Program-made: the position numbers and the translations under genes | NCBI GenBank assembly: GCA_905478225.1 | Contig: CAJQHR010000021.1 | Location: 1 to 64,000, forward strand | Length of the DNA stretch: 64,000 nt | Direction of reading: 5' to 3' | Origin: an uncultured Crocinitomix sp. | Lineage (GTDB): Bacteria; Bacteroidota; Bacteroidia; Flavobacteriales_D; Crocinitomicaceae | Notes under the pieces: generated by a model | What the model was told of the DNA's origin: nothing | What the model saw: only the letters and a program-made list of their open reading frames with translations | Databases searched by the model: none | In this document: positions 1-64,000 of the stretch, piece after piece | Layout: the number at the start of each line of letters is the position of its first letter | Position numbering within the stretch: the stretch's first letter is position 1

Positions 1-75
1 AAATTTATTTGGATAATTAATGGGTCGTTCTTCTCTAACTCAGAAAATTACGAGATGCTATTTAGCTTATGCGGC

Positions 76-462
76 TTAAATCTCTGCAATAGTTGCTGCG
101 GTCAGCGGCTTTGGAATCACTTTCTTAACACTTGTTAACATGCCTGCCTTCATTCGCATTAACTCGCTGGATTTTTTGGATAAAAAGTACACCTCAACAC
201 CCGACGTTTCTCCAATATTCATTTTCTCAACATATTCCATCATACCCATGCCTTCTAGATAAGGCATGAACTCATCCAAAAAAACAGCGCTTTCCGTTTT
301 CCTATGCTCCGCTCCTGAAAACTCTCTTTTAAAATAATTTAAACCCTCTTAGCTATTATCAATAATTGAAACATCAATATCATTATTCCAATTCCTGATT
401 AACTCTTCGTTAAGAACATTATTTGATTGATTGTCGTCGATTAAAATAACTTGGTAATCCAT
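76..462 (-). pseudogene. Response-regulator receiver domain gene broken by an in-frame TAA
   Basis: Reading the minus strand from an ATG at 462 gives a CheY-like receiver of about 128 codons in one unbroken frame except for a TAA at 349-351. The acidic pocket is visible near the N-terminus (ILIDDNQSN), the phospho-acceptor Asp in VFLDEFMP, and the conserved Lys in VIPKPLT near the C-terminus. No output domain follows, so the intact ancestor was a stand-alone receiver. The stop lies between the first acidic cluster and the phospho-acceptor, so the product would lack the phosphorylation site. The segment after the stop has its own internal ATG but no N-terminal strand. A sequencing error or a very recent mutation would look the same. 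Confidence 0.75.
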
Positions 463-574
463 TCTGCCTTCTCTCTTTTTTTATTAAAGATAAGCTGAAG
501 TTCTTGCAGTTACAGCGGTTATCTACAAAACGACATTTATTATTGTTGAACCGCCTATTTGCAGCTCAAAACGC

Positions 575-793
575 TTAGATTTCTTTTGCTAATCGTGGTA
601 AACACCTTATTTGTTTATCACTTAATTTACCCTTACCTGTGATGAGCACAAATTTTGACTTTGTTTCGACAATGCCAATTATTTTTCTCACTTTACCTTT
701 TTTCTTGATCCCGAAAACTGACACTTTTCTGTATCCATTATCTTCTACCAACAATTTTGAATATTTAACTTTTGCAGGTCTGATAATTAGCCG
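575..793 (-). pseudogene. Start-less remnant resembling the C-terminus of DUF4252 proteins
   Basis: The 463-940 stretch has no intact gene. On its minus strand an open frame of about 72 codons ends at TAA 575-577 and has an in-frame stop just upstream (794-796) with no ATG. It encodes KLLVEDNGYRKVSVFGIKKK followed by a segment containing IIGIVETKSKFVLITGKGKLS. The alternating strands and the late glycine-rich turn resemble the C-terminal half of DUF4252, a small secreted Bacteroidota family. The rest of the interval is very AT-rich. I am fairly sure that this was once coding; the family assignment is tentative. Confidence 0.35.
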
Positions 794-940
794 CTACTCT
801 TTCTAATTAAGTTGCTTTTTTGGAGCATAAAAAAATTAATTTATGGAAAATAAGTTAAAACACCCCGAGTTAAACGTATGAAAAACAGAAAATTATAACG
901 AAAATAAAAAACTAACTTTTTTTTAAGTTTTTTTGTTAAA

Positions 941-1549
941 TTATTTCACGACTTGCGCATTTCCCATGAATAAATCACGCAAACGTTCTAATTTCGAGTC
1001 ATGTTTTTCGGCAAAAACGATATGCTGACATTTTTGAATACTTTCAGAAATTCGATCAATATCTGTATGAAAACTTGATCCAACTAAAAATTCGGCATCC
1101 TCTACAATAATCATTTGAAGCTCCATGAGGTTGATTCCATTGAGAAAATAGAGTTTACTCAACCGATTTGGTGTAGCAATAACGATATCAGCACCTCTAT
1201 AAATCTCATCCTTCTGATGATTGATGATTCGTTCTTCATAGACCATGCGTACGCGCAAAGAGGAGAACTCTGTGTATCTTTTAAACCTTTCTTCCAAAGC
1301 TACCACAGCGGCTTTGTCTTTTGCATAAATCAAAGCCACAGGGTTATCGCCTTTCGGTTTCATTTGTAATTTTTGCAATACGCTAATAATTAAGGCTTCC
1401 GTTTTCCCAGATCCTTTCTCACCAACTGCAAATATATTGGCCCCACTTTTAATTTTCGGAATCAATTCTTTCTGCAAAGGAGTTGGTTCTTCCAAACCTA
1501 ATTCGGCTATCTTATCTAATAAAAACTGATTTAATTTTTTGAAAGGCAT
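941..1549 (-). CDS. Stand-alone DEAD-box helicase-like N-terminal domain protein
   Basis: About 202 residues when started at the second ATG (1549), where the sequence MPFKKLNQFLLDKI matches the usual start of this flavobacterial family; a further ATG lies 30 bases upstream. It holds only RecA-like domain 1 of a DEAD-box RNA helicase: a Q-motif region (EPTPLQKE), a Walker A loop GEKGSGKT, and motif Ib TPNRL. The DEAD box itself is degenerate (VEDAEF), the SAT motif is not evident, and the second helicase domain is absent. Loss of the catalytic Asp-Glu pair order and of domain 2 argues against helicase activity; an RNA-binding or regulatory role is possible. No close operon partner: the next gene upstream on this strand ends 59 bases away. 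Confidence 0.75.
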   Translation of the reverse strand: MPFKKLNQFLLDKIAELGLEEPTPLQKELIPKIKSGANIFAVGEKGSGKTEALIISVLQKLQMKPKGDNPVALIYAKDKAAVVALEERFKRYTEFSSLRVRMVYEERIINHQKDEIYRGADIVIATPNRLSKLYFLNGINLMELQMIIVEDAEFLVGSSFHTDIDRISESIQKCQHIVFAEKHDSKLERLRDLFMGNAQVVK

Positions 1550-1608
1550 AATATGAAGTTTGCTATTTGCGCTTGGCAAAGTTAGTAATCGAATTCAAGT
1601 GTACAAGC

Positions 1609-2088
1609 TTAAGGTACTAATTTGGAATGCCCTTCATAGAAGCTCTTAATTTTCTTTTTATCTCTGTTAAACCTGCTCACAAGCGGTTGCCAGCCAGATT
1701 TACCATCTGTTCCATTCACAAGTACTCCACTCCCCCACCAAGTTGAATAGATTTTGAATTGTTCTATATCGTTGATTGCACAGCAAATGGTTTCAGGAAT
1801 TTCTTTTTTTACTTTTTTGAGCATAAATGCTTCAAATTCCGCCTTGCTCAGCCCAGTCCTATTGATTAATTCATGCACGACAATTGCAACGGGCTTGCCT
1901 TTAAATAAAAACGTTGGTTCTACGGTTTTACCTTTACGCGTTTTTCGAATATCCTCTGTTGTGTTTACTGGAACGAAGAAAAAGTAATTTTGCGTGCCAA
2001 TAAAAATGCCTTGCAAAGATGAAGACAAGGATTTTTCACCTAAATGGCGTGTATTTTCTGCTATGACGTAATCGTATTCTTCTTTCAT
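1609..2088 (-). CDS. Conserved hypothetical protein, about 159 aa
   Basis: I do not recognise the family. The product is soluble, with no signal peptide or membrane segment, rich in Lys and Phe/Tyr, and begins MKEEYDYVIAENTRHLGEK. It may be an alpha/beta protein: strands such as GIFIGTQNYFFFVPV and PVAIVVHELI alternate with charged helices. Its ATG overlaps the TGA of the upstream apbE gene by four bases (ATGA, 2085-2088), so the two are probably translated together. ApbE normally flavinylates a target protein, but nothing here shows an FMN-acceptor motif, so a link is positional only. Confidence 0.6.
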   Translation of the reverse strand: MKEEYDYVIAENTRHLGEKSLSSSLQGIFIGTQNYFFFVPVNTTEDIRKTRKGKTVEPTFLFKGKPVAIVVHELINRTGLSKAEFEAFMLKKVKKEIPETICCAINDIEQFKIYSTWWGSGVLVNGTDGKSGWQPLVSRFNRDKKKIKSFYEGHSKLVP

Positions 2089-3182
2089 GGCGCCGAATTA
2101 AGATCAATCATTTTGCCAAAATCAGGCGTATAAAAGGTTTCAAATTCGTCATATTCGTTGATGAAAATGAAATAAACATCCAAGTCAAGTTGTGGATTTG
2201 CATCTATAAACGCAATTGATTCTTCAGGTCCCATGACCATAAAAGCAGTTGCTATTGCGTCTGCCATTGCGCATGACTCAGTGACGACGGTAGCGCTCAA
2301 TAGTGAGTGCGTAACTGGATATCCGGTTAACGGATCAAGCGTGTGCGAATATTTAATGCCGTTTTTTTCGTAGAACTTTCGGTAAGAACCTGAAGTGGCA
2401 ATACTTTTATTTTCAACGTTGACAATTTCTTGTAATTCACGTGTGCCTTCGTTAGAATTTTCAACTGGTTTATCAATTCCAATTCGCCAAGGAACGCCAT
2501 CAGCGTTATTTCCACTTACTCTTATTTCACCTCCAATTTCAACGAAATAATTTTTAGCTCCACGAATTTCTAACTCTTCTGCCAAAATATCCACAGCCAA
2601 ACCTTGTGCAATGGCGTTAAAATCTAACTTGGCGTTAGGTGTGTTTTTTACAATGGAGAATGTTTTCAATGAGTCGTCAGATATTTCACCCGAAAAATTA
2701 AAATGATATCCGTTCTGAAACCCTAATAAAGTGCGTAAAGAATCTACTATCACAGAATCCGGAACAATTTCTAAATCTTTCATAAAACCCCAGCCATCCA
2801 CAAGTGGATATACGCTTGGATCGAACGCCCCTTTTGTGATTTTATGCACAGATAGGGCCATTTCATAACACCGATTAAAATAATTATAAGTGTCTTGATA
2901 AACGAAGGTTCCTGCTCCAAAATTATTCAACTTTGTTAAGATTGAATTTGGAATATAACTACTAAGCGCAACATCAAAATTTGAGAGTATCAGATTCACT
3001 TCTTCCATTGTTATGGAAATAGAGTCATTGCAAATAATTGCGAATGTTGTGCCTTGTGTGCTTCCGTAAAGTTCAACCGGTTCAGCTAAAACAGTGTTAT
3101 TAATTTCACTTTCAGAATTGGAGGATTCACCACCGCAGCTCAATAAAATAAATGGTATTAAAAAAAGTAAATAATGCTTCAT
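2085..3182 (-). CDS. apbE: FAD:protein FMN transferase (ApbE family lipoprotein)
   Basis: ApbE transfers FMN from FAD to a Thr of target proteins such as Nqr/Rnf subunits on the outer face of the inner membrane. Starting at ATG 3182 gives a lipoprotein signal, MKHYLLFLIPFILLSC, with a lipobox Cys followed by Ser-rich linker. Family motifs are clear: AFDPSVYPLVDGWGF, LDFNAIAQGLAVDILAE (FAD site), YFVEIGGEIRVSG, and SHTLDPLTGYPVTHSLLSATV followed by CAMADAIATAFMVMG. About 365 residues is normal. The seven extra residues in front of Met 3182 are probably not translated. The gene overlaps the next one by ATGA. No Nqr or Rnf genes are within the window, so its substrate is unknown. Confidence 0.92.
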   Translation of the reverse strand: MKHYLLFLIPFILLSCGGESSNSESEINNTVLAEPVELYGSTQGTTFAIICNDSISITMEEVNLILSNFDVALSSYIPNSILTKLNNFGAGTFVYQDTYNYFNRCYEMALSVHKITKGAFDPSVYPLVDGWGFMKDLEIVPDSVIVDSLRTLLGFQNGYHFNFSGEISDDSLKTFSIVKNTPNAKLDFNAIAQGLAVDILAEELEIRGAKNYFVEIGGEIRVSGNNADGVPWRIGIDKPVENSNEGTRELQEIVNVENKSIATSGSYRKFYEKNGIKYSHTLDPLTGYPVTHSLLSATVVTESCAMADAIATAFMVMGPEESIAFIDANPQLDLDVYFIFINEYDEFETFYTPDFGKMIDLNSAP

Positions 3183-3232
3183 AAAAAAATTAGATTGGAG
3201 CAAAGTTATTTCTTTTTTTGAGTAGCAAGTGC

Positions 3233-6200
3233 TTAATGACGAACTAAGTCGCCAGCATCTGATTTATCGTCCCATTCGTACTCGGAAATTCCATGACCGT
3301 TGCAAGAATACGAAATGGTGCCGAATTTAGTTTGTACTTTTTCATATACATTGCCTTCTCCGTTGATGACGACAATACGTCTTACTACAAATGATACCAT
3401 AAGTCCATCTTCATCATTAATCGTATAAACTTCTTCCGTCATTCCTTCAGGGAATTGATCACCTAAATCATTCTTTGTCTGCTGATCAATTTTAGTAATG
3501 TCAATATCTCTTAAAGATTCAACGTATTCCTCCGATACAATTCGATCCTCTTCACTATCTACAGCCAATTCGTTTTCCTCTTCTTTCATGCCTTCCACCA
3601 TTTCGGAAGTGTCGTCAATATTTTTGTCAGCTGTTTCATCAGAATTTTTCAGAGCCTCATCCTGATCGTTTTTATTCCCTTCTAAATAATCAAACGTTTT
3701 ATGGCTTTCATCAAGATTTTCGGCAGCTTTGTTGTCCAAGTAATTTTCTTCGTCCAACTTCATGCTGTCCAAAACTACTTCATAGCCTTCACGATTTTTA
3801 TCATCCTCTACCGCATTCTCAACTCGTTCAATTTCTAACTTCTCCAATTCCACGTCAGAATCGAAAAGAATGTTATTTTGATCAACCATTAACTCATCTG
3901 ATTTTTCAGAGTTTTCAATCCATTGTACTTCTACAAAATCTTCCATCTGTTCTCTCGGAAGATCGTTATTCAGATTCTCGATTTCAATTTCGTTCTTGAT
4001 ATTTTCAGTGTATATTTTTTGATCGACAGTAACATCATACTGATCATCTCGTCTGTCTGAATTAATTTCAACACGCGCCACAAAGCCATCTTCAACTATT
4101 AATTCATGTTCTTCTCTCGGTATGTCTGCTTCCAATTCATTGGCACGAATTTCATCTATTATAAATTCAGTCTCATCTTTAGTTTCCATCACAACATCTT
4201 CCTGATCCCAGGAACTTGTATTCGATTTATTAATTAAATCAATGTTATGGTCTTCGACATGAATCTCTGTATTTATTCTTGGAATATCTCTTTTTGGATC
4301 TATTTCAATTCGATTCTCTTTATATTGCTCTACATATGCCTTTTGATCGTATGTAACGTTTGTTTGTGCTAAATCCTCCAATTCATTTTCCAAAATTATT
4401 TCCGCTCGAATTTTGTCAACGTCTAATAAATACCCAACTCTTGGTAAATCACTCTCGTTATCAATTTCTTCTATTTCAGAAACAATATTATTCACCCTCT
4501 GGTTTTGCAATTGGATATCGTTGTCATTCATCTCATTGCGATCACGATCAACCACTGCTTGTTTGTCCGCCATTACCTCAACCGAATCAGTTGCAGCACG
4601 ACGTTGTAAAGTTGGGGCAATAACAGATTCATCTATGTCTTTATTGATAGTTACCACTTTTTCACGTGTAGTGTAGTTTTCCTCTTCCTGCGCTGCCTTA
4701 TTTTCATTATTTGCAGCTTCAGCATCTAAGCCTTGTTGCTCCGTTCTGATGGTGGTCAAATTCTTTCGTTCTACCTCTGCGTTCGCCAACATTTTTGCCA
4801 CATCAACGGAATTGGTTGAGCGATTTGGCTGACCGTAATTGGTCAAATGCGTCTTCGTCTTAATCGCGACTTGCGGATTCAAGATTTGCTCAATTTCCTT
4901 TAATTGATCTTTTGGATACTGGTCTTTTGATTTAAGACCGACTGCTCTCAAATAATATTCTTTTGCCTTATCATACTCCGCCGAATTGAAGTAGCCGTCT
5001 GCCTTCTTAATAATCTTATTGTAACTTTTGTTAACCGTAGCATCTGTTTGCGCCTGCATATTCTCGGTACACAACTTAATGCGATCCTCAGGCCAAGGTC
5101 TATTAAAGAGATTATATGCTTTCACATAAGTCTCTTTTGCGACCGACCAATCTCCTTTTTCAAATTGGTTATCTGCTTCTAGGATAAGGGCTTCATAGTC
5201 TTTCTCTAATTTATCAGCATTACCAGCTTTTAATTGAATTTGTTTAATCTCATCAATTCTTGCTTGTGGAAGAGGGTCAGTCGGTTTAGCAGATAGTGCT
5301 TGTTGATACAACATTAAAGCGGCATCATATTCTTTTGCATCATATTTATCTTGCGCCTCGGCCAGTAATTTTTGATATGCTTCTTCATCTTTATCGGAAG
5401 CAGCTTGTTTTAGCATGCTCTCAGCACTTGCAATTTTATCTAACGGATACTTTTCACCCGGTTTCATTTTAAGCGCCTCATTATACGTCACAATTGAGTT
5501 TTGATAATCAGCATTATTAAATTCTTGATCGGCTCTTGATAGCATTGCTAAATACTCCGCCTCCTTTTTTTTGGCTAAGTCAGCGTCATCCATTTTGCTT
5601 TTAATTTCAGCAATTTTATTTAGCGGGTATGATTCGCCCGGTTTCAATACTAACGAGGCGTTAAATTTGTCCAAGGCTTCTTGCCATTGAGCTCCTGTCA
5701 TTGCAGATTCACCATCTTTTATCAAGGCATCATATTTTGCATTTAATTCTTTCTCATCAGCTAATGCCTTTTCACGATCAACATTAATTTGTTCAATTTT
5801 ATCTATTTGAGCTTTCGCATAGGTGTCGGTAGGTTTAAAACCTAAAGCGCGTTCATACAAACCTTTCGAGTCATTCAAATCATCAGATGCAAAAAGTACA
5901 TCCGCTTTATCAATTATTTTTTGATATTGACGCTCAGTCTCTTCCAAAGATTCTGCCTTCATTCTTTTCTCAATCTCCGCAATTTGGGCATCTGGATACG
6001 TTTCAGCGGGTTTAATTGCACTAGCGTCATCATATAATGCTCTTGCGCCATCCCAATTTTCATCATCAAATGCAGCATCTGCTTCTCCAATTTTTTTATC
6101 GTACTGGGCTTGTTTATCTGCATTTTGATTTTCTTCTTCTAACTTCAAAGCCACCTCTTTAATTTTATCAGAAATCTTTGGGTCTGGCTTCACTTTAAGT

Positions 6201-8461
6201 GCTTCTTTATATTTATCCAACGCCTTGGCGTAATCATTCGCTGTATAAGCAGCATCCCCTTCAGCGACTAAATCTTCAAATTGTTTATTCAGTGCATTAG
6301 CTTCTTCATTTAATCTCAGCTTTTCTTCTAATTCAAGAATTTTCCCTTTTGGATAAGGATCATCTTTAATTGAAACTGCCGCTTTATATTTGTCCATAGC
6401 CTTGGCTAAATCATCTGCCTTTTCGGCTTCCTCGGCCTCTTTAATTGCGGAATCATATTTTGCCTTTGTCTCGGCTTCACTTTGATTTTTCGCTATTAAC
6501 TCATCTATCTCTTTAATTTTCGCTCGCACATCAGCATCTTCTTTAATGCCTAGCGCATTATTATAGTTTAGCTTTGCGTCATCATAGTCACCCGCGTTAA
6601 ATGATCGACTTCCGTCTGCGACAAAACCGTCAAATTTCGCTTGATCCTCCGCCAATTTTTTGGCATCTGCAATCACTTTATTTGCTTCATCAATTTTTGA
6701 CTGCGCAGTTGCATCACCCGGTTTCGCAACCAATGCTTTGTTATATCGATCAATTGCTTCTAAATAATCCTTTCTTCCGTTTGCTGCATCACCCTCAGCC
6801 ATCATATTCTTATACTGCTCTTCTTTCTGAGCAGCGTCTGCTTGATCGGCCAATAAGGCCTCTATTTTCGCAATTTCATCTATGGGCGCCTGCTCCTTGG
6901 GTTTAACACTAGATGCCGCGCTATATTTATTTTTGGCTTCGTTGTGTTTTTTTTGATCGAATAAGGACTTGGCTTCCTTCATATGCGCATTATACTCCGC
7001 ATTCATTTTGGCTTCTCCGGCTTCCTTTTCTTTTTCTTTGGCAATCAAATCAATTTGAGCAAGAGCTTCTGAATCGCCCGGTTTTAACCTAAGCGCTTCT
7101 TCGTGTTTTGATTTTGCATCATCCCACGAACGTTGGTTAATTTTGCCTTTCCCTTCTTCCATCAGGCGATTATAGTCTGCCTCTAATTTCTCATTGGCAG
7201 CCTTTTCATCTGCTTTTTTCTTTAAAATATCTGCTATTGCAGCTAATTGACTTGTCGGTCGAGCTTCACCCGGCTTTAATTTCAGTGCTTCCTCATAATT
7301 CTTCTTTGCTTCATCATAACTCTCTTTATCGAATGCACCATCAGCGGAAGCAATGAGTTGATTATATTTATCTTGATTGGCTTTATCTTCAGCAAGTGCA
7401 GCTTCTTTGTCCGCTTTTTTCTTTTTAGCTGCATCTAATTTCGCTTTAACGTCAGCATCTTGCTTTAAAACTAATGCGGCTTGATATTTTGATATTCCTT
7501 CGTCAAAATTTTCGCTTCCAACGGCATTATCACCCTCGGCTACTAACTTATTGAAGGCGGCCTCATTATTCTTTTGATCGGCTAATTCTTTTTCTATTTC
7601 AGCAATATACTTTATCGGTAATTGTTCGCTAGGTTTTAAACTTGAAGCTTCTCTGTATAAGCCCAATGCCTTTTCAAGTTCATCAGCTGAGCGTGCAGTT
7701 TTACCTGCAGTCATTTTTTCTGCAAACTCTTTTTCCAATGCCTCATTTGCTCTTAGTTCTTCGAGCCTAATTTTTGCATCCTGAATTTTATCTTTGGTGG
7801 GTTGATGTGTAGGTTTTAAGCCCAATGCCAATTCGTATTGACCAATTGCTTTTTCATATTCCGTTTTTTTCACGAAAGCATCACCCGCTTCAACATAAGC
7901 CATGAAGTCAGCTTCTTTCTTCTCATTTTCCTTCGCTTCTTTTTCCAACTCTTCTTTATCCGGTGGATTCTTGTTTCGAAGTGCTTCAATTTTCTTCTTC
8001 ATGACTTTGATCTTTTGCTGATCAAAAGTGATAACCCCATCTGGTTGAATGGCCATTTCAACCATTGGTTCGCGCTCTAAAAACGAAAAGTCAATATCAG
8101 GTACACTTTCAAAAATTGTCACTTCAAATCTTTGTTCAACCACACCGGGAGGAAGTTCTTTAGGATAATTTGCATGGCCATCCATAATTGCCGTTTTTGT
8201 AACGAATCCGGACTTTTTAACAAAAACTTTATAGGTACAGCCGATACAAACAGGCAATTCAATTGCCGGAACCTTTCCATTAGATCCTGAGCTTTCTTTC
8301 GCCACTAGAGAGCCATTTTTATACACCTCAATTGTTGCGCCGTTCACAGGTTTACCAGTGTCGTCATTTCTAACCACTGGCTTTAATTCAATCACAGTTT
8401 TTTGGCCATAGGTATAGCCTGCAGTCAAAATTATTAACGCTAAAATGATTATTCTCATCAT
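3233..8461 (-). CDS. Giant secreted repeat protein (TPR-like, 1742 aa)
   Basis: A signal peptide (MMRIIILALIILTAGYTYGQ) is followed by a carboxypeptidase-regulatory-like beta-sandwich (about residues 22-120) and a charged helix. Residues about 189-1192 form roughly 17 tandem units of about 59 residues. Each begins like (A/E)GD..F....Y..A...Y..AL.LKPGE..P, one TPR-like helix pair, followed by KI.EIE and a Lys/Glu-rich helix. Residues about 1200-1640 are very acidic and carry a second, weaker repeat with DLPR/DIPR motifs. The last about 60 residues (ending DAGDLVRH) look like a small beta domain. I see no T9SS sorting signal. Bacteroidota do encode long periplasmic proteins of this general kind, but I cannot give a function. 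ATG 8458 is an equally good start. Confidence 0.85.
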   Translation of the reverse strand: MMRIIILALIILTAGYTYGQKTVIELKPVVRNDDTGKPVNGATIEVYKNGSLVAKESSGSNGKVPAIELPVCIGCTYKVFVKKSGFVTKTAIMDGHANYPKELPPGVVEQRFEVTIFESVPDIDFSFLEREPMVEMAIQPDGVITFDQQKIKVMKKKIEALRNKNPPDKEELEKEAKENEKKEADFMAYVEAGDAFVKKTEYEKAIGQYELALGLKPTHQPTKDKIQDAKIRLEELRANEALEKEFAEKMTAGKTARSADELEKALGLYREASSLKPSEQLPIKYIAEIEKELADQKNNEAAFNKLVAEGDNAVGSENFDEGISKYQAALVLKQDADVKAKLDAAKKKKADKEAALAEDKANQDKYNQLIASADGAFDKESYDEAKKNYEEALKLKPGEARPTSQLAAIADILKKKADEKAANEKLEADYNRLMEEGKGKINQRSWDDAKSKHEEALRLKPGDSEALAQIDLIAKEKEKEAGEAKMNAEYNAHMKEAKSLFDQKKHNEAKNKYSAASSVKPKEQAPIDEIAKIEALLADQADAAQKEEQYKNMMAEGDAANGRKDYLEAIDRYNKALVAKPGDATAQSKIDEANKVIADAKKLAEDQAKFDGFVADGSRSFNAGDYDDAKLNYNNALGIKEDADVRAKIKEIDELIAKNQSEAETKAKYDSAIKEAEEAEKADDLAKAMDKYKAAVSIKDDPYPKGKILELEEKLRLNEEANALNKQFEDLVAEGDAAYTANDYAKALDKYKEALKVKPDPKISDKIKEVALKLEEENQNADKQAQYDKKIGEADAAFDDENWDGARALYDDASAIKPAETYPDAQIAEIEKRMKAESLEETERQYQKIIDKADVLFASDDLNDSKGLYERALGFKPTDTYAKAQIDKIEQINVDREKALADEKELNAKYDALIKDGESAMTGAQWQEALDKFNASLVLKPGESYPLNKIAEIKSKMDDADLAKKKEAEYLAMLSRADQEFNNADYQNSIVTYNEALKMKPGEKYPLDKIASAESMLKQAASDKDEEAYQKLLAEAQDKYDAKEYDAALMLYQQALSAKPTDPLPQARIDEIKQIQLKAGNADKLEKDYEALILEADNQFEKGDWSVAKETYVKAYNLFNRPWPEDRIKLCTENMQAQTDATVNKSYNKIIKKADGYFNSAEYDKAKEYYLRAVGLKSKDQYPKDQLKEIEQILNPQVAIKTKTHLTNYGQPNRSTNSVDVAKMLANAEVERKNLTTIRTEQQGLDAEAANNENKAAQEEENYTTREKVVTINKDIDESVIAPTLQRRAATDSVEVMADKQAVVDRDRNEMNDNDIQLQNQRVNNIVSEIEEIDNESDLPRVGYLLDVDKIRAEIILENELEDLAQTNVTYDQKAYVEQYKENRIEIDPKRDIPRINTEIHVEDHNIDLINKSNTSSWDQEDVVMETKDETEFIIDEIRANELEADIPREEHELIVEDGFVARVEINSDRRDDQYDVTVDQKIYTENIKNEIEIENLNNDLPREQMEDFVEVQWIENSEKSDELMVDQNNILFDSDVELEKLEIERVENAVEDDKNREGYEVVLDSMKLDEENYLDNKAAENLDESHKTFDYLEGNKNDQDEALKNSDETADKNIDDTSEMVEGMKEEENELAVDSEEDRIVSEEYVESLRDIDITKIDQQTKNDLGDQFPEGMTEEVYTINDEDGLMVSFVVRRIVVINGEGNVYEKVQTKFGTISYSCNGHGISEYEWDDKSDAGDLVRH
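4885..7897 (-). repeat. About 17 tandem coding repeats of about 59 codons
   Basis: Within the giant gene, units open with variants of VAEGDAAYTANDYAKALDKY, IASADGAFDKESYDEAKKNY or ILEADNQFEKGDWSVAKETY and recur at intervals of 57-65 codons. The most fixed positions are an Asp/Glu-Gly/Ala-Asp near the start, a Tyr or Trp before an Ala, and LKPGE or KPGD before a Pro. Units 3 and 8 share the variant KQDADVKAK / KEDADVRAK in place of LKPGE, which suggests block duplication. The repeats have diverged at the base level. Confidence 0.8.
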
Positions 8462-8697
8462 TGCTTTATACCCTTAATTCGCAAAAAGGTTCATTTCCTC
8501 CTCACGCCACATCTTATAATGTATCAATTCCTAAAAAGTAACTCCTTTTATTCGTTCAACACAAAGCTGTTTGCAACTTGTCATTCAACCCATTTAGACA
8601 ACCGTCACTTTTTCTTAATTTTATGAGGCTGTACAATTTAACAAATATCCGAAAAAAAAGCGATCTATGCTAGGTTTAAACCCACATAATTACCGCC
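8462..8697. promoter_or_regulatory. Divergent intergenic region
   Basis: These 236 bases separate the outward-facing giant repeat gene and the FAD oxidoreductase gene, so both promoters should lie here. A near match to the Bacteroidota -7 element (taggttta) sits at about 8669, 29 bases before the plus-strand ATG, but I see no well-spaced -33 TTG. No small gene or hairpin is obvious. Confidence 0.4.
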
Positions 8698-9828
8698 ATG
8701 CTTAAATTAAATGCACTCAGTTATTGGGAAAAAGAAACCTACATAAATCATACCGATTTTCTCATAATCGGATCCGGAATTGTTGGTCTATCAACCGCAA
8801 TTCATCTTAAACAAGGCAATCCAAGTAAAAAAGTAACAATTTTAGAACGTGGTTATCTGCCAAGCGGCGCTAGTACTAAAAATGCCGGATTCGCTTGTGT
8901 TGGGAGTCCATCAGAAATATTAGCAGACCTTGAGACGAAAACAGAAAAAGAAGTTTTCCAAATCCTAAAAAAAAGATGGGATGGCTTGAACTATTTACGC
9001 GAATTATTGGGAGATGAAACAATCGATTATCTATCACTAGGATCGTACGAATTATTTACAAAAGATCAAGCGGAAAAATACGAGAACTGTATAAATCGAT
9101 TAGATTATCTGAACATAAAATTGACGGATATTACTGGAATCGATACCGTTTTCAAAGTAGATAATGGAATTTGTAGCATAGCTGGATTTAAAAATTTTAA
9201 GTCCGCCATTCGTCACGCGGCAGAAGGACAAATAGACACAGGCAAAATGCTTAACGGTCTTCTGCGACTTGCTCAATCTAAAGGTATAATTGTATTAAAC
9301 GGAATTGAAGCTGAAAAAGTAAACAAACATGAATTAGAAACAACTGCCGGAACTTTTAAATTCGGCAAGCTAGCCATTTGTACGAATGGATTTGCAAAAA
9401 CGCTATTACCACAAGAAGATGTTGCGCCGGCACGGGCCCAAGTTTTGGTGACGAGTCCAATTAAGAATTTAGCCTTTAAAGGAATCTATCATTTTGATGA
9501 GGGTTATTATTATTTTAGAAATATTGGCGATCGTGTTTTGTTTGGCGGAGGTAGAAATTTAGATTTTAAAGGAGAGACGACAACAAAAATGGAGACGACG
9601 AAACTAATCACTTCGCAACTTGAAGCAATTCTCAGAAAAAACATACTACCAGGGGTCGATTTTAAAGTAGAACATAAGTGGGCAGGAACTATGGGTGTTG
9701 GAAAGTCAAAGTCCCCAATTGTAAAAAAAATATCGGACACCGTTTATTGCGGTGTTCGTTTGGGAGGAATGGGCGTAGCAATTGGAGCATTAGTTGGTAA
9801 GGAAGTTGCAATGCTAATGAATGACTAG
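8698..9828 (+). CDS. FAD-dependent amine/amino-acid oxidoreductase (DadA/glycine-oxidase-like)
   Basis: A 376-residue flavoprotein of the D-amino-acid oxidase superfamily. The dinucleotide-binding fingerprint DFLIIGSGIVGLSTAIHL is at about residues 21-38, with an acidic residue ending the second strand (VTILERGYLP), followed by GASTKNAGFAC, typical of the family. The C-terminal part has the second FAD signature (VYCGVRLGGMGVAIGALVG). Such enzymes deaminate a small amine or amino acid and pass electrons to FAD, in the cytoplasm or at the membrane face. The substrate cannot be read from the sequence. The gene is 71 bases upstream of murQ, perhaps co-transcribed. Confidence 0.85.
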   Translation: MLKLNALSYWEKETYINHTDFLIIGSGIVGLSTAIHLKQGNPSKKVTILERGYLPSGASTKNAGFACVGSPSEILADLETKTEKEVFQILKKRWDGLNYLRELLGDETIDYLSLGSYELFTKDQAEKYENCINRLDYLNIKLTDITGIDTVFKVDNGICSIAGFKNFKSAIRHAAEGQIDTGKMLNGLLRLAQSKGIIVLNGIEAEKVNKHELETTAGTFKFGKLAICTNGFAKTLLPQEDVAPARAQVLVTSPIKNLAFKGIYHFDEGYYYFRNIGDRVLFGGGRNLDFKGETTTKMETTKLITSQLEAILRKNILPGVDFKVEHKWAGTMGVGKSKSPIVKKISDTVYCGVRLGGMGVAIGALVGKEVAMLMND

Positions 9829-9899
9829 TGTTCTTAAAGAAGAAATAAAAAATTGCACCCTTCGATAAAATTCGGGCGGCGCATTGATAATAGGATATA

Positions 9900-10715
9900 A
9901 TGAAAGAAGATCGAATAACGGAAAGCAGATCCAATCATAATGATTTGGAAAAAATGAGTATGCATCAATTGCTGACAAACATAAATCTGGAGGATCAGAC
10001 TGTACCACAGGCGGTTGAAAAAAGCATTCCACAAATTGAAGCTTTTGTGACTGCCGCCTTGAAAAAAATGAAAGTGGGTGGACGACTTTTTTACATTGGC
10101 GCTGGCACTAGCGGTCGCCTAGGAATTGTCGACGCATCTGAATGCCCACCTACTTTTGGAGTTGACTATGGCTTGGTGGTTGGAATAATTGCCGGGGGCG
10201 ACTCGGCCATTCGAAAAGCAGTAGAATTTGCAGAGGATGACACGGAGCAGGGCTGGAAAGATCTTATGGAATTTGACATTAACGAGAATGACAGTTTAGT
10301 TGGAATCGCAGCATCTGGAAGTACACCATATGTCATTGGCGCCCTCCAAAAAGCAAACAAAAATGCTATTCTCACTGCAGGGATTACCTCAAACCGGAAT
10401 AGTGCGCTAGCGGAAACAGCTCAATATCCAATCACCCCAATTGTTGGACCCGAATTTGTGACTGGCAGCACAAGAATGAAATCTGGAACAGCGCAAAAAT
10501 TAGTGTTGAACATGATTTCGACAAGCTTGATGATAGGACTTGGCCGAGTTAAAGGAAATAAAATGGTAGACATGCAACTTAGCAATAATAAGCTGGTGGA
10601 TCGAGGAACGAATATGGTAATGGATACCTTAGGAATCAGTTATGACGAAGCGAATAAACTTTTAACAACGCATGGAAGTGTTCGCATGGCAATAGAGGCT
10701 TACTCAAAAAAGTAG
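9900..10715 (+). CDS. murQ: N-acetylmuramic acid 6-phosphate etherase
   Basis: MurQ cleaves the lactyl ether of MurNAc-6-phosphate to give GlcNAc-6-phosphate and D-lactate in cell-wall recycling. The SIS-domain signature GAGTSGRLGIVDASECPP is at about residues 68-84, followed by GIIAGGD and the second family block PEFVTGSTRMKSGTAQK. At 271 residues it has the SIS core and the short C-terminal helical part. It begins MKEDRITESRSNHNDLEKMS, which fits the family start. No muropeptide kinase or permease is next to it. Confidence 0.95.
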   Translation: MKEDRITESRSNHNDLEKMSMHQLLTNINLEDQTVPQAVEKSIPQIEAFVTAALKKMKVGGRLFYIGAGTSGRLGIVDASECPPTFGVDYGLVVGIIAGGDSAIRKAVEFAEDDTEQGWKDLMEFDINENDSLVGIAASGSTPYVIGALQKANKNAILTAGITSNRNSALAETAQYPITPIVGPEFVTGSTRMKSGTAQKLVLNMISTSLMIGLGRVKGNKMVDMQLSNNKLVDRGTNMVMDTLGISYDEANKLLTTHGSVRMAIEAYSKK

Positions 10716-10882
10716 TTATTCCGAGAATAAAACATGCCTCTTAATCAAAGAAATTCAAACCCGACTGACTTTAAATAGACTTCCTGAAATTAGAAAAAAT
10801 CACAATTATGCAACTGAAGAGTCAATGATTTTATCTAATCTTGTGAAGCTATTGCCTCATTAACACGAAACCCCAACATATA

Positions 10883-12331
10883 ATGAAGAACATGAATCTA
10901 CGACTCACTTTGATAATTTTCATCATCTCTACCCTCAGTTTTGGACAAGAAATAGTAGGAAATATTCCAAATGCACAAATACACGAAACCACTGATGGGT
11001 ATTTTGTCTATGGGATTCATAAAGGCTTGTTCTCTGGTGATTTTTACACAAAAGATTTTGAAAAATCTGGAAGCATCAGTCAAGTAACCAATAAAAAGTC
11101 AAGGTATGTTGTGCTTAGTGAGTATGAAAACGACCTTATCCACTTGAGCACACGGCACAATAAAATGGTTGTGAATTCCAAAACAGCTACAATTGAATCA
11201 TTTGAACCTTTTGATGCAAAAAACGAAGCTTATGGTCCTTCAAACATGAACAATTATATTCCTTATCCCACCGTCGGTATGATCTGGGGGATGAAAAATA
11301 GTATCAATCATCACGGCAATTATTTTGAATTATTCAAAATAGTTCGGGTGGAGCTATGAAACAAGATAGAGGAGTTGCTGAAGTGGTTGAAATGAAACAA
11401 ACGTATAATGGTGGAGCTCAAATTAGGTCATTTACAAAGAATTAAGATTCTCCAGGCACGTATAAGTTGAAATGGAAAAACCTTTTAAACCATGGCCAAA
11501 TCATTGATATGGAATGGTACAATCTAGGCGAAGGTACACTTTTTTTTCAGATTTCTGAATTTGTAGAATCCGAATACCTGACTTATATCTATTGGATTGA
11601 CGAAGATGATGGGGAAATCTTATTGAAGTATGATTTAAAGCTCGATTATGAAGCCACAACCTATTTATCCAAATTAATTATTGACAAAAATGACCACTTG
11701 TTTGTCATAGGAAATTCATTGGATGAAAATGGAGGCACAGGCTTATTCACCCAGAAAATCGACTTATTAGAAGGCAAAATTCAAGAGAAATTTCATCCTA
11801 TTACAAACGATTTTTAATGGGGACCAAGTAATAGGGAACGCCTTGATCAATTTTCAGTCTTGCTCGTTTAATTCAAAGGGAAATTTGGAATTAATTGGTC
11901 AAAACGTACGATTTTTCCTACAACACACATCTAGCCAGCAAGGAAGTGTAACATGGAAGATCTGGCAACCATACGGATATTCATTTTATGAATTGAATAC
12001 TGATTTGGAAATAATAAAAAGTGATTATGAGGAAGCTTTTTACACGAACAGAACAGTCAGGGATGGACATAGATCAATATTGAGCCAGAGTAGTGTTAAA
12101 ATGCACCATCCTGATATTTACAGCCTGGTAAGGAACCCCGAATCCTTTCGCCCTAGCTTAACATCTATTACAAAAAGTCGATCTCAAGGAACTCAGCGTG
12201 ACATCATCTACAAACAATTAGAAAATTCTGCAGTTGAATACAATTATTACTATTTCGTGCTTTCTGGAAATGAAAAGGGTAAAAAAGTGCTGTTATCAAA
12301 AGCAATAGACGATCCGAAAAATCAAATGTGA
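10883..12331 (+). pseudogene. Broken gene for a secreted protein (about 480 codons)
   Basis: Three open segments join into one protein if frame changes are allowed. The first begins with a signal peptide (MNLRLTLIIFIISTLSFGQ) and runs to about 11340. There the reading shifts by one base (NYFELFK continues as NSSGGAMKQDRG), meets an in-frame TAA at 11443-11445, and resumes as DSPGTYKLKWKN. Near 11815 a second shift at a run of T restores the first frame (IFNGDQVIGNALINF) to the end at 12331. I do not recognise the family; it may have been a WD/beta-propeller-like secreted protein. Two frameshifts plus one nonsense codon make sequencing error alone unlikely. Confidence 0.7.
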
Positions 12332-12342
12332 CATTTTTTTAA

Positions 12343-12367
12343 AAACGCGCACGAGGTTATCGCGTTT
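12343..12367 (-). terminator. Likely terminator of the PD-(D/E)XK nuclease gene
   Basis: AAACGCG at 12343-12349 can pair with CGCGTTT at 12361-12367 across an 11-base loop. On the minus strand the stem is followed by a T-run, as expected for an intrinsic terminator of the gene ending at 12442. The stem is short. Confidence 0.4.
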
Positions 12368-12441
12368 AAACCGAGCTCTAAATCTTATTCAATTCTTACC
12401 ATTAAAGTTTAATTGAAACTAGCGCACAGTCAATTGAAGAA

Positions 12442-15255
12442 CTAAACATCACAATGCTCGCAATATTTTGCCTTGGGATTGTGTTCGAAAGAAAAATCTT
12501 CTTGATAGAGTTGCTCTAAACTTAAACGCAATTCCTCTTCAAAGGCATCTAAAATTTCATGTGATAAAATTTCCGAATCTCCTTTTTTTGGAACCACATT
12601 CTGCAACCAATCATCAATATTAATCATAGAAATAATTCCAGCAGAGAAATTCTCAAACTTTGGATATGTAGCCCTAAACATTAAGGCGTACATTAGCAAT
12701 TGTCGTCCATAGCCTTTTGTATCATGCGCCATAAACTTCTGCATTTTTCCATCCGCCAAAATGTCTTTCCCCATTGTTATTTTCTTATCATCACACTTAC
12801 CTGATTTATAATCAATAATGCGGTAATGGGAACCAAATTGTTCAATTCTATCAGCGTTTCCTTCAATTTTAATGGTTTTCAATTCTCCATTAATTTTCCA
12901 TTGATAAGTGGCAGAAAGTTGTTTTTCTAAATCAATGAGAAAGATTGGGCTTTCGGTTTTTTTAATCTCGGCGATTTGTTTAACCAAAAATCGATCTACA
13001 AAACCTAAAGAAACGTCAAACGACAGTTTATTTTGTCCGTATTTGATATCGTTTTCACTAAAATCCTCCATGTAGGCCGCTTTTAAATAACCGGCTACAT
13101 TCTTACACTCCTTTTCAAGTACTTGAGCATCCAGCTTCGTTTTAGTATCCAGGAAATTCCGCTTAAAAATATCTTCTAAAACATTGTGTATTTTCGTTCC
13201 AAAGGTAGAAGATTCTATATTCTCTTCAACACTCACATTTTCCTTCATCCCTAGCACATAGCGATAATAAAAATCAAGCGGACAGCCGACTAACTTATTT
13301 AAAGCCGAGGGCGATAAACCATTTGCAAGGCGGTCATCTAACTTCAATTGAACAGCAGACGTACTTTGATATTTTATATCAGAAATTCCAGCAGCTCGGT
13401 CATCAGATGTGTATGTATAGAACTTCATTTTATGCCCCATCTCCACTTGCAATTCATTTTCTAACTGTGTAATGAATCGACTTTTTTCACTTGCTCCAAT
13501 GCCATCAGTAGTTGAGTTATAGGTGAAATAAATATTTTTAGAACGGTGCAATAATCGATAAAAATGATGGGCAAAAATTGCTTGTCTATCTTCTTCAACT
13601 GGCAATCCATGATTTAGTTTTAAATCTCTTGGAACAAATGAATTTACAATATTCGTTTTTGGAAGATTTCCTTCATTCATTCCTAAAATAATCAAGTTTT
13701 CAAAATCCAACGTACGTGTTTCAAGAATCCCCATTACTTGCAATCCTTCAATTGGATTCCCTAAAAAAGAGAGCGATTCTGATTGCCAAAATTGATAAAA
13801 AATCACTTTAAATGATTTCAAATTGAGTTGATGCGGATACTGTAAAGCAATGGTTTCAAATTTCTTAAATCCCCGCGCAAAATGGTAAACAATTTCAAGA
13901 TCAATTTGCCGATCCGTTCCAGCATTTTTCAAGGCTTCATATAAAGCCCGAGTCAAATCATTAAAAGCCGAAAAACCGTCGCGTAAAGGAGTTTTCCACA
14001 CTTGAAATAAATTATCAATTACTTTTAATTCAGGAAAACTGTGCAATAATTCTTCCTGATTAATAAATATTTTATTCTTAGCAAAAATCTCATTTTCAAA
14101 GGCATTCAAGCGGTCTAAATCACCAATTATCTCAACCAAATAAGGATGGTCCAAATAATTCAACAATGATTTATGATAAATGCGGGTGGAGTTAAACTTT
14201 TGAAAATTAAACTGCAAGCCGAAAACAATATCAATGAGCCCTTTTAAATGCGAAAACTTAAGCGGATAACCCATGGTTATGTTCGCTTTATCAATTGTTT
14301 CAGGCAAAGACCTCGTTAAAGGAATAAGTAACGATTCATCTGCCAAAACAATTGCTGTTTGGTCCATATTCGCCTTTTCCGCCACTAAATTTTCGACAAT
14401 ACTTCCAGCAATTTTGGTTTGAGCAATTTGCTGCGCAGTTTCAATGACCTCAATATTTTTTGGATCTGAATTAAAATGGTTACCAAGCTCCTTTTTAATC
14501 CCCCAATTCTTAATGGTCTTGCGATAAAAATGCCCCGCTTCATGCTCCCTGTTTTCAAAATAACTTTCGTCAATATCGAAAAACACATCTGCCAATTTTT
14601 CTCTTCGCAAGTAATTAATTATCCCCTCCTCACTTTTAGACAACGCATTAAAGCCGATAAAATAATAGTGAGCCGCTAACTGAATTTCAGATTCAGGATT
14701 CACCAATTGATCATAAAAATTTTTATAAGCAGCACCTTGATAAGTTACTTTTCTTTGGCCTAACTCGGCATTTAACTTCTGGTAATAATCAGGTAACTTA
14801 TCCCAAAGTGTCAAATACTTTTCCTGTCCTCCAGATAACTCCTCTTCTAAAAAACTCCAATTTTCTATTTCTTTGATGTTTCGTAAATCACGAAAAATCA
14901 ACCTTGGCGGAATTAGGTACCGATCTATTTCATCAAAGTCTGATAAAATAATTCTGCCCCATTTAATAAAAGTATTAAAATCTTCAGCATCTTCTTTTTC
15001 GATTTCACAATGCACAGTATAAAGAATGAATAATAACTCTATTTGAGAGATTATTTTTTCTTCAGTATGCCCATCCACCCATTCGTTAATCGTTAAAATT
15101 TCGGGAGAAAATTGTGCGGTACCTTTTTCTTCGGCCAAGTAGTTTTGTATATAGACTGCGGCCCGTTTATTCGGAATAATAATGGAAACATCCTTTAAAT
15201 TCTGCGGATGTGACTGATAAATGCGTTCAATTTTCTCCTTTAGAAAGGTTTCCAT
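12442..15255 (-). CDS. PD-(D/E)XK nuclease family protein (AddB/RecB-like)
   Basis: A 937-residue protein with an N-terminal UvrD-like, ATP-loop-poor region starting with VSIIIPNKRAAVYIQNYL, where helicases would have Walker A. The C-terminal nuclease domain is clear: IEGNADRIEQFGSHYRIIDYKSGK holds the G-x-x-D-R and D-Y-K catalytic elements, preceded by LSPSALNKLVGCPLDFYYRY, a Cys-containing motif common in RecB/AddB nucleases. The extreme C-terminus KYCEHCDV suggests the remaining Cys ligands of an iron-sulfur staple, although it ends at once. It probably works with an AddA-like helicase in double-strand break repair, but no helicase gene adjoins it. It is divergently arranged with bcp. Confidence 0.85.
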   Translation of the reverse strand: METFLKEKIERIYQSHPQNLKDVSIIIPNKRAAVYIQNYLAEEKGTAQFSPEILTINEWVDGHTEEKIISQIELLFILYTVHCEIEKEDAEDFNTFIKWGRIILSDFDEIDRYLIPPRLIFRDLRNIKEIENWSFLEEELSGGQEKYLTLWDKLPDYYQKLNAELGQRKVTYQGAAYKNFYDQLVNPESEIQLAAHYYFIGFNALSKSEEGIINYLRREKLADVFFDIDESYFENREHEAGHFYRKTIKNWGIKKELGNHFNSDPKNIEVIETAQQIAQTKIAGSIVENLVAEKANMDQTAIVLADESLLIPLTRSLPETIDKANITMGYPLKFSHLKGLIDIVFGLQFNFQKFNSTRIYHKSLLNYLDHPYLVEIIGDLDRLNAFENEIFAKNKIFINQEELLHSFPELKVIDNLFQVWKTPLRDGFSAFNDLTRALYEALKNAGTDRQIDLEIVYHFARGFKKFETIALQYPHQLNLKSFKVIFYQFWQSESLSFLGNPIEGLQVMGILETRTLDFENLIILGMNEGNLPKTNIVNSFVPRDLKLNHGLPVEEDRQAIFAHHFYRLLHRSKNIYFTYNSTTDGIGASEKSRFITQLENELQVEMGHKMKFYTYTSDDRAAGISDIKYQSTSAVQLKLDDRLANGLSPSALNKLVGCPLDFYYRYVLGMKENVSVEENIESSTFGTKIHNVLEDIFKRNFLDTKTKLDAQVLEKECKNVAGYLKAAYMEDFSENDIKYGQNKLSFDVSLGFVDRFLVKQIAEIKKTESPIFLIDLEKQLSATYQWKINGELKTIKIEGNADRIEQFGSHYRIIDYKSGKCDDKKITMGKDILADGKMQKFMAHDTKGYGRQLLMYALMFRATYPKFENFSAGIISMINIDDWLQNVVPKKGDSEILSHEILDAFEEELRLSLEQLYQEDFSFEHNPKAKYCEHCDV

Positions 15256-15395
15256 TTAAATTTTGACTTTTTTATTTTACGTGATTAAACTATAAAAACT
15301 AATTCACGCTTAAAGCTAGCAATTTCGGTTGAATTAGACGAATTAAATTCGATATCCTACCGATTTTTTTTAAAATAATTCCGAAAAAACAAGCA

Positions 15396-15422
15396 TTGAT
15401 AGAACTATTTTGATTAGTTTTG
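15396..15422 (+). promoter_or_regulatory. Candidate Bacteroidota promoter of bcp
   Basis: A TTG at 15396-15398 and an exact -7 element TAGTTTTG (pattern TAnnTTTG) at 15415-15422 are separated by 16 bases. Transcription would start near 15428, which favours the ATG at 15450 over upstream codons. Confidence 0.5.
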
Positions 15423-15449
15423 TGTCGAACAATGATTAATTATTCGTCC

Positions 15450-15917
15450 ATGACAAGTTTAAAAGTAGGAGGCAAAGCCCCCTCATTCAATGGTAGAGAT
15501 GAGAATGGCAATCCAATCAGTTTAAGTGATTACGCAGGAAAGCGGCTAATCATGTATTTCTACCCCAAAGACATGACACCAGGATGCACGACAGAATCTT
15601 GCAATTTACGCGACAATTATGAGGCTTTATTAGAAAAAGGGTTTGAAATATTAGGCGTTAGTGCAGACGATGAAAAGCGACACTTAAAATTTATTGACAA
15701 ACATGACTTACCATTTCACTTGTTAGCTGATGTTGACAAAAAAGTAATCAACGCTTATAATGTTTGGGGACCAAAAAAATTTATGGGTAGAGAATTTGAC
15801 GGCATTCACCGCACTACATTCGTAATTGATGGAAATGGATTAATTGAAGCAGTTTTCAAGAAAGTGAAGACAAAAGCACATACGGAGCAAATTTTGGAAG
15901 AATTAGAAAATAATTAA
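15450..15917 (+). CDS. bcp: Thioredoxin-dependent thiol peroxidase (peroxiredoxin Bcp)
   Basis: Reduces hydrogen peroxide and organic hydroperoxides in the cytoplasm using thioredoxin. From ATG 15450 the protein is 155 residues and begins MTSLKVGGKAPSFNGRDENG. The peroxidatic Cys is about residue 46 in FYPKDMTPGCTTESC, and the second Cys five residues later is the resolving Cys of the PrxQ/Bcp type. The Arg of the active site is in the later GIHRTTFVIDG segment. Upstream codons (TTG 15420, ATG 15432) would add residues outside the family and overlap the promoter. recA follows after 65 bases. Confidence 0.93.
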   Translation: MTSLKVGGKAPSFNGRDENGNPISLSDYAGKRLIMYFYPKDMTPGCTTESCNLRDNYEALLEKGFEILGVSADDEKRHLKFIDKHDLPFHLLADVDKKVINAYNVWGPKKFMGREFDGIHRTTFVIDGNGLIEAVFKKVKTKAHTEQILEELENN

Positions 15918-15927
15918 AAAAACAAGG

Positions 15928-15950
15928 AGAACGTAAATAGATTACGTTCT
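15928..15950. promoter_or_regulatory. Perfect 9-bp inverted repeat between bcp and recA
   Basis: AGAACGTAA and TTACGTTCT are exact reverse complements around a five-base spacer (ATAGA). It lies 10 bases after the bcp stop and 32 bases before the recA ATG. The right arm is not followed by a T-run, so it is a poor intrinsic terminator. A dimeric repressor site acting on recA is the more attractive reading, but that is inference. Confidence 0.4.
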
Positions 15951-15982
15951 GGTAGAATTTCTTTGTATTAAAATTATTAGTT

Positions 15983-17011
15983 ATGGCAGAAGTAAAAAAA
16001 GAAAAGTTAAAGGCGTTACAATTAACCCTTGACAAGTTAGAAAAAACGTACGGAAAGGGTACGGTAATGAAATTAGGAGATACAGCGATTGAAGATATCG
16101 ACGTTATTTCATCTGGTTCATTAACACTGGATATTGCACTTGGCGTAAAAGGTTTCCCAAAAGGTAGAGTTGTGGAAATTTACGGGCCTGAGTCATCTGG
16201 AAAAACGACATTAACATTGCATGCAATTGCTGAATGTCAAAAAGCTGGTGGAATTGCAGCCTTTATAGATGCAGAACACGCCTTTGACAGATATTATGCA
16301 GAATCTTTAGGAATCGATACAGAAAATTTATTAGTTTCTCAGCCAGACAATGGAGAACAAGCCCTAGAAATCGCGGACAACTTGATTCGTTCAGGCGCAA
16401 TTGACATTATTGTTGTTGACTCTGTTGCAGCATTAACGCCTCGCGCAGAAATTGAAGGTGAAATGGGCGATTCTCAAATGGGACTACAAGCCCGTTTGAT
16501 GTCAAAAGCATTAAGAAAATTAACAAGCTCAATTAATAAGGCAAATACCTGTTGTATTTTCATTAACCAGTTGAGAGAAAAAATTGGTGTAATGTTCGGA
16601 AATCCTGAGACAACAACGGGTGGTAACGCGCTTAAATTTTACTCATCTATTCGAGTAGATATTCGACGATCAAGTCAAATAAAAGACGGAGATGAAGTAA
16701 TTGGAAACAGAACACGTGTGAAAATTGTAAAGAATAAAGTAGCTCCTCCATTTAAAAAGGCAGAGTTTGACATCATGTACGGAAAAGGAATCTCAAAGGT
16801 AGGAGAGATTTTAGACCTAGGTGTTGATCACGGCATTGTAAAGAAAAGTGGTTCATGGTTTAGTTACGGCGACACCAAACTAGGGCAAGGAAGAGATGCG
16901 GTAAAAGCTTTGATAAAAGACAACCCAGAGCTGATGGAAGAGTTGGAGGCTAAGATAATTGCACAAATTGAAGGCACTGCTGTTGTTGAAGAACCAGTTG
17001 CAGCCGAATAA
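15983..17011 (+). CDS. recA: Recombinase RecA
   Basis: RecA forms filaments on single-stranded DNA and drives strand exchange in recombinational repair. The 342-residue length is typical. Walker [10 protein letters not shown] is at about residues 68-76, Walker B in [20 protein letters not shown], loop L1/L2 region around [19 protein letters not shown], and [20 protein letters not shown]. The C-terminus is short and ends VEEPVAAE rather than in a long acidic tail. The ATG at 15983 is the only sensible start. A strong terminator follows. An inverted repeat upstream may be regulatory. Confidence 0.98.
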
Positions 17012-17032
17012 CGCTTTACTTCTACCAAAGGC

Positions 17033-17076
17033 GAAAGGGGTCGTTCATCTGCAGATGAATGGCCCCTTTCAGTTTT
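17033..17076 (+). terminator. Intrinsic terminator of recA
   Basis: GAAAGGGG at 17033-17040 pairs with CCCCTTTC at 17063-17070, and the inner TTCATCTGCAGATGAA extends the hairpin to a long near-perfect stem. It is followed by AGTTTTGTT. This is the best terminator in the window. Confidence 0.85.
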
Positions 17077-17235
17077 GTTAATATCTTCAAGTTTAGCTGC
17101 CGTCACCAATCAGACAGAAACATTAATTCTATACTTAAACTTTTGGTTAAGCAAACAATTATCCTTATAAATAAGCACATTGTGAAAAGAAAAAACATTT
17201 ACTTTCGTCTAAGCGTTTAACAAACCTGATTAACC

Positions 17236-17620
17236 ATGCCGGATCAATTAGAAAATAACAAATCAAACGCTATTGCATTTTACAAAATGGCTTATGAAGG
17301 CGAACCTAAAAAAGCCGTGGAACTTTATGTTGGCGGAAAATACATTCAACATAATCCCCTAGTTGGAAATGGCAAAGAACCATTTATCCTTTACTTTGAA
17401 AGAATCCAAAATGAATATCCTGAAAAGAGCATTGAGTTCGTGATGCGGAATTGCACAAGGTGATTTAGTCGCTTTACACACCCACCAAATATAGCCAGGA
17501 AATCAAGAATATGTTACAATGGATTTTTTCAGGTTTGATCCCAACAGCAAAATAGTAGAGCATTGGGACGCCATGCAAGAAATTCCCGAAGGAACGCTGA
17601 ACGGCAATACTATGTGCTAG
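17236..17620 (+). pseudogene. SnoaL-like polyketide-cyclase family protein, frameshifted and stopped
   Basis: The first 75 codons (MPDQLENNKSNAIAFYKMAY and AVELYVGGKYIQHNPLVGNG) are the N-terminal half of a SnoaL-like NTF2-fold protein. Near 17445 the frame moves by one base and continues GIAQGDLVALHTHQI, then a TAG at 17492-17494 where the family has Trp, then PGNQEYVTMDFFRFDPNSKI, VEHWDAMQEIPEG and a stop at 17618-17620. One frameshift and one nonsense codon inactivate it. A plausible promoter (TTG 17180-17182, TACTTTCG 17200-17207) is still present upstream. Confidence 0.8.
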
Positions 17621-17666
17621 TCAATAGTCAATAGTCAATAGTCAATAGTCAATAGTCAATAGTCAA
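17618..17666. repeat. Heptanucleotide tandem repeat (TCAATAG), about seven copies
   Basis: Six perfect TCAATAG units plus a four-base partial copy run from 17621 to 17666, and the TAG before them completes almost a seventh. The array starts exactly on the stop codon of the SnoaL remnant. It is intergenic. Such heptamer arrays usually change length by slippage. Confidence 0.95.
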
Positions 17667-17811
17667 AGAATAAAAAACGTGGTAAATTAACCATACCAAA
17701 ACAGAAGTGACATGGGACAATCAGGAAACAAATAAAAATATCGCTTGGGCTTTTTATTACCTTTCTTAACTTGGTTTATCTCGATTGACTATCGAGTCAT
17801 TTACGGGCCGT

Positions 17812-18066
17812 ATGTTTGATATTGCTACTACCAGGCATGGCCAAACAAAAGAATAATTCATCACTTATTTTGAGGGGTTGAATACTAATTATCTCGCCAA
17901 ATCTCTTGTATTTAATAGCATTTTTACCAGCAAAAATCGAGTATCAATGCAAACCAGTCAAACTTGGACGACAGAAAAAAAATACGTTGCAATGAACTTT
18001 TCTAAATTCAATAATGATGCAAAAATTATTGCCTATTGGGATAAAAGATCCGAACTTGCAACATAA
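17812..18066 (+). pseudogene. NTF2/SnoaL-like fold remnant with an in-frame TAA
   Basis: From an ATG at 17812 the frame reads MFDIATTRHGQTKE, a TAA at 17854-17856, then FITYFEGLNTNYLAKSLVF and, later, SQTWTTEKKYVAMNFSKF and AKIIAYWDKRSEL. The second helix and the paired strands with a Trp-Asp ending resemble the small NTF2-like fold (SnoaL or ester-cyclase relatives). Coding quality continues after the stop, so this is a nonsense-broken gene rather than a short real one. The true upstream start is not clear; 17690-17810 also looks like decayed coding sequence. Confidence 0.5.
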
Positions 18067-18077
18067 AAGAAAATAAA

Positions 18078-18632
18078 ATGGCATTAGTAGAATCAAACCC
18101 CTTTGAAATTGGGACCTCAGCTCCAGCGTTTTCGTTATTAAATGTGGTAACAGGACAAACTGATCATTTAACTGAACTAAAAGGAGTAAACGGCACAGTA
18201 ATCATGTTCATCTGCAACCATTGCCCGTTTGTGATTCATGTGAACGAGGAACTTATAAAACTTGCAAACGACTATCACTCAAAAGGAATTAATTTCATTG
18301 CAATTAGTAGCAATGACTTGGTGAACTACCCGCAAGACGGACCTGCACAAATGAAAACAAATGCGTTAAGTCTTCGATATCCATTCCCCTACCTCTATGA
18401 TGAAACTCAAGAAATTGCAAAAGCATATAACGCTGCATGCACTCCTGATTTTTATATTTTTAATCCGGAATTAAAATCTACTTACCACGGGCAATTGGAT
18501 GACTCTCGCCCAGGAAATAACACACCTGTTACTGGTATAGATATTCGCAACACCATTGACGCTTTGCTATACGACATAACTATTGAAGCTTTTCAAAAAC
18601 CAAGTATTGGTTGTAGTATCAAATGGAAATAA
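18078..18632 (+). CDS. Thioredoxin-fold (AhpC/TSA-like) family protein
   Basis: A 184-residue cytoplasmic protein of a family widespread in Bacteroidota and Proteobacteria. It opens MALVESNPFEIGTSAPAFSL, typical of peroxiredoxin-like proteins, and carries the redox motif FICNHCPFVIHVN (C-N-H-C) at about residues 50-53, then AISSNDLVNYPQDGP. It lacks a signal peptide. The family is often described as thioredoxin-like with unknown substrate; disulfide exchange or peroxide reduction is likely. Remarkably, it is intact although the genes on both sides are broken. Confidence 0.85.
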   Translation: MALVESNPFEIGTSAPAFSLLNVVTGQTDHLTELKGVNGTVIMFICNHCPFVIHVNEELIKLANDYHSKGINFIAISSNDLVNYPQDGPAQMKTNALSLRYPFPYLYDETQEIAKAYNAACTPDFYIFNPELKSTYHGQLDDSRPGNNTPVTGIDIRNTIDALLYDITIEAFQKPSIGCSIKWK

Positions 18633-18691
18633 GAATCGAGTAAATGTTTTAGAAAACCTTATCTTAGGTGGAGAAATCAAATCTGTAAAAT

Positions 18692-19063
18692 ATAAAATTA
18701 GGCGCATTTTCATTTAGTTTAAGCGTGAAAGACCTTAAAGCCTCACAAGATTTTTACGAAAAATTAGGGTTCACCACTTTTGCAGGAGGTCTAAAAATGA
18801 ACTATCTCATTATGTAAAACGGAGATACGCTCATTGGTCTTTTTCAAGGGATGTTTGAAAACAATATTCTTACCTTTAATCCCGGATGCGATCAAGATGC
18901 GAAAAACTTAAAATCATTTAAAGATGTAAGAGAAATTCAAGCTTAATTGAAAGAAAAGAGCATAAATCCAAAACGGGAAGTTGATTCCGAAACAACGGGT
19001 CCAGGAAGCATCACTGTAATTGACCCTGATGGCAATGCGATCTTAATTGACCAACACAGATAA
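18692..19063 (+). pseudogene. VOC (glyoxalase-like) protein with lost start and two in-frame stops
   Basis: One unbroken frame of 123 codons reads [52 protein letters not shown] and, at the end, GPGSITVIDPDGNAILIDQH, a complete vicinal-oxygen-chelate domain. The codon expected to be the start is ATA (18692-18694). TAA codons interrupt it at 18815-18817 and 18944-18946. There is no frameshift, so decay has been by base substitution. The family includes small-molecule lyases and resistance proteins; the substrate is unknown. Confidence 0.85.
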
Positions 19064-19077
19064 TTTATTTTGAAACT

Positions 19078-19610
19078 ATGAAAACTTTGCCTGAAATTAA
19101 TACGGCGCAACTTATGCTAAGGCGCATGGAGCTGAAAGACCTACTCTCTTTGGTTAAATATGCAAATAACGAAAAAATTGCAGCCAACATTTTCAATATC
19201 TCCTATCCATACACGGAAAATGATGAAGTAAGAGTTATTGCCAACGGGCTTAGTTTGACCGAGTACTACACCGTCCAAAACAGCTCAGGAGACACAATCA
19301 TTGATGCAACAAATATTACCAGTTCTAATTTAACAGTATACCATGCTACTTTGTAGGTTTAGAAAGCACTATTATTAACCAGAACGTAAAAGTTTATCCA
19401 AACCCAACAAGAAATATTGTAACAATCGATTCACCAAATGGAATTAATCAAATTTCTATTTATAATACAATTGGTGAGTTAATATTTAACAATTTATTTG
19501 TTGAATCAAAAACTGATCTAGATGTATCGTACTTCAATAAAGGTGTTTATGAAATTGTGTTGACTGATAATAAGAACAGAACAACAGTTGAAAAGTTAAT
19601 TATTCATTAA
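19078..19610 (+). pseudogene. Chimera: GNAT acetyltransferase 5' end joined to a T9SS cargo 3' end
   Basis: Codons 1-49 (MKTLPEINTAQLMLRRMELK ... NIFNISYPYTEND) are the start of a RimJ/RimL-type GNAT N-acetyltransferase. At about 19228 the sequence changes to VIANGLSLTEYYTVQNSSGD and DATNITSSNLTVYHAT, which is unlike GNAT and looks like the end of a secreted beta-sandwich protein. After a stop at 19354-19356 and a frame change, a full T9SS type A sorting domain follows (KVYPNPTRNIVTIDS ... KGVYEIVLTDNKN) ending at 19610. A deletion that fused two genes explains this best. Confidence 0.65.
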
Positions 19611-19679
19611 GTAATTTACGAAACAAGTTATCAGCTTAATATTGACATATATTAAGTATTTTAGGTGAAAATCAAATCA

Positions 19680-20675
19680 ATGAAAAGAATTCTTCTACTA
19701 TTTCTGATTTTACCCTCAATTGTTTTTGCTCAATACACTGAAATTCTAGATCAAAACTTCGAAAAAGTCTTAATAGAACTTGGTTATGATAGTAAGATTG
19801 ACGGAAGGGTAGAAACAAACAAAATTAGCCATGTAGAGTCATTAAATTTAAATGTTTATGTATCAGAAATAACTGATTTAACTGGATTACAAGGTTTCAC
19901 ATCTTTAATTGAACTTCACGTACTTGGAGATCACGATATGGGAAGTAATCTTACTGTTTTAGATGTAACTAAGAATATAGCTCTTAAAGAATTTTATTAT
20001 GATTACCATTACGATGGGTTAATTGAGAGTTTAGATCTAACAATGAATGTTGACCTAATACTTTTATCATGTGATTTTAGTTCTTTAAAAAGTTTAGACA
20101 TTTCCAATAATATTAATTTACAAGATCTATATATCCCAGGAAATAACCTTACGACACTAGATGTTAGTCAAAATACTTCGCTCATAGACTTACACTGTGG
20201 ATCAAATCATAATTTAAAAAAACTTGATGTTACAAAAAATACGTTATTAACAGATCTAAATTTTAACTACAATAAAATCAGCAGCATCGATATAGGTAAA
20301 AACAAAAAATTAATTCATTTACATGCACATTCTAATAGAATCAAAAATTTAGACATTAGCAACAACACTGCCCTAAATACTATAGAATGCGGAGATAACA
20401 ATATTAAAAGTATAGATTTAACTAGGCTTACACAATTAACTAATTTATCGTGTTCTAAGAATAAACTTAAAAATTTAAATGTCAGTCAGAATACTGCCTT
20501 AGAAGAATTAAGTTGCTCTGATAATAAAATCAGCCACATAGATTTAAGTAAAAATACTTCTCTAAAACGGTTATACTGCAGAAACAATAAGCTGACATCT
20601 TTAGATTTAACAAATAATAAAATTTTAAAATACCCTAGTTACAAAGGGAATAATATTGACAAGGTGATGAAGTGA
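19680..20675 (+). CDS. Secreted leucine-rich repeat protein
   Basis: A signal peptide (MKRILLLFLILPSIVFAQ) starts at ATG 19680; an upstream GTG at 19665 is less likely. The body is about 12 bacterial-type LRR units of 20-22 residues, such as LDVSQNTSLIDLHCGSN, LDISNNTALNTIECGDN and IDLSKNTSLKRLYCRNN, typical of Bacteroidota surface proteins that bind proteins or glycans. There is no sorting domain. The C-terminus appears cut: one base away from the stop at 20673-20675 another frame continues EFIEYYKIEGENKS and YRLTQADYKALKP to TAA 20764-20766, which reads as the original tail. So the protein may be shortened by about 30 residues. Confidence 0.75.
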   Translation: MKRILLLFLILPSIVFAQYTEILDQNFEKVLIELGYDSKIDGRVETNKISHVESLNLNVYVSEITDLTGLQGFTSLIELHVLGDHDMGSNLTVLDVTKNIALKEFYYDYHYDGLIESLDLTMNVDLILLSCDFSSLKSLDISNNINLQDLYIPGNNLTTLDVSQNTSLIDLHCGSNHNLKKLDVTKNTLLTDLNFNYNKISSIDIGKNKKLIHLHAHSNRIKNLDISNNTALNTIECGDNNIKSIDLTRLTQLTNLSCSKNKLKNLNVSQNTALEELSCSDNKISHIDLSKNTSLKRLYCRNNKLTSLDLTNNKILKYPSYKGNNIDKVMK

Positions 20676-20826
20676 ATTTATTGAATATTATAAAATAGAA
20701 GGAGAAAATAAAAGTGCGGCTCAATATCGTTTAACCCAAGCCGATTATAAAGCACTCAAACCTTAACGTAGAATATAATCCTTAAATTAGGGCAAGACTT
20801 CTAAATCTGGTCACATATGAACATTT

Positions 20827-22731
20827 ATGAAACAAATTCATCTTTATTTTTTATCTCTTTTTCTAATTCTAGGGAATTTTGGTTTTGCACAAACTGATGC
20901 TAACGCTCCTATCCACGGCATAACAATTTATATTGACTATCCAGATGCGCCAGCAATGGTAACAGGCGACCAATTAGATAGTTTAATAAACGGAATCACT
21001 TATACTGAAGCTGGAGTGCAACGAACTTTTCGCGCTTATTGGCACGAACAGTCCATAAGAAACATAGATATTACTCATGATGTATTTTTCTACACCGCTC
21101 CAGAACCCGTTGCTTACTATGAGGCACTGCCTTGGTATGAAGGAATAGTATTGTGGCAAGATGCGCTCGAACATATTATCACAACGCATCCAGATTATAA
21201 CTGGGATGCGTTAACCGATCATGAAGAAGGAGATCCTGGTCCAATTGGGGCGCTGCGATCCGTCATGATTATCAGCAGCGCATGGGGACCTACAGGTGTT
21301 GGCGCGTCACATGGTCCAAACTGGACATTATCCAACGGACAGCGCGTCGGTCGAATTTATGGCTCTGTATTACAAGCACCTTGGGATATTGACAACAATA
21401 TCTTTATGACGCTTCACGAAGCAGGTCATGGTGTCTTCGGCTTGCCGGACACTTATGATACCGAGTATGATTCTGGAGGAACCTCTTTTTATACATTAAT
21501 GTCTGGCGGTAAACCAGATATTGAGCCAATTGGCGGTCCTTTTTTAGCTGAGCAAAATTGGGGTCATTTATTAGAGCCTTCTACTGGCACGACAACAACA
21601 ATTACTTTACGCGCTGATAGTGATAGCATTGTAGTGATTCGAAATCCTCATGATCTCTTAGAGTTTTACACACTTGAAGTGCGGAATAGCTCGCGCATTG
21701 GAAATTCTCTCTTTCCTGTTCCGCTTGGATTATTGATTTGGCATACGGACACGAAAGTAAATTCCTCCAATAGAAATGAGGACATGACTGAACTCTTGCA
21801 CTATAGGCATTCTATTGAACAAGCAGATGGTTTATTTGAGCTAGAAGGAGGATTAGATCCTGGGGGAAACGCAGGCGATATTTATTTGGCGGGCGATTCA
21901 TTCACACCAACATCAGTTCCCAATACAAACTGGTGGTCGGGAGAATTTTCTGGAGTTGAAATAACAGCCATTGAATTAATTGGAACAAACAAAATACGAT
22001 TCACCGTTACTATACCTGAAATACATGAGGACCATTATCCAGAGATTTCTCAAGATGACTGGACACTAATTAGTGCAGACGCACCACAAATAGGTTATGA
22101 AGGAGACAAATCTTTTGATGGAGATTTATCCACTTATTATCATGTTCCATGGGGAAATACAGAACCGCGATCTCATGATCTTGTGATTGATTTAAACGAG
22201 GATTATACCGTCAATGAATTTTACTATACCGCTAATTCGAACATGTCTCCCCCATGGGAAGGAAGAATTGAAAATTATGAGTTATATATTAGTTCGGATG
22301 GAGTTGATTGGGGAGCGCCTATTGCGGAGGGAACATTATTCAGAACAGGAATCAGACAGTATGTTCTATTTCCGGAAGCAAACGGAAGGTATTTGAAATT
22401 TTCGGCAGTCAATGCTTTTGATGATGATGTTCGCACCTCGGTTGTTGAAATTAATTTAAGGGGATTTCCAACGGCAGAAGCCAATTTGGCGGAAAAAACT
22501 CCATCAGAAATCAAGATTTATCCAAATCCAGCGAATAACCAATTGTTCGTTCAAGCAAACACCATTGAGCCGATAGAAATTCAAGTCTTTACACTGAATG
22601 GTCAATTACTCCTGACTGAATCAGCAATAACGGATCACAAAATTGATGTTTCAAATTTAAGTTCAGGGGTATATTTAATAAGAATAGGTACTGCCAAAAA
22701 AACAGAAATTTTGAAATTCACGAAACTTTAA
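20827..22731 (+). CDS. Secreted M6-like metalloprotease with discoidin-like and T9SS type A domains
   Basis: A signal peptide (MKQIHLYFLSLFLILGNFGFAQ) precedes a zinc protease domain with TLHEAGHGVFGLPDTYD at about residues 196-212; the HExxH and the downstream Gly and Asp fit immune-inhibitor-A-like M6 proteases. Around residues 410-560 lies an F5/8 type C (discoidin)-like beta-sandwich (GYEGDKSFDGDLSTYYHVPW, YEVYISSDGVDW-like region), probably glycan-binding. The last about 75 residues are a T9SS type A sorting domain (KIYPNPANNQLFVQA ... SSGVYLIRIGT). It should be exported across the outer membrane and used for extracellular protein breakdown. The gene is intact within an eroded region. 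Confidence 0.85.
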   Translation: MKQIHLYFLSLFLILGNFGFAQTDANAPIHGITIYIDYPDAPAMVTGDQLDSLINGITYTEAGVQRTFRAYWHEQSIRNIDITHDVFFYTAPEPVAYYEALPWYEGIVLWQDALEHIITTHPDYNWDALTDHEEGDPGPIGALRSVMIISSAWGPTGVGASHGPNWTLSNGQRVGRIYGSVLQAPWDIDNNIFMTLHEAGHGVFGLPDTYDTEYDSGGTSFYTLMSGGKPDIEPIGGPFLAEQNWGHLLEPSTGTTTTITLRADSDSIVVIRNPHDLLEFYTLEVRNSSRIGNSLFPVPLGLLIWHTDTKVNSSNRNEDMTELLHYRHSIEQADGLFELEGGLDPGGNAGDIYLAGDSFTPTSVPNTNWWSGEFSGVEITAIELIGTNKIRFTVTIPEIHEDHYPEISQDDWTLISADAPQIGYEGDKSFDGDLSTYYHVPWGNTEPRSHDLVIDLNEDYTVNEFYYTANSNMSPPWEGRIENYELYISSDGVDWGAPIAEGTLFRTGIRQYVLFPEANGRYLKFSAVNAFDDDVRTSVVEINLRGFPTAEANLAEKTPSEIKIYPNPANNQLFVQANTIEPIEIQVFTLNGQLLLTESAITDHKIDVSNLSSGVYLIRIGTAKKTEILKFTKL

Positions 22732-22737
22732 ATCACA

Positions 22738-23783
22738 GTGAAAAGCCTACTTCTATTGCGATCATTCTCGTTTCAGCCTTGATTGGCTGCAAAAAGAATG
22801 AACCCATGACGAATTTAGATCCTGGATTAATCGAAAATCAAACATTTGACAGAACTGTTTTAATCGACGGTCATGAATATGATGGCACAATTATAAAAAA
22901 CAGTGTATTTGAAAACATTAGTGGTGACGGTTTACAAATTCGAGATGTCAATGATCTTTGTATTGAAAACTGCACGTTTAAAAATATCTCAGAAAACGCC
23001 ATTCGATTTAGAAATAGCGGCGGTTCAGATGGCGTAAAAATTCTCAATAATAACATTTCTGAAATTGATCACAATGGAATTTTAGCCGCCGAGAATCATA
23101 TTAACTCCACAATAAAAGGCAATACCATTTACAACGTGCTTTAGAAAACACAAACAGTATTGCTGGACATCCGCACCACGGAATATACTTTCAAGGCTTT
23201 AATGTTACAATTACCGAAAACATCATCCATGACATTTCCAATTCACAAGGAAACTGCGTAAGTATTCGAACTTATGGCGTGGTTTCAAAAAACATTCTTT
23301 ACAATGCTACCGATCACGGAATCCGTTACTTTTCGGATCATCCGGGAGACGATAAATTATTATTAATTGAGAATAACTTCATGTACGACAAGGGTAAACG
23401 CGGAGTAATTTAGCGAGCAATGGGACAAGCGCTAACCATATTGGCGAAGCACTAGTGCGGTTCAATACCATCATTTCATTAGACAAATCTCCATAAGCAC
23501 AAATGATGAATTGACTGGAGTCGACCTAAATTTCCTGGGGAACATACTCATTCGAACAGACGGTGGAACTGAATTTATTTTCAGCGGCTTAGCCTATACA
23601 GATTGGTATAATTTATCGGGCAATGGCGATATCGGGTTTGTAAATTTTGCAAGTCGAGATTTACATTTAACAATAGCATCTGAAGCCATAGGTTTTGCAG
23701 TTGGGATTGAGAATTATCCCGAGGCTGACATTGACGGTGACCTAAGAGATGCTATACTGGATGCTGGAGCAGATCAAAATTAA
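22738..23783 (+). pseudogene. Right-handed parallel beta-helix lipoprotein, multiply frameshifted
   Basis: A GTG at 22738 begins a signal that shifts frame within its first codons and then reads AIILVSALIGCKKNEP, an apparent lipobox. Beta-helix rungs follow: GTIIKNSVFENISGDGLQIR and NCTFKNISENAIRFRNSGG. After a stop at 23142-23144 the frame shifts to NSIAGHPHHGIYFQGFN and KNILYNATDHGIRYFSDHPG, stops near 23411, shifts again to HIGEALVRFNTIISLDKSP, and ends with GVDLNFLGNILIR and a tail typical of such proteins (DIDGDLRDAILDAGADQN). At least three frame changes make it a clear pseudogene. The intact relatives are pectate-lyase-like surface proteins. Confidence 0.75.
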
Positions 23784-23818
23784 TAGTCAAATAAAATAAT
23801 ACCCTACTGCTAAAAAAG

Positions 23819-24145
23819 CTACTTCAACTTATCGTTTTCAAGATGACGTGTATTATCACGTTTGGTTTTCTTGTCGAGATTCTTTTTGAGCGCTTCTTCC
23901 AAATCAATTCCTGTTTGATTCGCCAAACAAATGAGTACCCAAAGCACATCCGCCATCTCATCTCCAAGGTCCTTGTTTTTATCAGACTCTTTTTCAGATT
24001 GTTCGCCATATCGCCGTGAAATAATGCGAGCCACTTCCCCAACCTCTTCGGTCAATTGCGCCATATTGGTCAATTCGTTAAAATAACGAACGCCATAGGT
24101 TTTAATCCAATTATCCACTAAATCTTGCGCTTCCTTTATTGTCAT
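23819..24145 (-). CDS. MazG-like nucleotide pyrophosphohydrolase
   Basis: A 108-residue all-helical protein of the MazG/dUTPase superfamily, which hydrolyses (d)NTPs to monophosphates and pyrophosphate. The metal-binding motif is visible as ELTNMAQLTEEVGEVARI (ExxE) and, 30 residues on, DLGDEMADVLWVLICLAN (ExxD). The single-domain length fits the small phage/Bacteroidota type rather than the two-domain enzyme. Its ATG overlaps the stop of the upstream rfaE2-like gene by four bases, so they share a transcript. A house-cleaning role is likely, with the exact nucleotide unknown. Confidence 0.88.
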   Translation of the reverse strand: MTIKEAQDLVDNWIKTYGVRYFNELTNMAQLTEEVGEVARIISRRYGEQSEKESDKNKDLGDEMADVLWVLICLANQTGIDLEEALKKNLDKKTKRDNTRHLENDKLK

Positions 24146-24657
24146 TTCTTTAATTTATTAATCAAACCTGTGGTTGAAAAACCATCTACTAAATCAATTG
24201 TTTTTACCTCACCATTATTCGCTAGAACAACTTCGCGACCAACAATGTATTGCTTCGAATTTTTATCTTCTTCCGCTGGATTGTAATCCCCTCCTTTGAC
24301 CAAAACATCCGGTTTTAGCCTCGTAATCATATCAAGTGGCGTGTCAGCATCAAATTCAATCACATAGTCCACAAATCCTAACCCGGCAATAATCGTTGAC
24401 CTCGCATCAAATTTATTTATTGGACGATCCTCTCCCTTTCCTTGGAGTTTAACAGAATCATCACTATTGAGTGCCAAAACGAGCACATCACCACAATCTG
24501 CAGCAGCAGCCAAATACGAAACGTGACCTTTGTGCAAGATATCAAAACAGCCGTTTGTGAAAACCACTTTTTTACCTGCCACTTTGCACGCTTCTAATTC
24601 AATTATAAGTTGAGATTCGTTAAGAATTTTCTGATTCAGTTTCTGTAAGTGGCTCAT
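24142..24657 (-). CDS. rfaE2: D-glycero-beta-D-manno-heptose 1-phosphate adenylyltransferase-like
   Basis: Cytidylyltransferase-family enzyme equivalent to the C-terminal half of HldE. It makes ADP-heptose or a related nucleotide sugar for surface glycans. The nucleotidyltransferase signature is clear: VVFTNGCFDILHKGHVSYL, with the HxGH motif, then LNSDDSVKLQGKGEDRPIN and DVLVKGGDYNPAE. From ATG 24657 the protein is 171 residues; longer starts would lie deeper in the upstream gene, which already overlaps this one by 38 bases. No heptose kinase domain is attached, and no other heptose gene is next to it. Confidence 0.88.
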   Translation of the reverse strand: MSHLQKLNQKILNESQLIIELEACKVAGKKVVFTNGCFDILHKGHVSYLAAAADCGDVLVLALNSDDSVKLQGKGEDRPINKFDARSTIIAGLGFVDYVIEFDADTPLDMITRLKPDVLVKGGDYNPAEEDKNSKQYIVGREVVLANNGEVKTIDLVDGFSTTGLINKLKK

Positions 24658-25678
24658 TCTTGTCAAATTTAACATTTTTGCCATTAAGTGCCAACGAAAT
24701 CAGACCGAGCACAATCATTAATAAGGTTTGTGAGGTCCAATTTATCCAACCAATTGCTAGTGCATCTGGTAAGATTCCACTATAATCAGCATCAGCCATG
24801 TAAATGGTTAAGATTAAACCTACAAAAGCAGGATAAACGCCAATTCCACCTTGAACCAAAATCATTCCTAATGTACCCGCTATGAAACCAGCTAGAATGG
24901 CATCCCAGCCTAGATTCGCGGTTGAATCTAGTGCATATAAACAAACCGTGAAGTTGGCGATATACATGATCCAAACAAAAAATGTGTGACCTATGAAAGG
25001 TAATTTTTGCTTTGTTTTAAAAATAGAAAAAATTCCCTCAAACAATCCTTTAACGAAACTTACGATTTTCGCTCGAAATGATTTTTTGAGAATCGTTAAC
25101 ACTACAGCTCCGACAACTCCAGCAATGATGGCGTATTTCACTATCATTCCTAAAACGGTGAATACCGCCCCGTTACCACATGCAGACATTCCTTCATTAA
25201 ACGTTGCAATTTTTTGCTGGAACAATTCTATTTTATCGAATTGCAACGCCAAGGCAATTAAAGAAACAATTCCTAACATCACCACGTCAACAGCACGCTC
25301 GGCTACTATGGTTCCAAATCCTTTCTGAAAAGGGACATTTTCTGTTTTTGAAAGCACTCCTGCTCTACTTGCCTCTCCAGCACGTGGAAAAATGATGTTA
25401 ACGATATAGCCTATCATCAAGGCGTGATATGCATTCCAGAATTTAATGTTAAAACCCATTGGTTTTAGCAAGTATCGCCAACGATACGCGCGACTTACGT
25501 GACTTAGAAAGGCAAAAATTAAAGCTATAAATACCCAGAAATAATTTGCTTTTCCAAATGCGGCGAATAAATCTTTCTTTTGATCTTCGCAAAGTGCATC
25601 ATAGAATAGCCAAATTAAAAACACGCCAAATCCGAGTGGTGAAATGATTTTGAGGGCTGAAATAATTTTTGACTTCAT
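24620..25678 (-). CDS. Flippase-like multi-spanning membrane protein (lysylphosphatidylglycerol synthase TM family)
   Basis: A 352-residue inner-membrane protein with about eight hydrophobic segments, matching the UPF0104/AglD-like family. Recognisable parts are SHVSRAYRWRYLLKPMG after the second helix, IFPRAGEASRAGVLSKTENVP, GTIVAERAVDVVML and GGIGVYPAFVGLIL. The catalytic domain of MprF-type enzymes is absent, as in many relatives that move lipid-linked sugars. The 3' end overlaps the rfaE2-like gene by 38 bases, which suggests a shared role in cell-envelope glycolipids. Substrate unknown. Confidence 0.82.
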   Translation of the reverse strand: MKSKIISALKIISPLGFGVFLIWLFYDALCEDQKKDLFAAFGKANYFWVFIALIFAFLSHVSRAYRWRYLLKPMGFNIKFWNAYHALMIGYIVNIIFPRAGEASRAGVLSKTENVPFQKGFGTIVAERAVDVVMLGIVSLIALALQFDKIELFQQKIATFNEGMSACGNGAVFTVLGMIVKYAIIAGVVGAVVLTILKKSFRAKIVSFVKGLFEGIFSIFKTKQKLPFIGHTFFVWIMYIANFTVCLYALDSTANLGWDAILAGFIAGTLGMILVQGGIGVYPAFVGLILTIYMADADYSGILPDALAIGWINWTSQTLLMIVLGLISLALNGKNVKFDKNEPLTETESENS

Positions 25679-25738
25679 TCAGTGGTTTTTGGAAGACATG
25701 CAAATTTGCATTAACGTCAAATCATTGGACTAATTGTA

Positions 25739-26089
25739 TTAATTCAATTTATTAGTTTCTGTATTAGGAAAAATTAACGCAGGTTTAAATGTTTTCGCTT
25801 CTTCGAAATCCATAAACCCGTATCCAATAATGATAATGATATCACCAACCGCCACGCGCCGCGCAGCAGGTCCGTTCAAACAAATCCCGCCTTCACCGCG
25901 CTGTCCTGCTATGGCATAGGTTTCAATTCGTTCACCATTATTAATGTTGACAATTTGTACTTTTTCGCCTTCAATTATATTGGCGGCTTCCAAAAGATCG
26001 GGATCTGTTGTTATACTTCCAATATAATTCAAATCCGCCTCGGTAACCTTTACCCGGTGAATTTTCGACTTTAATGCTTGTATTAACAT
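25739..26089 (-). CDS. panD: Aspartate 1-decarboxylase proenzyme
   Basis: Makes beta-alanine from aspartate for pantothenate and CoA synthesis. The proenzyme self-cleaves before a Ser to form the pyruvoyl group: here Gly24-Ser25 in [11 protein letters not shown]. Other family blocks are [14 protein letters not shown] at the start, [39 protein letters not shown] and [13 protein letters not shown]. The 116-residue length is usual. The downstream 60 bases to the flippase-like gene allow read-through. panB and panC are not here. Confidence 0.96.
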
Positions 26090-26325
26090 ATGCTAAAAAT
26101 GTGGTGCAAATTTACGTTTTTTAGATAAACAATTGTCAAATGCCTCATTTAGTTCATGAAACTATTGAACTTTTTGTTAAGCCCACATGATTACTTAAGC
26201 AACAATCACGCCGAATTTTTGTATTAACGAAAAAATTAATATTATTGCTTTAAGACATAATCTAAAGCGGGTTAGCGAGAGTATGAAAATCGAGGACTTG
26301 AATAAGCTCCTCCAACCAAACATGA

Positions 26326-27408
26326 TTATGAATTACTCATTAAAAATGCCTTCAAGAATTCATCAATTTCACCATTCATAACACCGTCCACATTAGATGT
26401 TTCATATCCCGTTCGGACATCTTTCACCAATTTATATGGCTGCATAACGTAGTTACGTATTTGAGATCCCCACTCAATTTTCATTTTTCCGGCTTCAATC
26501 GCATTTTGTTTTTCCATGCGTTTACGCAATTCTAATTCATACAATTGTGACTTTAACAATTGCATGGCTTTTTCCTTATTCGCTAATTGTGAGCGAGATT
26601 CAGAATTTTCAATAATAATACCCGAAGAGGCATGTCTTAATCGCACTGCAGTTTCTACTTTATTTACATTTTGACCACCTGCCCCACCTGCTCTAAAAGT
26701 TTCATAAGTTATTTCAGCAGGATTTACATGAATTTCAATAGAATCATCCACTAGAGGATAAACATAAACAGATGCAAAAGAAGTGTGACGCTTAGCATTA
26801 GAATCGAAAGGAGAAATTCGAACAAGGCGGTGAACCCCATTTTCGCCTTTTAAATAACCGAAAGCAAAATCGCCATCAAATTCTAATGTAACCGTTTTAA
26901 TTCCGGCCACATCACCAGCTTGATAATTTATTTCTTTCAGCTTCATTCCGTTTCTTTCGCCCCACATCATATACATACGCATTAACATATTTGCCCAGTC
27001 GCAACTTTCCGTACCACCAGCCCCAGCTGTGATTTGGAGCACGGCTTTAAAATTATCTTCCTCTGCCTTTAGCATATTCTTAAGTTCCAATGCTTCCAAA
27101 TTATCGGTTGACGAATCATAATGCTTCACGACTTCACTCTCCTCCACCTCATCCATTTCATAGAACTCGATCAATACTTTCAAATCTTCTAATTCCGTAT
27201 TTACTCCTTCATAAGAATCTATCCAGTATTTTTTGTTTCGCATTTTCTTTAAAATCAACTCGGCTGCTTTAGGGTCATCCCAAAATGTTGGATCTTGAGA
27301 TTTCAATTCGTCCTCGCGCACATCAATCCGTTTGTCCTCAATTTTGAGGTACCCGTATAATTCATTGACACGTCTTTCGAAATCTTTAAGTTGATCTGAT
27401 GTTACCAT
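26326..27408 (-). CDS. prfB: Peptide chain release factor 2 (no programmed frameshift)
   Basis: RF2 ends translation at UGA and UAA. The stop-codon-reading tripeptide SPF is at about residues 199-201 (VRISPFDSNAKRHTSF) and the peptidyl-hydrolysis motif GGQ at 244-246 (RAGGAGGQNVNKVETAVRLR). In many bacteria prfB contains a +1 frameshift at an in-frame UGA near codon 25. Here the matching place reads GYLKIEDKRID in a single frame (CTCAAAATT, no TGA), so the full 360-residue protein is made directly from ATG 27408. The gene is followed by 236 bases without a gene before panD's promoter side. Confidence 0.96.
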   Translation of the reverse strand: MVTSDQLKDFERRVNELYGYLKIEDKRIDVREDELKSQDPTFWDDPKAAELILKKMRNKKYWIDSYEGVNTELEDLKVLIEFYEMDEVEESEVVKHYDSSTDNLEALELKNMLKAEEDNFKAVLQITAGAGGTESCDWANMLMRMYMMWGERNGMKLKEINYQAGDVAGIKTVTLEFDGDFAFGYLKGENGVHRLVRISPFDSNAKRHTSFASVYVYPLVDDSIEIHVNPAEITYETFRAGGAGGQNVNKVETAVRLRHASSGIIIENSESRSQLANKEKAMQLLKSQLYELELRKRMEKQNAIEAGKMKIEWGSQIRNYVMQPYKLVKDVRTGYETSNVDGVMNGEIDEFLKAFLMSNS

Positions 27409-27633
27409 ATTACAAAAATTAGATTTTTTTTTGTTTTGATCCGTACAATCGGAAAAATAATTAATAGAAATAAACTATTTATAAAAATTCAACGGGGCAC
27501 TTTACTAAATAAAGGATTCGAATTTGCCCTTCTAAATCCATTTTAAAGTCAATATTTTTGGGAAGGTTTGACACTTTTGCACTTAAAATTTACCAAAGTT
27601 TTGCGAAGTAGATCAATTATTACAATATTATTC

Positions 27634-27641
27634 TAAATTTG
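27634..27641 (+). promoter_or_regulatory. Candidate -7 element of gcvH
   Basis: TAAATTTG matches the Bacteroidota TAnnTTTG exactly, 27 bases before the gcvH ATG. I find no TTG at the usual upstream distance, so only half the promoter is supported. Confidence 0.4.
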
Positions 27642-27668
27642 TGATACACTTTTTAAAGAAAGAAGAAC

Positions 27669-28046
27669 ATGAATGTACCAGCGGATTTAAAATACACCAA
27701 AGACCACGAATGGATCAAGATTGACGGTGACACAGCGATAATTGGAGTAACTGATTTTGCACAGAGTGAACTTGGTGATATTGTATTCGTTGAAGTTGAA
27801 ACTGAAGGCGATACTTTAGACAAAGAAGAAGTTTTCGGATCAATTGAAGCGGTAAAAACAGTTTCAGATTTATTTATGCCTGTTAGTGGAGAAATCACGG
27901 CTTTCAATGAAGAGTTAGAAGCAAATCCAGAAGTAGTTAATTCAGATCCTTACGGAGAAGGTTGGATGGTTAAAGTTGCTTTTTCTGATCAAGAAGAAGT
28001 TGACAGTCTTTTATCTGCAAGTGAATACGAAGCATTAATTGGTTAA
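27669..28046 (+). CDS. gcvH: Glycine cleavage system H protein
   Basis: Lipoyl carrier that shuttles the methylamine group between GcvP, GcvT and Lpd; it also takes part in lipoate transfer. The lipoylation site is Lys63 in [20 protein letters not shown], and the N-terminal [20 protein letters not shown] and the acidic hairpins match the family. At 125 residues it is full length. The other gcv genes are not adjacent, as is common in Flavobacteriales. A VanZ-like gene overlaps its stop. Confidence 0.97.
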
Positions 28047-28437
28047 GAGGTTTCTTTACCATACCCCTTGGATAATATGGCTGATCATTATTTTGATCCT
28101 AAGTCTGCTTCCAGGAGACCAGCTTCCAGACTTTAAAACAGACTGGATTTCGATAGATTCGGCGACACATTTCACAATGTATTTTGTTCTGAGTGGCCTA
28201 TTTTTACTTGGTTTTTTAACTTTTGAAAAAAAAATCAATGAAAAAGTGAACCTTTCTAATATACGGTTGTACGGAGTGGTGATATTGGCTGGCATATTGA
28301 TCGGATATGCCATAGAGCTGATACAAGGGAATTTTATCTTTCGGCGGTACTTTGACGTAGCTGATATTGTAATGAATAGCTTTGGTACAATTTTTGGTGT
28401 GTTCATGTACAGTTTGACTGGTAGAAAATTAACATAA
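28039..28437 (+). CDS. VanZ-like membrane protein
   Basis: A 132-residue inner-membrane protein with four predicted helices ([54 protein letters not shown], and a final [17 protein letters not shown]). Conserved VanZ features are SLLPG, the His of THFTMYF, and ELIQ-F-RR-FD-ADI-N. The likely TTG start overlaps gcvH by eight bases. VanZ itself gives low-level teicoplanin resistance; for the many chromosomal relatives such as this one the role is unknown. The gcvH-vanZ order recurs in Flavobacteriales. Confidence 0.82.
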
Positions 28438-28494
28438 ATTTAAACCGCTCTTAAGACAGATTTTTGTAATTTAGCGTTGTTCAAAATTTTGAAA

Positions 28495-29166
28495 ATGGAA
28501 CTAAAAAAATCAAAAGAAGCAAACTTAGAAACAAAAAAGAACGGTTTTCGACTTGTAGGTCTGGTTATGATCTGTGCAGTTGTGGGGATGGCGTTTGAGT
28601 ACACTGGGTTTACGGCTGACGAAGGAGAAGAAATTCTCGTAGACAATTCAATGGAGGAAGATTTCTTATTCGACCAAATTGACGAAGATGAGCCGCCACC
28701 GCCAGAAGAAGAAGCTCCACCACCACCGCCTGTTATTGAGGAGCCGGAAATTGTGGAAGATGATGAAGAAGTAGAAGATATCGATTTATCAGTTATAGAA
28801 GAGGTTGTAGAAGACATTCCAGAAGAAGAACCGGCAGCTCCAGTTGCGGAAAAAGTGTTTGACTTCGTAGAGGTTGATCCTAGTTTCCCTGGCGGTCAAG
28901 CAGCAATGAATCAATGGATTGTTGACGAAGTTGACTACCCAGAACTATCTCGTGAGATGGGTGAACAAGGAATCGTTTATGTAAAGTTTGTTGTGAACAG
29001 TAAAGGAAATATCGAAAAGGTTTCAATCCGTAAAGGAATTTCTGATGCCTTGGATGCTGAAGCAAAACGAGTAGTGAAAAAGATGCCAAGATGGATTCCA
29101 GGAGAACAAGCTGGAAAACCGGTAAGCGTTAACTTTACACTCCCGATCCACTTTAGACTCGGTTAG
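28495..29166 (+). CDS. tonB: Energy transducer TonB, first copy
   Basis: TonB links the ExbBD proton motor to outer-membrane transporters. From ATG 28495 it begins MELKKSKEANLETKKNGFRL, then one membrane helix (LVGLVMICAVVGMAF), then an acidic, Pro-rich periplasmic spacer (PPPPEEEAPPPPPVIEEPEI). The C-terminal about 90 residues form the TonB_C domain (FPGGQAAMNQWIVDEVDYPE, GIVYVKFVVNSKGNIEKV, VVKKMPRWIPGEQAGKPVSV). The 18 bases upstream of this ATG are open but unlike the family. A terminator follows, and a paralogue with the same plan lies downstream. No exbB or exbD here. Confidence 0.93.
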   Translation: MELKKSKEANLETKKNGFRLVGLVMICAVVGMAFEYTGFTADEGEEILVDNSMEEDFLFDQIDEDEPPPPEEEAPPPPPVIEEPEIVEDDEEVEDIDLSVIEEVVEDIPEEEPAAPVAEKVFDFVEVDPSFPGGQAAMNQWIVDEVDYPELSREMGEQGIVYVKFVVNSKGNIEKVSIRKGISDALDAEAKRVVKKMPRWIPGEQAGKPVSVNFTLPIHFRLG

Positions 29167-29188
29167 AAAATAAAAATAATATTATGAA

Positions 29189-29218
29189 CCGTCTTGGTTG
29201 AACCGAGACGGATTTTTT
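29189..29218 (+). terminator. Intrinsic terminator of the first tonB
   Basis: CCGTCTTGGTT pairs with AACCGAGACGG (one mismatch) and is followed by ATTTTTTT. Almost the same hairpin follows the second tonB. Confidence 0.8.
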
Positions 29219-29568
29219 TGTTTATATATCTGAAGATGTTCGAATCTCGAATCAAGAACAAAAATTGTTGGAAACATTTCAACCGAACCATAGATCTATT
29301 TCATCAACGAGAATATTCAATTCCTATTCTTGACCTTAACTCTCTTCATATCCTAACATAACCACGGATAATGCGGAGCCCAAAGACCAAACCACTCCTA
29401 ACGAACTCACTGTTAGCGTTCCATAAACAATTTCAGCTACAAAACAAACCACTTTGGTACAATTCTTGGTAAACATTACTATAGTTAATCAACAATAATT
29501 TTAATATTCATCTTTAACACATTTGAGATCTAACTTTTTCAGAAGTGTTGACCCCAAAATTCAAAAAA
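29219..29568. other. Gene-free spacer between the two tonB copies
   Basis: About 350 AT-rich bases. I see no coding frame, RNA-like fold or repeat array. The promoter of the second tonB should lie here; no exact TAnnTTTG stands at a good distance. Confidence 0.5.
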
Positions 29569-30240
29569 ATGGAACTAAAAAAATCAACAAAAGCGAACTT
29601 AGAAAGCAAAAAACATGGTTTTCGTCTAATGGGCCTTGTGATGGTCTCAGCAATGGTTGGAATGGCCTTTGAGCACAATGAATTTACACCAATTGATGAC
29701 GAAATTGTGATATGCGAAACCGTATTGGGTCCAGAGCCAATTTTCGACCCAACAGTAGATGAACCTCCAGTAGAGGAGGAAGTTATAACACCTCCAGTTC
29801 CAATTATACCAGACGAACCAGATTTGGTAGATGATGATCAAGACGTAGACGATTTTGATTTTTCAGATATGGATAAAGATATAGATGAAGTTCCAATAAT
29901 AGTTCCACCAACGATAATACCTGAGGACCCTTTTGACTTCCCAGACGTTGATCCTAGTTTCGTAGGTGGTGCAGCAGCAATGTCCCAATGGATTTTGGAC
30001 AATGTAGATTACCCTGAAATATCTCGTGAAATGGGTGAGCAAGGAAAAGTTTATGTGAAGTTTGTTGTCGACAAAAAAGGAAATATAAGCAAAGTCTCTA
30101 TTCGTCAAGGAGTTTCTGATGCCTTGGATGCTGAAGCGAAACGTGTCGTAAAAAAGATGCCGAAATGGGTGCCTGGTGAAGTAAATGGTAAGCCAGTTAG
30201 GGTTAATTTTACACTTCCAATCCATTTTAGACTTGGGTAG
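29569..30240 (+). CDS. Energy transducer TonB, second copy
   Basis: A 223-residue paralogue of the preceding gene. The N-terminus MELKKSTKANLESKKHGFRL and the membrane helix LMGLVMVSAMVGMAFEHNEF match copy one almost residue for residue. The acidic spacer has diverged: it is richer in Asp and Ile and lacks the poly-Pro runs (PPVEEEVITPPVPIIPDEPD). The C-terminal domain is very close again (FVGGAAAMSQWILDNVDYPE ... VVKKMPKWVPGEVNGKPVRV). The gene ends with its own copy of the terminator hairpin. Two TonBs may serve different transporters or respond to different conditions. Confidence 0.92.
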   Translation: MELKKSTKANLESKKHGFRLMGLVMVSAMVGMAFEHNEFTPIDDEIVICETVLGPEPIFDPTVDEPPVEEEVITPPVPIIPDEPDLVDDDQDVDDFDFSDMDKDIDEVPIIVPPTIIPEDPFDFPDVDPSFVGGAAAMSQWILDNVDYPEISREMGEQGKVYVKFVVDKKGNISKVSIRQGVSDALDAEAKRVVKKMPKWVPGEVNGKPVRVNFTLPIHFRLG

Positions 30241-30260
30241 AAAATAAAAACATTATATTG

Positions 30261-30291
30261 ATCCGTCTTGGTGAAACCAAGGCGGATTTTT
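30261..30291 (+). terminator. Intrinsic terminator of the second tonB
   Basis: ATCCGTCTTGGT and ACCAAGGCGGAT form a stem (one G-T pair) with a GAA-type loop, followed by TTTTTTA. It is homologous to the hairpin at 29189 and lies just in front of deoC. Confidence 0.8.
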
Positions 30292-30302
30292 TATGTAATA
30301 AT

Positions 30303-31088
30303 ATGCGCTCATTAAACGAAATATTGAACCAACCGATTGAGGTTAACACCGATTTAGTTCTTGACTTAATCTCTTATATCGACCTAACAACACTTAGTGA
30401 CACAGATACCGATCAATCGGTTTTACAATTGGTTGACAAGGCGAATCGTGGATTTAACGGGGTGCACCCAGCGGCAATATGTACCTATTCAAAATTTGGA
30501 AATCTTGTTCGAAAAAACCTGAATTCATCTATGCGAACGGTGATTGTTGGAATAGGTTTTCCGAGTGGAGCAACACCAACCCAAGAAAAAATTCAACACG
30601 CAATAGAAATTGGAGCTTCGGGAGCAGAGGAGCTAGACATTGTGTTAAATCACAGCGATTTTTTCCATTTAAGCTATAAACAAATAACAAAAGAAATTAG
30701 CGGAGTCAAATCCGCCCTGCAAAATAAACACCTCAAAGTTATTTTAGAAACGGGTGAATTGGGCAGCAACGAAAACATTAAAACCGCTAGCGAAATAGCT
30801 TGCAAGGCCGGAACTGACTTTATAAAAACATCAACTGGTAAAACATCAACAGGAGCAAAACCGGCCGCCGTGTACGAAATGTGCCTTGTCATTGCCGAAT
30901 ATTACAAGCAAACTGGACGCAAAGTGGGAATTAAACCTTCTGGCGGAATTCGAACTTTTGAAGATGCAGCTTCACTGCATTTAATCGTGAAAGAAACACT
31001 TGGGAAAGATTGGTTAAACCCAAGTTTATTTAGAATTGGCGCCAGTAGTTTATATGATCACCTTATTGAAAAATTTAATCAGTTATGA
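30303..31088 (+). CDS. deoC: Deoxyribose-phosphate aldolase
   Basis: Class I aldolase that splits 2-deoxyribose-5-phosphate into glyceraldehyde-3-phosphate and acetaldehyde in deoxynucleoside breakdown. The Schiff-base Lys is in GTDFIKTSTGKTSTGA, the second active-site Lys in KVGIKPSGGIRTFEDA, and the Asp in EELDIVLNHSDF. From ATG 30303, located after the terminator, the protein is 261 residues and starts MRSLNEILNQPIEV. Codons further upstream would run through the terminator stem. The stop overlaps the cysQ ATG (ATGA). Confidence 0.95.
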   Translation: MRSLNEILNQPIEVNTDLVLDLISYIDLTTLSDTDTDQSVLQLVDKANRGFNGVHPAAICTYSKFGNLVRKNLNSSMRTVIVGIGFPSGATPTQEKIQHAIEIGASGAEELDIVLNHSDFFHLSYKQITKEISGVKSALQNKHLKVILETGELGSNENIKTASEIACKAGTDFIKTSTGKTSTGAKPAAVYEMCLVIAEYYKQTGRKVGIKPSGGIRTFEDAASLHLIVKETLGKDWLNPSLFRIGASSLYDHLIEKFNQL

Positions 31089-31891
31089 GCACAGCTGTTA
31101 TAAATAACGAATGGATTCAAGCCGCAGTAGCTGGAGCAAAAGAAGCTTCGGCAGCCATTATTGAGATTTATAATGAAGGATTTGAAGTTGACATAAAAGC
31201 GGACAGATCTCCCGTGACAATTGCCGATAAAACATCCAGCAAAATTCTATCCAAACACTTGAGTAAAACTGGCATACTAATTATGTCAGAAGAAGAGGAA
31301 ATGGCGTCATATGCAGACCGGAAAAAGCAGGATTATGTTTGGATTGTTGATCCTTTAGACGGCACAAAAGAGTTTATTGCAAAAAATGGAGAATTCTGTA
31401 TTTGTATTGCGCTTGTAAAAAACGGGAAAGCTATATTCGGTTTAATTGCTGCACCAATTGGGCAAACTATGTTATTAGGCGGACAAGACATGGGGGCTTA
31501 TTATTTTAATTACGAAGTGACTGACTTTTTAAACCAAACGTACAAGGTTCCTCCATTGACCATAAATGCGAAAAAGACAGTTGCACATTCAAGGTATCAC
31601 GGTTCCGTCCGTGCGCAATTAATCATTAGTTCAATTACCGAAAAATACGGTGCACCTGATTTCATAAAAAAAGGCAGTGCTTTAAAATTTATCGATCTTA
31701 CCTTAGGAAAAGCCGACTTCTACCCAAGACTTGCGCCTACCATGGAATGGGATATTGCCGCAGGGCAAGCAATTTACGAATCAGTTGGCGGGGAAGTATT
31801 GGATTTTACTAACTTTGAACCATTAGCATACAATAAAGAAAATTTATACAATCCTTATTTCATTGCAAAGAATAAGGAATTAAACATTTGA
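31085..31891 (+). CDS. cysQ: 3'(2'),5'-bisphosphate nucleotidase
   Basis: Hydrolyses PAP to AMP, relieving inhibition from sulfate assimilation; it belongs to the inositol monophosphatase superfamily. The metal sites are [20 protein letters not shown], then [17 protein letters not shown], and a late [15 protein letters not shown]. The 268-residue size is normal. It overlaps deoC by four bases and is followed by gmd after seven bases, so it is in the same run. No sulfate-assimilation genes are close. Confidence 0.94.
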
Positions 31892-31898
31892 GAACAAG

Positions 31899-32987
31899 AT
31901 GAGCAAAGTTGCTTTAGTAACAGGAATCACTGGTCAAGACGGCGCGTATTTGGCAGAGCTTCTTTTATCAAAGGGCTATATTGTCCACGGAATTAAACGA
32001 AGATCTTCTCTTTTTAATACGGATAGAATTGATCATCTATATCAAGATAAACACGAAGCTGGGGTCCGTCTATTTTTACATTATGGCGATTTAACAGACG
32101 CAACTAACCTCATTCGGTTGGTACAAGAAATTGAGCCAGATGAAATTTACAATTTGGCAGCCATGTCACACGTAAAAGTGTCTTTTGACACACCAGAATA
32201 CACTGCAAATACAGATGCACTAGGAACATTACGTTTGTTAGAAGCTATTCGTATTTTAAAAATGGAAAAAACCGTTAAGCTTTATCAAGCATCAACCTCT
32301 GAACTTTATGGTAAAGTAGTTGAAACGCCTCAAAGCGAATCTACGCCATTCTATCCAAGAAGTCCATACGCCGTTGCAAAGCTATATGCATATTGGATCA
32401 TAAAAAATTACCGTGAGGCTTATGGAATATACGCTTGTAATGGTATTCTATTCAACCATGAGAGTCCATATAGAGGAGAAACTTTTGTAACTCGAAAAAT
32501 TACAAGAGCAGTTGCAAAAATCAAACTTGGCTTACAGAAAAAAATGTATCTGGGTAATTTAGATGCTCAGCGAGATTGGGGACACGCCAAAGATTATGTT
32601 TATGGCATGTGGCAAATGATGCAGCAGGAAGTTGCGGACGATTATGTCCTAGCAACAGGCGAAACACACCCGGTGCGAGAATTTGTTGAAAAATCATTCA
32701 ACCACGCAGGAATTGAAGTGCGTTGGGAAGGAGAAGGTGTGGACGAGAAAGGATTTAATAAAGCCAACAACGAAATCATTGTAGAGGTAGATGAAAAATA
32801 TTTCAGACCTACAGAGGTTGAACTTTTATTAGGAGATCCTACAAAAGCGAAAACCGAATTGGGATGGGAAACGACCTATACTTTTGATGGTTTAGTAAAA
32901 GAAATGGTTGACTCAGATATCGCTTTATTTAAGCGCGACAAATACCTCATGGAAGGTGGTCATAAAATTTATCATCAAAACGAGTAA
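31899..32987 (+). CDS. gmd: GDP-mannose 4,6-dehydratase
   Basis: First step from GDP-mannose to GDP-L-fucose, making GDP-4-keto-6-deoxymannose. It is an extended SDR: the NADP loop [19 protein letters not shown] is at the N-terminus, with [16 protein letters not shown] after it; the catalytic Thr/Tyr/Lys are in [17 protein letters not shown] and [16 protein letters not shown]; and [20 protein letters not shown] is a Gmd hallmark. It sits five bases upstream of the next enzyme in the same pathway. Confidence 0.97.
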
Positions 32988-32992
32988 ACAAC

Positions 32993-33931
32993 GTGGATAA
33001 AGCATCAAAAATTTACATTGCAGGTCACAACGGTATGGTGGGGTCTGCTATTCTAAGGTTATTGCAGAAAAAAGGCTATTCCAACCTCATTCATAGAAAT
33101 TCAGCTGATCTCGATTTACGCGATCAAGCAGCCGTGAATCAATTTTTCGCCGAAGAAAAACCTGCATTTGTATTTTTAGCTGCAGCAAAAGTTGGTGGAA
33201 TTTTAGCCAATAACAGCTATCGGGGAGAATTTCTTTATGACAACCTGATGATCACCGCAAACATTATTCAAGCCGCACATAATAATAACGTTGAGAAATT
33301 ACTTTTTTTAGGATCGTCATGCATCTATCCAAAATTAGCACCTCAACCTTTAAAAGAAGATTACCTTTTAACTGGAGCACTGGAAGAAACTAACGAACCA
33401 TACGCCATTGCGAAAATTGCAGGAATTAAAATGTGTGAAACCTATCGCGATCAATATGGGGATAATTTTATTTCTGCCATGCCTACTAATCTATATGGCC
33501 CTAATGATAATTATGACTTGAATAATTCGCATGTTTTACCAGCGCTGATCAAAAAATTTCATTTAGCGAAAGTAAACAATCAACCAAGTGTTGAAATATG
33601 GGGGACAGGCAGTCCTCAACGCGAATTTCTACATGTAGAAGATTTGGCGGAAGCCTGCTTGTTCTTAATGGAAACTTATAATGAAAAACAATTCGTAAAC
33701 ATTGGAACTGGAGAAGATGTCTCCATCAAAGATTTGGCCATTAAAGTAAAAGAAATTGTAGGATATGCTGGTGATTTAATTTTTGACACCACCAAGCCAG
33801 ACGGAACGCCGCGAAAATTAATGGATGTTTCATTTATTCACAATAAAGGATGGAAACATGCCATAGCCTTGCAAGAAGGTATTAGCAGCACCTATCAACA
33901 TGCTTTAAAAAGTGGAAAGCTGGACAGTTAA
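32993..33931 (+). CDS. fcl: GDP-L-fucose synthase
   Basis: Epimerises and reduces the Gmd product to GDP-L-fucose, used for fucosylated surface glycans. It starts at GTG 32993 ([20 protein letters not shown]), giving the Rossmann loop GHNGMVG. Active-site elements are [20 protein letters not shown], then [18 protein letters not shown] (YxxxK) and [15 protein letters not shown]. At 312 residues it is complete. Together with gmd it forms a full GDP-fucose module. Confidence 0.96.
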
Positions 33932-33986
33932 ATCTCCAACGCTTTTTTGAAACTATATTCACCAAAACACGTACCTTTCATTGGTA

Positions 33987-35582
33987 ATGCGTAAACTAAT
34001 AAATACTTTCATTCTATTATTGCTCACGGCAATTTCTAGTTCTGCGCAGCTCTATTTGCCTCACAACAACTATTATCAAACAGAAGCAGAGCGTTTACTT
34101 ATCCACAATAAAAACGATACTACTTTTTACCATAACCATGTGAGTTTACGCCCAATGTTGGATACCCGCACCAATCGCGATTCCATATTTGAAATAAGCG
34201 ACAAGAAGTATTATTGGGTGACCGAAAAGCTGTTTAAAGAGAACTTAATCATCTTTAAAGGTCCAGATTTTTGGTGTAGTATTGATCCTATTTTAGATTT
34301 AGAATTGGGCGGTGATTTATCGGCAGATTCATTAGAGAGGTTGTACTGGAACACGAGGGGTATTCGTGTACAAGGGCGCTTTTTTGACAATGTGGGATTC
34401 ACAACATCCTTTTATGAAAATCAAGCCTTACTTCCAGGCTATATGAATGCCTATGCAGATGCCCATGGTGAATTTTTTCCAAATAGCATTAACACAAACT
34501 ATATACAAAACAACGCCGTTATTCCAGGATATGCGCGCACGAAAGTATTTAAAACTACTGGGTATGATTTTGCATTTGCACAAGGAAATATTTCATATGT
34601 TCCAAATCAATATATAAATGCTCAAATCGGAAATGGCAATCATTTTGTAGGAAATGGGTATCGTTCATTATTGCTGTCTGATTTTACGGCAAATTATCCT
34701 TTTGCAAAAGTAGAAGCCAACTTCTTAAAAGGTCGAATTCAATACAACGTCATTTACGCCTTGCATCAAAATTTATATCGTTTGCATGTTTACACTACTC
34801 CCGAAGCAACGTATGAGAAGAAGATAGGTACTTATCAATATTTGGACATTTCACTGTCTGAAAACGTTCAAATCGGAATATTTGAAGGGAAGTTATGGCG
34901 GCGAGTGGATTCATTAGGGAGTCACAAACCAGATTATGGATTTTTAAACCCATTAATCTTTACGACACCACGCGCAAAACAACTGGAAAATGGTGGATTC
35001 AATTCAATACTCGGGTTAAATGTGTCCATCAATTTTGGAAACAACAGAATTTATGGTCAAGCGGTGGTTGACGCAGGAATATTGGGCGCTTTTCAAATCG
35101 GATATAAATTCTTTAATTTAAAAGGACATAAATTAGACGGAGGTGTAGAATTCAATCACGCCAATCTCAATACTTATTTATCCACAGACAAACGGTACAA
35201 TTATTCCCACTATAACTTACCACTTGCCCACCCCTATGTTAATGGATTTAATGAACTAATTCTATATGTTTCCTATCAACACAATCGTTTCTTTTTCCGC
35301 AATCGCATTAACTATTCTCAGCGCACGCAAAACGATTCAACAGCCATTGGAAATGATATTTTATTGCCCCTGTATAACGGAACGCCAACCACAGCTAACC
35401 GATTAGATTATATTGCTTACAATCAATTTGAAATGGGCTACCGATTTAATAAGTCCAATAATTTTCAAGCATTTTTCGGACTATTAACACGAAGTGAGCT
35501 TGACGCAGTTAACAACCCTCTTACAAATTACCCGTATATAGGAGTTAGAACAAGATTAAAGAATAAATACCTTGATTATTAA
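33987..35582 (+). CDS. Outer-membrane beta-barrel protein, Wzi/RemB-like (copy 1)
   Basis: A signal peptide (MRKLINTFILLLLTAISSSAQ) from ATG 33987 leads into about 500 residues of short alternating strands with frequent aromatic girdle residues. Key landmarks are YVPNQYINAQIGNGNHFVGN, GYRSLLLSDFTANYPFAKVE, and a last strand ending GVRTRLKNKYLDY. The plan resembles the capsule-assembly Wzi family and proteins annotated RemB in gliding bacteria. A role in holding or exporting surface polysaccharide fits its place directly before a WecA-like enzyme and after GDP-fucose synthesis. A paralogue lies downstream. Confidence 0.7.
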   Translation: MRKLINTFILLLLTAISSSAQLYLPHNNYYQTEAERLLIHNKNDTTFYHNHVSLRPMLDTRTNRDSIFEISDKKYYWVTEKLFKENLIIFKGPDFWCSIDPILDLELGGDLSADSLERLYWNTRGIRVQGRFFDNVGFTTSFYENQALLPGYMNAYADAHGEFFPNSINTNYIQNNAVIPGYARTKVFKTTGYDFAFAQGNISYVPNQYINAQIGNGNHFVGNGYRSLLLSDFTANYPFAKVEANFLKGRIQYNVIYALHQNLYRLHVYTTPEATYEKKIGTYQYLDISLSENVQIGIFEGKLWRRVDSLGSHKPDYGFLNPLIFTTPRAKQLENGGFNSILGLNVSINFGNNRIYGQAVVDAGILGAFQIGYKFFNLKGHKLDGGVEFNHANLNTYLSTDKRYNYSHYNLPLAHPYVNGFNELILYVSYQHNRFFFRNRINYSQRTQNDSTAIGNDILLPLYNGTPTTANRLDYIAYNQFEMGYRFNKSNNFQAFFGLLTRSELDAVNNPLTNYPYIGVRTRLKNKYLDY

Positions 35583-35585
35583 GAG

Positions 35586-36668
35586 ATGGATTATCACATT
35601 ACATTAGCCTTTATTACCGCTTTCAGCGTTGTACTGCTTGCTACACCTTCTTTAATTAAGGTGGCAAAACTCAAACATTTAGTGGATGAGCCGGTTGAAG
35701 CGCGTAAAAAACATGCCATGAGCATTCCAACCATTGGTGGCGTTATCATTTTTAGCGCCTTCATTTTTTCAAGCTTCCTCTGGTTACCAGTGCATGAACC
35801 GAGTGTGATTGAAGGTATGAGCCAATTCATGTTTTTAATGGCGAGCCTTGTTTTACTTTTCTTTGTGGGTGTTAAGGACGATATAATAGGAATGTCCCCC
35901 ATGAAAAAACTAATTGCCCATGTAATGGTTGGTTTTATTTTAGTGGTCATGGGTGGTATAAAAATCACAAGTTTTCACGGACTCTTGGGTATGGACATTA
36001 TCTTACCAGATTACGCCAGTATATTACTTTCAATCTTCATTTATATTGTCATTGTAAATTCAATTAACCTTATTGACGGAGTTGATGGACTTGCCTCAGG
36101 TGTAGGCCTCATTTCTACCTTAGCATTTGGTTTTTGGTTCTCCTATTTGGGCGATATTCATTGGGCACTAATTTCATTTTCATTATCAGGCGCCTTGTTA
36201 GGATTTTTAGTGTTTAATTTTAATCCCGCTAAGATCTTTATGGGCGATTCAGGATCCTTAATTATTGGCGCAGTAATAAGTGTATTAGCCATTCAACTCA
36301 TTGAATCACCCACGGAGAAATTAGCGATTTTGGGATATGAACATGTCTCAACCCCTGTATTAGCCATGTCTATTTTGGCCTATCCCCTTTTGGATACATT
36401 ACGCGTTTTTATTATTCGAACGCTAAAAGGTAAATCACCATTGAGTGCTGATAGAAATCACTTACATCACAAATTACAATACCGTAAAATGGGACATAGA
36501 AAAACGGTAGTTATCATTTACCTTTTTAGTTTGATCATGATTCTTCAAGCATTTTTTATTCAGTTTGAAAATCCAAACATCAGTTTCTTTATTAGTTTCG
36601 GAACAGCCATGTTGTTTACGTTGATTGTATTTATCGGTGCAAAAAAAAATAAGAATGCGACAGATTAA
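35586..36668 (+). CDS. MraY/WecA-like undecaprenyl-phosphate sugar-1-phosphate transferase
   Basis: A 360-residue multi-spanning enzyme that starts lipid-linked glycan synthesis by moving a HexNAc-1-phosphate onto undecaprenyl phosphate. The family's cytoplasmic-loop motifs are all visible: FVGVKDDIIGMSPMKKL (DD motif), NSINLIDGVDGLASGVGL, FNPAKIFMGDSGSL, and the WecA-type loop DRNHLHHKLQYRKMGHRKT. The last places it with WecA rather than MraY. It is sandwiched between two paralogous barrels, overlapping the second by 14 bases, which points to a polysaccharide export unit. Confidence 0.92.
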   Translation: MDYHITLAFITAFSVVLLATPSLIKVAKLKHLVDEPVEARKKHAMSIPTIGGVIIFSAFIFSSFLWLPVHEPSVIEGMSQFMFLMASLVLLFFVGVKDDIIGMSPMKKLIAHVMVGFILVVMGGIKITSFHGLLGMDIILPDYASILLSIFIYIVIVNSINLIDGVDGLASGVGLISTLAFGFWFSYLGDIHWALISFSLSGALLGFLVFNFNPAKIFMGDSGSLIIGAVISVLAIQLIESPTEKLAILGYEHVSTPVLAMSILAYPLLDTLRVFIIRTLKGKSPLSADRNHLHHKLQYRKMGHRKTVVIIYLFSLIMILQAFFIQFENPNISFFISFGTAMLFTLIVFIGAKKNKNATD

Positions 36669-38211
36669 ATTACTGTCCATATTGTTTTTGCTGATTAGCA
36701 CGGCTGGATACAGTCAGCTTACCTTTAAAAACATGCATTATCGGGATCGGTTGGAAAAATCCGGTCCTTATTTCAAGCCCAATAAAAAAACGCATACCAC
36801 TATTTTTCCAATTCTTGAATCAGGTGTTTACAGTGAGAAATCGGACTCTTCAAAAAATGATAGAGGATATATAGCATTCTCTAACGCTAATAATGAAGAT
36901 GGCAAGCGCAAATATTCGCTAAAAGCATACCCTTTAATTGCTTTAGGCGCTGGACTTGAGGGACAGACTGCAGCAGGAATAGACTTTCAACTCACCACTG
37001 GACTAGGAGCGGCAGTAGACTTTACCGCTGGTAAATTCTTGATCAGTGGGAAATTTCTCCCCTACGCTTCTCGAGGTAGATTTTTACGCGATTCTATTTA
37101 TAATGCGGTAAATTACGATCCAGGTGCAGGCAGAGCAATCTTTGAAAATGGTTTTCAAAAAAGTGAATTATTGGTGGCTTATCGACCAAATCGTTTCTTC
37201 ACCTTTATCGGCGGACACGGGCGGAACACCTTTGGAGAAGGATATCGTTCCTTAATTCTTTCTGACAACGCCATGCCGAATCCGTTTTTCAAGATTGAGA
37301 CTACATTCGCCAATGTGAAATATGTCAACCTCTATCAAATGTGGAAAGACAATTCCATTGATCCAACGGATAAAAGTTTGGACAAAAAGAAATTTGCAGC
37401 CATGCACTATATTAGTTGGAATATTACGAAAGAACTTAATCTAAGTGTGTTTGAAACGGTAATCTGGCAAGCAAATGACACGTTAATTAATCGCGGATTT
37501 GATCCAAACTATATTAATCCAATCGTTTTTTATCGCCCTGTGGAATATGGGAATGGATCTGCAGACAACGTGCTATTGGGGACTAACTTAAGTTATAAGT
37601 TTGACCAGAATCAATCCGTTTATACCCAGATTGTTTTTGACGATTTTTTACTAAAAGAGCTTCGAGCGAGATCACGTTGGTGGGCCAATAAATATGGTTT
37701 TCAAATAGGATATAAGTCACGCGAATTCTTAGATTATGATAACCTCTATTTTCAAACCGAATTTAACGTAGTACGCCCATTTACCTTTTCACACAAGCAT
37801 TCAGGGCAAAGTTATGGAAACATGAACGCCTCAGTTACCCACCCCATTGGTGCTAACTTTTTTGAAGTTCTTAATGTCGTTTCATCCCAACCAAAAAAGA
37901 TTCGATACACGAATAAATTGACTTACTCGGCATACGGAGTAGATAGTTCTGGCGTCAGTTACGGTCAAAATATTTTCGTTTCGTACAGCAATCGGGTTGG
38001 TCAATATAACCACTTAGTGATGCAAGGTTTCCGAAAAAATGTATTAAACGAAACCTTTATTGCAGAAATTCCGCTCCTTCCTAAAATTGATCTTTATGCC
38101 AACTTCACTTACAATTGGAGAATGGAAATTTCAGAGGTGGGCACACAACACAATCATTCGATAATGTTCGGTATTCGTTCGAGAATATGGAATACTTATA
38201 CTGATTTTTAA
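36655..38211 (+). CDS. Outer-membrane beta-barrel protein, Wzi/RemB-like (copy 2)
   Basis: From ATG 36655 (MRQIKLLSILFLLISTAGYSQ, a signal peptide) the 518-residue protein follows the same plan as the gene before wecA. The best shared block is RFFTFIGGHGRNTFGEG plus YRSLILSDNAMPNPFFKIE, equivalent to NGNHFVGNGYRSLLLSD in copy 1; a later YNHLVMQGFRKNV and the barrel end GIRSRIWNTYTDF also correspond. Overall divergence is large, so the duplication is old. It probably works with its partner in surface polysaccharide assembly or adhesion. Confidence 0.7.
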   Translation: MRQIKLLSILFLLISTAGYSQLTFKNMHYRDRLEKSGPYFKPNKKTHTTIFPILESGVYSEKSDSSKNDRGYIAFSNANNEDGKRKYSLKAYPLIALGAGLEGQTAAGIDFQLTTGLGAAVDFTAGKFLISGKFLPYASRGRFLRDSIYNAVNYDPGAGRAIFENGFQKSELLVAYRPNRFFTFIGGHGRNTFGEGYRSLILSDNAMPNPFFKIETTFANVKYVNLYQMWKDNSIDPTDKSLDKKKFAAMHYISWNITKELNLSVFETVIWQANDTLINRGFDPNYINPIVFYRPVEYGNGSADNVLLGTNLSYKFDQNQSVYTQIVFDDFLLKELRARSRWWANKYGFQIGYKSREFLDYDNLYFQTEFNVVRPFTFSHKHSGQSYGNMNASVTHPIGANFFEVLNVVSSQPKKIRYTNKLTYSAYGVDSSGVSYGQNIFVSYSNRVGQYNHLVMQGFRKNVLNETFIAEIPLLPKIDLYANFTYNWRMEISEVGTQHNHSIMFGIRSRIWNTYTDF

Positions 38212-38284
38212 TTCATTCGTAGAATAAGGAGACTTTTTAGAATCATTCTATCTATAAATGGCTCCTTTATTAATTGATTTTTGT

Positions 38285-38292
38285 TAAATTTG
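38285..38292 (+). promoter_or_regulatory. Candidate -7 element of the oxidase operon
   Basis: TAAATTTG is an exact TAnnTTTG match 21 bases before the ctaB ATG, following a gene-free gap of about 100 bases. The nearest TTG is only 8 bases upstream, too close for a standard -33 element. Confidence 0.4.
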
Positions 38293-38312
38293 CAGCCAAA
38301 TTACCAGACGTA

Positions 38313-39209
38313 ATGGTTGCAGAAGAATCGGCTATAGTGAAAACACAGACTCCATCAAAAATGAAAGATTATGCGCTTTTACTAAAATTGCGTTTGGCAT
38401 TTTTGGTCGTACTTTCAGCTATTTCTGGCTATCTCTTTGCTGGCGGAGGATTCGGAGTTGATTTTTGGTTCTTAATTATTGGCGGTTTTTTAATTACAGG
38501 CGCTTCTAACGGATTCAATCAAATTATTGAACGCGATATTGATAAAAAGATGTCCCGTACAGCAAATCGACCCTTACCAACAGGCCGAATGTCGGTTAAT
38601 GAGGCTTTGATAATATCTTCTCTATCGGCGGTAATTGGTGCATTCTTGCTTTTCCAAATAAATTATTTTGCTGGTGTTCTGGGAATATTGGCTTTAGTGC
38701 TTTACGCGCTTATTTACACCCCAATGAAGCGACTTACGCCGTGGTCGGTATTTGTTGGAGCATTTCCAGGTGCTATTCCTCCAATGTTGGGCGTTATTGC
38801 GGTGACAGGTAAATTTGATGCGAATGCGGGAATGGTAGCAGGTTTACTATTTTTCATACAATTCATTTGGCAATTTCCACATTTTTGGGCCATTGCCTGG
38901 GTTTTAGATGAGGACTATACAAAAGGTGGTTTTTCTTTGCTTCCTAGTAAGACGAGAAAATCTAAACGCTCAGCTTTTATTATCCTGTTGTACACGCTTT
39001 TTATGATTCCTGTAAGTTTAATTCCATGGGTATTAGAATTAACAGGAGACTTGACCTTAATTATTGGCGCCATTGCAGGCACTTGGTTCTTTTTATACGC
39101 CTATAAATTATACATGAATTTAGATGATAAATCGGCTAAAAAGCTCATGTTTGCTTCATTCATTTATTTGCCAATTATACAATTTTTATACGTTCTTAAT
39201 AAACTCTAG
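38313..39209 (+). CDS. ctaB: Protoheme IX farnesyltransferase (heme O synthase)
   Basis: Adds a farnesyl tail to heme B to make heme O for heme-copper oxidases. It is a UbiA-type membrane prenyltransferase with about nine helices. The prenyl-diphosphate motif is seen as SNGFNQIIERDIDKKMSRTA, followed by NRPLPTGRMSVNEAL; the second polar motif region is EDYTKGGFSLLPSKTRKS. From ATG 38313 it is 299 residues. It begins the cluster of cytochrome oxidase genes and ends five bases before the next start. Confidence 0.94.
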   Translation: MVAEESAIVKTQTPSKMKDYALLLKLRLAFLVVLSAISGYLFAGGGFGVDFWFLIIGGFLITGASNGFNQIIERDIDKKMSRTANRPLPTGRMSVNEALIISSLSAVIGAFLLFQINYFAGVLGILALVLYALIYTPMKRLTPWSVFVGAFPGAIPPMLGVIAVTGKFDANAGMVAGLLFFIQFIWQFPHFWAIAWVLDEDYTKGGFSLLPSKTRKSKRSAFIILLYTLFMIPVSLIPWVLELTGDLTLIIGAIAGTWFFLYAYKLYMNLDDKSAKKLMFASFIYLPIIQFLYVLNKL

Positions 39210-39214
39210 CAACT

Positions 39215-40276
39215 GTGAAGACATATGACAACGGGAATCAAATTAATCCCGAGCTTAACAAGAAAATAAAGAAAACCCTGATGTGGTTTTTCATATTTGC
39301 TGTTATCATGATTTTCGCTGGATTAACGAGTGGGTATGTCGTTTCGCAAGGCGGTGCTTTCTGGGTAAACATTAAAATGCCTGATGCTTTTAAGATCAGT
39401 ACAATTGCCATAATCATAAGTAGTATTTGTCTTTTCGTTGCACAGCGATCAATCAAACAAGGGAAACAACCACTAGTAAAAGCAAGTTTAGGACTTGCAT
39501 TTGTATTCGGACTTACTTTTGGCATTTATCAATTCATTGGTTGGGGTAAACTTTATGAAGGTGGTAACGCCGTTTCTTCAAGTATAATGAACACACAAGG
39601 AATGTATGGGAAATATTTCTCACTTTCTTATCAGGGCAAGGAGATCACATATAACAATGCGGTATTCACGTATAAAGGCGCAGAAATTTCAGAAGAATTA
39701 ATGGCAGAAATGAAAGCCTTTTCAACTGATTTATATGACGGTTCTAAAACAGATGATAAAGTATACAGCCTGCAAGATTATGGATCAAAATTCTCACTGT
39801 ACCACCGCGGTAAATTAATGACTTTTGTGAATGGAAAATTCATGACAGATGGACTTTTATTGGCTGAAACACAGCATAGACGTCTAGAAAGGTTTGCAGA
39901 AAACATTGTAAATGACCGTGGCGATTTTATCATGAAGGGTAAATACAGAGAAGATTTCGTTATTTATTATGGAGGAGATGCCCTAGAATACTCAAATCGC
40001 AAATTTTACCGCAATGGAGCGGAAATTTCTGCTTTATTATTAGACAAATTAATGAACCAAGGCAACACGGCAAGTTCATACATATACGCTTTTAGCGGAG
40101 TTCACTTCCTTCATTGGATCGGTGGAATCATTGCGCTATTAGTAATGTTTATCAAGGGGTTACAATTAAGATATAGTGAATCGGATTATTTAGGTATTAC
40201 GATCGGTTCAGTTTATTGGCATTTTTTAGGCATATTGTGGCTTTATTTATATACTTTTTTAATTTTTATTCATTAA
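39215..40276 (+). CDS. Cytochrome c oxidase subunit III-like protein with a repeat insertion
   Basis: Started at GTG 39215. Three membrane helices (about residues 21-44, 60-80, 88-112) and two more after residue 284 (YIYAFSGVHFLHWIGGIIAL and GSVYWHFLGILWLYLYTFLI) form the five-helix core of heme-copper oxidase subunit III, with its membrane His residues. Between helices three and four lies about 155 soluble residues that relatives of about 190-200 residues lack. The insertion is three similar units with Y..FSLxYxGK, a strand ending NxxF, and a GAEIS helix (about 130-186, 189-243, 244-283). It should face the periplasm. It precedes the canonical subunit III gene. Confidence 0.8.
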   Translation: MKTYDNGNQINPELNKKIKKTLMWFFIFAVIMIFAGLTSGYVVSQGGAFWVNIKMPDAFKISTIAIIISSICLFVAQRSIKQGKQPLVKASLGLAFVFGLTFGIYQFIGWGKLYEGGNAVSSSIMNTQGMYGKYFSLSYQGKEITYNNAVFTYKGAEISEELMAEMKAFSTDLYDGSKTDDKVYSLQDYGSKFSLYHRGKLMTFVNGKFMTDGLLLAETQHRRLERFAENIVNDRGDFIMKGKYREDFVIYYGGDALEYSNRKFYRNGAEISALLLDKLMNQGNTASSYIYAFSGVHFLHWIGGIIALLVMFIKGLQLRYSESDYLGITIGSVYWHFLGILWLYLYTFLIFIH

Positions 40277-40300
40277 ACTTGCACAAACAATTTTTGATTT

Positions 40301-41002
40301 ATGTCAGCAGCAACGCAAGAAATCGATCAGTCTAAAGCTTGGGATGGGAAAGAATCTCCGTTTAGAGTGAGTTACGGAAAACTAATGATGTGGTTTTTCT
40401 TAGTTTCAGATGGTTTAACTTTTGGTGGTTTATTAACTGCTTTAGGCTATGCAAAATTCTCAAATGTTGAATCATTAACTGGGGCTTGGCCTTCAGGAGA
40501 GGATGTGTTTTTTCACTTCCCCTTCACACATGCAGAGCTTCCGCTGCTTTATGTAGCGTTCATGACGTTTATTCTAATCGTTTCTTCAGTCACTATGGTA
40601 TTAGCCGTAGAGGCAGGACACCGAATGGATAAAAAAGGAGTCATCAAATGGTTACTTTGGACTGTAATTGGGGGTTTAATATTCTTAGGTTCTCAAGTTT
40701 GGGAGTGGGCAACATTCATTGCGGGTCCTGACGGAGACATCACAACTTGGGTGGACAATGCCACGCTGACCTATAATCCATACGGACCAACATTATACGC
40801 TGATTTTTTCTTCTTTATTACTGGTTTCCACGGATTCCACGTATTTACTGGAGTACTATTCAACAGTTTAGTTTTAAGAAACGTAATACGGGGTGTCTAC
40901 CATAAACGTGGACATTATGAAATGGTTGAAAAAGTAGGACTATACTGGCACTTTGTTGATTTAGTATGGGTTTTTGTATTCACCTTCTATTATTTGGTAT
41001 AA
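40301..41002 (+). CDS. Cytochrome c oxidase subunit III
   Basis: A 233-residue inner-membrane subunit that stabilises subunit I and helps proton uptake. Typical blocks are SYGKLMMWFFLVSDGLTFGG near the start, VTMVLAVEAGHRMDKKGV in mid-chain, FFFITGFHGFHVFTGVLFN (His pair) and VGLYWHFVDLVWVFVFTFYY at the end. Unlike its upstream paralogue it has no large insertion. Subunits I and II are not in the window, so the full oxidase is encoded elsewhere. Confidence 0.93.
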   Translation: MSAATQEIDQSKAWDGKESPFRVSYGKLMMWFFLVSDGLTFGGLLTALGYAKFSNVESLTGAWPSGEDVFFHFPFTHAELPLLYVAFMTFILIVSSVTMVLAVEAGHRMDKKGVIKWLLWTVIGGLIFLGSQVWEWATFIAGPDGDITTWVDNATLTYNPYGPTLYADFFFFITGFHGFHVFTGVLFNSLVLRNVIRGVYHKRGHYEMVEKVGLYWHFVDLVWVFVFTFYYLV

Positions 41003-41046
41003 TTCCATTCAAACTGATTTAAAAGAATTGATTAAAACAAAAAAAA

Positions 41047-41427
41047 ATGGTTAGAGACGATATTATAGAATATTCATTACACGAGCATCATTCAGAAGAA
41101 GAAGGAAAAAAGATTCGTAAAAAAATCTGGAAAGTAACTATAATACTTTCCGTTATAACAATTTTAGAAGTACTTGTAGGGGCATTTTTCCCGAAGGATT
41201 CATTTGCAGAGGGAAGTATTGCTTGGGAACTCATTAAATACGGTTATATTGTATTAACAGTAATTAAAGCAGGATATATTGTATTAGTGTTTATGCACTT
41301 AGGAGATGAGGCCAAATCGCTGAAGTATATGATTCTTGTTCCTTATACAATTTTCATATTATACTTACTCTTTATTGTATTCACTGAAGCCGCTTACATT
41401 GGCGACGGTTGGATGAACATGCACTAG
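41047..41427 (+). CDS. Cytochrome c oxidase subunit IV family protein
   Basis: A 126-residue protein with three membrane helices (VTIILSVITILEVLVGAFF, YIVLTVIKAGYIVLVFMHLG, YMILVPYTIFILYLLFIVF). The KAGYIVLVFMHLGDE segment is characteristic of the small subunit IV of bacterial heme-copper oxidases. Its N-terminus is His- and Glu-rich (SLHEHHSEEEGKKIRKK). Subunit IV assists assembly around the copper centre. It directly follows subunit III. Confidence 0.88.
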   Translation: MVRDDIIEYSLHEHHSEEEGKKIRKKIWKVTIILSVITILEVLVGAFFPKDSFAEGSIAWELIKYGYIVLTVIKAGYIVLVFMHLGDEAKSLKYMILVPYTIFILYLLFIVFTEAAYIGDGWMNMH

Positions 41428-41471
41428 GCATCAATCACGCACTCATTTCACAACTGTAAACAGACATTGTT

Positions 41472-42206
41472 ATGGCCAAGACAAAACGCATATTCCTTGT
41501 TTTGCTCATTTTGTTGGGGCCAGGCTCGATAATTTATTTCATTTCAAGAACGGTAAGTAATCACTTTATTAAAATGCCGTATATCGGTTTTGAGTATACG
41601 TTAGACTCTAATGGAAACAAGATAGACTCTGTCGCATACTCAGTTCCTGACATTCACTTAACCACCTTTGATGGCACACCAATTACGAGAGATTCTATTG
41701 ATGGAAAATTTATTGTATTAACTACATTGCAGAACGAATGCCCTGACATGAGTCAATGCGGAATGGGTATTTACCACTTCAATGAGATTTTCTTTAAAAG
41801 ATTAGTCAAGAATCAAAAGAACTACAGCAACGTTCGCGTACTTTCCATCTTAACTGATGCAGACGGAAAACCAATAAACGAACCTTCTCAAAAATTGAGA
41901 GATGAAATGTTGCAATACGACTCGACCGGACTTTGGTGGATGACCACTGGAGATGTTACTCCATTTTACAATTTCAATTATTATGGCGACAAATTCATCA
42001 ATCACCCCGCCTCATCCAAGGATGGCGAAATTGGATTAAAAGCCCATACCAATAGTATTGTACTTATTGACGATAAAGGGTGTATACGTGGTGTATCGGG
42101 CGCTAAAACGGATTCACATATCCGTAATTTCTTTGACATGCTTAAATTGTTGAAAAAAGAAGATTTTGACCGAAAAAGAGCCGAGAAAGAAGCGAACGAA
42201 GCTTAA
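41472..42206 (+). CDS. SCO-like thioredoxin-fold membrane protein with CxxxxxC
   Basis: An N-terminal anchor (FLVLLILLGPGSIIYFI) and a periplasmic thioredoxin-like domain. The layout parallels the SCO protein encoded next to it: PYIGF near the start, SVPDIHLTTFDGTPITRDSI, VLTTLQNECPDMSQCGMG, and KAHTNSIVLIDDKGCIRG. The His corresponding to the SCO copper ligand is present (about residue 192), but the Cys pair (about 90 and 96) is spaced by five residues rather than three. It could be a copper-site redox helper rather than a copper donor. It sits between subunit IV and SCO, so a terminal-oxidase role is likely. Confidence 0.72.
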   Translation: MAKTKRIFLVLLILLGPGSIIYFISRTVSNHFIKMPYIGFEYTLDSNGNKIDSVAYSVPDIHLTTFDGTPITRDSIDGKFIVLTTLQNECPDMSQCGMGIYHFNEIFFKRLVKNQKNYSNVRVLSILTDADGKPINEPSQKLRDEMLQYDSTGLWWMTTGDVTPFYNFNYYGDKFINHPASSKDGEIGLKAHTNSIVLIDDKGCIRGVSGAKTDSHIRNFFDMLKLLKKEDFDRKRAEKEANEA

Positions 42207-42294
42207 CCCATTTCCTCCTTCAAGATTTAACAAAATTGATTAAAAGTTTCAACGAACACACGATTTCAATCAACTTAAAACGATCAAAAATACT

Positions 42295-42302
42295 TATCTT
42301 TG
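42295..42302 (+). promoter_or_regulatory. Candidate -7 element of the SCO gene
   Basis: TATCTTTG is an exact TAnnTTTG 25 bases before the SCO ATG. No TTG stands at the expected distance upstream. If real, the SCO-DUF420 pair can be transcribed apart from the oxidase genes. Confidence 0.4.
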
Positions 42303-42326
42303 TGCCGTAATAAGAATTATTTTACA

Positions 42327-42998
42327 ATGAAAAAAATCACACTATTCTTAGCCATTCCGTTCCTATTAATCGCTTGTAGCGGTGACGCTGAAAATGACAC
42401 AACCGAAACTCCATCAGGATCAGGGTTACCCTATCTTGGATTTCATGACTACGGAAAAGTAATGAAAGACGGCAACGAAGTAATGGACACTATTTACCAT
42501 TCGGTGCCAGAATTCTTTTTAACAGCGCAAGACAGCTCCGACTTTACGAAGGAAAATGTGGAAGGCAAAGTACACGTGGTGAACTTTTTCTTTACCAGTT
42601 GTCCATCTATCTGCCCAGCAATGATTGCACAAATGAAACGCTTACAAGGCAACACGGCAGATATTGACGAATTGTTGTTCCTGTCTCACACAATTGATCC
42701 GCGACGAGATACAATTCCCAAGCTAAACGCTTATATCAAGAAGAAAGAATTGGATACCCGTAATTGGTACTTTTTGTACGGAGAGAAAGAATATGTGCAC
42801 GACCTAGGCATTAACGGATATATGATTAATGCTATGGAAGACGAGGCGGCTGAAGGTGGATTCTTACATTCAGAACATTTTATATTGGTTGACCGTGAAG
42901 GACATATAAGAGGTTTATATGAAGGAACAGATACAGACCGTGTTGATCAACTTGAAAAGGATATTCGTAAACTAATTAAAACCGAATATGGCGAATAA
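42327..42998 (+). CDS. SCO1/SenC family copper chaperone lipoprotein
   Basis: Delivers copper to the CuA centre of cytochrome c oxidase. From ATG 42327 it has a lipoprotein signal MKKITLFLAIPFLLIAC. The copper-binding CxxxC is VNFFFTSCPSICPAM (about residues 92 and 96), and the third ligand His is in GGFLHSEHFILVDREG (about residue 180). LSHTIDPRRDTIPKLNAYIK is the usual SCO sequence after the second strand. The last 11 bases overlap the DUF420 start. Confidence 0.92.
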   Translation: MKKITLFLAIPFLLIACSGDAENDTTETPSGSGLPYLGFHDYGKVMKDGNEVMDTIYHSVPEFFLTAQDSSDFTKENVEGKVHVVNFFFTSCPSICPAMIAQMKRLQGNTADIDELLFLSHTIDPRRDTIPKLNAYIKKKELDTRNWYFLYGEKEYVHDLGINGYMINAMEDEAAEGGFLHSEHFILVDREGHIRGLYEGTDTDRVDQLEKDIRKLIKTEYGE

Positions 42999-43542
42999 TA
43001 AAATTGAACATCCGGAATATGACATGGCTTTAGAGAAGAAGTATCGTCCGCTAGTAATTATCCTTTCAATTGTAGTTCCACTTGTGGTTGCATTGTTATT
43101 TGGAATGCCCAAAGTTAAAGGCGTTGATTTTAGTTTTCTCCCGCCTATTTACGCTTCAATTAACGGATTTACTGCAATACTTCTTGTACTGGCGGTTATT
43201 CAAATTAAAAAAGGGAATAGAAAAAGACATCAGCAATTCATTACTCTCGCGGTCATCTGCTCTTTACTGTTTTTAGTTGGGTATATTGCCTATCATTTAA
43301 CTTCAGATTCCACCGAGTTTGGTGGTTCAGGAATTGGCGCTGGAATCTACTATTTCATTCTAATTTCTCACATTATTTTGAGCATAGCTGTTATCCCATT
43401 GGTAATGCTGACTTATTTAAAAGGTTGGGCCGGCAATGTGGTTGCACATAAAAAATGGGCAAGGTTCACCTTTCCAATTTGGTTGTATGTAGCTGTTTCT
43501 GGAGTTGTCGTATATTTGATGATTAGTCCGTATTACGTCTAA
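42988..43542 (+). CDS. DUF420 membrane protein (CtaM-like)
   Basis: A 184-residue protein with five hydrophobic segments. The DUF420 pattern includes FLPPIYASINGFTAILLVLA, GNRKRHQQFITLAVICSLLF, YIAYH and HKKWARFTFPIWLYVAVSGV, with several conserved His residues. DUF420 proteins are found with heme-copper oxidases, and CtaM of Gram-positive bacteria is needed for oxidase assembly. It overlaps the SCO gene by 11 bases, which supports this role. Confidence 0.85.
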   Translation: MANNKIEHPEYDMALEKKYRPLVIILSIVVPLVVALLFGMPKVKGVDFSFLPPIYASINGFTAILLVLAVIQIKKGNRKRHQQFITLAVICSLLFLVGYIAYHLTSDSTEFGGSGIGAGIYYFILISHIILSIAVIPLVMLTYLKGWAGNVVAHKKWARFTFPIWLYVAVSGVVVYLMISPYYV

Positions 43543-43557
43543 TTCATTAAAAACAAA

Positions 43558-44127
43558 ATGGCTTTTTTAGTTGGCTTGCTTCTTCTTTTTACGCCTTATT
43601 ATCAAAAAGAGATTCAATCACGCTTAAGCGCTAATCAATGGCGCTTATATAAAACGGTAGAAGTCCTTAAAAACAACCAACGAACAGATACTATAGTTGA
43701 CCAGGACACTACGATTATTAAAATTGGCTACAAACAATTTACCAGTAACTTTCGAGGAGGAAATCTGGATCTAAATCCTGATTCAACTGGGCGAATCAAC
43801 TATTACAACATAATTTGGTGTCCAATAGGAAACAATCAACTTGTTGTGCAACATGATTCAAGTGGAAACTATCGTCACAATGATTTTTTCAGAGGAACTT
43901 TTAATGTGACAAAACTCACTGATTCGTCAGCTATTTTAGAAAAAATAATTGCTACTAACGGAAATTGGATACGTACTTTTCACCTTAAAAAAACGGGCAG
44001 ATTAAAGCGTATGATTGAAATCGCAAATATCCCTTTTAAAAGGTTTAAAGGTAAGCATGACGCCATAAAAAGAATACCAATCCTTATTATTGGGATTGCC
44101 ACGATTCATTCCATTCGTCCCCTCTAA
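43558..44127 (+). CDS. Small hypothetical envelope protein, 3' end antisense to a barrel gene
   Basis: A short hydrophobic start (MAFLVGLLLLFTPYYQ) is followed by a lipocalin-like body (LSANQWRLYKTVEVLKNNQR, NIIWCPIGNNQLVVQHDS, DFFRGTFNVTKLTDSSAILE). I cannot name the family. The final 42 codons (after TFHLKKTGRLKR) overlap 126 bases of the convergent barrel gene and look like antisense, not family, sequence. The natural stop was probably lost or shifted, so the C-terminus is doubtful. Its only link to the oxidase genes is position. Confidence 0.55.
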   Translation: MAFLVGLLLLFTPYYQKEIQSRLSANQWRLYKTVEVLKNNQRTDTIVDQDTTIIKIGYKQFTSNFRGGNLDLNPDSTGRINYYNIIWCPIGNNQLVVQHDSSGNYRHNDFFRGTFNVTKLTDSSAILEKIIATNGNWIRTFHLKKTGRLKRMIEIANIPFKRFKGKHDAIKRIPILIIGIATIHSIRPL

Positions 44128-44844
44128 GCTTCTATTCGCCAAATCAGCAGCCAATGGCCCATTTTCTGCTCGTAGCATGTCTGCATCCACGTAAACGCCT
44201 GAAACATCATCTAAATAGTCCGTAAAGGTTTTACGAATCCCATATTCAAAGGACACCGCAACGCGCTTTGCCAAATTCATTTTTATTCCAACCCCTAATG
44301 GAATGGTAAATTGGTTAAGCGAATAATTCCTTTTGGTAGATGCGCTTGTCCCCTGTCCCTCTGTACCTAATACCTGTAAAGCAATGTCATTACCATTATA
44401 CGTTGTCATTGGATTGATGCGCGTGTATGCCATTTGATAAAAGAAATATGGACTAATGGGATAGCGCATATCTTTAATGCGGTATTTAAACAAGTTAATC
44501 TCATAACCAACCGCCAATTCCATTATACTTGATTTGAAATTCAAATTTCGATTGACTTGTGCCTCCGTTTTACCTTCTGCATCATCTCCATAAACATTCC
44601 CATAAAACGCTGTTGCTCTAACAGAATGACGCGTAGAAAGATTATAACGATATACCAAGCCAAAACCTGGTTCGCTATTCACAAAATGTTTATTCGGATT
44701 TAAATCTCCAATATAATAAGAGCCTCCTCCGTAAACACCAATTTCAGTAGATGTTTTATAGGCTTGTCCCCAAGAGAAAGTTGAAATTATTGTAAACAAA
44801 GTGAATACAATGGTTTGCTTCAACCAATTGCTATTATTTCCCAT
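44002..44844 (-). CDS. DUF6089-like outer-membrane barrel protein, paralogue 1
   Basis: From ATG 44844 there is a signal peptide (MGNNSNWLKQTIVFTLFTII ... SWGQ) and a barrel of about 250 residues. Landmarks are TEIGVYGGGSYYIGDLNPNK, SPYFFYQMAYTRINPMTTYN, RNYSLNQFTIPLGVGIKMNL and EYGIRKTFTDYLDDVSG. It ends MLTFKPFKRDICDFNHTL. The same landmarks recur in the two next genes on this strand. An earlier ATG (44919) would place 25 odd residues before the signal, so I reject it. Role unknown; probably a structural envelope protein. Confidence 0.78.
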   Translation of the reverse strand: MGNNSNWLKQTIVFTLFTIISTFSWGQAYKTSTEIGVYGGGSYYIGDLNPNKHFVNSEPGFGLVYRYNLSTRHSVRATAFYGNVYGDDAEGKTEAQVNRNLNFKSSIMELAVGYEINLFKYRIKDMRYPISPYFFYQMAYTRINPMTTYNGNDIALQVLGTEGQGTSASTKRNYSLNQFTIPLGVGIKMNLAKRVAVSFEYGIRKTFTDYLDDVSGVYVDADMLRAENGPLAADLANRSLEGTNGMNRGNPNNKDWYSFYGVMLTFKPFKRDICDFNHTL

Positions 44845-45237
44845 TTGCTGCACGTTCATCAGGTCTATAAACGTGATAGAATGTGTATTATTGTCGAATA
44901 CCGCAGTAAATTGACTCAAGGTTAAAAGTTGTGATTATTAGCCGATAATTCTTAAAATCAAACATTTCAATTACTCGTCACCTAATTATGGCTTTGGATT
45001 CGAACTTTTTGCTCGTAAGTCGACATGCTCAACAGCCAACCAAAAGTACCAAAAAAGGCTTCTCGGCACATTCTCAAATCAATTTCAGACTGAATGCCAT
45101 TCAAGGTTATAACAAACTCACACCTTCGAATGGAGTTTAGAGTTGTGCTTTATTCTCTTTTATTGAAAGACACAATCATCTCTATAATGAAATGTACCCT
45201 ATGAAGATTTTGAAACTTGGAATTAAGCTGAGATGAA
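44845..45237. other. Gene-free spacer between barrel paralogues
   Basis: About 390 bases with no convincing gene. On the minus strand around 44990-45060 is a short open stretch encoding AFFGTFGWLLSMSTYEQK, which I take to be chance or a relic. A promoter for the downstream barrel should be here. Confidence 0.4.
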
Positions 45238-46071
45238 TTATCGCCAGCCACGCATTTCGCAAATATCTTTTTTAAATGGCTTAAAGGTTAACATGACGCC
45301 ATAAAATGAATACCAATCCTTACTTAATGATGTTCCACGGTTTAAGCCAGCTTTACTTCCGGAAGATAAACTTCTGTCTGATAATTGCGCAGAAAGGGGA
45401 CCGTTTAATCCTGTTGCCACATCACTGTCTAAATAATTCCCTGAAACGTCATCAATATAATCAGTAAATGTTTTACGTATTCCATATTCAATTGACATGG
45501 CTACGCGTTTTTTTAGATTAAATTTTAAACCTATCCCCAATGGAACTGTAAATTGATTCAAACTGTATCTATTCGTTTTTGTACCCGGCAGCCCTGACCC
45601 CTGCCCTTCTGTTGCCAATGGCTGCAAAGCATAATCAATTCCGTTAAATTCAGCTTTTGGATTAATTCGTGTGTAGGCAAATTGATAAAAGAAATAAGGA
45701 CTGATGGGATATTTCATATCATTAATACGATACTTAAATAGATCAATTTCAAATCCGAAGGCAAATTCAAGCACTTGTGTTTTGAAACTTAAATTACGGT
45801 CAATATGTCTAGGGTCTGCACTCTTTTCATCCTGCCCATAAACGTTTCCATAGGTTACATTAAAGCGCAATGAATGTCGAGTAGATAGGTTATATCTGAA
45901 AATGCCTCCATAGGCCAACTTGCTATGAATAAAATGTTTTCCAGGATTAATATCTCCAATATAATAAGATCCGCCACCAAAAAAACCAGCCTCCGCCGAA
46001 GTTTTAAATCCTTGCGAAAAACCTGTTGAACTTAATGTAGCGCAAAACAATGCGACTAATAAAACGCGCAT
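45238..46071 (-). CDS. DUF6089-like outer-membrane barrel protein, paralogue 2
   Basis: A signal peptide (MRVLLVALFCATLSSTGFSQ) and the family plan: AEAGFFGGGSYYIGDINPGK, then FGFEIDLFKYRINDMKYPIS, PYFFYQFAYTRINPKAEFNG and SIEYGIRKTFTDYIDDVSGN. It ends MLTFKPFKKDICEMRGWR. It is close to paralogue 1 (the periplasmic turn FKYRI.DM.YPISPYFFYQ is almost identical). Its start overlaps the third paralogue's stop by 16 bases, so those two are one transcript. Confidence 0.8.
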   Translation of the reverse strand: MRVLLVALFCATLSSTGFSQGFKTSAEAGFFGGGSYYIGDINPGKHFIHSKLAYGGIFRYNLSTRHSLRFNVTYGNVYGQDEKSADPRHIDRNLSFKTQVLEFAFGFEIDLFKYRINDMKYPISPYFFYQFAYTRINPKAEFNGIDYALQPLATEGQGSGLPGTKTNRYSLNQFTVPLGIGLKFNLKKRVAMSIEYGIRKTFTDYIDDVSGNYLDSDVATGLNGPLSAQLSDRSLSSGSKAGLNRGTSLSKDWYSFYGVMLTFKPFKKDICEMRGWR

Positions 46072-46985
46072 ATTGCTTTAGAATTTAGGTATGAACGTTT
46101 GTCCTTTGATGAATCGATAGTGAATAGAAAAATCCCGAACATATACGCATCATTCCATCTTGGGTCGCCGCGTTGCAAATAATTATTTCTTCCATCTGGA
46201 TATTCTATTACGCCATTTAGCGCAGGATTTATAGATCTATCTGAGAGTGTTGCAGCAACTGCACCTGTGCTTGCTATTTCACTTGGCAAATAATAAGATG
46301 TACTTACATCATCTATATAATCTGACATAGTATATCTTAAGCTCAATTCAAAACTCAACGCAAGCTGTTTATCAATGTGATATTTTACTCCTGCACCAAT
46401 TGGGAAAGATATGGTTACTCTTTTGTATTTATCAGGGCGGCCAGCTAAACCTTGTCCCTCTATTGCTAATGGTTGCAAAGCAACCCAACTTCCATTATAA
46501 TTGGCTTTAGGATTGAAAAGTTTTAAGCCTATCCCAGTAAAAAAATACGGAGATAATGAAAATGCTTTATTTCCTCGAACTCCTTTTAGTTTATAACGTG
46601 GATAAACTTTATCGGCGTATGGGGAATATTCAATATAACTGGCAACTTCGCCAATATTAGATCGAAAACTTAAATTACGATTATTTCTGATGTCATTTTT
46701 TGTAACGGCATCATCACCGTTCAATAAGCTCCAAATCAAGCTTCCCTTTACAGAAAAATATTGATTCAACATGTATTTGTAACCCAACATTACAATTGGT
46801 CGTGTCATTCGCAGTTTTAAGTCCTTAATCCCATGCGTACCAATTCCTTTTGCTCCACCCAAATCTCCTAAAAATTTTGAGGCACCTACTCCAAAATAAA
46901 CTTCATGACGCACTGTTTTCCATGCTTGCGCAAATCCGCTTATGCAAAAGAATAGTAGGAGTATAGTGATGAACTGTTTTTTCAT
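46056..46985 (-). CDS. DUF6089-like outer-membrane barrel protein, paralogue 3
   Basis: The most divergent of the three: signal MKKQFITILLLFFCISGFAQ, then YFGVGASKFLGDLGGAKGIG instead of GGGSYYIGDLNP, KAFSLSPYFFTGIGLKLFNP, KRVTISFPIGAGVKYHIDKQ and LRYTMSDYIDDVSTSYYLPS. The IDDVS turn, LAIEGQG and YDAYMFG-type end are shared. This gene is probably nearest the ancestral flavobacterial single-copy form, and the others later duplicates. Function unknown. Confidence 0.8.
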   Translation of the reverse strand: MKKQFITILLLFFCISGFAQAWKTVRHEVYFGVGASKFLGDLGGAKGIGTHGIKDLKLRMTRPIVMLGYKYMLNQYFSVKGSLIWSLLNGDDAVTKNDIRNNRNLSFRSNIGEVASYIEYSPYADKVYPRYKLKGVRGNKAFSLSPYFFTGIGLKLFNPKANYNGSWVALQPLAIEGQGLAGRPDKYKRVTISFPIGAGVKYHIDKQLALSFELSLRYTMSDYIDDVSTSYYLPSEIASTGAVAATLSDRSINPALNGVIEYPDGRNNYLQRGDPRWNDAYMFGIFLFTIDSSKDKRSYLNSKAICAFY

Positions 46986-47045
46986 TTAACCTTATATACG
47001 GTATTAAGATACAAATTGGTTACTAACAACGATATAAAAATATCG

Positions 47046-47858
47046 CTAAAGTTCAATATTGGTAGTCTTTTCAGCATTCGCAAATAGATTTGTAAGCATC
47101 ACAAATTCTTGTACTGATAATGATTCTGGTCTTCGAGCAAATAATTCAGCATACTCTTGATATGGAAAATCATACTCATTAATCATTGCTTTCAGGGAGT
47201 TTCTAAGTGTTTTACGGCGTTGATTAAAGGCCATTTTTACCACGCGTTTAAAAAGCCCCTCATCACAATCTAACTTTTTAGTTTGGTTCCGTTTTAGAAT
47301 GATGATGCCCGAATCAACTTTTGGTGGTGGTGTAAACACCTCAGGTGGAACAGTAAAGAGGTAATCAATATCGTAATAAGCCTGAAGGAGAACACTGGTA
47401 ATTCCATGTTTTTTAGAACCCGGTGGTTCAGCAATTCGCACAGCAACTTCTTTTTGAAACATCCCGACAACAAGGGGGATTTGATCCTTATTTTCAAGTA
47501 CTTTAAAAAGAATTTGGGTAGAAATATTATACGGAAAGTTACCTGCAACAGCGAAGGAATCAGTGCCCATTATATCGGTTAAGTCCGAATGCAAAAAATC
47601 CTTTTCATATATGCGATCACCCAAGGCTGGAAAATTTGCTTTCAGATAAACCACCGATTCCGAATCAATTTCAACTACATGTGTTACAAATTCCTTTGAT
47701 TCGAGCAGTGGTTCAGTAAGCGCACCCATTCCTGGTCCTACTTCTAACACCGACTTAAATTCATAACCAGTACCTTCCAAAGCTTCCGTCATGCGCGTAC
47801 ACACCGTTTTATCGTTTAAAAAGTGTTGTCCGAGGTGTTTTTTTGGTTTAACAATCAT
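47046..47858 (-). CDS. rsmA: 16S rRNA (adenine(1518)-N6/adenine(1519)-N6)-dimethyltransferase
   Basis: KsgA/RsmA dimethylates two adjacent adenines near the 3' end of 16S rRNA during small-subunit maturation. It starts MIVKPKKHLGQHFLNDKTV, the standard opening. The SAM loop is VLEVGPGMGALTEPLL, and the catalytic NFPYNISTQILFKVL gives the NxPY motif. FNQRRKTLRNSLKAM is the RNA-binding C-terminal hallmark. The gene is four bases downstream of the DUF4286 gene. Confidence 0.96.
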   Translation of the reverse strand: MIVKPKKHLGQHFLNDKTVCTRMTEALEGTGYEFKSVLEVGPGMGALTEPLLESKEFVTHVVEIDSESVVYLKANFPALGDRIYEKDFLHSDLTDIMGTDSFAVAGNFPYNISTQILFKVLENKDQIPLVVGMFQKEVAVRIAEPPGSKKHGITSVLLQAYYDIDYLFTVPPEVFTPPPKVDSGIIILKRNQTKKLDCDEGLFKRVVKMAFNQRRKTLRNSLKAMINEYDFPYQEYAELFARRPESLSVQEFVMLTNLFANAEKTTNIEL

Positions 47859-47861
47859 TTT

Positions 47862-48173
47862 CTAAAAGCTCTGGTGAACGCGTAGGATAGTTCTAAAAGC
47901 AGCAGTCTTTGTTCCAAAAAGTTTGGTATGATGTTCTTGTAATGCTGGTGCCGCCTCAGTCTGATACTGCTCGTAAGTCGCCATGTTTTCACAGAGGTAT
48001 TGAACTGCAAAGGTTTTACCGCCTTCTTCATGCCCGATTACTTTTGAAATCTTCGATTCTATAAAAAAACCTGAATTCATTACATCTGGAATATGAACTT
48101 CTTTCATCCAAGCCAGCCATTCTTCGCTTTTCTCAACATCAACGGAAATGGTGACATTGTAAATAATTTGCAT
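47862..48173 (-). CDS. DUF4286 family protein
   Basis: Small cytoplasmic protein, 103 residues from ATG 48173, beginning MQIIYNVTISVDVEKSEEWL. A ferredoxin-like alpha/beta fold of the DUF4286 family is indicated by WLAWMKEVHIPDVMNSGFF and KTFAVQYLCENMATYEQYQ. The ATG at 48188 adds five charged residues and cannot be excluded. It recurs next to rsmA in Bacteroidota, but its role is unknown. Confidence 0.8.
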   Translation of the reverse strand: MQIIYNVTISVDVEKSEEWLAWMKEVHIPDVMNSGFFIESKISKVIGHEEGGKTFAVQYLCENMATYEQYQTEAAPALQEHHTKLFGTKTAAFRTILRVHQSF

Positions 48174-48227
48174 TTTTTCTTCTGACATAATTAATTGGTT
48201 GATACCACTATTTCGAAGAGAAACAGT

Positions 48228-50060
48228 TTAATTAAACTCGGCTACAATATTACGATATTTTTCCCGAGCCTCTGCCGTATATAGGCTTCCACTAAATTCG
48301 AAGAGAATCATTTTATAATATTCAGCCGCTTTTTCGCGATTATCTAATCTTGTTTCGTAGATTCTTGCTAGGCGCATTGCCGCATCATCTCCTAGAATAT
48401 CGTGGGCATAAGATTCAACTACCACCACATATAATTCAACCGCCTGAGTCCATTTTTGCTGCCCTTCATAAATTTCTGCTTTCTTAAAAAGCACTTCATC
48501 TACCATACTGTGAAAAGGGTAGCCACGTTCCAAACTATCCAATATGGCTATGGCTTCGTCGAACTTGTTTTGCGTCAATAATAAATCTGCATTTGCGTAT
48601 AATTGAACCGGAGCCTTAGCGGTGTCTACACTTAAATTATCCTGTAAAAGCAGTGATAACTGCATGGCATCATTGGCAATTAATTTACTTGTAGAAGCTT
48701 TTAAAACATCCAATTGTGCTTTGGCATAATCGAACTCACCATCATAATAAAATACTTTGGCATTTTTAAACTTGGCCTCATGCCCTATAATATCTTCGCT
48801 ATTTGCCTTTTCAACCTGCATGTAAAGCAGTGAGGCTTCCCAAATGTCATTTGAAACAACGTAAATATCGCCTTTTATTATTTTAAGCCGAGCCACATCT
48901 GATTTATTTACTGGCAATTCCAGGCTTTCGTTCACCAAATTCATGGCTTTATCAGTATCATTCAAATGAAATGCATAAATTCTCGCCAATTGCTCCATTA
49001 CGCCTAAACTGCGGGGACTTTTACCCATATCAACCAAAGCGGCCTCAAAATCTTGCGCTACTTCTGCAATTTCTTCATTTGTAAATGATTTGCGTTGGGT
49101 GAGTTCTTCAAATTCAGCCGATAATTTACTTTGCACGGCTATATGATAATTCGGGTATTTACTACCCAAATCAATTACATACTGATATGCTTTCATGGCT
49201 TGACGGTAAGCTCCATTTGCTTGGCAAACATGGCCAATTTCTAAGACACGCCTTCCGTTTTCATCTTTTTTCTTATCCAATGCTTTGGCCTGAATCACGG
49301 CGCCAGTAAATTCTTTTTTCTGCAAATAATACCATATAAACATTTCGTTGTACACTTCTTGGTCTGGATTTTTTTGAACCTTAAGTAAAATCTCTTCGCG
49401 CAACATTTCAACCAATTCAGTATCGGTTTCAAAATCAACTACGCGCGATAAATAAGTTTGGACTGTTCTGACATAAACTGGACTATAATCCAAGAGGTTT
49501 AAATACTCCTCAATCATATCAGAAGGACGATTCAAAAGAGAATATAAGGAGGCCAATTCCAATTGGAACCCATACCCCTTTTTCATTATTTTACGTCCTC
49601 TTAGAAAAGTTTGCAAGGCGTAATCGTACATGCCTTTATTTTGAAAAGTTTCTCCTAATTTATCTACACGTGATTGAATGGGTTTTACATCTTGAATTAA
49701 TTCTTCGTAAATTTTATCGGCTTCAACCTCCCGATCGGTCTCTTTATAGACATCTGCCAATTTAAACTGATTCCCTATTGTGTAAGGATCTCGTTTGATA
49801 CGCTTCAAAACTAATTTTTCTGCTTCGCTAAATTTTTCTTGATAAAAAAGGCAAAGAAAATATCTGTCGAAATACAATTGAGAATCATATTTCTTAAATG
49901 ACTTCTCATAATAGATTTCAGCTTTTTCAAATTGTCCTTTCGTGAAATAATGTCCCGCTAACTTCGTATCATTATCTCGAGGTTGACCATAAGCTGGCTG
50001 AATTAATGCAAGCATTAATCCGAATATAAATAATCTGATATATCTAGTCCAATTGGTCAT
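48228..50060 (-). CDS. Secreted tetratricopeptide-repeat protein, 610 aa
   Basis: A signal peptide (MTNWTRYIRLFIFGLMLALI ... YGQ) precedes about ten TPR pairs over the whole length, such as GQFEKAEIYYEKSFKKYDSQ, KGMYDYALQTFLRGRK, ANGAYRQAMKAYQYVIDLG, KFDEAIAILDSLERGYPFH and TQAVELYVVVVESYAHDILG. It is presumably a periplasmic protein-interaction scaffold. Its conserved neighbourhood, between serS and rsmA, is typical of the phylum. Its start overlaps the lipoprotein gene upstream by 17 bases. Confidence 0.82.
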   Translation of the reverse strand: MTNWTRYIRLFIFGLMLALIQPAYGQPRDNDTKLAGHYFTKGQFEKAEIYYEKSFKKYDSQLYFDRYFLCLFYQEKFSEAEKLVLKRIKRDPYTIGNQFKLADVYKETDREVEADKIYEELIQDVKPIQSRVDKLGETFQNKGMYDYALQTFLRGRKIMKKGYGFQLELASLYSLLNRPSDMIEEYLNLLDYSPVYVRTVQTYLSRVVDFETDTELVEMLREEILLKVQKNPDQEVYNEMFIWYYLQKKEFTGAVIQAKALDKKKDENGRRVLEIGHVCQANGAYRQAMKAYQYVIDLGSKYPNYHIAVQSKLSAEFEELTQRKSFTNEEIAEVAQDFEAALVDMGKSPRSLGVMEQLARIYAFHLNDTDKAMNLVNESLELPVNKSDVARLKIIKGDIYVVSNDIWEASLLYMQVEKANSEDIIGHEAKFKNAKVFYYDGEFDYAKAQLDVLKASTSKLIANDAMQLSLLLQDNLSVDTAKAPVQLYANADLLLTQNKFDEAIAILDSLERGYPFHSMVDEVLFKKAEIYEGQQKWTQAVELYVVVVESYAHDILGDDAAMRLARIYETRLDNREKAAEYYKMILFEFSGSLYTAEAREKYRNIVAEFN

Positions 50061-50622
50061 TTGTCATTTTCAAGCCTTCAATAAATTCATCTACTTTAGG
50101 TACAACAACTTGGTAACGATAACGTTCAGCAGAAACCATTGCATAAAAGGTGCCAAAAGACAAACTCACCTTATCCAAAGCCGCTTTTTCAACGGCAAGA
50201 TATTCAGTCAATTGTTCTTTATTCAATACGCCATTTTTAACATCTGTTTGCAAGTCAATAAGCTGATGCTTAATTGCATTCAACTCATCCCCGTAGAGCG
50301 ATTGATCCTTCCCTATGTTGCCCAAATTTTTACGGATGGCCTTACAATCATTCATTTGACGTCCGAATTCTTCATTCAACGTATCAGGCGTATACATGCG
50401 CTTAATTTCCGCTTCATTTCGTTTTACATGCTCCACCATCAACTTTAGACTATCAAAATCTATTCCATCTAAAATATTTTCCAAACTATCGATTTCAGCC
50501 AAATGCTGATCGATTTCACTTATTTCTGTTTTAAACTCCTTTTCAGGGTCACAAGAAACAGCCATTATTGGTATTACAATAAGTAAAAAAACAAACTTCG
50601 TTACGCGATTCAATCCTCTCAT
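50044..50622 (-). CDS. Coiled-coil lipoprotein of unknown function
   Basis: From ATG 50622 the protein is 192 residues, with a lipoprotein signal (MRGLNRVTKFVFLLIVIPIM ... VSC). The mature part is helical and charged, with heptad-like stretches: EISEIDQHLAEIDSLENILD and LIDLQTDVKNGVLNKEQLTE. A longer TTG start at 50646 would run into the serS stop. It lies 10 bases downstream of serS and overlaps the TPR gene, so the three are one transcript. I do not recognise a family. Confidence 0.7.
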   Translation of the reverse strand: MRGLNRVTKFVFLLIVIPIMAVSCDPEKEFKTEISEIDQHLAEIDSLENILDGIDFDSLKLMVEHVKRNEAEIKRMYTPDTLNEEFGRQMNDCKAIRKNLGNIGKDQSLYGDELNAIKHQLIDLQTDVKNGVLNKEQLTEYLAVEKAALDKVSLSFGTFYAMVSAERYRYQVVVPKVDEFIEGLKMTNDQLD

Positions 50623-50632
50623 TCTACAAACA

Positions 50633-51901
50633 TTATATCTTATCAAAACCAGTATAAGGCACCAACACTTCTGGAATATTAATGCCAGTTGACGTTTGAT
50701 TATTTTCTAATAAAGCCGCCATAATTCGCGGCAACGCCAATGCACTTCCGTTTAACGTATGCGCTAAGCTTTTCTTTTTATCAGCACCCTTAAATCTCAA
50801 CTTTAAACGATTAGCCTGGTAAGTTTCAAAATTCGAAATTGAGCTCACCTCCAACCATTTGTCTTGAGCAGCAGAATACACCTCCAAATCAAAGGTCAAA
50901 GCTGAAGTAAAGCCTAAATCACCGCCGCACAATCTTAAAGTTCTATAAGGTAAGCCTAATTTAGTCAATAAGCCTTGCACATATGCGACCATTTGATCCA
51001 ACACTGCATATGATTGATTAGGATGTTCCACACGGACAATTTCTACCTTATCAAATTGGTGCAATCGGTTTAAACCTCTCACATCACTCCCGTATGATCC
51101 AGCTTCTCTTCTGAAGCAGGGTGTGTATGCGGTTGTTTTAAGCGGTAAATCAGCTTCCGCCAACATTACATTTCTATACATATTGGTTAATGGCACCTCT
51201 GCAGTCGGAATCAAGTACAAATCACCCTGCGCATCATGATACATTTGCCCTTCTTTATCTGGCAATTGTCCCGTGCCATATCCAGAAGCCTCGTTCACTA
51301 GAAAAGGAGGAATTACTTCCTTATAACCAGCGTCTCTTGCTTCGTCTAAAAAGAAATTAATTAATGCACGTTGCAATCTGGCACCCTTGCCCATATAAAA
51401 TGGAAAACCAGCACCCGTTACTTTTACGCCCATATCAAAATCAATGAGATCATATTTTTTAGCCAATTCCCAATGGGGAATCCAATCTGCACCAACTGTT
51501 GGAATTTCGCCAGCTTCAGATATTTTCACATTGTCCTCGTCTGAATTCCCTAAAGGCACAGATGAGTGTGGAACATTTGGAATTTCATAGAGTAAACTTT
51601 GTAGCTCATCTGCCAATTTACCCACTACTTCATCCAGCTTTTTTTCTTCGTCGCGAATTTCTCCACCACGTTTTTTTGCTTCCTCGGCTTCTTCTCGTTT
51701 CCCCAGCTTAAACAATTGACCAATTTCTTTGGCTAGTGCATTTGACTCCGCCAATAAAGAATCTTGCTTTTGCTTATTTGAACGCCAATCAGCATCAACT
51801 GCAATTATTTTTTCAATTTGCGCGGCTGCATCCATATTACGAAGCTTCAATAGCTCAATAATTTCCGTTTTATTCTCTCTGATTCTTGTTATTTCTAACA
51901 T
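50633..51901 (-). CDS. serS: Seryl-tRNA synthetase
   Basis: Charges tRNA-Ser. The N-terminal antiparallel coiled coil (about residues 30-105, KQKQDSLLAESNALAKEIGQ ...) binds the long variable arm. The class II motifs are visible: motif 2 as TPCFRREAGSYGSDVRGLNR and motif 3 as LNGSALALPRIMAALLENNQ. TAEVPLTNMYRNVMLAEADL is the serine-site loop. 422 residues is standard. The promoter should lie in the 60 bases before ATG 51901. Confidence 0.97.
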   Translation of the reverse strand: MLEITRIRENKTEIIELLKLRNMDAAAQIEKIIAVDADWRSNKQKQDSLLAESNALAKEIGQLFKLGKREEAEEAKKRGGEIRDEEKKLDEVVGKLADELQSLLYEIPNVPHSSVPLGNSDEDNVKISEAGEIPTVGADWIPHWELAKKYDLIDFDMGVKVTGAGFPFYMGKGARLQRALINFFLDEARDAGYKEVIPPFLVNEASGYGTGQLPDKEGQMYHDAQGDLYLIPTAEVPLTNMYRNVMLAEADLPLKTTAYTPCFRREAGSYGSDVRGLNRLHQFDKVEIVRVEHPNQSYAVLDQMVAYVQGLLTKLGLPYRTLRLCGGDLGFTSALTFDLEVYSAAQDKWLEVSSISNFETYQANRLKLRFKGADKKKSLAHTLNGSALALPRIMAALLENNQTSTGINIPEVLVPYTGFDKI

Positions 51902-51961
51902 TGGTTTTGTTTTTGTGTAAAAATATAAAATGTCATTAGGATTTTGGTCATACCTGACAAT

Positions 51962-51996
51962 AAAAAACTCCTTTCAGCAAAATACCAAAAGGAGTT
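51962..51996 (-). terminator. Intrinsic terminator of the L21-L27 operon
   Basis: On the minus strand AACTCCTTT (51988-51996) pairs with AAAGGAGTT (51966-51974) around a 13-base loop and is followed by six T. It lies 38 bases after the rpmA stop. Confidence 0.8.
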
Positions 51997-52034
51997 CCAA
52001 CCTATCTTTCAATAGGTATTATTTTTGAGCAAAC

Positions 52035-52715
52035 TTATTTAGCTTTTCCGCCGTCTAAGTTATCTTGCAATTCTTTCAATTCATCCCACTTACCTTCAGT
52101 AGCTAATTTTGCTTGCTGTGGCCAAGTATCTGGAGAAAATCTAGCATAGTTTCCTTCAGCTTCGTCAAGTATCTTTTGGATATCAGCAACAGATGCCGCT
52201 GCAACAGCTGCAAACGTAGCTAATCCACCGTCAACTAAAACAGATGCTAATTTCGGCCCAACACCTTCAATTTTATTTAATTTATCTGGTTTGTCCGTAG
52301 CTTTTGTTTTTGGAGCTGCTTTCTTTTCAGCTTTTGGAGCTTTTACTTCTGGAGCAGTAGTTTCTTTTACTGCCTCTTCAGTTTTTGGAGCTTCAGAAAC
52401 CGGTGCCGCTTTCGGCGCTTTTTTAGCAGGTGCTTTCTTTGCTTCTAACACTACATCCTCTTCAAAAGGGATAATAGATACAAAAGATCTGTTGTTTGCT
52501 TTTTTCTTGAATGCAACTAACCCATCAGTTAACGCATATAATGTATGGTCTTTTCCAATTCCAACATTATCACCTGGGTGATGTTTCGTTCCTCTTTGTC
52601 TGATAATGATGTTTCCTGCGATAGCAGCTTGTCCACCAAAAATCTTAACCCCAAGACGTTTCGATTCTGATTCTCTACCATTCTTCGAACTACCGACTCC
52701 TTTCTTATGTGCCAT
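52035..52715 (-). CDS. rpmA: Ribosomal protein bL27 fused to a helix-hairpin-helix domain
   Basis: Residues 1-86 are ordinary bL27 ([57 protein letters not shown]), which lies at the peptidyl-transferase centre. Residues 90-143 are a Lys/Ala/Pro/Glu linker. Residues 144-226 are a helix-hairpin-helix domain ([20 protein letters not shown]) ending with [20 protein letters not shown]. In many Bacteroidota a similar tail is attached to L21, not L27. L21 here has no tail. The usual L27 is about 85 residues. The frame is continuous, so it is a real fusion. It is 41 bases after rplU. Confidence 0.9.
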
Positions 52716-52756
52716 AATATTAAATATTATTGTTCTGTAAACAGAACTTTAGTTTT

Positions 52757-53068
52757 TTATCCTTTAATGTTTTCAATCTTGATCTCAGTCAAATACTGTC
52801 TGTGACCATTTTTCTTTTTGTAACCTTTACGTCTTTTCTTCTTAAAAACGATTACTTTATCTCCTTTAAGGTGTCTTACCACCGAAGCTGATACTTTAGC
52901 TCCTTCGATAGCTGGGGCGCCTACATTCACTTTTCCGTCGTTGTCGATTAAAAGAACATTATCGAAGTCCATTTTGGCTCCTTCATTACCTTCTAATCTG
53001 TGGACGAAAATCTGCTGGTCTTTTTCAACTTTAAACTGTTGGCCTGCTATTTCTACAATTGCGTACAT
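52757..53068 (-). CDS. rplU: 50S ribosomal protein bL21
   Basis: 103 residues, the compact standard form: [20 protein letters not shown] at the start, [20 protein letters not shown] in the middle, and the rRNA-binding [20 protein letters not shown] at the end. There is no C-terminal extension, in contrast to many Flavobacteriales. It is the first gene of the rplU-rpmA operon, with a clear promoter at 53106-53134. Confidence 0.97.
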
Positions 53069-53105
53069 AACAAATTTTCTATTTATTTAACTTATTTTCG
53101 GACGA

Positions 53106-53134
53106 CAAAATTAGGGATTTAATTTAGAAAACAA
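53106..53134 (-). promoter_or_regulatory. Bacteroidota promoter of rplU-rpmA
   Basis: Read on the minus strand: TTG at 53134-53132, 18 bases of spacer, then TAATTTTG at 53113-53106. Both elements match the phylum's consensus (TTTG/TTG and TAnnTTTG) and the spacing is right, 38 bases before the rplU ATG. It is the best promoter I can see in the window. Confidence 0.65.
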
Positions 53135-53138
53135 GGGC

Positions 53139-54050
53139 TTAAACAGTTTTATTTGCAACTGAGGCCCTTTTTTTATTCATAAGGTAAACTCCAATCAAAA
53201 TTACAGCCACCCAAATGAGGTTGTAAAGATCAAATTTTTCACCTGTAAATTGTCCAATAAAAACGGCCACAACAGGAATAAGATAAGTAACTCCTGTGGC
53301 AAAAATATGACTTGAAATAGACACTAATTTTGTAAAGATAAAAACTGCAAAAGCTGTACCTAAAACACTTAATACGATCAAATAACCCAAGGACGTTAAT
53401 CCATCTGGATGATTCATGATTGGTGTAAAAGCGTCAGTATATAGTCCAATGGCCAAAGCAGGAAATGTAATAATGAAGAAAGATAACGAAGTGATAACCA
53501 CTGGCGACACCGTATTCAATTTAAACTTAATCGTAGTTAAACCTACCCCATAACAAAACGTAGCAACCAACACAAAACTTGCATATAACAGGGTGCCACT
53601 CTCAAAGTCGAGTTGGACTTTTAATATTTGATACAGGCCAAATGCCCCCATGATTAAACCCGCTAACTGCGCCCTACTCGGTTTGCTCTTATAAATAACC
53701 ACACCGATTAATACCACAAAAAAGGAGGTTCCCATATTCAAAACACCCGCTAAAGACGAGTTAATCTTGGTTTCGGCTAAGGTAAATAAGAGCGCCGGAA
53801 TTAAATTTCCAGCCGTACCAACAAGCAACAACCACCAAAACACCTCTGTTTTTAAGTACTTTAAATGACGCAAAGCGATTGGCATTAAGACGAGACCTGC
53901 AAAAAAAATGCGCAAAGAACCTACCTGATATGGCCCCATGACAGTTTCATCACCAACAGGCACCATGCTTTTCTTCATTAAAATAAAAGAGCTCCCCCAA
54001 ATTAGAGAGAGCAAAATTAGAAGGATCCATGAACGTTTTTCGTTTGTCAT
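53139..54050 (-). CDS. EamA-family (DMT) metabolite exporter
   Basis: A 303-residue inner-membrane protein with ten helices in two homologous halves. The first EamA signature is SLIWGSSFILMKKSM, with LRIFFAGLVLMPIAL; the second half carries SVLGTAFAVFIFTKLVSISS and IPVVAVFIGQFTGEKFDLY. Such transporters export amino acids, purines or sugars by antiport; the substrate cannot be told. It lies upstream of rplU in the same direction, and its 3' end carries the rplU promoter region. Confidence 0.88.
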   Translation of the reverse strand: MTNEKRSWILLILLSLIWGSSFILMKKSMVPVGDETVMGPYQVGSLRIFFAGLVLMPIALRHLKYLKTEVFWWLLLVGTAGNLIPALLFTLAETKINSSLAGVLNMGTSFFVVLIGVVIYKSKPSRAQLAGLIMGAFGLYQILKVQLDFESGTLLYASFVLVATFCYGVGLTTIKFKLNTVSPVVITSLSFFIITFPALAIGLYTDAFTPIMNHPDGLTSLGYLIVLSVLGTAFAVFIFTKLVSISSHIFATGVTYLIPVVAVFIGQFTGEKFDLYNLIWVAVILIGVYLMNKKRASVANKTV

Positions 54051-54104
54051 TGCGCTGCGAATTTAAGGGCAATTATCCATTCTAATTTTTTTTTTCAAAA
54101 GAAT

Positions 54105-54112
54105 TAATTTTG
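54105..54112 (+). promoter_or_regulatory. Candidate -7 element of the deoxynucleoside kinase gene
   Basis: TAATTTTG (exact TAnnTTTG) lies 58 bases before the ATG at 54171. A matching -33 TTG is not obvious. Confidence 0.35.
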
Positions 54113-54170
54113 GTCTGACTTAAATGAATATTATTTCTACTTTTATAATTCTGAATTTAAAACCAATAAT

Positions 54171-54785
54171 ATGCATATAGCGGTAGCAGGAAATATCGGA
54201 TCCGGAAAAACTACTCTCACACAGTTACTAGCGAAACATTACGGCTGGGATACACATTATGAAGATGTGGAACAAAACCCTTACCTGAATGATTTCTATG
54301 AAGACATGCAACGTTGGTCTTTTAATTTACAGATTTATTATTTGAATAGCCGTTTTACGCAAATTCAAGAAATAAAAACAACGTCTGAAAATGTGATTCA
54401 GGATCGTACGATTTATGAAGACGCTTATATTTTTGCACCGAACTTGCATTCAATGGGCTTAATGACGACACGTGATTTTGAAAATTACTTTTCATTATTC
54501 AACTTGTTGGAATCATTTATCTCGGCGCCAGATGTGTTGATATACTTAAAGGCAAGCGTTCCAACTTTGGTGAACCAAATTCAAAAAAGAGGACGAGATT
54601 ATGAAGAAAGCATTCGATTGGATTATTTAAAGCGTTTGAACGAGCGCTATGATGCATGGATTTCTACTTACGATAAAGGGAAATTGATTGTAATTGATGT
54701 GGATGGAAATAACTTCCATGAAAACGCGGATGATTTAGGTAAGATCATTCATTCAATTGACGCGGAGATTAACGGGTTATTTTAG
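54171..54785 (+). CDS. Deoxynucleoside kinase (deoxyadenosine/deoxyguanosine type)
   Basis: Phosphorylates salvaged deoxynucleosides to monophosphates. Walker A is MHIAVAGNIGSGKTTLTQLL. The family's substrate motif DRTIYEDAYIFAPNLHSMGL (DRS-like with the Glu) and the lid arginines in NQIQKRGRDYEESIRLDYLK are all present. The 204-residue length fits the bacterial dAK/dGK group. It is monocistronic and divergent from the EamA gene. deoC in this window could act in the same salvage network. Confidence 0.93.
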   Translation: MHIAVAGNIGSGKTTLTQLLAKHYGWDTHYEDVEQNPYLNDFYEDMQRWSFNLQIYYLNSRFTQIQEIKTTSENVIQDRTIYEDAYIFAPNLHSMGLMTTRDFENYFSLFNLLESFISAPDVLIYLKASVPTLVNQIQKRGRDYEESIRLDYLKRLNERYDAWISTYDKGKLIVIDVDGNNFHENADDLGKIIHSIDAEINGLF

Positions 54786-54966
54786 GTCGGGCATTTCGAG
54801 GTTTTGAATGTCCTTACGCTTTGGTTGTGAATATTAGATCGCTTCGCTCTTAGTTGTTCGTTCTTGATACTAGATAAAAAATGATTTATTGACCTTAAAC
54901 ACTCCTATGATGGATGTTGCTTGTTTTTTTCTGATTTTAAGGGATGGATTGTGGAATTAACATCAT

Positions 54967-55539
54967 ATGCTTAGACTCGCACTTATAATAACCTTTGGAT
55001 TTTCAATCATAACGAATGGCTTTGGACAAACTTCAGATAAGGATTCTGTTTTTCTAAAAAGAACCGTTGGTGATGGCGAATTTGAAATAGACACGCTTTT
55101 TATTCAGGCGGGGCAAAGTTCTGATCAAGTGCTCGCAGGAACAACCTTCCTTCCTTATTCAAACAAAATGATTAGTCTATTGAATAAAGGCTTGGAGCCC
55201 ATAAGTCTTGAAATAATCTAGGACTGTAATAACACCACCCATCAAAGTACTTTTGTGGAATATCCAAAATTCATTGAAGTTAAAAGAGACTCAGACACAC
55301 TCACAATTGACGTACAAGTGATTGCAAATTGTTGCCACAACTTTTTAGGTGAAGCAGAGGTTGTTGGAAATGACACCTTAAATCTTGTTTATACTTCATA
55401 CGGTGGGTTTTGCTCCTGCGCATGCATGTTCTCGTTACGTTATAAATTTGACACCACTTTTGAAGCCGACTACCATATTCTGAATCGTGTCACGATTAAT
55501 AGGAGTGAAATAACAGGCGTGATTCCGAAAAAAGACTAA
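54967..55539 (+). pseudogene. Secreted protein gene with one in-frame TAG
   Basis: A signal peptide (MLRLALIITFGFSIITNGFG) and a small secreted protein, stopped at TAG 55219-55221 after LLNKGLEPISLEII. The same frame continues without other faults: DCNNTTHQSTFVEYPKFIEV, VIANCCHNFLGEAEVVGNDT, GGFCSCACMFSLRYKFD to 55539. The total would be about 190 residues. The Cys-rich second half (CC and CSCAC) suggests a disulfide-bonded or metal-binding extracellular domain. I do not recognise the family. One base substitution separates it from an intact gene. Confidence 0.75.
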
Positions 55540-55566
55540 TTCCGCCCGTTTTTCATTAATTCCATT

Positions 55567-55574
55567 TAGTTTTG
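55567..55574 (+). promoter_or_regulatory. Candidate -7 element of engB
   Basis: TAGTTTTG matches TAnnTTTG exactly and ends 14 bases before the GTG start of engB, so any leader would be very short. No clear TTG stands at the -33 distance. Confidence 0.35.
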
Positions 55575-55588
55575 TAAAAAATTGAATT

Positions 55589-56200
55589 GTGAGAATTAAG
55601 CAAGCAGAATTTGTCATCAGTAATACTGATCTTCGTTTATGTCCTGAACCGAATATGCCTGAATATGCATTTATTGGAAGATCGAACGTTGGTAAATCAT
55701 CATTGATCAATGTGTTGACCAACAACAAGAGCCTTGCAAAAATTTCAAGTAAGCCAGGGAAAACTCGGCTGATCAATCACTTTTTAATTAATAAAGAATG
55801 GTATTTGGTGGATTTACCAGGATACGGTTATGCCAAAGTCAATCACAATGCACGTGAACAGTTTCAAAAATTCATTTCACGCTACATGACCACACGTGAA
55901 AATTTGACCAATGTTTTTGTTTTGGTGGATAGCCGTCATAAACCGCAAGAGATTGATTTAGATTTTATGATTTGGCTAGGTGAGCATGGCGTCCCATTCT
56001 CTATGATTTTCACCAAGTTTGATAAGCTGAAAAAAAGCGAACAGAAAAAGTCCATTAAATTATATGAGACGGAGATGTTGAAAGTATGGGAAGAAATGCC
56101 GCCTTATTTCATCACTTCATCTGTAAGTTCTGAAGGAAAAGAAGAACTATTGGCGTATATCGACGAGATCAACCAGACGGTTGATTATTCAGTGAAATAG
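55589..56200 (+). CDS. engB: Ribosome-biogenesis GTPase EngB/YsxC (YihA)
   Basis: Essential GTPase for large-subunit maturation. The GTPase motifs are in order: G1 [21 protein letters not shown]2 [14 protein letters not shown]3 [20 protein letters not shown]4 MIFTKFDKL and G5 [10 protein letters not shown]. The start is GTG 55589 ([15 protein letters not shown]), which is the normal opening. 203 residues is typical. Its upstream neighbour is the nonsense-broken secreted protein. Confidence 0.96.
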
Positions 56201-56283
56201 TTACGTTTTTTTAGGCAAAGGATTACACGTCGAAAATAATCAGGAGCTGCTCAACGGATTTGATTGCATAATTGTTTTTTCTC

Positions 56284-56658
56284 TTACAATTTCTCGAAAT
56301 GATAATAGGTGAAAACCTTACCTTTCGGTGGATCATCATCTATAAAATCTGCATCTGCTGGCCAGTCATTATTTGACCTTAGTTTCCCGTAAAATCTTAT
56401 GCGACCTGAATACGGAATCTCTTTCATTCCAGGGATGCCCGGTTCAATATAATATCCATATTGATCCAAATCGAATACACCCTGCCCTCTTTCCCCTCGG
56501 TAATATGCCTCATAATCATGCTCGATCACCCATTTCTGGCAGTCACAAGCATAAGCCACATACATTAACTCCAAAGTATCCAACACCTCAGAAATAACGG
56601 CATCTTTTTCAAGCTGCTTATCGCTTTCTGTTATTCCACATGAAATAATGATGAACAA
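56284..56658 (-). CDS. Hypothetical lipoprotein, start uncertain
   Basis: About 124 residues with a lipobox-like FIIISCGITESDKQLEKDAV. It contains AYACDCQKWVIEHDYEAYYR and GRIRFYGKLRSNNDWPADAD and ends with FTYYHFEKL. I do not recognise a family. No ATG is at a good place: the frame is open upstream (KNNYKTTGNCVLILF) to a TAG at about 56740 without any ATG. The N-terminus may have lost its start codon, or a TTG at 56658 is used. It is therefore either a real gene with a rare start or a very recent pseudogene. Confidence 0.5.
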   Translation of the reverse strand: MFIIISCGITESDKQLEKDAVISEVLDTLELMYVAYACDCQKWVIEHDYEAYYRGERGQGVFDLDQYGYYIEPGIPGMKEIPYSGRIRFYGKLRSNNDWPADADFIDDDPPKGKVFTYYHFEKL

Positions 56659-56781
56659 AATCAGTACACAATTCCCAGTAGTTTTATAGTTATTCTTCGG
56701 TAGAACGGGATTATGAACTCTGTGAGCAGGATTATTCTTCTATAATAACCCGAACCTGATCAGGTACTCAACAGAAGTTGC

Positions 56782-57126
56782 TTAACTCAAAGGAGGCAAA
56801 ATCCCCATCTTGTCCGCAAAATGATGACAATAATCTCTTAAGTCTTCAGACATGTTTTTCTCGCCTGTTGCACGTTCAAATGAATCGGCTAAGGTCAATA
56901 AAGTTTGATGCATGAACTTTTTCATATCATCTGTATTAAACTCTTTATTCCACAGGTCAATACGCATTGCGGCGTTTTGTTTTTTATCCCAAAGGGCCAA
57001 GAACATTGCTTCTGCTGTAGCTTCTTCTACTCCACCTTCTTTTGCGGACCATTTGATTTTTTCAGGTAAATTATTTTCGTTCGTCAATACCTCAATATTG
57101 ATATTTGACTTTTTTAGATTACTCAT
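56782..57126 (-). CDS. gldC: Gliding motility protein GldC
   Basis: Small soluble protein (114 residues) that in Flavobacterium johnsoniae aids gliding without being essential. It matches the family throughout: SNINIEVLTNENNLPEKIKW, AMRIDLWNKEFNTDDMKKF, MHQTLLTLADSFERATGEKN and DYCHHFADKMGILPP. It overlaps the gldB stop by eight bases, the arrangement known in gliding Flavobacteria. Confidence 0.92.
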   Translation of the reverse strand: MSNLKKSNINIEVLTNENNLPEKIKWSAKEGGVEEATAEAMFLALWDKKQNAAMRIDLWNKEFNTDDMKKFMHQTLLTLADSFERATGEKNMSEDLRDYCHHFADKMGILPPLS

Positions 57127-58132
57127 TCTCTTTTGGTTTGTATGCTTTTAAAATTTTTGTTTCGTTTGTTTCATTCAATAAATCTTCAACGGTAACTTCT
57201 TCGTTCGCTTTCATATAAGAGCGCACCATTTGCCATCCCATAAACTGACCTGTTCTTCCTGGAGAATCATCAATTCCAACGGTAGTTGGTGCTTCCTCAA
57301 AAAAGCGCAGTTGCACTTTCATATCTACTGAATAAAGCCAATCCATGTCAATTAAATATTGCCAAATGCTGTATTCACTTGCCATGGCATAATCATACTC
57401 TTCTGCCGTATATCGTGCAATTAAATGTTTGTCTGCGTCCGGCATCATGGCTTCCATAATATACATCAATTTTCCAAAATAAATCATGCTTGAAAGGAAC
57501 GTTTCACCACGATCATCTCCTACCACATTTGCTGTCAACCAACTTTGAGCGACATCAACGGGCAAGTATTCTCGGCGCATTTTTTCTTTCATATACACTG
57601 GAAATCGAATTTCTTTAACAATTCGGTTTTCTGGCCCTAAAAACATCTCTAAACCAAGTCCAATCACAGAATCTGTTGAAATAACACCATAACTATAGGC
57701 TGAATTATAAGTAATTATTTTATTAGGAACGGGTTCATTTGGTAAATGGTAGTTTAGGTGTTTAAAAGCAGCTGTCAATTGATCCTCTACACCCGTAAAG
57801 TCATTGAATTCGACTTCTAAATCAGAATTCACCATTTGCATCATGCTATCACTGACAAAATACCATAAGTAATGCCCTATTGAATCATCATAAACAGATC
57901 CTGAACGGAGCATATCATAAACATAGAACTCATACAATTCACCACCGCGTTCAATCAAGTCCGCATTAATCTCCGTCATTTGCTCCGGAGATTCACCCTC
58001 GAACATAGTTTTCTCGAATCGATCGAATTTCAAATCAAGTTCAATAGCGGAGACATCAACATCCAACTTATCGGTAGAACATGACGCCCCGACTAAAGAC
58101 AAGAAGATAATTGCAGCTATTTTATTCTTCAT
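57119..58132 (-). CDS. gldB: Gliding motility lipoprotein GldB
   Basis: Lipoprotein needed for gliding motility and linked to the T9SS in F. johnsoniae. The signal MKNKIAAIIFLSLVGASC has a clear lipobox. The mature domain follows the family: IELDLKFDRFEKTMFE, SGSVYDDSIGHYLWYF, LNYHLPNEPVPNKIITYNSA, GLGLEMFLGPENR and SPGRTGQFMGWQMVRSYMKA. At 337 residues it is full length. With gldC it forms a two-gene unit, divergent from a PorT-family gene. Presence of gldB/gldC and T9SS cargo supports, but does not prove, gliding. Confidence 0.94.
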   Translation of the reverse strand: MKNKIAAIIFLSLVGASCSTDKLDVDVSAIELDLKFDRFEKTMFEGESPEQMTEINADLIERGGELYEFYVYDMLRSGSVYDDSIGHYLWYFVSDSMMQMVNSDLEVEFNDFTGVEDQLTAAFKHLNYHLPNEPVPNKIITYNSAYSYGVISTDSVIGLGLEMFLGPENRIVKEIRFPVYMKEKMRREYLPVDVAQSWLTANVVGDDRGETFLSSMIYFGKLMYIMEAMMPDADKHLIARYTAEEYDYAMASEYSIWQYLIDMDWLYSVDMKVQLRFFEEAPTTVGIDDSPGRTGQFMGWQMVRSYMKANEEVTVEDLLNETNETKILKAYKPKENE

Positions 58133-58186
58133 TGGTGATAATTTCTTATTATTGTTACAAAATTGTAAAATAATAATTGCAAAATT

Positions 58187-59062
58187 ATGAAAAAGTTACT
58201 TCCCTTGATATTAATTGCAGGATTTGCTTTTGGAGCAAACGCACAAGATAAGAAATTTCAAATTGGATTAGTGCTAGGACCAACATTTAATTGGACTAAA
58301 ATTCAAACGACGAAAATTGAAAGAAATGGTATTGGAAACGGCTTTACTATTGGAGTTGGCGGAAACTATATGTTTAATGAAAATATAGGTCTTGCTAGTG
58401 GGATTCAATTTGATTTAGAATTATTTACATTGAATTACGGTGACAATACAAATACAGTTTTAGGTGATGTATTTTATGCATACTCGGATACTGACATTCA
58501 AAAATATGAATCGAATGATGATGGCACTGGAGCGGTGAAGGATTTCAGCGATCCGACTGCATTTCTTTTACAAGAAAGAAAATTTCGTGCAAAATATGTG
58601 ACGATTCCACTTTTCTTGAAATTCCAAACAAATATGATTGGACAATTCAAGTACTACGGGAAGTTTGGTTTAAGAACTAGTATTTTAGCGGGCGTTAGAA
58701 TGGATGACACAGGTTACAACGCGGATTATGATCCGGTGGATGGTTCATTTACAGCGATTGAGCCGTTAACATCTAGAACACAAGAAAATATGAAACCAGT
58801 AACATTGAAAAAAGGATTGGCTCAAGTAAGAATGGGAATTGGTATTTATGGTGGAGCTGAGTGGAATTTTACTGGAAGTACTTTCTTATACAGTGAAATT
58901 GGATTCAACTATGGAATTACACCTTCTTTATATCAAAACTCAAGTCATCTAGTTGACAAAGTTGAAAACGCATCAGCTCCTGGTACTTATGAATATTCAA
59001 ACTTAGACATCAAAAATAATCCGCAGCATATTATTGAAATCAAATTTGGATTATTGTTCTAA
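58187..59062 (+). CDS. PorT-family outer-membrane beta-barrel protein
   Basis: A signal peptide (MKKLLPLILIAGFAFGANAQ) and an eight-stranded-barrel-type body, with GLVLGPTFNWTKIQTTKIE at the first strands, LASGIQFDLELFTLNYG, KFRAKYVTIPLFLKFQTN (the family's YLEIPLLLK-like strand) and IGIYGGAEWNFTGSTFLYSE. It ends in a strand IEIKFGLLF, as barrels do. PorT proper is a T9SS component, but this family is large, so I do not assign porT. It lies 12 bases upstream of nadE. Confidence 0.78.
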   Translation: MKKLLPLILIAGFAFGANAQDKKFQIGLVLGPTFNWTKIQTTKIERNGIGNGFTIGVGGNYMFNENIGLASGIQFDLELFTLNYGDNTNTVLGDVFYAYSDTDIQKYESNDDGTGAVKDFSDPTAFLLQERKFRAKYVTIPLFLKFQTNMIGQFKYYGKFGLRTSILAGVRMDDTGYNADYDPVDGSFTAIEPLTSRTQENMKPVTLKKGLAQVRMGIGIYGGAEWNFTGSTFLYSEIGFNYGITPSLYQNSSHLVDKVENASAPGTYEYSNLDIKNNPQHIIEIKFGLLF

Positions 59063-59073
59063 GAAAAAATTAG

Positions 59074-59859
59074 ATGGATTACGAAAAAGTAATTAATCAC
59101 ATTACTGCCTGGTTGAAAGACTACGCGGTGAATGCAAGATCAAAGGGATTTATTATTGGAATTAGTGGCGGAATTGATTCCGCCGTTACTTCTTTTTTAT
59201 GCGCCAAAACTGGCTTAGAGGTGATTTGTGTTGAAATGAACATTCACCAAAACCAAAACGAAGTGAACCGTGGATTGGAGCACATTCAATTTTTAGAAAG
59301 CCAATTTGACAATGTGCGCCACTACTCCATTAATCTCACTGACACCTTTGAAACATTAAAAGAAGTATTGCCTAGCGAATCAAATTCGCACGGGCTTTCA
59401 ATGGCGAACACACGTGCACGCTTGCGCATGACCACGCTTTATGCTGTAGGACAAGCAAACGGTGTTCTAGTAGCCGGAACAGGAAACAAAGTAGAAGATT
59501 TTGGGGTAGGCTTTTACACAAAATACGGTGACGGTGGAGTGGATTTGAGTCCGATTGCCGATTTAAACAAAACGGAAGTGTTTTCGCTTGCAAAAATACT
59601 CGGCGTTGTTAGCTCAATTCAAGAAGCACAGCCCACAGATGGATTGTGGAAAGATGAGCGTACAGATGAAGGGCAAATTGGCGCTACCTATCCTGAATTA
59701 GAATGGGCAATGCAATTTAACGCCAACTCAAATGCAACGGAAGAACATTTAGGCGAACGCGAGCGTGAAGTATTAAAGATTTACAGAAGCTTTAATCGTG
59801 CTAACGAACATAAAATGGTACCTATACCTGTTTGTCTTATTCCAGAAGATTTAAAGTAG
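59074..59859 (+). CDS. nadE: NH3-dependent NAD+ synthetase
   Basis: Last step of NAD synthesis, amidating nicotinate adenine dinucleotide with ammonia. The ATP-PPase loop GFIIGISGGIDSAVTSFLCA is near residues 25-44. GTGNKVEDFGVGFYTKYGDG and ADLNKTEVFSLAKILG are the NaAD- and ammonia-site blocks, and LWKDERTDEGQIGATYPELE follows. There is no glutaminase domain (261 residues). It converges with the next gene, only one base apart. Confidence 0.94.
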   Translation: MDYEKVINHITAWLKDYAVNARSKGFIIGISGGIDSAVTSFLCAKTGLEVICVEMNIHQNQNEVNRGLEHIQFLESQFDNVRHYSINLTDTFETLKEVLPSESNSHGLSMANTRARLRMTTLYAVGQANGVLVAGTGNKVEDFGVGFYTKYGDGGVDLSPIADLNKTEVFSLAKILGVVSSIQEAQPTDGLWKDERTDEGQIGATYPELEWAMQFNANSNATEEHLGEREREVLKIYRSFNRANEHKMVPIPVCLIPEDLK

Positions 59860-59860
59860 A

Positions 59861-61972
59861 TTAACGCAAGACTGTCACATGTCCAGAAATGGTATGTTTT
59901 TTATCACTGCTTAGGTCACCGAATTGAATTTTCCAACCGTACACACCGTCATTTACAACACCACGACCTCCATAATTACCGTCCCAACCTGTTGCTACAT
60001 CAAAGGATTCAAACATCACCTCGCCCCAACGATTGTAAACAACCATATAGTAATCATAAATATCTAAATTTGCCGCAAAGACTGGTAAAAACACATCATT
60101 AAAACTATCACCATCTGGCGTGAATGTATTCGGAATATAATAAATGTTAACCCCAGCAACAAGTACATAACCATAAGTGGTATCCACACAACCAAACGCC
60201 GAAGTCGCTAATAACACAACCTCATAATAACCACCGTATTCAAAAGGATACGTATGCGTTGGATTTGTGGCGATAATACCCGTAGTTCCGTCTCCCATAT
60301 CCCATTCATAACTCACCGCTCCAGTGGTATGGTTATTCATATTAGTGACTGCCTGATAGGAAAGTAAATTATCTGGTTCTGGTGTAAAGTCTGCCTCTGG
60401 AAAAGGGGTAACATCAAACGGATAAGTGATGGAGTTGTCAGACATATCTTCATCTTCATATCCATCAGGAAATTCTAACTCAATCGTCATCACATACGAC
60501 CCTAAAGGCAATGAGAAACTTGGTAGAGAAAACGTACCCTCTTCCCCTTCTAAAATTAAGCCAGTCCAGACAAACGTCTCTGTTAACACACCGTCCAAAT
60601 AGACATTACCAGTAAAAAAAGTCATGCTTTCATTTCCATTATTAATCACCGACATTTCACCAAAAAATGGGCTATTCTCGCATGTGGCTGTTAACGAACC
60701 TCCAGTTACTTGAATGTCCATCACCTGTAAATCACAACTTTCAAGACAATCAGCTGCAATGATGTTATTTCGCATATAAGTACCTGGTTGTAACCCAAAA
60801 CCAAAGCCTAAATTAATTCCTACGCCAGTTAAATGACAATAACTCATGACTGTTCCACCAAGTGGTGGAAGCGTGCCTACACAACCTTCGTCAAAACCAG
60901 CATCTGGTCCGCAACCGTCAATAGCTGTGCCATCACCATTCCAAAAACAAGCATGTGTATGTGGCGAGCCCATATTATGACCCATTTCATGCGAAATTAC
61001 CTCAACCGACCAAGAATAAATAGGCACTGCTGCAAAAGTTGGTGAGATACCGCTTACTGCTTTTCGAATGGCTTGATTTGGATTACAATAAACATTTACC
61101 CAAGCTAATCCTCCGCCTGCAGAAATGGTGACTAAATGTCCTAAATCACCCTCCCAAATTGTCGTGGTTGACCCAAATAAATCCAATAATATTCCAGTAT
61201 CACCTTCTAAATAATAAGGACTTATTTCATCCCAAACTTTCATCTCAGAAATATAAATGGTCATATCATCCAATTCAAATAAGAATTGTATTTCATTAAA
61301 AAGTGCCATCATATAATCAGCAGATTCTGTTACGCCACCTTTGTTTAAAAAAATATCGTAGTCTACTTCAAAATATATGCTTGAACAATCTTCTACTACA
61401 GTTCTATCTCCGGATGGTTTGAGGTTTGGAGATTCTTCATAAAAATCAGTTGTTGCGCATTCGAAAGAGTTTTGACCGTCTATCGCTGGCTCGGCATACA
61501 ATATATAATATTCGTGATCGGGAAGTTTACCTAAATTAATATCTCCAATTCCAGGAATAGATCCTACGCCAATAATTTCGTTATTCAGCACACTAAATGC
61601 AAAATGAGAGTTCTCATACCCAACGGCTACTCCTTGATAAAAAATACTTTTTGATTCAGAAACATAATCATATTCAAGTCCTGATGCAGTTTTCACTCTA
61701 AAATCAGGTCTAAATAAATCAGCCTCATTTAATATAAAAACAAGAATCTCGTCTTTAAATGGAATGGATAATGAAATACTACTTGGATGATCATTGAGTA
61801 CATTATTCCACTTCAGGTCATCAACATTGAGCAGCGCGTAATCATCAATTAGGCCTAAGTCCAACTCCTCCTTGATCGATTCATCAACTGGAGAAAATAA
61901 AGAAATATCCTCTTGTGCAAACACCGTTTGCGAGAAGATTATGAATGCTAAAATTTGTACGAGTAATTTCAT
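59861..61972 (-). CDS. Secreted metzincin metalloprotease with PKD-like domain and T9SS type B sorting domain
   Basis: A signal peptide (MKLLVQILAFIIFSQTVFAQ) leads to a prodomain-like part, then a zinc protease with VEVISHEMGHNMGSPHTHAC (HExxHxxGxxH) at about residues 326-345, as in reprolysin-like metzincins. Later come CARDB-like and PKD-like beta-sandwiches (YEWDMGDGTTGIIATNPTHT). The last about 90 residues are the gliding-associated CHU_C / T9SS type B domain (YYIPNTFTPDGDSFNDVFLP, YNRWGEVMFES, GWDGNYGGRGVVNDGVYGWK). It should be secreted and attached or released at the surface, to digest proteins. 703 residues. Confidence 0.9.
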   Translation of the reverse strand: MKLLVQILAFIIFSQTVFAQEDISLFSPVDESIKEELDLGLIDDYALLNVDDLKWNNVLNDHPSSISLSIPFKDEILVFILNEADLFRPDFRVKTASGLEYDYVSESKSIFYQGVAVGYENSHFAFSVLNNEIIGVGSIPGIGDINLGKLPDHEYYILYAEPAIDGQNSFECATTDFYEESPNLKPSGDRTVVEDCSSIYFEVDYDIFLNKGGVTESADYMMALFNEIQFLFELDDMTIYISEMKVWDEISPYYLEGDTGILLDLFGSTTTIWEGDLGHLVTISAGGGLAWVNVYCNPNQAIRKAVSGISPTFAAVPIYSWSVEVISHEMGHNMGSPHTHACFWNGDGTAIDGCGPDAGFDEGCVGTLPPLGGTVMSYCHLTGVGINLGFGFGLQPGTYMRNNIIAADCLESCDLQVMDIQVTGGSLTATCENSPFFGEMSVINNGNESMTFFTGNVYLDGVLTETFVWTGLILEGEEGTFSLPSFSLPLGSYVMTIELEFPDGYEDEDMSDNSITYPFDVTPFPEADFTPEPDNLLSYQAVTNMNNHTTGAVSYEWDMGDGTTGIIATNPTHTYPFEYGGYYEVVLLATSAFGCVDTTYGYVLVAGVNIYYIPNTFTPDGDSFNDVFLPVFAANLDIYDYYMVVYNRWGEVMFESFDVATGWDGNYGGRGVVNDGVYGWKIQFGDLSSDKKHTISGHVTVLR

Positions 61973-62096
61973 TTTTATTAAATCATATTATCCTACATTT
62001 AAAGAACGTTTGAGATTGAAGATAGTTGCTAAAAATGTCATATTTTATTGACAGGTTTGAGTAAAGTGTTAATATCATTTATTCTGTGGTTATATT

Positions 62097-62696
62097 CTAA
62101 TCGCCAAAGATATAATTCAGACCTAAGGAAAAGATTCCGCACTCTGATTTAGAATAAGTACGATCGGGGAATAGAGTCGCTTCTGGCTTGTTTATGCCAT
62201 AAGTGTATGCCATTTTCGCAGCAAGCACTTTACCCGCAAAAGGAAATTGTAAACCCCCTTCAATTTAAGGCCCAAAGATATTAACATTCCCAAAACCTGG
62301 AATTCCTGAGTAGGCATAGGCAGCTCCTAATCCCACTAAAACCATCAAAATAATCAATATCACCATAAAAGAATTCAACTAACAAAGGTATTTCATAAAC
62401 AAGCTTTTTTGCATCAATTAAATTCGCAAATAAACCGACAAAAGGATACGAGGCCAATATAATATGCAAGTGTCTCGTTTTACTTACATAGCTTGACAAA
62501 CTTGCCTTATAAGTTAAGCCAGGGATAACGGTCAAAGAAACCGGATTGCATGAACCTGTAAGATCTGTATAAGAGTCTTTAAACGAAAAAAGTCGAATTG
62601 AATACCAGCACCATGCTTAAAAAATTGGGCCTGTGCAGAAGTTGATAGGCTTGTAATGAAACATAAAATGAATACTGATTTGATAAGATTTTTCAT
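62097..62696 (-). pseudogene. Outer-membrane barrel protein, frameshifted and stopped
   Basis: The minus strand from ATG 62696 has a signal peptide (MKNLIKSVFILCFITSLSTS) and GAGIQFDFFRLKT, then the frame shifts to PGLTYKASLSSYVSKTRHLH and ASYPFVGLFANLIDAKK. A further shift restores the first frame as GLGAAYAYSGIPGFGNVNIF, followed by a TAA at 62265-62267 and IEGGLQFPFAGKVLAAKMAY, ending in the barrel strand IFSLGLNYIFGD at 62097. At least two frameshifts and one nonsense codon. It resembles PorT-like barrels. Confidence 0.75.
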
Positions 62697-62904
62697 GTTG
62701 ACGTATTTAGGCAACTTAAAGCTATAAAAATAACTCTTGAAAACGATAAATTAATTCAAAATAAAACAGATTCGATTTATAATCAATGCCTCAGTCCACA
62801 GTCTCTGTTCTATTTAAACCAGGCTAGGTGATTCCCTTTTATATTGCAAATCCCTCATCAACATCAGTTAAAGACAATACTTACCACGAATAAAATTTTG
62901 GGTA

Positions 62905-63234
62905 TTAATTCCCTTCAGGCGCTAACCTCAATACAATTCCATCAATCTCATCAGCAATATGAATTTGACATCCTAAACGACTGTTGTCCTCGACAAAAAA
63001 TGCTTCATCCAACATATCTAATTCAGAATCCGACTGCTCCGGTAATTCAGTCTCCGACTCCAAATAACATTGACAGGTGGCGCACATTGCCATTCCTCCA
63101 CAACGCCCTTCAACTGGCAATTCATATGCACGGCAAACCTCCATAATATTCATATTCATATCAGTAGGTGCTTCTAGATCATGGGTTACGCCTTCTCTAT
63201 CAACAATATGTACAGTTATCATGTTATCAGCCAT
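62905..63234 (-). CDS. [2Fe-2S] ferredoxin, adrenodoxin type
   Basis: An electron carrier of 109 residues. Cluster ligands are visible in VEGRCGGMAMCATCQCYLES (C-x5-C-x2-C) and the fourth Cys in DNSRLGCQIHIADEIDG. The acidic loop between them (PEQSDSELDMLDEAFFVED) is the partner-binding surface typical of the ISC-type/adrenodoxin class. No ISC genes are adjacent; it stands alone between broken genes. The start MADNMITVHIVDREG fits; ATG 63222 is an alternative. Confidence 0.93.
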   Translation of the reverse strand: MADNMITVHIVDREGVTHDLEAPTDMNMNIMEVCRAYELPVEGRCGGMAMCATCQCYLESETELPEQSDSELDMLDEAFFVEDNSRLGCQIHIADEIDGIVLRLAPEGN

Positions 63235-63433
63235 GGAGCAGATGTTTTAATTTTTGGCAAAGATAAGGTTTCTTGGGAATCATAAAAAGAAGATGCGGCC
63301 GGAAAGTAATAATTTTCCTCGTTACACCTTAAAAGGTTACAAGGCATCCGTTATGATAGAAAAAGAATCCAATGTTTTTAACTACGACTGATATTACAAT
63401 GAACCTTTCATAAAAACGACTATTTTTATTGCT

Positions 63434-63838
63434 GTGCGGACTCTCATCATTCTTCTTCTATTTTTTTCTAACCCCTGTCCTGCACAAGATAAGTTAACCA
63501 TCTATTTTGATGTAGACAAATCGAAAATAAAAGATCATTTCAAAACAAATTTAAATGATTTATTCATTGACTACGACTATTTGTCCGTTGACTCCATCCA
63601 ATATATTGGTTTTTCAGACACAACAGGAAATGTAAAAAGTAATATGTGATTGTCAGAAAGGCGTGCAAGAACCGTGGAGAAATATTGCAGAAAACTATTT
63701 CCAGAAGAGGTTTACACTGCGACCTATGCGAAAGGAGAAGGCACCAAACTAAATGATGCAGAAAATCGGAAGGTTGAAATGATTATTCATCAAAAACCTC
63801 AAAAAAAAGCCCAAATCAGAAGTGATTCAGAATATTGA
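63434..63838 (+). pseudogene. OmpA-like domain protein with an in-frame TGA, window-edge remnant
   Basis: GTG 63434 starts a signal peptide (MRTLIILLLFFSNPCPAQ), then the OmpA_C domain: KLTIYFDVDKSKIKDHFKTN, DSIQYIGFSDTTGNVKSNM, a TGA at 63647-63649, then directly LSERRARTVEKYCRKLFPEE and GEGTKLNDAENRKVEMIIHQ, to TGA 63836. The domain is complete except for the one stop, in a position where peptidoglycan-binding OmpA domains usually have a residue before LSERRA. The frame goes on after 63838 with a further TAG and then RKRALALQLSYNYKAKKRNY to the window edge, so the original protein was longer. Peptidoglycan-associated outer-membrane role is expected for relatives. Confidence 0.75.
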
Positions 63839-64000
63839 CCCCAACTGTTTTAGCATTTAAGAAAACGTGCTCTCGCACTACAATTATCGTACAATTACAA
63901 AGCGAAAAAAAGAAATTATATATACATTGAATCAGAGCATAATGAAAAATGGGATTTTGACTATGACAATCTCTATTACGTAGTCGCCCAAAAAGATGGA

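What the first reader, a model, noticed from the sequence alone, without database searches (positions are those of the whole stretch)
39215..40276. Oxidase subunit III-like protein with a three-unit soluble insertion
About 155 residues stand between membrane helices 3 and 4, built of three similar units: Y..FSLxYxGKxI, a strand with NxxF, then GAEIS and a helix. Standard subunit III proteins of this type are about 190-200 residues without it. The insertion would face the periplasm where cytochrome c or an assembly factor docks. I do not know a described counterpart.
Basis: partly seen in the sequence, partly recalled or inferred. Interest (0 to 1): 0.6.

Follow-up and report, generated by a model that had tools for sequence, protein, structure and literature searches.

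The report
Oxidase subunit with repeated periplasmic arm
A bacterial respiratory-oxidase subunit carries a water-exposed arm made of three copies of a small protein module, and related bacteria carry none, one, about two, three or probably five copies; the module has no convincing match in the family and structure libraries searched, and the arm probably helps hold respiratory enzymes together.

Summary
The 353-aa protein (39215-40276, +) is a five-helix subunit III-type protein (here COX3a). AlphaFold2 (pLDDT 91) gives a COX3 core (Z 20, 1.9 A over 180 residues) with about 165 residues between helices 3 and 4, folded as three strand-rich units, each ending in a helix. Profile comparison supports the repeat (E 4e-7 to 1e-10; 0 of 200 column shuffles per pair reach it). 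The window's insert has no family match over a cut-off and no convincing PDB match by sequence or fold. It is not peculiar to this genome: 191 of 200 same-family genomes match the protein. Relatives carry 0 units (about 190 aa; Flavobacterium, Maribacter, Myroides loci), 1 (seen in 15 families), about 2, 3, or probably 5; the 2 and 5 are read by eye. Single units match the third unit best (45 of 51). COX3a lacks the conserved acid of subunit III; the next gene (COX3b) keeps an Asp. The genome's only COX1 lies in an alternative complex III (ACIII) gene run. Best reading: a periplasmic protein-contact arm of the ACIII-linked aa3 oxidase; which partner it touches is inferred.

The parts
39215..40276 (+). 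COX3a: subunit III-type protein, 353 aa, five membrane helices plus insert
39248..39355 (+). membrane helix 1 (residues 12-47); residue V30 stands where subunit III normally has an acidic residue
39383..39457 (+). membrane helix 2 (residues 57-81)
39467..39559 (+). membrane helix 3 (residues 85-115)
39593..39760 (+). insert unit U1 (residues 127-182): strands 135-139, 142-147, 150-153, helix 160-178
39761..39928 (+). insert unit U2 (residues 183-238): strands 193-197, 203-205, 208-211, helix 218-232; conserved R235-G-D-F238 junction
39929..40075 (+). insert unit U3 (residues 239-287): strands 248-252, 258-260, 263-266, helix 273-281; the unit that single-unit relatives match best
40067..40162 (+). 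membrane helix 4 (residues 285-316), with conserved H297 and H300
40190..40270 (+). membrane helix 5 (residues 326-352), WHFLGILW motif
40301..41002 (+). COX3b: second subunit III-type protein, 233 aa, keeps the acidic residue (Asp) and has a short loop 3-4 (33 residues in its closest relatives)
41047..41427 (+). oxidase subunit IV (COX4_pro)
38274..39209 (+). UbiA-family prenyltransferase, CtaB-like by position (heme O synthase; name recalled)
42300..42998 (+). SCO1/SenC (copper delivery to the oxidase; role recalled)

Best explanation
COX3a is a second, non-canonical subunit III-type membrane protein of the single aa3-type cytochrome c oxidase that works with alternative complex III in this bacterium. 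Its loop between helices 3 and 4 has been built up from copies of one small strand-rich module into a periplasmic arm. The arm shows no redox group. It works as a protein-contact surface that fastens the oxidase to a periplasmic or membrane partner, most likely the periplasmic part of ACIII or the neighbouring oxidase subunits, and unit number adapts the arm to the partner in each lineage. Shown: the module repeat, its place, its side (by charge rule), its restriction to COX3a in what was searched, its varying copy number, absence of a c-heme motif, and the ACIII genome context. Inferred: that it is a contact arm, and which partner it touches.
For: Model and core match; repeat statistics; conservation of the insert in 46 sequences, with invariant G129, Y131, F238, G242, F248, Y259 and R235, G236, D247 at 96-98%, mean pairwise identity 37% insert, 47% in U3, 51% core; unit series; single COX1 in the genome, in a gene run with ActD by Pfam and ActA, ActB, ActC, ActE by order and domain, an unnamed gene in the ActF position and CoxB; 33 of 33 genomes with an insert match in the class sample also have ActD; review passage that the F. 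johnsoniae ACIII-aa3 contact is through subunit III (PMC8361435, passage read); no Cys in 37 of 46 inserts, no CXXCH in any.
Against: Flavobacterium loci in this set have 0 units (L096, L098), yet F. [quoted passage not shown] ActD is in 267 of 295 class genomes, so 33 of 33 hardly discriminates. No complex was modelled and no contact surface was tested. Subunit III and the cytochrome c site on subunit II lie on opposite sides of subunit I (recalled), so the arm may only touch oxidase subunits.
Confidence: 0.45

Rival explanations
1. The arm is a structural cap within the oxidase itself: it lies over COX3b, subunit I or subunit II on the periplasmic face and stabilises the complex, like the added subunits of mitochondrial oxidases, without contacting ACIII.
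For: COX3a and COX3b are adjacent genes, and both have variable loops 3-4. A review passage says yeast Cox13 touches Cox1, Cox3 and Cox12 on the p side (PMC8361435, passage read), so p-side caps on subunit III exist.
Against: COX3b loop length does not track unit number in a simple way: 33-54 residues in 13 and 143-201 in 32 of 45 three-unit loci.
Confidence: 0.3
2. The arm is a docking site for a soluble electron carrier (cytochrome c) or an assembly factor.
For: It faces the periplasm by the charge rule and an SCO1/SenC gene lies in the same gene run.
Against: No acidic bias: net charge -1 in the window, median +2, range -11 to +11 in 46 sequences. ActA here has its own N-terminal cytochrome c domain, and in F. 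johnsoniae such a domain is proposed to hand electrons to the oxidase (PMC8552683, introduction read).
Confidence: 0.15
3. The repeats are passive growth of a loop under weak constraint, with no particular function.
For: The insert is less conserved than the membrane core (37% against 51% mean identity) and copy number varies.
Against: Every row printed in the same-family search runs across the insert to query residue 352-353, six residues are invariant in 46 sequences, and U3 is nearly as conserved as the core (47%).
Confidence: 0.1

Closest known systems
COX3 / cytochrome c oxidase subunit III (PF00510), five-helix type as in CyoC, CtaE
   Same: Membrane core: Z about 15-20 to COX3, CyoC and CtaE-type chains; conserved histidines and WHF motif.
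   Different: 165-residue periplasmic insert between helices 3 and 4; V, I or S in 46 of 46 aligned COX3a rows where COX3b has Asp and the three PDB chains printed have Glu.
Subunit III of the Flavobacterium johnsoniae ACIII-aa3 supercomplex (EMD-7447)
   Same: Five-helix subunit III, ACIII partner, same kind of ACIII genes (passages and introduction read; own genome).
   Different: Flavobacterium COX3a proteins seen here have no units. Which of the two subunit III genes was seen in that map is not known to me; the paper (PMC6004266) is not held.
Topoisomerase C-terminal repeat (Toprim_C_rpt, PF13368)
   Same: A short GRYGxY stretch; weak Pfam matches in 3 of 46 inserts, best E 0.11. U1 aligns with TopA repeats at 61% probability, and 0 of 100 shuffles reached its score.
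   Different: The U1 alignment covers 19 columns only, and the TopA repeats had been picked by that very motif; U2 5%, U3 0.5%, and 30 of 100 shuffles equal or beat U3, although U3 is the widespread unit. Not accepted as a relative.

Membership tests
Cytochrome c oxidase subunit III (PF00510) | Pfam COX3 profile above the curated cut-off | tested here: met
   29.7 bits against 23.8, residues 288-350
Cytochrome c oxidase subunit III (PF00510) | COX3 membrane fold | tested here: met
   Z 20, 1.9 A over 180 residues to 6hu9_c
Cytochrome c oxidase subunit III (PF00510) | Conserved acidic residue in the helix equivalent to COX3 helix III (Glu90 in bovine and Rhodobacter numbering, recalled) | tested here: not met
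   V 33, I 12, S 1 of 46 aligned rows; COX3b has Asp in 103 of 110 frames (some genomes twice), 7 not matched by the pattern. So it is filed as a subunit III-type paralogue, not as a canonical subunit III.
Cytochrome c oxidase subunit III (PF00510) | Physical part of an assembled oxidase | not testable with these tools
   Only gene context: next to COX3b and COX4_pro; single COX1 elsewhere in the genome
Named NCBIfam subunit III models (CyoC, QoxC, aa3_CtaE_Actin) | Score over the curated cut-off | tested here: not met
   Best 41.6 bits against 190
Toprim_C_rpt (PF13368) | Pfam match at E 0.001 or better, over the whole repeat | tested here: not met
   Best E 0.11 in 46 inserts; rows printed for 24 same-family genomes lie in frames of 716-846 aa, not in COX3a; profile comparison local and in U1 only
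Any solved fold for the insert | Structural match of the insert modelled alone | tested here: inconclusive
   Foldseek PDB: 0 of 44 matches with E <= 0.001; VIA: 0 of 304 chains with Z >= 2; a missing match does not prove a new fold, and a single unit was not modelled alone

The most novel reading that the evidence does not exclude
The module is a new small fold, found only in COX3a in what was searched, and its copy number (0 to 5) works as a molecular ruler or spacer: lineages add or drop units so that the oxidase's periplasmic arm reaches a partner, probably ACIII, at the right distance.
Probability: 0.2. Interest if true: 0.75.

Novelty: new variant of a known kind. Interest (0 to 1): 0.5.

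Why it matters
ACIII is widespread in this class (ActD in 267 of 295 genomes), yet none of the 50 structure rows nearest to COX3a is titled as a protein of this group. A subunit that carries 0 to about 5 copies of one module at one site is a natural series for testing how respiratory enzymes are tied together, and tells structure workers which species to pick.

Tried and rejected
Topoisomerase repeat origin: followed from a weak Pfam lead with 24 genomes and 30 TopA repeats picked by a GRYGPY-type motif. Against my rejection: U1 scores above all 100 shuffles (23.6, best shuffle 16.0). For it: only 19 columns align, U2 gives 5% and U3 0.5%, with 30 of 100 shuffles at or above U3.

COX3b loop 3-4 as the source of the units: hhalign probability 9% (U1), 0.2% (U2), 0.3% (U3); rejected.

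Free-standing or other proteins with the unit: own genome, insert profile at E <= 10 gives COX3a (1.3e-62) and one chance-level hit, E 0.27; all 26 matches outside the own family in 295 class genomes are COX3a when tested with a core-only profile; among 1470 open frames of at least 100 aa in the first 112 loci, leaving out those that COX3a itself matches, the best score with the unit profile is 6.7 bits, E 0.41.

Library and fold matches for the insert. Pfam: window insert, one match below its cut-off (13.5 against 25 bits); over 46 inserts scanned singly, many scattered families, best E 0.0025, each in at most 4 members, cut-offs of members not shown. PHROGs: best E 0.12. PDB by sequence: best E 0.89 for the insert profile. 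Foldseek PDB and BFVD: none with E <= 0.001. Papers: searches (20 of 8,606 listed) listed no paper whose title or abstract start names such an insertion; I read only the introduction and passages of PMC8552683 and passages of PMC8361435.

Long frames in f21 genomes and their kin (603-611 and 322-323 aa: L082, L183, L184, L191, L197): looked like fusions, but a plausible ATG lies just before the normal N-terminus in G+C-rich DNA; not counted as fusions. Order of gain and loss: a core tree (126 proteins, 184 columns) puts the 47 three-unit proteins in four places with supports as low as 0.26, so I claim neither one origin nor a direction. Counts by eye: the unit profile at over 10 bits undercounts; it gives L144 one unit and L145 two (read as three), f13 proteins none or one (read as about two), f3-type proteins one to three (read as five).

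Rows dropped: from the tree, truncated or duplicate proteins L155, L164, L094, L077, L083, L202, L191, L163, L169, L167, and the genome-search loci L003-L032. In the single-unit count 56 entries were reduced to 51 distinct: 45 match U3 best, 3 U1, 1 U2, 2 too low; with a margin of at least 5 bits 32, all U3.

Full report
What is there. The ORF at 39215-40276 (+) encodes 353 aa. Pfam finds COX3 over residues 288-350 (29.7 bits, cut-off 23.8). AlphaFold2 on an alignment of 46 sequences gives pLDDT 91.2 and pTM 0.82 with five long helices and, between H85-115 and H285-316, three runs of strands each followed by a helix. The membrane part matches COX3 chains with Z about 20 and 1.9 A over 180 residues. 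In the three PDB alignments printed, known subunits III align up to profile positions 116-120 and again from 283, so the insert is about residues 119-284.

The repeat is real. Unit alignments U1 (127-182), U2 (183-238) and U3 (239-287), cut from 46 sequences, align to each other with hhalign probabilities of 97% (U1-U3), 95% (U2-U3) and 87% (U1-U2). Observed scores were 38 to 57; the best of 200 column shuffles per pair was 10.7 to 13.6. The insert modelled alone keeps most of the layout at pLDDT 88.6; the first strand of U3 is not called there as a run of three or more residues.

Side of the membrane. K+R counts follow the positive-inside rule: mean 4.4 in the N-terminus, 3.1 in loop 2-3, 2.2 in loop 4-5, 1.0 in loop 1-2. 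This puts loop 3-4, and so the insert, in the periplasm. It is an inference from charge, not a measurement.

How widespread. 191 of 200 genomes of the same family match the protein at E <= 0.001; every row printed runs from query residue 1-17 to 352-353, across the insert, but the list is cut and the per-genome table includes weak best matches, for example 3.3e-4 and 1.4e-9. That the family is Crocinitomicaceae is inferred from the named relatives (Crocinitomix). Of 102 distinct proteins not used in the alignment, the unit profile finds three units over 10 bits in 18, two in 5, one in 44 and none in 35. The profile undercounts distant units, so I also read the sequences. By reading: no units in Flavobacterium, Myroides, Maribacter, Saprospiraceae and Sphingobacteriaceae loci (14 of 17 zero-unit frames 186-198 aa); one unit in 15 families, eight of the order (f2, f4-f10) and seven more of the class (238-283 aa apart from frames that run on upstream or are cut off); about two in family f13 (303-308 aa); three in the own family and in L144 and L145; probably five in family f3 and L076, L080, L085 (413-439 aa). 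In the whole-class sample the insert profile matched only 33 of 295 genomes, 25 of them outside the own family; it is a weak probe for single units, so the share of the class with one unit is not known.

Which unit is the widespread one. Of the 26 matches outside the own family 25 begin at profile positions 109-125, that is about U3; one lies at 8-38. All 26 were fetched and all 26 are COX3a by a core-only profile (E <= 2.5e-51). Of 51 distinct single-unit proteins 45 score best with U3, 3 with U1, 1 with U2, 2 too low. So the single unit corresponds to U3. Whether U1-U2 were gained in some lineages or lost in others is open: the core tree is too weak.

A second kind of subunit III. The next gene, COX3b (40301-41002), is closer to known subunit III (Pfam E 1.8e-14 against 7.8e-7). 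COX3b has Asp at the acidic position in 103 of 110 frames (some genomes twice; 7 not matched by the pattern), while all 46 aligned COX3a rows have V, I or S. That position is Glu in the three PDB chains printed; that it is the DCCD-binding Glu90 is recalled. COX3a therefore is a subunit III-type paralogue that lacks one classical feature.

The enzyme it belongs to. The genome (98.5% complete) has one COX1, on contig C1, in a run of a multiheme protein with an N-terminal cytochrome c domain (ActA by order), an iron-sulfur protein (ActB), NrfD (ActC), ActD (named by Pfam), a cytochrome c (ActE), a gene in the ActF position without Pfam match, CoxB and CoxA. The window genes are on another contig. 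ActD is present in 33 of 33 class genomes with an insert match and in 267 of 295 overall, so the link to ACIII fits but is not selective. A review states that in the F. johnsoniae supercomplex ACIII-oxidase interactions are mediated by subunit III with five helices (PMC8361435, passage read). F. [quoted passage not shown]

What it does. The insert has no Cys in 37 of 46 sequences and one in 9, no CXXCH, and no steady charge, which speaks against a heme of its own or an acidic cytochrome c dock. Invariant G129, Y131, F238, G242, F248, Y259 and near-invariant R235, G236, D247 sit mostly at the U2-U3 junction and in U3. The likeliest role is a protein-contact arm. ACIII is the favoured partner because subunit III is the reported contact in a related bacterium; the oxidase's own subunits are nearly as likely. 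Against ACIII stands that Flavobacterium loci seen here have no units although F. johnsoniae forms the supercomplex.

Novelty. The window's insert has no match over a cut-off in Pfam or NCBIfam, best PHROG E 0.12; no PDB chain matches the insert profile by sequence (best E 0.89) and none the insert model by fold. Scattered weak Pfam matches in single relatives are told under Tried and rejected. The paper searches found nothing on it in their listings; subscription papers are mostly not held, so this is limited. I file it as a new variant of a known kind: a known oxidase subunit type with an undescribed, copy-variable periplasmic module.

Noticed in passing
40301-41002 and L033-L112: COX3b loop 3-4 is only 33-54 residues in 13 three-unit loci of the Crocinitomix-like group but 143-201 residues in the 32 other three-unit loci, and 27-157 in 13 zero-unit loci; this second variable periplasmic loop shows no sequence relation to the COX3a units.
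   Followed up: partly
41472-42206: 244-aa gene before SCO1 with no Pfam match at E 0.001; it carries CPDMSQC where the neighbour SCO1 has CPSIC, so it may be a diverged SCO-type paralogue.
   Followed up: no
L176:13217-14551: CoxB is 445 aa, with about 145 residues between its transmembrane and CuA domain matches and a His-rich C-terminal tail.
   Followed up: no
33981-35582 and 36625-38211: Two similar-sized (533 and 528 aa) proteins without Pfam match at E 0.001 flank a Glycos_transf_4 protein; they look like outer-membrane barrel proteins of the Wzi type (recalled, untested).
   Followed up: no
44002-44919 and 45238-46071: Neighbouring, similar outer-membrane-like proteins on the minus strand.
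   Followed up: no
L166-L172 (family f9): Single-unit COX3a proteins of this family carry an extra stretch of about 20 residues with a YRWN or YSWN motif just before the unit.
   Followed up: no
L089, L091: COX3a proteins with a short extra stretch in loop 3-4 that does not match the unit profile.
   Followed up: no
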